IMG/VR virus record: IMGVR_UViG_3300010410_000011
Span: 1 to 20,110 of that record
Length of the DNA stretch: 20,110 nt
Source: a virus
Direction: 5' to 3' (one strand)
Below, in pieces: positions 1 through 20,110 of this stretch; within the stretch, counting starts at the first letter, position 1; every line of letters begins with the position of its first letter. The notes beneath the pieces were generated by a model. The model saw nothing but the letters and a program-made list of their open reading frames with translations, was not told the origin of the DNA and did not search any database. The translations under genes were made by a program, and so were the position numbers.

Positions 1-104
1 ACGGAATAGCCATAGACGTATACTTCGACAGCTACGAAGAGGCCATGAAGTGGGGAGTGCAATATCTAGAAATAAAAATACCGGAACAGGAGGACGAGAG
101 ATGA
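1..104 (+). CDS. C-terminal end of an unidentified early phage protein (5' truncated)
   Basis: An open frame (codons from position 3) runs from the window edge to a TGA at 102-104 and encodes about 33 residues ending in the acidic stretch PEQEDER. Its stop overlaps the ATG of the next gene (ATGA at 101-104), the same arrangement seen at several later junctions, which supports real coding. The visible part, with DVYFDSYEEAMKWG, is too short to assign a family. It is presumably the upstream member of the same early operon. Confidence 0.6.
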   Translation, partial: GIAIDVYFDSYEEAMKWGVQYLEIKIPEQEDER

Positions 105-448
105 AAAGAGTTGACATGGGAAAAACATATTTCAAACTAAACAACTCGCCGGAGTCAAGAGAGCCACTGATAGAGTTTTTCAAGAATAACGGATTTGAAA
201 TAACAGACGACAGCGAGGTCAGGAAATTCAACGTCAGAGCAAAAGACGGATTAGAATTTACAATCATCTGGTTTAGAAACCTCTCGCACGTACGCGTAGG
301 AAAGTGGGGAAGCGTAGCGCTAGAGTCTTGCTTCGATGAAATAAGAGGATCATACGGCCCATGGGCGGACCACGACACATACGAGTTTTTCTACAACGGC
401 AGCGCCACTATGAAACTAGCCATAGGCAAAGAGGAGGTTAAATCATGA
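101..448 (+). CDS. Hypothetical early phage protein, 115 aa
   Basis: The start is the ATG at 101 rather than the in-frame ATG at 50. AGGAGG sits at 88-93 with good spacing, and the upstream gene ends in an ATGA overlap at this ATG. The protein starts MKRVDMGKTYFKLNNSPES and looks like a compact alpha/beta fold with several aromatic residues (WFRNLSHVRVGKWG). I see no membrane segment, cysteine cluster or catalytic motif, and I do not recognise the family. It ends in an ATGA overlap with the next gene (445-448), so the two are probably translationally coupled. Confidence 0.75.
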   Translation: MKRVDMGKTYFKLNNSPESREPLIEFFKNNGFEITDDSEVRKFNVRAKDGLEFTIIWFRNLSHVRVGKWGSVALESCFDEIRGSYGPWADHDTYEFFYNGSATMKLAIGKEEVKS

Positions 449-633
449 ATAGCGGAGCTGAAAAGTGCGAGCACAAATGGATCCATCAATCATCTCATTA
501 CCAAAGGGAAAGTGGAGGACATAACGACCATTTCAAAAAGCTGGACATTTACTACTGTGAAAAATGCCTAGAGCAAAAGGAAGTCACAAAAGAAGAATAC
601 GCCCGAGAAACACCACTCTGGTTCAGGAGATAG
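445..633 (+). CDS. Small zinc-ribbon-like protein, 62 aa
   Basis: The ATG at 445 overlaps the previous stop, and GAGGAGG lies just upstream (431-437). The product has CEH near residue 8 and a CEKC pair near residue 40, separated by a His-rich stretch. A single structural zinc site is plausible. Proteins of this size and pattern are common in early regions of Gram-positive phages, but I cannot name a family. The role is unknown; nucleic-acid or protein binding is only inferred from the cysteine pattern. Confidence 0.65.
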   Translation: MNSGAEKCEHKWIHQSSHYQRESGGHNDHFKKLDIYYCEKCLEQKEVTKEEYARETPLWFRR

Positions 634-643
634 GAGGACGACT

Positions 644-1321
644 ATGCAACCAAACCCATACCAACAGCATATCCATAAAAGCCTAGTCTTATACACCGAA
701 AGGGCAGCCAAAGCACAAAAAACCTATAAAAAGTGGAGTTATTACAAAAACCACGCCAAAAAGGCAAGGATAAGAAAGAAATACCTGAACAAATTAAAGC
801 GAGCATACAAGAAATACCCGGAGTACAGGTGGCTCATACCAGACAAAGACTATATCGAGATAAAGCATGGAGTGGAACAAAAAACATTCAAGGAAGCGTT
901 CACGACATCACTTAAAACATTTGGAGGAAACTGGTCAAGTGGAATCGGAGCTGGACTATTCGAAACATCGCTCGAAGGAATACGAAAACAACCGGCAACA
1001 TTTAAACCAAAGCAGATAAAACCCAGCTACGCGCAATGGGCATACCCAAGAGCGGATTATTACTACCAGCAACCCAAAAGAAGATACCCAGCTGGAACAA
1101 GCGGGCTTTTTAGAAAAATATCAAGACTTTCATTTATGGGAAACTGGGCCGGAAATCCAGTAGAAGATGAACCAGAAGATAACTGCAGCAACTGCCAAAT
1201 AGGAGCAGACACCCACGAAATATACCCGGGCAGCTGCCCATTTTATAAAAAAACGCCATTCAGGCACTGTAAAAACCACAAGCCTCTAAGGTTTGGAGAA
1301 GGGAGATGGAAAGATGAATAA
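644..1321 (+). CDS. Hypothetical basic phage protein with C-terminal Cys cluster, 225 aa
   Basis: The ATG at 644 follows AGGAGG (631-636). The N-terminal 70 residues are very rich in Lys, Arg and Tyr (KKARIRKKYLNKLKRAYKKY) and probably helical. The middle is Gly, Pro and Tyr rich, and the last 50 residues hold five cysteines (CSNC, GSCPF, HCKNH) that could bind a metal. A basic N-terminal half plus a Cys-rich end suggests nucleic-acid binding, but this is inference and no family is recognised. The 3' end overlaps the start of the next gene by 8 bases. Confidence 0.65.
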   Translation: MQPNPYQQHIHKSLVLYTERAAKAQKTYKKWSYYKNHAKKARIRKKYLNKLKRAYKKYPEYRWLIPDKDYIEIKHGVEQKTFKEAFTTSLKTFGGNWSSGIGAGLFETSLEGIRKQPATFKPKQIKPSYAQWAYPRADYYYQQPKRRYPAGTSGLFRKISRLSFMGNWAGNPVEDEPEDNCSNCQIGADTHEIYPGSCPFYKKTPFRHCKNHKPLRFGEGRWKDE

Positions 1322-1655
1322 GCAAAAGGTGATATACGTAGCAAGCCCACTAAGGGGAGAATACGAAAGAAACATGGACAAGGCAAAAAGGTACTGCAAG
1401 GCGGTCATTGAAAAAGGCCACATACCATACGCACCGCACTTATTATTTACACAATTTATGGACGACACCATACCAGAGGAAAGAAAGGCCGGCATGGCCA
1501 TGGGAATAGAAATGCTTAAGAAATGTGACGAGCTGTGGGCCTTCGGAAAGACCATAAGCGAGGGAATGGCAGCGGAAATAGAGCTGGCCAATGAAATAGG
1601 GATAACAGTCAGATACTTAGAGGATCCAGAGGAGGTGCAGCATGGCCAAGATTAG
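1314..1655 (+). CDS. DUF4406 / nucleoside 2-deoxyribosyltransferase-like protein, 113 aa
   Basis: I chose the ATG at 1314 (MNKQKVIYVASPLRG) over the in-frame ATG at 1293. It places the usual beta-strand start of the family at the N-terminus, and GGAGAAGGGAG lies upstream. The signs of the family are the SPLRG loop at residues 11-15, the PYAPHLLFTQF segment near 38-48, and a SEGM..E motif at about 82-88 followed by a helix. This is the DUF4406/DUF7768 group, which shares the Rossmann-like fold of nucleoside 2-deoxyribosyltransferases. Members are common in phages and are suspected to act on nucleotides or nucleotide-derived signals, but the substrate is not established. It overlaps the next gene by 14 bases. 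Confidence 0.8.
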   Translation: MNKQKVIYVASPLRGEYERNMDKAKRYCKAVIEKGHIPYAPHLLFTQFMDDTIPEERKAGMAMGIEMLKKCDELWAFGKTISEGMAAEIELANEIGITVRYLEDPEEVQHGQD

Positions 1656-2223
1656 CAAATACAACAGCGAAGGATACAAGGACCCAACACCATACGAAGC
1701 ACTAAAAAACGTAAAGAACCCAAAGAGACAAATGCAAGGAGCGCAGGCCAGAGCGGTAGGCCAACACTTCGAAAACATGATAGACGCAGCATGCAGATAC
1801 TACGAGGACAGGCAGCTGGCGGTCATAGAAAAGACACCGGAACCAATGAGGCCCATCAAGAGTCTAGGCGGCGGGAAGTTTGTGGCCCATTACGAAAAAC
1901 AGGCCCAGCCAGACTACAAGGGGACACTTGTAACCGGCAGAGCCGTAGTATTTGAAGCCAAGCACACCAGCGCCACGAAAATAGAGCAGAGCAGGCTATC
2001 AATAGAGCAAAGCGACAGACTCCAAAAGCATAGCGAGCTGGGAGCCGTAACATTTGTACTGGTATCAATAGACCTGCAGAGCTTCTACCGGGTGCCTTGG
2101 GATATTTGGAAAGATATGAAAAAACTATTCGGACACAAGCACATGACCATCGAAGAACTAGAGCCATACAAGGTGAAAGCCGCTGGCGGAACTATAAAAT
2201 TCTTAGAGGGGGTACAAGCATGA
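1642..2223 (+). CDS. recU: RecU-type Holliday junction resolvase, 193 aa
   Basis: RecU cuts four-way DNA junctions formed in recombination and is found in Gram-positive bacteria and their phages. The family pattern is visible in order: a GQHFE entry motif at residues 40-44, the catalytic PD-(D/E)xK core with D91 (QPDYKG) and FEAK at 104-107, a conserved Gln near 123 (IEQSDRL), and the strand GAVTFVLVSI at about 134-143. The length is typical. GAGGAGG (1629-1635) precedes the ATG at 1642, which lies inside the end of the previous gene. In a phage it probably resolves replicative or recombination branches so that packaging is not blocked. It ends in an ATGA overlap with the next gene. Confidence 0.85.
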   Translation: MAKISKYNSEGYKDPTPYEALKNVKNPKRQMQGAQARAVGQHFENMIDAACRYYEDRQLAVIEKTPEPMRPIKSLGGGKFVAHYEKQAQPDYKGTLVTGRAVVFEAKHTSATKIEQSRLSIEQSDRLQKHSELGAVTFVLVSIDLQSFYRVPWDIWKDMKKLFGHKHMTIEELEPYKVKAAGGTIKFLEGVQA

Positions 2224-2501
2224 TCACAAACGAAACCAGACGAGAAAGCTACCAAGCTATTATACCAAAAACAACTGACAGGAAAAGACTTATTCTCGAA
2301 ATAATGCAAAACAAGCAAATGACAGCCCACGAGATAACCGAGGAACTGCTGGCCAAAGGGCACATCAAATACTATGACCGCAACTTTGTAAGCCCAAGGC
2401 TGACGGAGCTAAAGAAGGAAGGCGTAATCGAAACGGTAGGAAAGAAAATGTGCAGACGCACGAGCAAGAAGGTCGCAGTGTGGACCAGAACGGAGGCATG
2501 A
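2220..2501 (+). CDS. Small winged-helix DNA-binding protein, 93 aa
   Basis: The ATG at 2220 overlaps the recU stop (ATGA), and GAGGGGG lies upstream, so the longer frame opening at 2097 is rejected. Residues 22-75 read as a winged helix: a first helix (RKRLILEIMQ), a second (TAHEITEELLAKG), a recognition helix (NFVSPRLTELKKEG) and a beta wing (VIETVGKKMCRR...VAVWTR). Proteins of this shape act as phage regulators or accessory replication proteins. The gene lies immediately before the helically phased repeat array at 2506-2586, so its product is an obvious candidate to bind it, but that is inference from position only. It ends in another ATGA overlap. Confidence 0.7.
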   Translation: MITNETRRESYQAIIPKTTDRKRLILEIMQNKQMTAHEITEELLAKGHIKYYDRNFVSPRLTELKKEGVIETVGKKMCRRTSKKVAVWTRTEA

Positions 2502-2821
2502 ATATGGTCCAAAAGCGGTCCGAAAGGGACAAAAGCGGTAAAAAAGGGGACAAATTAGGGACAAATAGGGACAAACAAGGGACAAACCTAAACAGACAGG
2601 CAGAAAAAGCAAAAGCCAACTCCAAAATATTAAAATCATGCCCATTGCATGAGTTTGAGATAAAAGAAATAAAAGACTCAGTGCGGAAATCGACAGCGAT
2701 AGACTGGACAAGAGCAAAATGTAAGTGTCAGAAGTGTGGAGGCGAAGTATTCACCCTATACGCAGGAGGATACATGGACGCTGTGAAGCAGCTAAAGAAA
2801 CTAGGAGAAAAGGAGGTTTAA
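2498..2821 (+). CDS. Hypothetical protein with repetitive N-terminus and zinc ribbon, 107 aa
   Basis: The ATG at 2498 overlaps the previous stop (ATGA); the frame also opens upstream at 2450, but that part overlaps the winged-helix gene. Residues 4-32 are a charged low-complexity segment (RDKSGKKGDKLGTNRDKQGT) encoded by the phased DNA repeat. The second half has C48 and a C75, C77, C80 cluster (AKCKCQKCGGEVF), a zinc-ribbon-like site. The family is not recognised. Because the repeat spacing in DNA is not a multiple of three, the N-terminal segment may be tolerated filler around a DNA element rather than a functional protein domain. Confidence 0.65.
   Translation: MNMVQKRSERDKSGKKGDKLGTNRDKQGTNLNRQAEKAKANSKILKSCPLHEFEIKEIKDSVRKSTAIDWTRAKCKCQKCGGEVFTLYAGGYMDAVKQLKKLGEKEV
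2506..2586 (+). repeat. Helically phased GGGACAAA-type direct repeat array (eight units)
   Basis: Units start at 2506 (GGTCCAAA), 2517 (GGTCCGAA), 2526 (GGGACAAA), 2537 (GGTAAAAA), 2547, 2558, 2568 and 2579 (the last four all GGGACAAA). Five units are exact. Successive offsets are 11, 9, 11, 10, 11, 10 and 11 bp, close to one DNA helical turn. The same face of the helix would therefore carry each motif, and the phased A-runs could also bend the DNA. The array lies within the 5' part of a coding sequence. Candidate roles are an origin or iteron array, or an operator; neither is shown. Confidence 0.75.
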
Positions 2822-2826
2822 TAGAT

Positions 2827-3129
2827 ATGGCGATTGTTGGAATAAAAATAAATTCATACCCTCCGGAAGCCAAGACCCTAGTAGACATCTGGACCAAATA
2901 CTCAAACAGCAGTATGCCGGAGATAGGTGTCAATTTTATAACATTCACAAACAGGAGGCCTAAGAGACCTAAGAGCAACAACAGAAGCATAGCCGGACTA
3001 AAAGCAGAGAGTATAGCGTACCTAAAAGACGACACCGAGCTGGTGAAAATGTCGGTCGAGAACTTTATATACCTGATGGCCAAATGCGGAGTGGACATAG
3101 AGGTCAGAGAAAACAAGGAGGCGGAGTAG
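2827..3129 (+). CDS. Hypothetical early phage protein, 100 aa
   Basis: The start is the ATG at 2827, with AGGAGG at 2811-2816; the in-frame opening at 2725 lies inside the previous gene and is rejected. The protein begins MAIVGIKINSYPPEAKTLVD and has a basic middle (NRRPKRPKSNNR). It lacks a membrane segment, cysteine pairs or a known motif. Eight of its ten Ile codons are ATA, matching the other early genes. The stop (TAG) abuts the next ATG. Function unknown. Confidence 0.65.
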   Translation: MAIVGIKINSYPPEAKTLVDIWTKYSNSSMPEIGVNFITFTNRRPKRPKSNNRSIAGLKAESIAYLKDDTELVKMSVENFIYLMAKCGVDIEVRENKEAE

Positions 3130-3582
3130 ATGAAATATGAAAACTGGGACAACATGTCCCCTGAAAAGAAGTTTCAGGCGGCTAGATGGGAAGCAAAGGC
3201 GGAAACTAATAACGCCACAACTAAAGCGGATTTAAAAAACATCATCAGCTACCTCGTTAAACTCATCGAAGATGATGAGTGCCCAGCTTGCCAAACTACC
3301 ATGCACCCTGAAACAGCAAGCCATTCAGAAAAAGACATTGTGGAAAGTTGCATAGAACTTATGGAAGATGTCCACGCAAACATGATGGAATACATGGAAA
3401 TGATGGAGGTCGAACACACAGAAGGGATCCCGACGCTAACATACAATTACTTTCAAATTGTTAAAAGGTTATTGCTCGGCAGGACAAGACATGGCGGCGG
3501 TACTTCTACTACAGCAAAGTGTAGACAGCTAGGGATTGACCCTTATGGTGAAATCATAATAGGAGAAAGCGAAGAAGGATGA
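3130..3582 (+). CDS. Hypothetical protein, 150 aa, with atypical codon use
   Basis: The ATG at 3130 directly follows the previous TAG; AAGGAGG (3116-3122) is the ribosome binding site. The protein is largely helical and acidic, with a CPAC pair (residues 52-55) near a His and a Met-rich stretch (MMEYMEMMEVEH). Only 3 of 11 Ile codons are ATA and C/T-ending codons are frequent, unlike its immediate neighbours, which suggests later acquisition. The family is not recognised. The stop overlaps the next possible start by one base (TGATG). Confidence 0.65.
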   Translation: MKYENWDNMSPEKKFQAARWEAKAETNNATTKADLKNIISYLVKLIEDDECPACQTTMHPETASHSEKDIVESCIELMEDVHANMMEYMEMMEVEHTEGIPTLTYNYFQIVKRLLLGRTRHGGGTSTTAKCRQLGIDPYGEIIIGESEEG

Positions 3583-3671
3583 TGAGTAGAAATAGCATAC
3601 TCTGCGAGAAAATATACGACTATGAAACATTTAGAAAAGCATATTTAAAAGCAAAAAAGAAGAGAAAGTGA
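3582..3671 (+). CDS. Putative small basic protein, 29 aa
   Basis: A short frame starts at the ATG at 3582, overlapping the previous stop by one base, with AGAAGG just upstream, and ends at a TGA at 3669-3671. The peptide begins MSRNSILCEKIYDYETF and ends in a Lys/Arg cluster (KAKKKRK). It fills what would otherwise be a 98-base gap in a tightly packed operon, and the coupling style matches its neighbours. There is no recognised homologue, and it could be a chance frame. Confidence 0.4.
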   Translation: MSRNSILCEKIYDYETFRKAYLKAKKKRK

Positions 3672-3680
3672 GGTCGAAGA

Positions 3681-4319
3681 ATGAAAACAAGAAAATGTGG
3701 ATCCTGCTTCAGGTATGTGGAAGATTGGAGAGATGTAAGAGCCAAAGGGCTTAATGAAAGGCATAATCGACTCGGTGAATTTATACACAAACCAAGAGAG
3801 GGCGTAAAGCCAAGGTGCATGTGTGGAAAAGTTAAAGAAGGAATACACGAAAAACACGCACCCTGCGAATACCACGAATATAGGTGGACATGGAACTTTA
3901 AAACCTGGTGGCAATGGGACTTCAAACAAAGACTAAGCGACTGGTACAGGATAAACATAAGAGTCCCAATTGGCAGCAAGAGAGCACCGATCCCTCTAAA
4001 GTACAGGGACTACTTCCATGGAATGAGCGACAGGATCATACCCGGAGGAGAGCCAGAGTGCCCGCACTGCGGAGAGATGCCATACAGCTACAGCCAATGC
4101 GTGTTTTGTGGCCAGAGATTTATAGAACAAGAGGACGAAAGTGAAAAAGTAGTCGAGGAAATGAAAAATATATGCAAGGTCTGCAACTTCAAAGAGAACT
4201 TCGGAAATGAAGATTTTATGGACTGCGAGGAAGCGTGCGACCACCCGGAAGGCTCCAAACTGATAGGCGAAGTTATGAAGATTACAAAAGAGGAGGAAAA
4301 ACCATGGAACATATCCTGA
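3681..4319 (+). CDS. Cys-rich protein with several zinc-ribbon-like pairs, 212 aa
   Basis: The ATG at 3681 is preceded by GAGGTCGAAGA. Thirteen cysteines occur in pairs: C6-C9, C46-C48 with C62, C127-C130 with C140-C143 (CPHCG...CVFCG, a classic zinc ribbon), C165-C168 and C182-C186. A Trp-rich middle (YRWTWNFKTWWQWDF) separates the first and second groups. Such proteins often hold nucleic acid or protein partners, but no family is recognised. It overlaps the next gene by 16 bases and is one of several Cys-pair proteins in this operon. Confidence 0.65.
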   Translation: MKTRKCGSCFRYVEDWRDVRAKGLNERHNRLGEFIHKPREGVKPRCMCGKVKEGIHEKHAPCEYHEYRWTWNFKTWWQWDFKQRLSDWYRINIRVPIGSKRAPIPLKYRDYFHGMSDRIIPGGEPECPHCGEMPYSYSQCVFCGQRFIEQEDESEKVVEEMKNICKVCNFKENFGNEDFMDCEEACDHPEGSKLIGEVMKITKEEEKPWNIS

Positions 4320-4621
4320 TCGGAGTGATTGTCATAATCTCAATAGCCTCCGCCGCAATATTATGCGGGCTTTACAAAGAGAACAGCAGTTTAAGACTGC
4401 AGCTAAAATGCAAAGCAGACGATAACTACAGACTAGAAAAAGAAAACGAGCTAATGAAACGAGACTTAGAAAGACGCGACATAAGAAGAGGACCGCACCG
4501 CCCTATCGGCTGCGAGACTTCGAGAAAATGGACCAAAGAAGAAACAAACGCCTTCAAGGAAGGCGGAATAGAAGCGGTGCAAAAGGTAAGACAACAAATG
4601 GGATTACCACCAGCAAAATAG
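4304..4621 (+). CDS. Single-pass membrane protein with coiled coil, 105 aa
   Basis: The ATG at 4304 (MEHILIGVIVIISIASAAIL) has AGGAGG upstream within the end of the previous gene; the opening at 4235 is rejected. Residues 3-23 form one hydrophobic helix, followed by a charged heptad-like segment (residues 26-60, ENSSLRLQLKCKADDNYRLE) that should form a coiled coil, and a short soluble end (VQKVRQQMGLPPAK). The likely topology is an N-terminal anchor with a cytoplasmic coiled coil. The size recalls spanin or membrane-exclusion proteins, but the position in the early region does not support a lysis role. Function unknown. Confidence 0.6.
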   Translation: MEHILIGVIVIISIASAAILCGLYKENSSLRLQLKCKADDNYRLEKENELMKRDLERRDIRRGPHRPIGCETSRKWTKEETNAFKEGGIEAVQKVRQQMGLPPAK

Positions 4622-4637
4622 AGAGGAGCGAGGAAGC

Positions 4638-5114
4638 ATGATAGAGCAAATAACATCGGAAAGAGCGAGCGAGATCATAGACACAAGAAAGCCTCATGGA
4701 CTTTATATGCTACAGAGCGGAAACATGTACGTGGGAATAGACAACGAAACCGGGGACGCTTGGACTGAAGAATTTAAGACTGAGCAAGAGTGCCGGGACT
4801 GGCTAAACAAAGAGGTAACGCTAAACCCAAAAGAGATATACATGAAAGCCCTAATGAACTGGGGAGAGGAAAACCAAATAACCATGGTCTTTGAGGAAAT
4901 GGCAGAGCTGCAAAAAGAACTTTGTAAACACATGAGAGGCCAGAAGGTAACCGGAGCAATAGCCGAGGAGATAGCGGACGTCGAGATCATGCTAGACCAA
5001 ATGAAGCTACTCTTTGAAATAGAGAAACTGGTAGAGGCCAACAAGAGATACAAGCTGGCCAGACTAGACGAAATGCTGGAAGATGTCGAAACGGAGGGAG
5101 GCGACGAGGCTTGA
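4638..5114 (+). CDS. MazG-like nucleotide pyrophosphohydrolase with extra N-terminal domain, 158 aa
   Basis: The second half carries the all-alpha NTP pyrophosphohydrolase (MazG) signature. E86/E87 and E90 lie in VFEEMAELQKEL, and E111 with D114 in AEEIADVEIM, giving the paired ExxE...ExxD metal-binding set. Enzymes of this family hydrolyse NTPs or dNTPs to monophosphates; in phages they may adjust nucleotide pools or (p)ppGpp-related signalling, though the substrate here is unknown. Residues 1-58 (GLYMLQSGNMYVGIDNETGD, then a Trp-containing helix) form a separate small domain seen before in phage proteins. The stop overlaps the next TTG start (TTGA at 5111-5114). Confidence 0.75.
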   Translation: MIEQITSERASEIIDTRKPHGLYMLQSGNMYVGIDNETGDAWTEEFKTEQECRDWLNKEVTLNPKEIYMKALMNWGEENQITMVFEEMAELQKELCKHMRGQKVTGAIAEEIADVEIMLDQMKLLFEIEKLVEANKRYKLARLDEMLEDVETEGGDEA

Positions 5115-5554
5115 AGAACTACATGAACCGAATCGACAGAGAACACCACCTCTTCATGCTGGTGGCTTGGGATTTCCTAAGCCGCTGGTTAGAAAAGACC
5201 AGCTGCCTGTCGAAGGACGAAAGAAAAAGAGTAAAGACGGCCACAACGCACCTGCTGCACACCAGCGACAGCATTATAGCCAGATTGGAAACAGACTATG
5301 CGAAGAAACTCCTCCGGGACGTGAAAAACACCGAGATAAGAATACTAGATAAGCAAAACGCAAAGCTGGGAGGATTAGAGCGCACCATCAATGTGGACAT
5401 AGACGATTTATACGACATAGCAAGCTATGCACTGGTAGACTGCAAATGCTGCAGCAAAGAGAACCATAAAGAGTGTGAAAAATACAAGTTATTCATGGAG
5501 CTTAATATACCGGTAGCCCAAGAACAGACAGACGGCTGCCCATACGAAAATTAA
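5111..5554 (+). CDS. DUF5651-like phage protein, 147 aa, TTG start
   Basis: The start is a TTG at 5111 that overlaps the MazG stop as TTGA, with GGAGGCGACGAGG just upstream; an ATG four codons later is the alternative. The N-terminal two thirds are helical (HHLFMLVAWDFLSRWLEKT; KTATTHLLHTSDSI). The end has five cysteines (C111, C113, C114, C122, C143) in an arrangement CKCCSKENHKECEKYKL...GCPY that I associate with the phage family DUF5651. Function is unknown; a metal site is likely from the cysteines. Confidence 0.65.
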   Translation: MKNYMNRIDREHHLFMLVAWDFLSRWLEKTSCLSKDERKRVKTATTHLLHTSDSIIARLETDYAKKLLRDVKNTEIRILDKQNAKLGGLERTINVDIDDLYDIASYALVDCKCCSKENHKECEKYKLFMELNIPVAQEQTDGCPYEN

Positions 5555-5566
5555 AGGGGGATCATA

Positions 5567-5845
5567 ATGGAAAAACAAAGAAATATGGTGAAAAAAGCAA
5601 TTAGGGCACTAACCGAAGCGCAGATCATCGAAGCATACAGGAGAGCCAAAGGAGAAGTGCCGGAGGATTTCATACAGGCATTAAAAGAAGCGCCTGACGG
5701 AGAAGTAATGCAAGCGGCCCAGTTTATCGGACCATTAATGACTGCAGCAGTATCGAACCAAGCGTGGGACGACTACGAGGAGCAGCGTAAAGCCGAAAAA
5801 GAAAAAAGCAAACAAAGCGGACTAATTCAAAAACTTACTAACTAG
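5567..5845 (+). CDS. Hypothetical helical phage protein, 92 aa
   Basis: The ATG at 5567 follows AAAGGGGG (5553-5560). The product is almost entirely helical and charged, with a first helix KKAIRALTEAQIIEAYRRAKG, an amphipathic middle (EVMQAAQFIGPLMTAAVSNQ) and a Lys-rich end. No motif or membrane segment is evident. It sits directly before the ParB-methyltransferase gene. Function unknown. Confidence 0.6.
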   Translation: MEKQRNMVKKAIRALTEAQIIEAYRRAKGEVPEDFIQALKEAPDGEVMQAAQFIGPLMTAAVSNQAWDDYEEQRKAEKEKSKQSGLIQKLTN

Positions 5846-5856
5846 GGGGTGCGGAT

Positions 5857-6660
5857 ATGGCTAGCAAAGAAAAAGATAAACTGAACATCAATTATTTAAC
5901 AGAAGCAAAACCGAGAGCCATGGCCGGCGACATTCCAGTGTTCTGTGCTTTCGACAAATTAGAACCAATAGCAAAGCTGGTACCAAACCCGGGGAACCCA
6001 AACAAACACCCGGAGAGCCAAATAGAACTATTATCGCAAATCATAAAAGCCCAAGGCTGGCGTGCTCCCATAACGGTGAGCACCCGCTCCGGATTTATAG
6101 TAAGAGGCCATGGTAGGCTACAAGCAGCACAAATACTAGGCGCAAAAGAAGTGCCGGTGGACTATCAGAACTACGCAAGCGAGGCCGAGGAATACGCGGA
6201 CCTTATAGCAGACAACAGAATAGCAGAGCTGGCCGAGATAGACAATAAAATGCTGGCAGACATGATAGGGCACATCGACACAGGAGAAATACCTCTGGAA
6301 TTAACCGGATACTTGGATAGCGAGTATGCCGAAATCATAGACGCACTAACCGACGGAATAGACGACCAGCTCAATGGACTAGACGCCGAGATAGAACCGC
6401 CTGAAGAACCGGTGACAAAACCGGGCGACCTTTGGATCCTCGGGGGGGGGGCAACACAGGGTATTATGTGGAGACAGCACGAACCCGGAAGATGTGGACA
6501 GGCTCATGGAAGGAGAAGAAGCAGACCTCATAGTCACAGACCCGCCATACAATGTGAACTACGAGGGAGGAACAGACAAGAAACTCACCATCAAGAACGA
6601 CCACATGAAGGACGCCGACTTTTACAACTTCCTATACGAGGCTTACATGCGAATGTATGA
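5857..6660 (+). CDS. ParB-domain part of a split ParB-methyltransferase (frame broken after residue 198)
   Basis: The ATG at 5857 follows AGGGGGTG. Residues 30-130 are a ParB/Spo0J N-terminal nuclease-like domain: NPGNPNKHPE (44-53), VRGHGRLQAAQILG (82-95) and ADNRIAELAEID (118-129). Residues 180-196 (PPEEPVTKPGDLWILGG) are the linker that normally leads into a DNA methyltransferase with LGxHRLLCGDST. Here ten Gs at 6442-6451 shift the frame. After G198 the reading becomes an Arg/His-rich out-of-frame tail of about 69 residues ending at 6660. With nine Gs the two halves join in frame as a protein of about 487 aa. In the given sequence the product is a lone ParB domain, so this is an off state, a mutation or a homopolymer sequencing error. 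Confidence 0.85.
   Translation: MASKEKDKLNINYLTEAKPRAMAGDIPVFCAFDKLEPIAKLVPNPGNPNKHPESQIELLSQIIKAQGWRAPITVSTRSGFIVRGHGRLQAAQILGAKEVPVDYQNYASEAEEYADLIADNRIAELAEIDNKMLADMIGHIDTGEIPLELTGYLDSEYAEIIDALTDGIDDQLNGLDAEIEPPEEPVTKPGDLWILGGGATQGIMWRQHEPGRCGQAHGRRRSRPHSHRPAIQCELRGRNRQETHHQERPHEGRRLLQLPIRGLHANV
6442..6451 (+). repeat. G10 homopolymer tract inside the ParB-methyltransferase gene
   Basis: Ten consecutive G residues follow the CTC codon at 6439-6441. The upstream frame reads GGG GGG GGG GCA, while the methyltransferase frame resumes at CAA 6452, so the tract length decides whether the two domains are fused. Nine (or twelve) Gs restore the fusion; ten do not. The usual family spacing LGxHR would need only three Gs, so the tract looks expanded within a tolerant glycine linker. 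It is the longest homopolymer I see in the window; other G runs, at ribosome binding sites, reach about seven. Confidence 0.9.
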
Positions 6661-7321
6661 GAACATAAAGCCGGGCGGGGCTTATTATATATTCCACGCA
6701 GACACAGAAGGTCTAAACTTCAGGAAGGGGCTAAGAGAGGCAGGATTTAAATTATCCTCATGCCTGATATGGGTAAAGAACGCACTGGTACTCGGAAGGC
6801 AAGACTACCACTGGAAACACGAACCGATACTATACGGCTGGAAGGAAGGCGCAGCTCACTACTTCATAGACGACAGAAGTCAATGCACAGTGATAGAGGA
6901 CAAGATAGACGTCGACAAGCTGAAGAAGGAAGAAATGAAAGAGCTGCTAGAGAAACTGCTGGACCAAGGCATAAGCACAGTCATATACGAGGACAAGCCT
7001 CTAAGGAACGCAGACCACCCAACCATGAAGCCGGTGGCCTTGGTAGGAAAGCTGATACACAACAGTAGCCGAAGAGGGGAGCTGGTACTGGATTTATTCG
7101 GAGGAAGCGGATCCACGCTCATAGCTGCAGACCAGCTGGGAAGAAGAGCAAATCTCATGGAACTAGATCCGAAATACTGCGACGTCATAGTAAAGAGGTA
7201 CGTCAGAGTAACAAAGAGATACTACGACCTAAAATGCATTAGAGACGGCAAAGAACTAAGCATAGAAGAAATGGGGGAAATATTCGAAACCCATGAAGCG
7301 GAAGGAGGCGGGGACTATTGA
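6494..7321 (+). CDS. DNA methyltransferase part (beta-class N6-adenine/N4-cytosine type) of the split gene
   Basis: This frame holds a complete catalytic core. Counted from the GTG at 6494, the motif IV DPPY lies at residues 16-19, HPTMKPVAL at about 175-183, and the AdoMet-binding motif I DLFGGSG at 200-206, followed by MELDPKYCDVIVKRY. DPPY before FGGSG is the beta-class order of amino-methyltransferases; the region between would choose the DNA target. The coding frame really begins upstream at 6452 with QHRVLCGDSTNPEDV, the conserved start of the domain, which has no start codon of its own. The GTG 6494 or ATG 6506 would lose that strand, and neither has a convincing ribosome binding site. 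Function therefore probably depends on in-frame fusion to the ParB domain. In phages such enzymes commonly protect DNA from host restriction. It ends in a TTGA overlap with the next gene. Confidence 0.85.
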   Translation: MDRLMEGEEADLIVTDPPYNVNYEGGTDKKLTIKNDHMKDADFYNFLYEAYMRMYENIKPGGAYYIFHADTEGLNFRKGLREAGFKLSSCLIWVKNALVLGRQDYHWKHEPILYGWKEGAAHYFIDDRSQCTVIEDKIDVDKLKKEEMKELLEKLLDQGISTVIYEDKPLRNADHPTMKPVALVGKLIHNSSRRGELVLDLFGGSGSTLIAADQLGRRANLMELDPKYCDVIVKRYVRVTKRYYDLKCIRDGKELSIEEMGEIFETHEAEGGGDY

Positions 7322-7770
7322 AAGAAGCTACAGCAAAACGCCTCCAAGAACAACCGGAAGAAGGAGGAATGACAAAGGATAGACTGAGGCAGTACATAGA
7401 CCTCAAAAAAGAAATACAAGCACAGATGGAAAGACTTGAAACAATGAGAACACAGCTGATGTACCCGGGCCAATCAATAGGAGATGGAATGCCACGCTCT
7501 AACTTTGCAGCGGACAGAACCGCAGGAAAGATAGCCAGTATGATAGACCTAGAGAACGCCCTAAAAGAAAGCATTAAAAAGGCACAGAAGGAAACCATCG
7601 CAATAGAAAAAGCAATACAATCCCTAGACAGCGCCATAGACAGAGAGCTCATGAGGAGAAAGTATCTGGACGGCTTAACTTGGGAGGAGGTGGCCGAAGC
7701 TCTGTGCAGATCAAGACAATGGGTAACGGTTCTCCATGGGAGAATACTTCTCAAACTAAAAGAAGAATAA
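7318..7770 (+). CDS. ArpU/DUF1492-like sigma-region-4 transcription regulator, 150 aa
   Basis: A TTG start at 7318 overlaps the previous stop (TTGA) and has AAGGAGG at 7302-7308, spacing 9. The ATG at 7369 is less likely because its AAGGAGG is only one base away. The middle is coiled coil (DLKKEIQAQMERLETM; ENALKESIKKAQKETI). Residues 112-148 match a sigma-70 region 4 helix-turn-helix (MRRKYLDGLTWEEVAEALC, then SRQWVTVLHGRILLKL). Proteins of this group (ArpU, RinA, DUF1492) sit before terminase genes in Gram-positive phages and activate late transcription. The same role fits here, just before the early terminator and the packaging module. Confidence 0.8.
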   Translation: MKEATAKRLQEQPEEGGMTKDRLRQYIDLKKEIQAQMERLETMRTQLMYPGQSIGDGMPRSNFAADRTAGKIASMIDLENALKESIKKAQKETIAIEKAIQSLDSAIDRELMRRKYLDGLTWEEVAEALCRSRQWVTVLHGRILLKLKEE

Positions 7771-7822
7771 TACTTGCTTTTAATTTACAATATCCATCTG
7801 TTATCATTAGAGTTGAACAAAG

Positions 7823-7854
7823 CCGTCCGGTGAGAAAAATACCCGGGCGGTTTT
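7823..7854 (+). terminator. Intrinsic terminator closing the early operon
   Basis: The stem CCGTCCGG (7823-7830) pairs with CCGGGCGG (7843-7850), eight base pairs with one G-T wobble. The loop is 12 bases and a TTTT run follows at 7851-7854. It lies 53 bases after the ArpU-like stop and 30 bases before the next gene, so late genes need a promoter beyond it or read-through. Confidence 0.8.
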
Positions 7855-7883
7855 CTATTTATTCAGGAAAAGGAGGTGGACCC

Positions 7884-8537
7884 ATGGCTAAAGGAATGAT
7901 GGAAATAAAAATGATAGGCGCTAAGCAGATACAAGGTAAGCTCAATAAAATAAACAAAGAAGCAGAGAAAGTCACCAAGAGAACACTAAGCGACATCAGG
8001 AAAAGAGCTCCCGGATGGGTGGCCACTTCTGTAACCAATGTTTATAACATCAAGAAGGCAGACGTCAGAGGAGCGGAAACAAAAGGCAAGAAGCCTGCTG
8101 GATCCGTAAAGGTGACTGGAAAGAAGATAGATGAAATGCAGCTGGTCTTTGAAGGCAGACTACTCACTCCTGTGCATTTTGGAATGACACCAAAGGTGCC
8201 GCCCAAAGGAAAGAACTACACTTTGAGAATGCAAGTGAAGAAAGGGCAGCGTCAAGTCATAGGACGATACAAAGCAAAGAGGACAGCCGGCGGACCTTAT
8301 AGTGAGCAATCTCATAATATCTTATTACCGACCGGAGCAAACTCACCGGACAAAGTCTCCCACATTCCATTCCAGAGAATGAGCAAACGGAGAAATGACA
8401 TAAAGAAATTCACGACACTGTCCATACCGCAAATGATAACCAGCGAGGACGTGACAAAGGACATACAGGAAACACTCAACGAGAACGTGGGCAAAAGGCT
8501 GGACCACCACCTACAGTCGGCACAGAAGAGGCTATAG
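7884..8537 (+). CDS. Minor tail protein Z (GPZ)-like tail completion protein, 217 aa
   Basis: The ATG at 7884 has AAGGAGGTG at 7870-7878; the frame opening at 7680 lies inside the regulator gene and is rejected. The protein is basic and starts MAKGMMEIKMIGAKQIQGKL. It carries features of the GPZ family: an early RKRAPGWVATSV segment, a central LVFEGRLLTPVHFGMTP block, and a C-terminal IPFQRMSKRRNDIKKF followed by LSIPQMI and an amphipathic helix (LNENVGKRLDHHLQSA). GPZ-like proteins help complete tails before joining to heads. Here the gene lies upstream of the terminase instead of in the connector region, which is unusual. The assignment is by pattern, so moderate. Confidence 0.6.
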   Translation: MAKGMMEIKMIGAKQIQGKLNKINKEAEKVTKRTLSDIRKRAPGWVATSVTNVYNIKKADVRGAETKGKKPAGSVKVTGKKIDEMQLVFEGRLLTPVHFGMTPKVPPKGKNYTLRMQVKKGQRQVIGRYKAKRTAGGPYSEQSHNILLPTGANSPDKVSHIPFQRMSKRRNDIKKFTTLSIPQMITSEDVTKDIQETLNENVGKRLDHHLQSAQKRL

Positions 8538-8842
8538 GGCCAAGAGCCAAGCCCGGACCAAAAGACCAAGGCAAAGAGGACAGAGGGACGACCAACCAGA
8601 CCCACGCAGGAAGCCACAGGAGGACGCAGGAGCGACACAAAGGGCCAAAGGGTACAAACACCCAAGCGAAAGAAGAACGGACGATAGAGACGGCGTTCTG
8701 GACGCGTGGCGACGGAAAAAGTCGAGCGGTTCCTTCTGTGAGCCAAAAAAGCCTGCGGAGCTGGCGAGCCCAAAAGAGGCCTAGTTTTTGAGTTGAAAAA
8801 TTTACCCATTTCGTTACGCCAACCAGAAAGGAGGGACCGGCG
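8536..8842. other. Gap of about 305 bases before the terminase genes, with a 117-base T-free tract; candidate packaging site
   Basis: No convincing gene lies here. From 8536 to 8652 the + strand has no T at all, and only one T (8653) occurs before 8685. This alone explains why frames stay open in the first half, since every stop codon begins with T. The second half (8690-8820) is mixed, with GACGGCGTTCTGGACGCGT and two similar GAGCC(C)AAAA motifs near 8740 and 8765. A short GTTTTTGAG run follows near 8784 with only a weak possible stem (GCCT/AGGC). A cos or pac site and the Nu1 binding sites are expected next to terS in lambda-like phages, so this is a good candidate, but by position only. 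Confidence 0.5.
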
Positions 8843-9403
8843 ATGGCCGAACCTTACAAACCAAACCTACAGAGCACCACCACAATAGCTAAGCTGTTCG
8901 GATTGACCGCCCGCCGGATCCAGCAGCTGACGCAAGACGGAATTATATCCCAAGTGAATGGAAACGGATACGACCTGCTCCCAACCATTCAGCGATACAT
9001 TAAATACCTGCAGGACAAAGCATACGGACGAGAGGAGAAAGCACAAGTCCAAGACCTCGAAACAGAGAAGCTCAACGCCGAGATAGACCTCAAGCGGTCC
9101 AAGGCAAGAATGGCCGAGCTGGAACTGAAAGAGCTGGAAGGGAGAATGCACCAGTCGGAAGATGTGGAGTCCATGACAACAGACCTCGTCCTAAACATTC
9201 GTAGCATGATCATGACGCTGCCGGGCCTTTTAGCTGTTGACCTCGCTGAAATCAATACAGCCGCAGAGGTGTCCGAGAGGATAAAGGAGGCGGTCATAGA
9301 CATATTGGAGGAGCTATCCAATTACAAATATGATCCCAAGGAGTACCAAAAGCGAGTGAGGGAAAGACAGGGGTGGGAAGATGAGCAAGAGGACGACGGA
9401 TAA
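8843..9403 (+). CDS. terS: Terminase small subunit (Nu1-like), 186 aa
   Basis: AAAGGAGG (8827-8834) precedes the ATG at 8843. Residues 12-45 form a MerR/Nu1-type helix-turn-helix (TTTIAKLFGLTARRIQQLTQ, then DGIISQV). A long coiled coil follows (residues 60-105, EKLNAEIDLKRSKARMAELE), then a C-terminal region likely to contact the large subunit. Nu1-type subunits recognise the packaging site and recruit GpA. The 23-base overlap with the GpA-type gene downstream fits a lambda-like terminase pair. Confidence 0.85.
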   Translation: MAEPYKPNLQSTTTIAKLFGLTARRIQQLTQDGIISQVNGNGYDLLPTIQRYIKYLQDKAYGREEKAQVQDLETEKLNAEIDLKRSKARMAELELKELEGRMHQSEDVESMTTDLVLNIRSMIMTLPGLLAVDLAEINTAAEVSERIKEAVIDILEELSNYKYDPKEYQKRVRERQGWEDEQEDDG

Positions 9404-11285
9404 AAGGCTAAAAGCCCTTAACTCTGTTGTCAGCTCGTCGGTAAAGCACTTTAAACCACCGGAGAACTTAACGGTATCAGAGTGGGCAGACAAATACAGA
9501 AGGCTGTCTCCGGAAAACAGTGCAGAAGCAGGACCATGGCGAACTACAAGAACGCCATACCTCCGAGAGATTATGGACGCATTCACAGACCCGAAAGTCC
9601 GCAGGCTTGTCGTGGTAGCTTCATCGCAGGTAGGAAAAACAGAGGTGGAGCTTAATATGCTGGGATATTTAATAGACTCTGACCCGGGACCGGCATTGTT
9701 TGTACTCCCGACGGTCGATGTGGCGCAGGACTTCTCAAAAAGACGTATCTCCGCCATGATCAGAGACTGCAAGAGACTAAAGCGAAAGGTGGCCGAGTCA
9801 AAGAGTAGAGATGGAAACAACACCGTCCTAAAAAAGCAATTCCCCGGAGGAATGCTAACCATCACCGGAGCGAACAGCCCATCGTCTCTAGCTTCTATAC
9901 CAGCACGCTATGTGTTCGGGGACGAAAGAGACAGGTGGCCGCTTAGTGCAGGAGCAGAAGGGGACCCATGGGGACTGGCCGAAGCCAGAACAACCACATT
10001 CTATAACTCCAAGATGGTAGAAGTATCAACGCCAACCATCAAGGGAGCCAGCGCCATAGAGGCGTCCTTCGAGATAGGGACACGAGAAAGATGGTGCTAC
10101 CAATGCCCGGACTGCGGAGAATACCACAATATAACCTTTAGCGATATCAAATTTGATTTTGATACGACCAAGGTAAAGGGCAAAAAGAACTACAAGGTAA
10201 ATTCAGTATGGTGGGCCTGCCCTTCATGTGGGTGCGTGTCCACTGAAAACCAGATAAAGAAACAGCCGGCAAAATGGATAGCCGAGAACCCGGACGCTTA
10301 CAACCAAGGCGTCCGTTCGTTTTGGATAAATGCATTCGCAAGCCCATGGATGCCATGGGAAAGAATCGTCCTTAAATTTCTACAGGCCAAAGATGATCCG
10401 CACCGATTGAAGGTAGTATTTAACACCATACTCGGTGAGCTTTGGGAGGAAAGAGGAGACCTAGAGGACGAGGACGCAATGCTGGCCAGACGAGAAGAAT
10501 ATCCAGCAGAGCTGCCAGACAATGTGTTGGTACTAACATGCGGAGTAGACACACAGGACAACCGCATAGAGTATGAGGTCGTGGGCCATGGCCACTACGG
10601 AGAGACGTGGGGAATTAAAAAAGGGATCATCATGGGCAGACCGGACAATCCGGAAGTATGGGAGCGGCTGGACGATGTAATAGACCGGACATACCGCTAC
10701 AAAGATGGCAAGGGCCTAAAGATATCCATGACCTGCATTGACTCCGGTGGCCATTATACCCAAGAAGTTTATGAAGTTTGCAGAGCTAGACAGAATAAGC
10801 GTGTCTTTGCCATTAAAGGTAAAGGTGGAGACGGAATACCTTATACCGCACCTCCAAACAAGGTGCCGATAAGAGAAAACAAGCGAATAACCTGCTGGCT
10901 TTATACCTTGGGGGTAGACTCCGGAAAATCTCAAATCATGGCAGCCTTAAAGGTTCAGGAACCCGGACCTAAATACTGCCACTTCCCAAGAGGAGAGGAA
11001 AGAGGGTACGATACCCTATTCTTTAACGGCCTACTTTCAGAGCGGCTAGTCCTCAAAAGAACCAGAGGGCGTGACCGCTGGGCTTGGGAGAAAATACCCG
11101 GCCACAATAGAAACGAGGCACTAGACTGCAGGAATTATGCCATGGCAGCATTCAGGATCCTAAGCCCTGACCTTGAAGCGGTAGAGAAAAGGCTCGCCGA
11201 AAGACCAGAGGCCAAGGCCAAGAAGGTAAAGCAGCCAACTGCTAGGCCAAAAATGAAAAGTAGTAATGTATATGACGATTGGTAA
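9381..11285 (+). CDS. terL: Terminase large subunit, GpA type, 634 aa
   Basis: The protein shows the GpA layout. The ATPase P-loop variant ASSQVGKTE lies at about 80-88, the Walker B region VFGDERDRW at 178-186, and two zinc-type cysteine pairs at CPDC (242-245) and ACPSCGC (279-285). The nuclease domain begins with CGVDTQDNRIE at 387-397 and includes CIDSGGHYTQE. Near the end is NRNEALDCRNYAMAAFRIL, a strong family signature. It cuts concatemeric DNA at the packaging site and pumps it into the prohead with the small subunit and portal. The ATG at 9381 lies inside the terS end with a GGGGTGGGA binding site. Length is typical. Confidence 0.95.
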   Translation: MSKRTTDKRLKALNSVVSSSVKHFKPPENLTVSEWADKYRRLSPENSAEAGPWRTTRTPYLREIMDAFTDPKVRRLVVVASSQVGKTEVELNMLGYLIDSDPGPALFVLPTVDVAQDFSKRRISAMIRDCKRLKRKVAESKSRDGNNTVLKKQFPGGMLTITGANSPSSLASIPARYVFGDERDRWPLSAGAEGDPWGLAEARTTTFYNSKMVEVSTPTIKGASAIEASFEIGTRERWCYQCPDCGEYHNITFSDIKFDFDTTKVKGKKNYKVNSVWWACPSCGCVSTENQIKKQPAKWIAENPDAYNQGVRSFWINAFASPWMPWERIVLKFLQAKDDPHRLKVVFNTILGELWEERGDLEDEDAMLARREEYPAELPDNVLVLTCGVDTQDNRIEYEVVGHGHYGETWGIKKGIIMGRPDNPEVWERLDDVIDRTYRYKDGKGLKISMTCIDSGGHYTQEVYEVCRARQNKRVFAIKGKGGDGIPYTAPPNKVPIRENKRITCWLYTLGVDSGKSQIMAALKVQEPGPKYCHFPRGEERGYDTLFFNGLLSERLVLKRTRGRDRWAWEKIPGHNRNEALDCRNYAMAAFRILSPDLEAVEKRLAERPEAKAKKVKQPTARPKMKSSNVYDDW

Positions 11286-11297
11286 GGAGGTGCGAGC

Positions 11298-11561
11298 ATG
11301 GACCGCGCAAGATTAGAAGAACAGCTGGCTCAAAAAAAGAGGCGGCTACAGATGTACTATGACAGAGAGACCGAGGTGTTAAGCCAAGAAGGTGTAAAGA
11401 GTTATGGCATCGGATCAAGGAACTTAACTAGATACGATACAGCTTTAAAAGATATTCAAGACAAAATCAAGACACTAGAAAGCGAGATTACACAACTAGA
11501 GAATGCGCTAAAAGGCATCAAACCTAGAAGGGCCGTCGGCGTAGTGCCGAGGGATTGGTAA
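11298..11561 (+). CDS. DUF6148-type head-tail joining protein in the gpW position, 87 aa
   Basis: AAGGAGGTG precedes the ATG at 11298. The N-terminal helix (EEQLAQKKRRLQMYYDRE) is followed by SYGIGSRNLTRYD, the family signature, then a coiled helix (DIQDKIKTLESEITQLENAL) and a closing GVVPRDW. DUF6148 proteins lie between the terminase and portal genes, where lambda has gpW, and are thought to act at the head-tail joint. A strong terminator follows directly, so this is the last gene of its transcription unit unless there is read-through. Confidence 0.75.
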   Translation: MDRARLEEQLAQKKRRLQMYYDRETEVLSQEGVKSYGIGSRNLTRYDTALKDIQDKIKTLESEITQLENALKGIKPRRAVGVVPRDW

Positions 11562-11563
11562 TG

Positions 11564-11586
11564 GTTATAAGCCGAAAGGCTATAAC
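11564..11586 (+). other. Hairpin with GAAA tetraloop just before the terminator
   Basis: GTTATAAGCC (11564-11573) pairs with GGCTATAAC (11578-11586) across a GAAA loop, nine pairs with one bulged A. It starts two bases after the DUF6148 stop and has no T run of its own. It could protect the 3' end of the upstream messenger or serve as an RNA landmark beside the terminator. Confidence 0.6.
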
Positions 11587-11594
11587 ATATAAAG

Positions 11595-11634
11595 ACAGGG
11601 CGGGTTTTTCCTCCTTTCCCTGCCTTGTTTTTTT
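11595..11634 (+). terminator. Intrinsic terminator between DUF6148 and portal genes
   Basis: ACAGGGCGGG (11595-11604) pairs with CCCTGCCTTGT (11618-11628) with one bulge and one wobble, over a pyrimidine-rich loop, and ends in a TTTTTTT run (11628-11634). It lies inside the packaging/head gene block, between terL/DUF6148 and the portal. Confidence 0.75.
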
Positions 11635-11650
11635 ATTCTAACGCGAGGAG

Positions 11651-13303
11651 GTGAAAACCATCGAGAGCAATAACAAGACCAAACAACAAGCGCCAAGCTC
11701 AAAGGCGGCCAGAGTGGCCAACAAAGGATATGGAGAAGCAGGTGCCAGCTGGAAGAAGAAAGCACTCAAAGGATTTACAGCAGAGTCCGGAAGCGCCAGA
11801 GACGACATAGACCAGCACAACACCACAATCAGGCAAAGAGCCAGAATGTTATACATGGCCTCTCCGATAGCAACATCAGCCATAAGGACCAACAGGACCA
11901 ATGTCGTGGGAAGTGGCCTGAAGCTGAAAAGTAGAATAAACAGAGAAGTGTTGGGACTGAGCCAAGAGCAGGCTGACGCTTGGGAGAAAAAAGCAGAGGC
12001 GGAATTTGAACTATGGGCAAGCAGGAAAAGGTCATGCGACGCTACAGGCATAAATGACTTTTACGCAATGCAGCAACTAGCCCTTATTTCGTGGTTATTA
12101 AGCGGGGACTCATTCGCACTGGTGAAGCATTACGACGAAACACCAATGTCGCCATATGGGCTAAGGATACACATCGTAGAAGCGGACAGAATCAGTACGC
12201 CGTCCAACACTAAAAACATGTTATTTGTCAGAGCCACAGAAGGCAAAGCGGGCAACGGAAACGCCATATACGACGGCGTGGAAATCGATAAGAGCGGCGC
12301 AATAGTGGCATATCACATCTGCGACAAATACCCAAACAGCGTACTGGACCCAAGGGACGTCAAATGGACAAGAGTAGAAGCCTATGGAAAGTTAACTGGT
12401 GAGCCGAATATTCTCCATGTGATGGATACGGAAAGACCAGAGCAATACAGAGGCGTCAGCTACTTAGCCCAAGTGATAGAGCCACTGCTGCAGCTAAGGA
12501 GATACACAGAAAGCGAGCTTATAGCCGCGCTGGTGGAAAGTTTCTTCACTGCATTTATTAAAACAGAGGCAGACCCCGGAGATGTACCGTTCAATGAGGT
12601 TAATGAAGGAGACCAAATAAGCCATGATCCGCACGAATACGAAATGGGACCGGGAACAGTCAATGTAATGAACCCGGGAGAAGATGTCGTGTTTGCTGAT
12701 CCAAAAAGACCGGCCAGTGGATTTAATGAGTTTATGCGTTCTATATGCGAGCAAGTGGGTGCAGCCTTAGAAATACCGGCTGATTTGCTACTCAAAGCAT
12801 TTGACGCCAGCTACAGCGCAAGCAGAGCAGCACTACTGGAAGCGTGGAAAGCATTTAAAATGCGTCGTGAATGGTTCGCGTCTGATTTTTGCAGGCCAAT
12901 ATACGAAATATGGATGGCCGAAGCTGTGGCCAAGGGTAGACTATCCGCTCCGGGCTTCTTCACAGACCCGATACTAAGAGCGGCGTGGCTAGGCTCCGAA
13001 TGGATAGGCCCATCACAAGGACAACTGGATCCAGTGAAGGAGATAACAGCAGAAATACTGGCCATAGGAGAAGGAATAACCACGAGAGAGCAGGCAACTG
13101 TGAAGCTCAACGGAGGCAACTGGGACGAGAACATAGACGAGCTGTCCAGAGAAAACAAGAAGCTCTCGGAAGCGTCTCCCGCGCAGCCGATAGAAGAGGG
13201 AGCTGCAATGCGGACCTCTGAAATTATACAGAACGTAATAATTCAAGCGTTGAAGGAAGGTGAGAACAATGGCTCAAACAAGAAAAAAGCTCCGAATAAT
13301 TAA
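11651..13303 (+). CDS. Portal protein, lambda gpB (Phage_portal_2) type, up to 550 aa
   Basis: The portal forms the dodecameric ring at the head vertex through which DNA passes and to which terminase docks. Diagnostic parts are the N-terminal RQRARMLYMASPIATSAIRT and NVVGSGLKLKSRIN, the LISWLLSGDSFALVKHY strand, IHIVEADRIST, the HVMDTERPEQYRGVSYLAQV block, and DASYSASRAALLEAWKAF near residue 395. The last 60 residues are acidic and polar. The frame has a GTG at 11651, but the GAGGAGG at 11645-11651 overlaps that codon. An ATC at 11660 sits where a normal start would be, and no ATG occurs before residue 66. The 3' end overlaps the protease gene by 35 bases. Confidence 0.95.
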   Translation: MKTIESNNKTKQQAPSSKAARVANKGYGEAGASWKKKALKGFTAESGSARDDIDQHNTTIRQRARMLYMASPIATSAIRTNRTNVVGSGLKLKSRINREVLGLSQEQADAWEKKAEAEFELWASRKRSCDATGINDFYAMQQLALISWLLSGDSFALVKHYDETPMSPYGLRIHIVEADRISTPSNTKNMLFVRATEGKAGNGNAIYDGVEIDKSGAIVAYHICDKYPNSVLDPRDVKWTRVEAYGKLTGEPNILHVMDTERPEQYRGVSYLAQVIEPLLQLRRYTESELIAALVESFFTAFIKTEADPGDVPFNEVNEGDQISHDPHEYEMGPGTVNVMNPGEDVVFADPKRPASGFNEFMRSICEQVGAALEIPADLLLKAFDASYSASRAALLEAWKAFKMRREWFASDFCRPIYEIWMAEAVAKGRLSAPGFFTDPILRAAWLGSEWIGPSQGQLDPVKEITAEILAIGEGITTREQATVKLNGGNWDENIDELSRENKKLSEASPAQPIEEGAAMRTSEIIQNVIIQALKEGENNGSNKKKAPNN

Positions 13304-14519
13304 CGGAGCAGCACCAGCGCCGGCAAATAGCGCGCCTAAGTTTTGGAACATGGCCACAGTGAGCGATGAAGAAGCAGAGGTAACGCTATACGGCGAGATT
13401 TTATCCAGAAGGCCCATCGACTGGTGGACCGGAGAACCAATACCGGGGAATTTTATTTGTCCGGAGGAGTTTCTCGACGACTTGATGGATATCAAAGACA
13501 AATCTAAGATAACCATCAGGATAAACAGTGTAGGCGGCGACCTTTACACAGGAATGGCCATCTATACTCAGTTAAAAGGACTAAGCGGAGAGAAAACCGT
13601 AATCATTGACGGAATAGCAGCCAGCGCGGCGTCGTTAATCGCTATGGCCGGGGACAAAATCAAAATCCCAGCAGGCAGCCTAATGATGATACACGATCCG
13701 CTAGTTTACCTTTGGGACACTTACAACAAAAACGCCCTGAAGGAAGTAATCAAAATGCTAGACGCAGCGGCCCAGTCCTCTGCAGAGACATATGCAGCCA
13801 AAACCAAGCTGGAAGTCGGAGACATTCGCTCCATGATGAACAAAGAAACATGGCTAACAGGTAGAGAAGCCGTAGAAAAAGGATTTGCAGACGAAATCCT
13901 ATACGACGACGAACCACAAATGGCTATGTCGGCAGACAAACAGCTGCTAATGGTAAACGGAGTCAAGCAAAATATCAGAGGACTCCACAACTTACCGGGC
14001 AATATTCCGGTTAACAATCGCCTTACTGCCTCGGCTACGCCGAAGGCTGTAAATAATAAAAACCCTGAAGGAGGTAAAAAGATGTTCAAGACAATCGAAG
14101 AACTCAAGCAGGAATGCCCCGAGCTTACAGCGCAGCTTGAAAAGGCAGCAAGAGACGAGGGTAGAACTGCGGGCGTAGCCGAAGAAAGAGCGCGCCTAAA
14201 AGCCATTGAGGATATCGAAGCCGCTATTGGAGACACAAAGCTAGTGGTCGATGCCAAGTATGGCGAAAAACCATGCACAGCGCAGGAGTTAGCATTCAAA
14301 GCAATGCAAGCGCAAGCCAGCCTAGGAGCAGAGCACCTAAAAAACCAGAAGCAGGACTACAAAGAGTCCGGAGCTGAAGGTGTAGGGGCAGACCCTAACA
14401 CTGGCAACCCTGCAAACCCTGAAGGCGGAATGCCGGATGTGGAAGAAAAAGACGCTCTAGCCAATGCGGTCGCAATGATCGTCGGCAAAAACAAGAAGGG
14501 AGATGTAAACAATGGCTAA
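13269..14519 (+). CDS. ClpP-type head maturation protease with C-terminal scaffold domain, 416 aa
   Basis: The start is the ATG at 13269, with AAGGAAGG at 13253-13260; the in-frame GTG at 13260 overlaps that site and is rejected. Residues 30-215 are a ClpP-like (S14) protease domain: RINSVGGDLYTGMAIY, DGIAASAASLIAMAGDKI with the likely catalytic S119, and SLMMIHDPL with H142. After a flexible, Asn/Pro-rich linker (about 220-272), the last 145 residues are helical and acidic (FKTIEELKQECPELTAQLEK, then ERARLKAIEDIEAAIG) and resemble a scaffold. This matches the lambda C protein, whose C-terminal part is also made separately as Nu3. It should act inside the prohead and process or remove scaffold before packaging. 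Confidence 0.9.
   Translation: MAQTRKKLRIINGAAPAPANSAPKFWNMATVSDEEAEVTLYGEILSRRPIDWWTGEPIPGNFICPEEFLDDLMDIKDKSKITIRINSVGGDLYTGMAIYTQLKGLSGEKTVIIDGIAASAASLIAMAGDKIKIPAGSLMMIHDPLVYLWDTYNKNALKEVIKMLDAAAQSSAETYAAKTKLEVGDIRSMMNKETWLTGREAVEKGFADEILYDDEPQMAMSADKQLLMVNGVKQNIRGLHNLPGNIPVNNRLTASATPKAVNNKNPEGGKKMFKTIEELKQECPELTAQLEKAARDEGRTAGVAEERARLKAIEDIEAAIGDTKLVVDAKYGEKPCTAQELAFKAMQAQASLGAEHLKNQKQDYKESGAEGVGADPNTGNPANPEGGMPDVEEKDALANAVAMIVGKNKKGDVNNG
14082..14519 (+). CDS. Nested scaffold protein from an internal in-frame start, 145 aa
   Basis: Inside the protease gene, AAGGAGGT at 14068-14075 sits six bases before an in-frame ATG at 14082. The product would begin MFKTIEELKQECPELTAQLE and share the protease C-terminus. 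It is helical, acidic and lacks the catalytic domain, like lambda Nu3 inside gene C. The strength and spacing of the internal site make separate translation likely; a coding sequence would not need a perfect ribosome binding site here. Confidence 0.75.
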   Translation: MFKTIEELKQECPELTAQLEKAARDEGRTAGVAEERARLKAIEDIEAAIGDTKLVVDAKYGEKPCTAQELAFKAMQAQASLGAEHLKNQKQDYKESGAEGVGADPNTGNPANPEGGMPDVEEKDALANAVAMIVGKNKKGDVNNG

Positions 14520-14913
14520 GAACATGAACGAAATCATCGGCACAATGGAATACGACGGCCTTATTTATGACGGCAAGCACCCAGTCGATGTGAAAACCGT
14601 CCAAGTAAGAGCTGGACAGGGCGTCCTTGAAAGAGGAACAGTCCTAGCAATCAGCGAAGGAACCGGCGGAGACGCCGCGCTGGCTATTCTAGGGACAACT
14701 GCAATAGCAGACGAAACCCTAACAGCTGACTGCGTACTTGCAGACCCTGTGGACACAGGAGAGGAAGCAGGAGCCGCGGTAGTGGGCGTAGCTTATAGAA
14801 GCGGCCACTTGACTAGACAAAAACTAATTGTTAAAGACGCATATGAAATGACGGCCAAGGATGAGGCGGTACTCCGCAATGGCGGTATCTTCCTTAGCGA
14901 CGCCGTACTTTAA
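14512..14913 (+). CDS. Head decoration protein D-like, 133 aa
   Basis: The ATG at 14512 overlaps the protease/scaffold end by 8 bases, with GGGAGATG upstream. The C-terminal part matches the lambda gpD family: GAAVVGVAYRSGHLTRQKL, then a helix (DAYEMTAKDEAVLRNGGIFL). The middle is Ala/Thr rich (GDAALAILGTTAIADETLTA). These proteins form trimers on the expanded capsid and stabilise it after DNA entry. Position between scaffold and major capsid is the same as in lambda. Confidence 0.85.
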   Translation: MAKNMNEIIGTMEYDGLIYDGKHPVDVKTVQVRAGQGVLERGTVLAISEGTGGDAALAILGTTAIADETLTADCVLADPVDTGEEAGAAVVGVAYRSGHLTRQKLIVKDAYEMTAKDEAVLRNGGIFLSDAVL

Positions 14914-14930
14914 GAGGGGGGTAAGATAAA

Positions 14931-16013
14931 ATGGCTATTCCAATGATTTATAAAACATCAACAATGCTGGCGGCAGTCGAACTGTTACCGCCACAGCATA
15001 ACTTCTTGAGGGATAGATACTTCCCGTTCAACAGGGAGTCAGACCTATTCCCAACAGAGGAAGTGCTTGTGGAGTACAGAGAAGGCAATAAGAAAATGGC
15101 GCCTGCTGTGCTTCCGAGAAAAGGCGGAATCACAATCGAGAGAGAGGGCTACAAAACAAATCGTTATGTCCCTCCGTATATCGCACCACAAAGACCGCTG
15201 ACAATCGACGACCTAAACAGAAAGGGCTTCGGTGAAAACTTATTCAGCGACAGAACACCTCAGCAAAGAGAAGCTGAAATCTTAGGACAGGACCTGCTAG
15301 AGTTTGACAACATGATCTCCGCGAGAGAGGAGTACATCGCAGCACAGGCAATGCTTAATAACGGCTATGTATTGAAGCACTATGCAGACAAGTACGGCGC
15401 CGGAGAATATGAGGAATGGGTGATCCGTTTCTATGAAGGCCAAAGCAATCCGGGAGCATACACTCCTGACGCTGACTGGGACGCTGTAGGTGGGGACATC
15501 TTCGGAGACCTTGGAGCAATGATCAGACTTTTGACTTCAAAAGGACTCCCGGCTACAGACTTAATCGTAGCACCAGACGTGGCGGACGTTATGCTGAACA
15601 ACGAAAAGGTAAAAGATTTCCTGAACAACAGAAGAATGAACCTAGGAAGCATTGACCCTAAAATGTTACCTGCAGGAGCTGCGTCTCTAGGAACAATCAA
15701 TGTACAAGGTAGAAATATCGAGATTTTCACCTATGACGAGACGTATGAAGATGAAACAACCGGAGAAAACACACCTTATATCCCAGCTGGAACAGTAATT
15801 CTTACAGCGCCAGCTTCAGGCAGAAGCCTATACGGAGCAGTAACACAGTTAGAGCAATCTGACGACAGGTTCCATACTTACATGGGCAGAAGGGTGCCAA
15901 AGTATCTGGCTAAATCTGATAGAGATATCAGAGAAATCAAGGTAACAAGCAGACCTCTTTTAATTCCTAGAGCTGCTACTCCTTGGATTAGCGCAAAAGT
16001 GCTAACAGTTTAA
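14931..16013 (+). CDS. Major capsid protein, lambda gpE family, 360 aa
   Basis: A seven-G ribosome binding site (14916-14922) precedes the ATG at 14931. The fold is the HK97 type of the gpE family: TSTMLAAVELLPPQHNFLRD at the start, a central YKTNRYVPPYIAPQRPLTID, a long helix (EAEILGQDLLEFDNMISARE), LIVAPDVADVMLNN, and the C-terminal DRDIREIKVTSRPLLIPRAA. Length is close to the family norm. It builds the icosahedral shell. None of its 23 Ile codons is ATA, in contrast with early genes, as expected for a very highly expressed protein. Confidence 0.93.
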   Translation: MAIPMIYKTSTMLAAVELLPPQHNFLRDRYFPFNRESDLFPTEEVLVEYREGNKKMAPAVLPRKGGITIEREGYKTNRYVPPYIAPQRPLTIDDLNRKGFGENLFSDRTPQQREAEILGQDLLEFDNMISAREEYIAAQAMLNNGYVLKHYADKYGAGEYEEWVIRFYEGQSNPGAYTPDADWDAVGGDIFGDLGAMIRLLTSKGLPATDLIVAPDVADVMLNNEKVKDFLNNRRMNLGSIDPKMLPAGAASLGTINVQGRNIEIFTYDETYEDETTGENTPYIPAGTVILTAPASGRSLYGAVTQLEQSDDRFHTYMGRRVPKYLAKSDRDIREIKVTSRPLLIPRAATPWISAKVLTV

Positions 16014-16037
16014 ATTATTAAAAAAGGAGGGTAAAGC

Positions 16038-16445
16038 ATGATCAAGATAGTTAATGGTGTTTATGGACGCAAGGTAGGCAACAGAGTGGTGCCGGTGACG
16101 GCCAAAGACGGACCTATCGAGTTAACACCGGAGCAGGAGGAGAGACTGGTCAAAAAAGGCGTGGCCGTTTATGTGGACAAGCCCAAAAAGCCGGTCGCTC
16201 CTATTGACTCGCCAGTGGATCCAGAGGACATAGACCCTGACGAGGAAGAAACTGACGTAGAGCCAGTGGAGCTACCAGCATACAACGAGGACATGACAAG
16301 AGACCAGCTCAATGAAATAGCCATAGAATATGGCGTAGAGGAGCCACAAAAGGCCAGAAATAAAGCGGAGCTAATCGCGTTGATTGATGAAGCGGCAGCT
16401 GAGGAGCCTCCAACCTTTGACGCTGCAGACGCGGTAGACGAATAA
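16038..16445 (+). CDS. Head protein in the FI position with C-terminal SAP/HeH-like domain, 135 aa
   Basis: AAAGGAGGG precedes the ATG at 16038. The first 50 residues (MIKIVNGVYGRKVGNRVVPV, then ELTPEQEERLVKKGVAVYVD) look like a small beta domain. An acidic Pro/Asp/Glu linker follows (residues 55-80). Residues 86-117 (MTRDQLNEIAIEYGVEEPQK, then NKAELIALIDE) read as a short helix-extended-helix, SAP/HeH-like, that may touch DNA. In lambda the same place holds FI, which aids DNA packaging; equivalence is inferred from position and acidity only. The stop overlaps the next ATG (TAATG). Confidence 0.6.
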   Translation: MIKIVNGVYGRKVGNRVVPVTAKDGPIELTPEQEERLVKKGVAVYVDKPKKPVAPIDSPVDPEDIDPDEEETDVEPVELPAYNEDMTRDQLNEIAIEYGVEEPQKARNKAELIALIDEAAAEEPPTFDAADAVDE

Positions 16446-16771
16446 TGGCATTAAAGTCATTCAAGGAGCAGGTACAAGCGGACCTACAGAGCACATTCAT
16501 AGACATTGACACATTCGGAGAGGTCCACAATGTAGAGGGGAAGGACATAAAGGTGGTGCTTGACGACGACAAGCTAGTACAACGGCAAGGAGGAGCCGAG
16601 CTGGGAGTCGCCGAGTCCGACCTTTTATTATTTGCCATTTCCTCTGACCTGCCTCCAAAGAAAGGACCCGGATCCGCAATCAATATCGACGGCCGAGAAT
16701 ATGTGGTGAATGACTGGCGCGAGGACATGGGCCTATCGACAGTAACGCTAACACAAAACCGCACGATATAA
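16445..16771 (+). CDS. Head-tail joining protein, lambda FII-like, 108 aa
   Basis: The ATG at 16445 overlaps the previous stop by one base. The protein starts with a short helix (MALKSFKEQVQADLQSTFID) and continues as a beta-rich domain (GKDIKVVLDD...DLLLFAISSDLP...INIDGREYVVNDWRED...STVTLTQNRT). This layout matches FII-type attachment proteins, which cap the filled head so that the tail can join. Assignment rests on size, strand pattern and position between capsid and tail genes. Confidence 0.65.
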   Translation: MALKSFKEQVQADLQSTFIDIDTFGEVHNVEGKDIKVVLDDDKLVQRQGGAELGVAESDLLLFAISSDLPPKKGPGSAINIDGREYVVNDWREDMGLSTVTLTQNRTI

Positions 16772-16786
16772 GGGGGGTGAGTTAGG

Positions 16787-17413
16787 GTGTCGATAGTAAA
16801 TAACCTAGACAAAGTGGCAGAGTGGGCGCAAGAGGCAATATGCAGCAAGGTAAAACTAAAGCTCCCGGACGACGACAAGAACGACGGCTCATACAGCGTC
16901 CAGATGGTCTCTCCGGGAGCTTTTGTTCTTTATTTACCTACAAAAGACAGAATGCCACCAAAGACAGCGGCTCCCATTCCATCTTTATGCGTGCAGCTAG
17001 TCGAAGGAACGGACCATATGACTAAAAGCGCCGGAAGAATGAAAATGAGGTTCTCGCTATCAGCATGGAACCCCGGAATGCACATGAAAGGCGAAATGTT
17101 CATTCCATACAGAGACGAGGAGGGCAACCTCCTGTACAGAGAATGGACCAGCGAAGAAGCTGGAGAAAAATTCAGGCGACATAGTGAAGGGTGGCGTGAT
17201 GTTTGGAGCTTTGTAGACACAGCGCTGCGAGAACTGGAAAACGCCGAATATATAAACGGATTGAGGCTAGTCAAAGAGGAAGGGGTAGTCTATGGACCAT
17301 ACACAGAAGATGGAGCCTTCACAGATTACTACCCTTACTGGTTCGCGTGGATCAGCTTCACACTCGAATACGGCCTTAACAGGACTGCCAAAGCATACAG
17401 CTCCTTTCTCTAA
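16787..17413 (+). CDS. Putative tail terminator / neck protein, 208 aa, GTG start
   Basis: A GTG start at 16787 follows AGGGGGGTGA (16771-16780). The protein starts with a helix (NNLDKVAEWAQEAICSKVKL), followed by beta-rich segments (APIPSLCVQLVEGTDHM; MKMRFSLSAWNPGMHMKGE) and a helical region (WRDVWSFVDTALRELENAEY), and ends with an aromatic strand (YYPYWFAWISFTLEYGLNRT). I do not recognise the family. Its place between head joining protein and sheath is that of tail terminator or tail completion proteins in contractile-tailed phages. Confidence 0.55.
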   Translation: MSIVNNLDKVAEWAQEAICSKVKLKLPDDDKNDGSYSVQMVSPGAFVLYLPTKDRMPPKTAAPIPSLCVQLVEGTDHMTKSAGRMKMRFSLSAWNPGMHMKGEMFIPYRDEEGNLLYREWTSEEAGEKFRRHSEGWRDVWSFVDTALRELENAEYINGLRLVKEEGVVYGPYTEDGAFTDYYPYWFAWISFTLEYGLNRTAKAYSSFL

Positions 17414-17483
17414 AAGTCCCCTAATTATATATAACAACTAGCAACTGTAAATTAAAAGCAATAAAAATAGTGAGGTGAAGAAA

Positions 17484-18962
17484 ATGGCAAATCAATACCT
17501 ATATGGCGCGTATGGCCACATCGGGGAAACGACAGCAAGAAACGCTGTTCAAGCAGGAACCGTCCCGGTGTACGTCGGTGCCGCACCGGTTAACCTAGTG
17601 CGAGGATATGCCGAACTCAACGTGATTAATTCACCAGTCAAGGTATCTAACATGCCGGACGCTCAAAGAAGAATGGGCTACTCGGCAGACTGGGAAGCGT
17701 TCACATTATGTGAGGCATTCGCTGCGCACTTTAACAATCCAATCGGTAACGTCGGGCCAATTTACGTGATTAACGTACTGGATCCAGACACAATGAAAAA
17801 GGCAGTGCCAACCACAGAAGAACTAGCCTTCAAAGGCGGGCGCGCAGAATTTAAGAGTGACAAAATCATTCTTGACACATTCGTAATCGCTGACAAAGTA
17901 GAGGGCGTGGACTTTGCAGTCGGCTACAACTACGGCAAGGGAACTGTAGTGGTGACATCGCTAGACCCGGACTCACCACTAGAAGGAACCATCACTGCCA
18001 CTTTCGACGAGGTGGACGCAACACAAATCCAAGCAGAGGACATCATCGGCGGCGTAACTTCCGAAGGCGAATACTCAGGTCTTGGAGCAATCGGCTTACT
18101 TTATCAGGAGCACAATGCTGTGGCCAATATCATAGCAGCTCCCGGGTGGAGCGAAAAGCCAAATGTTTATAATGCTCTAATCGCAGCAAGCCAGAAAATC
18201 AATGGCCACTGGGACGCTTTCGTCGTTGCAGACATTCCTCTAGTAGATACAGCAGCAGTAGACACCATCGAAAAGGCTAAGGCTTGGAAGGTGGCAAACG
18301 GATACTCCTCTGAAAGAGCAAAGGTATACTGGCCAATGGCTATAAACGGAGCGGGAGAGAAATACCACTTGTCAACCATGGCAGTGGCCACAATGCAAAG
18401 GGTGGACTTCTCGCACAGCTCTGTGCCTATGGAGACACCGGGCAATAAGCCAGTGGCAATCACAAAGCTGTACTTCGGTGAAGGCAGTAATAACAAAGGC
18501 TATGACCAGCAGACAGCAAACGAACTGACTCAAAGAGGTATCTCGACAGCGGTGTACTGGGCAGGAAACTGGGTGCTATGGGGAGACCACACATCAGCGT
18601 ACACATACGGAGCAGATGTGGACCCAAGGGCAATATTCGATGTGAGCATTAGAATGTTAATGCATATCACAAACAGTTTTCAGAGAGAGTGGGGAACCAC
18701 AATCGACAGCCCAATGAGCCTGCAGCTAAGAGATACAATCTTAAACAGAGAACAGGAGAAGCTGGACGCACTCCTAAGCCTTGGAGCTTTAATCGGAGAG
18801 CCAAGGGTAGAGTTTATCGAAACATCTAACCCGATAACAAACATGATGAACGGTGACTTCAGATGGGACGTGGCAGTAACACCAACGCCGCCGCTTAAGA
18901 GCGCGACTGTTTATGTCACATACACAGATGAAGGCTTCGCCGCTTACTTTGGAGGTGAATAA
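17484..18962 (+). CDS. Contractile tail sheath protein, 492 aa
   Basis: The start is the ATG at 17484 with TGAGGTGA at 17471-17478; the in-frame GTG at 17475 lies inside that site. The N-terminus YGHIGETTARNAVQAGTVPV and the early segment PIYVINVLDPDTMKKA are typical of phage sheath proteins, as are the Rossmann-like middle (NIIAAPGWSEKPNVYNALIA), WPMAINGAGEKYHLSTM, and the C-terminal VSIRMLMHITNSFQREWGTT, which holds the inter-subunit arm region. The sheath surrounds the tube and contracts at infection, so the phage is a myovirus. Confidence 0.95.
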   Translation: MANQYLYGAYGHIGETTARNAVQAGTVPVYVGAAPVNLVRGYAELNVINSPVKVSNMPDAQRRMGYSADWEAFTLCEAFAAHFNNPIGNVGPIYVINVLDPDTMKKAVPTTEELAFKGGRAEFKSDKIILDTFVIADKVEGVDFAVGYNYGKGTVVVTSLDPDSPLEGTITATFDEVDATQIQAEDIIGGVTSEGEYSGLGAIGLLYQEHNAVANIIAAPGWSEKPNVYNALIAASQKINGHWDAFVVADIPLVDTAAVDTIEKAKAWKVANGYSSERAKVYWPMAINGAGEKYHLSTMAVATMQRVDFSHSSVPMETPGNKPVAITKLYFGEGSNNKGYDQQTANELTQRGISTAVYWAGNWVLWGDHTSAYTYGADVDPRAIFDVSIRMLMHITNSFQREWGTTIDSPMSLQLRDTILNREQEKLDALLSLGALIGEPRVEFIETSNPITNMMNGDFRWDVAVTPTPPLKSATVYVTYTDEGFAAYFGGE

Positions 18963-18964
18963 TA

Positions 18965-19468
18965 ATGTGGCTTGACATGAAAGGCCCAATAATGGCCGAT
19001 ACCGTATATTCAGACAATCAGCTATGCGCAAAGGACGTATCCGCGCAGCTGCCAGCAGTAACGCCGCTTACTAGCGACTTTCAAGCCATGGGAACAATGT
19101 CCCTCCCGATCGTTGGCCTCATTGAATCAATGGAGCTTGCAATCACAAAGGTAGGAATTGACCTAGGACTAGGAAGGCTGGCAAGACTTGAAAAACAAAA
19201 CCTAGAGTTTAGATGGGTACAAGACGTCGTGAAATCAGACGGCACTACCCAGCCAGAAGGGTGCAAGGCTTTTATCAGGGCAATCCCTAAAAGCATTCCC
19301 GGCCCTTCTTTGGAAATTGGATCCGCTACCGAGAATGAAATGACATACGAGGTGACGAGATACCAGTTATTCGTAGGAGGTAGAGAGTTAATCCTAGTGG
19401 ACAGACTGAGCCAAATCCTAAGAATTAATGGCGTTGACTATTACTCTAAGGTTAAAAGCCTGTTGTAA
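18965..19468 (+). CDS. Tail tube protein, P2 FII-like, 167 aa
   Basis: The ATG at 18965 follows GGAGGTGAA. The P2-type tube layout is visible: QLPAVTPLTSDFQAMGTMSL and VGLIESMELAITKVGIDLGL at the start, RAIPKSIPGPSLEIGSATEN in the middle, and YEVTRYQLFVGGRELILVDR then VDYYSKVKSLL at the end. The protein forms the inner tube through which DNA passes. It directly follows the sheath gene with two bases between, as expected. A strong terminator follows. Confidence 0.9.
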   Translation: MWLDMKGPIMADTVYSDNQLCAKDVSAQLPAVTPLTSDFQAMGTMSLPIVGLIESMELAITKVGIDLGLGRLARLEKQNLEFRWVQDVVKSDGTTQPEGCKAFIRAIPKSIPGPSLEIGSATENEMTYEVTRYQLFVGGRELILVDRLSQILRINGVDYYSKVKSLL

Positions 19469-19475
19469 AACAACC

Positions 19476-19508
19476 ACGCCCTCGGAATAAACCCCGGGGG
19501 CGTTTTTT
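19476..19508 (+). terminator. Strong intrinsic terminator after the tail tube gene
   Basis: ACGCCCTCGG (19476-19485) pairs with CCGGGGGCGT (19494-19503), ten pairs with one G-T wobble, loop of eight bases, then TTTTTT (19503-19508). It starts seven bases after the tube stop and lies 18 bases before the tail chaperone gene. It probably lowers expression of downstream tail genes relative to sheath and tube. Confidence 0.9.
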
Positions 19509-19525
19509 AGAAAGGAGAGGAAAGT

Positions 19526-19933
19526 ATGAAGGGTAAAATCACACTTAGTAACCCTATCACTATCAACGGAAAAAAGGTAAAGACACTAAACTATGACGCC
19601 AATGAAATCACATCTGCTATGTTTGCAGAGGCGGACGCAAGAAAAATGAGGGCGTCAGGAACCAAAGGCGGAAACCTATCCGGAGCCGTAGAACTTGACT
19701 ATGGCCTCCACTTATACCTAGGCTTTGCAGCTATCACAGCGGTAAACCCTGAGATTGACGTAACAGACCTAGAGAGAATGAGAGGCAAGGACGTCATGTC
19801 GGTTATGAGGGTAGGAAGAAATTTTATTATCAGCTCGGCGGACGAATCGGAGGACGACAACTCAGAAGATCAATCAGAGACTACGCCCGAGCCTTCCACA
19901 CCTCAGTCACAGACCTCGAAAGAAAAAGAGTAA
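19526..19933 (+). CDS. Tail assembly chaperone, P2 gpE-like (zero-frame product), 135 aa
   Basis: AAAGGAGAGG precedes the ATG at 19526. The protein has the features of phage tail assembly chaperones of the gpE type: NPITINGKKVKTLNYDANEI at the start, an AEADARKMRAS helix, then LDYGLHLYLGFAAITAVNPE and IDVTDLERMRGKDVMSVMRV. After residue 100 it becomes an acidic, Ser/Thr/Pro-rich tail (residues 103-135), typical of a non-conserved zero-frame end. It binds the tape measure protein, encoded next, and a frameshifted form is expected (separate entry). Confidence 0.85.
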   Translation: MKGKITLSNPITINGKKVKTLNYDANEITSAMFAEADARKMRASGTKGGNLSGAVELDYGLHLYLGFAAITAVNPEIDVTDLERMRGKDVMSVMRVGRNFIISSADESEDDNSEDQSETTPEPSTPQSQTSKEKE

Positions 19934-20043
19934 CAGACTTTTTAACGGAGTATTTCGAGGCAGCTGAGGACCTGCACGAGCAAGCAAAGCGCCGGGAGAA
20001 GAACAACAAGCACCCGGCAATTAAAAAAGTCCGAAGGAGGTGA
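19526..20043 (+). CDS. Probable -1 frameshift fusion of the tail assembly chaperone (gpE+E' type), about 172 aa
   Basis: A slippery heptamer A AAT TTT lies in the correct phase at 19819-19825. After a -1 slip the frame stays open to a TGA at 20041-20043. It adds 72 residues from YYQLGGRIGGRQ through FHTSVTDLERKRVTDF to FEAAEDLHEQAKRREKNNK, a helical end with no start codon or ribosome binding site of its own. GCTCGG (19833-19838), seven bases past the slip site, could pair with CCGAGC (19887-19892) as a stimulator, though the stem is short. Frameshifted chaperone pairs upstream of the tape measure gene are nearly universal in tailed phages. Confidence 0.75.
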
Positions 20044-20048
20044 AGGTA

Positions 20049-20110
20049 TTGGCCAAAAAGAAAATGCAAGCGGTCGTGGAAATCGCCGGTAATATAGACC
20101 CATCGCTCGG
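20049..20110 (+). CDS. Tail tape measure protein, N-terminus (3' truncated), TTG start
   Basis: A TTG at 20049 follows AGGAGG (20035-20040) with eight bases between; the binding site overlaps the end of the frameshifted chaperone. The visible residues, MAKKKMQAVVEIAGNIDPSL, match the usual beginning of Gram-positive phage tape measure proteins. The position right after the chaperone pair is the expected one. The protein would set tail length; the rest lies outside the window. Confidence 0.75.
   Translation, partial: MAKKKMQAVVEIAGNIDPSL

Follow-up and report, generated by a model that had tools for sequence, protein, structure and literature searches.

The locus which we describe lies in the IMG/VR virus record IMGVR_UViG_3300010410_000011; we call the window the whole stretch of 20,110 bases which was analysed. 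On its plus strand an open reading frame starts at 5857 with MASKEKDK and runs for 195 codons (5857–6441) as the ParB-like N-terminal half of a ParB-methyltransferase fusion, reading GDLWIL up to a tract of ten Gs at 6442–6451. The tract, a predicted slip site, starts at a codon boundary of this frame (6442). The other half, a beta-class methyltransferase of the N6-adenine type, is read in the +1 frame from 6443 to 7321, as GGGQHRVLCGDSTNPEDV...TDPPYNV...DLFGGSGS... Its domain begins with the HRVLCGDS motif (6455–6478), whose columns are mostly invariant or nearly invariant in the alignment. It is followed by the catalytic motif IV, DPPY (6539–6550), and by DLFGGSGS (7091–7114), the sequence motif I for AdoMet binding. 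Past the tract the ParB frame gives 72 wrong residues and a stop at 6658–6660; this out-of-frame tail (6452–6660) belongs to the present state of the gene, presumably OFF. In the methyltransferase frame there are 13 open codons upstream of HRVLCGDS, with no start codon among them. The first-pass annotation had placed the tract at the linker between two halves in different frames, which these coordinates fit exactly. It had also proposed that one G fewer would join them in about 487 amino acids, and the frames on either side of the tract confirm it: ten Gs are one in excess, and with nine the two halves are joined.

The neighbours are genes of a contractile-tailed phage. Upstream we find a Holliday junction resolvase and a pyrophosphohydrolase; downstream there are a phrog_36 regulator, Neck1, the small and large terminase, the portal and the head protease, and further on a decoration protein, the major head protein, the tail sheath and head closure. 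In blastn the structural genes match Roseburia phage Shimadzu best. Within these 20 kb no integrase was recognized.

Both halves match the same profile, PHROG 498 (phage DNA methyltransferase), the first one at profile positions 14–199 (E 1.3e-47) and the second one at 199–448 (E 4.1e-105). Judging from these adjoining matches, they are two parts of one protein. The match of Pfam ParB_N to the first half is weak and falls below the cut-off. The second half matches Pfam N6_N4_Mtase (E 2.6e-31), and the solved structures related to it include MboIIA, CcrM and DpnA. A PHROG 498 fusion is recognized by a ParB-like domain followed by an N6/N4 methyltransferase domain in one profile, with intact catalytic DPPY and AdoMet FGGSG motifs. 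The window has all of these features, the reading as one protein being possible only with one G fewer.

The G10 tract is the sole run of eight or more in the window. By itself it is only mildly improbable, since as many G8 matches were found in 3 of 100 dinucleotide-preserving shuffles of the window; its position is what counts. Relatives were sought in IMG/VR by a scan with the ParB half. The four closest contigs (L086, L088, L091 and L093), which have 86–87% amino acid identity in this half and were also recovered by the tract scan, form with the window a fully supported clade in the tree. All four have LGGGQHR in frame, coded by G8CC in three of them and by G9 in the other one. LGGGQHR with a G8–G10 tract is found in 5 of the 5 clade members, and the next relatives (64% identity or less) have LGxHR without any tract. 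The annotation had taken LGxHR as the family spacing and the tract as an expansion of it. This agrees with the relatives and with the two additional glycines of the window clade; however, the number of Gs required is not fixed. Relatives with LGGHR in frame need seven of them if the last base of the preceding codon is a G, so that the in-frame length depends on the lineage. Within the clade synonymous sites are near saturation (dS against the window above 1.3) and the G-run is still present; GGG represents 6–19% of the other glycine codons in these genes. As the tract is found throughout the clade and in none of the next relatives, with synonymous sites nearly saturated and GGG rare, comparison of the sequences indicates that this clade probably gained it and has retained it since. 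Another feature of this group is that dS between L086 and L088 is 0.39 in the ParB half and 0.10 in the methyltransferase half; this difference of about fourfold suggests recombination near the junction.

The length of the tract at the junction was studied by scanning 2.9 million viral contigs for runs of six or more Gs before HRxxCGD; this gave 50 contigs, to which two genome contigs were added. Tracts with six Gs (13 of 13) and seven Gs (23 of 23) are all in frame, 36 contigs out of 36, whereas among those with eight or more, the window included, 5 of 17 are in frame and 12 are out. When near-copies are merged, the values become 29 of 29 against 4 of 14 (Fisher p 5e-7). The raw count contains a Binatota MAG (L133, G8) with a doubtful frame, on which we do not rely. 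Mapped on the tree, the junction tract requires a minimum of 8 changes, of which well-supported branches force 6, although gains cannot be told from losses.

Two pairs of contigs are identical except for the tract. L082 (G10) and L092 (G9) share 5,896 bp without mismatches, and L089 (G8) and L116 (G7) share 12,568 bp, also without mismatches; in each pair the only gap falls in the tract, and it toggles the frame. It has not been established that these contigs come from fully independent samples. Distinct strains also agree in out-of-frame lengths (L082 and L084 both have G10, L090 and L094 both have G8), which argues against random error. Otherwise identical contigs which differ by one G, and in-frame relatives with G8CC or G9, are the kind of support which the first-pass annotation had asked for when it proposed a phase-variable switch; raw reads and methylation are not covered. 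A contingency locus should have a long pure repeat which shifts the frame of an otherwise intact gene, as is the case in the window, with G10, one G away from joining and no decay. It should also differ in length, ON and OFF, between otherwise identical genomes; this is fulfilled in two other, independent lineages, by the two pairs above, in the same family and at the same site. The window's own clade has only more diverged in-frame relatives and no near-identical pair, and an exact-flank scan of IMG/VR gave no match to its junction.

The junction tract was absent from the first relatives of the methyltransferase half which were found (47–61% identity); tract-specific scans later found tracts. 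The same gene with an out-of-frame G8 tract is present at 527–534 of a contig from a Spirochaetia MAG of yak omasum (L132, JAGCGL010000071.1), which is probably a prophage or phage contig. A class-wide search around this MAG, in 395 genomes, gave one more tract. Prophages of S. pyogenes have a split annotation, "DNA modification methylase (x2)"; its match has the same length as in the unsplit Javan486, so that there is no indel and it is not a case of a G-tract.

Among relatives picked irrespective of tracts, runs of G9–G10 are also found elsewhere in the gene. A second site lies directly before motif IV (LMxG..ADLxxTDPPY), which in the window is the stretch directly 5' of DPPY. At least 120 contigs (L134–L253) have eight or more Gs before ADLxxTDPPY, in tracts of G8–G12. 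Among the matches listed, 92 have the upstream methyltransferase motif; 57 of these are in frame and 35 are out (about 40%), 27 with one G too many and 8 with one too few. Near-identical pairs differ at this site (10/9, 10/8 and 10/11), and on the tree its tract needs no fewer than 31 changes, 12 of which are imposed by branches with good support, again with gains and losses not separable. A third site is found in the ParB domain (VLID-GGG-IIAGHGR): in contig L075 a G10 tract at 3654–3663, before IIAGHGR, splits the frame. In a structural model of the in-frame relative L093 (mean pLDDT 78, with about 95 near the junction) each of the three sites is placed in a turn that links two strands or a helix and a strand, and the junction tract falls in a predicted beta-hairpin turn (LWIL-GGG-QHRVLC). 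It may be inferred from the turns in this model that extra glycines should be tolerated at the three sites.

Other G/C tracts also vary in these phages. The near-identical contigs L173 and L225 differ not only in the motif IV tract (10/9), but also in another G/C tract (9/8). L137 (IMGVR_UViG_3300029305_011225, 143,788 bp) has nine G/C tracts of 8–9 bases in about 11 kb, some of them in or beside open reading frames; two of the nine differ by one base in L252, which is otherwise identical. L137 is possibly a phage with many switchable genes.

It is unlikely, yet not to be dismissed, that the tenth G is an error of sequencing, PCR or assembly in a gene which is intact and constitutive. Ten Gs are a hard homopolymer, none of the four closest relatives is out of frame and there is no independent second assembly of the window here; runs of G8–G10 can be altered both by metagenome assembly and by library PCR. 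We have used as a control the terminase P-loop, whose protein sequence permits G7–G8, in the same collection; it replaced a count of other coding tracts of G8 or more, which were too few and ambiguous for this use. All 33 evaluable terminase tracts are in frame, four of them G8 and none longer; one tract flagged by the script is in frame and has a short upstream open reading frame. In near-identical pairs G/C runs of eight or more differ in 9 of 32 cases, A/T runs of seven or more in none of 72. Since the terminase control has few G8 tracts, library or assembly slippage could still be behind part of the length variation. Nevertheless, an error does not agree with the invariance of A/T runs and of the frame in terminase tracts, with the out-of-frame lengths shared by independent strains and the many G9 pairs which agree, nor with the fact that about 40% of the tracts of eight or more in these methyltransferases, among the matches listed, are out of frame in many lineages. 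It would also leave unexplained the recurrence of pure long G runs at these sites.

A programmed slippage of the ribosome or of transcription at a fixed G-run, which would produce the ParB part alone and the fusion from one genome, appears to us very improbable. G-runs can be slippery, and phage Mu is a described case of -2 frameshifting at a G-run. Most out-of-frame tracts are shifted in the same direction, and a +1 or -2 event would correct them: without duplicates, and among the matches listed, 34 have one G too many and 9 have one too few. Plain symmetric slippage would not be expected to give this bias, and the length threshold of the scan explains only part of it. A programmed frameshift needs a fixed slippery site and a downstream stimulatory structure, and neither is found: tract length is variable and not conserved, in-frame copies exist in otherwise identical phages and among the relatives of the window, and the RNA 3' of the tract has a weaker fold than its shuffled versions (z +1.98). 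A restart codon upstream of HRVLCGDS is also lacking in the window, although residual leakiness is not excluded. The idea of a decaying pseudogene, in which the frameshift is the first step in the loss of the methyltransferase, can invoke the fact that the fusion cannot be read in the window contig; we give it hardly any credit. The gene has no other stop or frameshift and all its catalytic motifs are intact, and values of dN/dS against the relatives are 0.03–0.07 for the ParB half, where one comparison is saturated, and 0.036–0.069 for the methyltransferase half, close to the low values among in-frame members. By these ratios both halves are under strong purifying selection and the methyltransferase half is not decaying. 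A decaying downstream frame would have refuted the first-pass annotation, whose statement that both halves are intact is upheld. Furthermore, out-of-frame tracts are found in many lineages in genes otherwise intact.

Our favoured explanation of the G10 tract, held with good confidence, is a contingency locus of the slipped-strand type within a ParB-methyltransferase gene carried by the phage. Direct observations are the tract and its frame break, the conservation of both halves, the length variants in otherwise identical contigs of other lineages and the recurrence; slippage, reversibility, enzyme activity and benefit are inferred, without raw reads or methylation data. Slipped-strand mispairing during replication would add or remove Gs and toggle the frame. 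Nine Gs, or another in-frame length, would give the fusion of about 487 residues, with its ParB-like N-terminal domain and its beta-class adenine methyltransferase, and ten Gs would give only the ParB part with the wrong residues. The phage population may then be a mix of methylating and non-methylating genomes, a possible hedge between hosts whose restriction spares methylated DNA and hosts which attack it or where methylation has a cost. It also seems to us rather probable, with less assurance, that many phage lineages have such epigenetic contingency loci. Within one methyltransferase family poly-G would have arisen time and again, at three glycine loops (in the ParB domain, at the junction with the methyltransferase and before motif IV). 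Populations would be standing mixtures of methylating and non-methylating phages, a counterpart on the phage side of bacterial phasevarions in the face of variable host restriction.

Bacteria are known to phase-vary both restriction and methylation systems. If such tracts serve to vary the methyltransferases of phages as well, across many lineages and at several positions in the enzyme, phage methylation would be a bet-hedged and not a fixed trait; such genes are possibly annotated as broken or as two genes. Poly-G phase variation is already known for phage receptor-binding proteins and for bacterial methyltransferases, in species such as H. pylori (PMC12003011). In the open-licence literature, to which our search was limited and which included a paper on gut-phage methyltransferases (PMC10477858), we found no report of it in the methyltransferases of phages, and none of a recurrence at several sites.

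Members of PHROG 498, among them Roseburia phage Shimadzu (orf58) and Faecalibacterium phage FP_Lagaffe, have the same domain order and belong to the same family as the window gene, and the gene order of Shimadzu (methyltransferase, sigma factor, neck, terminase) is related to that of the window. However, the profile crosses the junction unbroken and the window gene is split there; no G-tract split was found in the examined records of named GenBank phage relatives. In Campylobacter Fletchervirus, hypermutable poly-G tracts make the expression of receptor-binding protein genes variable (Sorensen et al. 2021, Cell Rep 35:109214, as cited in PMC11959909, PMC10877375 and PMC11868660). The likeness lies in phage gene expression varied by poly-G tracts, and the difference in the product, a receptor-binding protein, and in a host genus which itself has much poly-G; in our case the product is a DNA methyltransferase, and the phages are many and unrelated. 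The phase-variable methyltransferases of bacterial phasevarions, such as the type III Mod genes M.Hpy300X and HpyAXVII of H. pylori (PMC12003011) and Moraxella ModM (PMC6902483), also have a repeat tract within the methyltransferase gene, in which a change of one unit joins or splits the frame. They are host genes, mostly type III mod with a restriction partner, whereas the window has a solitary beta-class methyltransferase, fused to ParB and carried by a phage.
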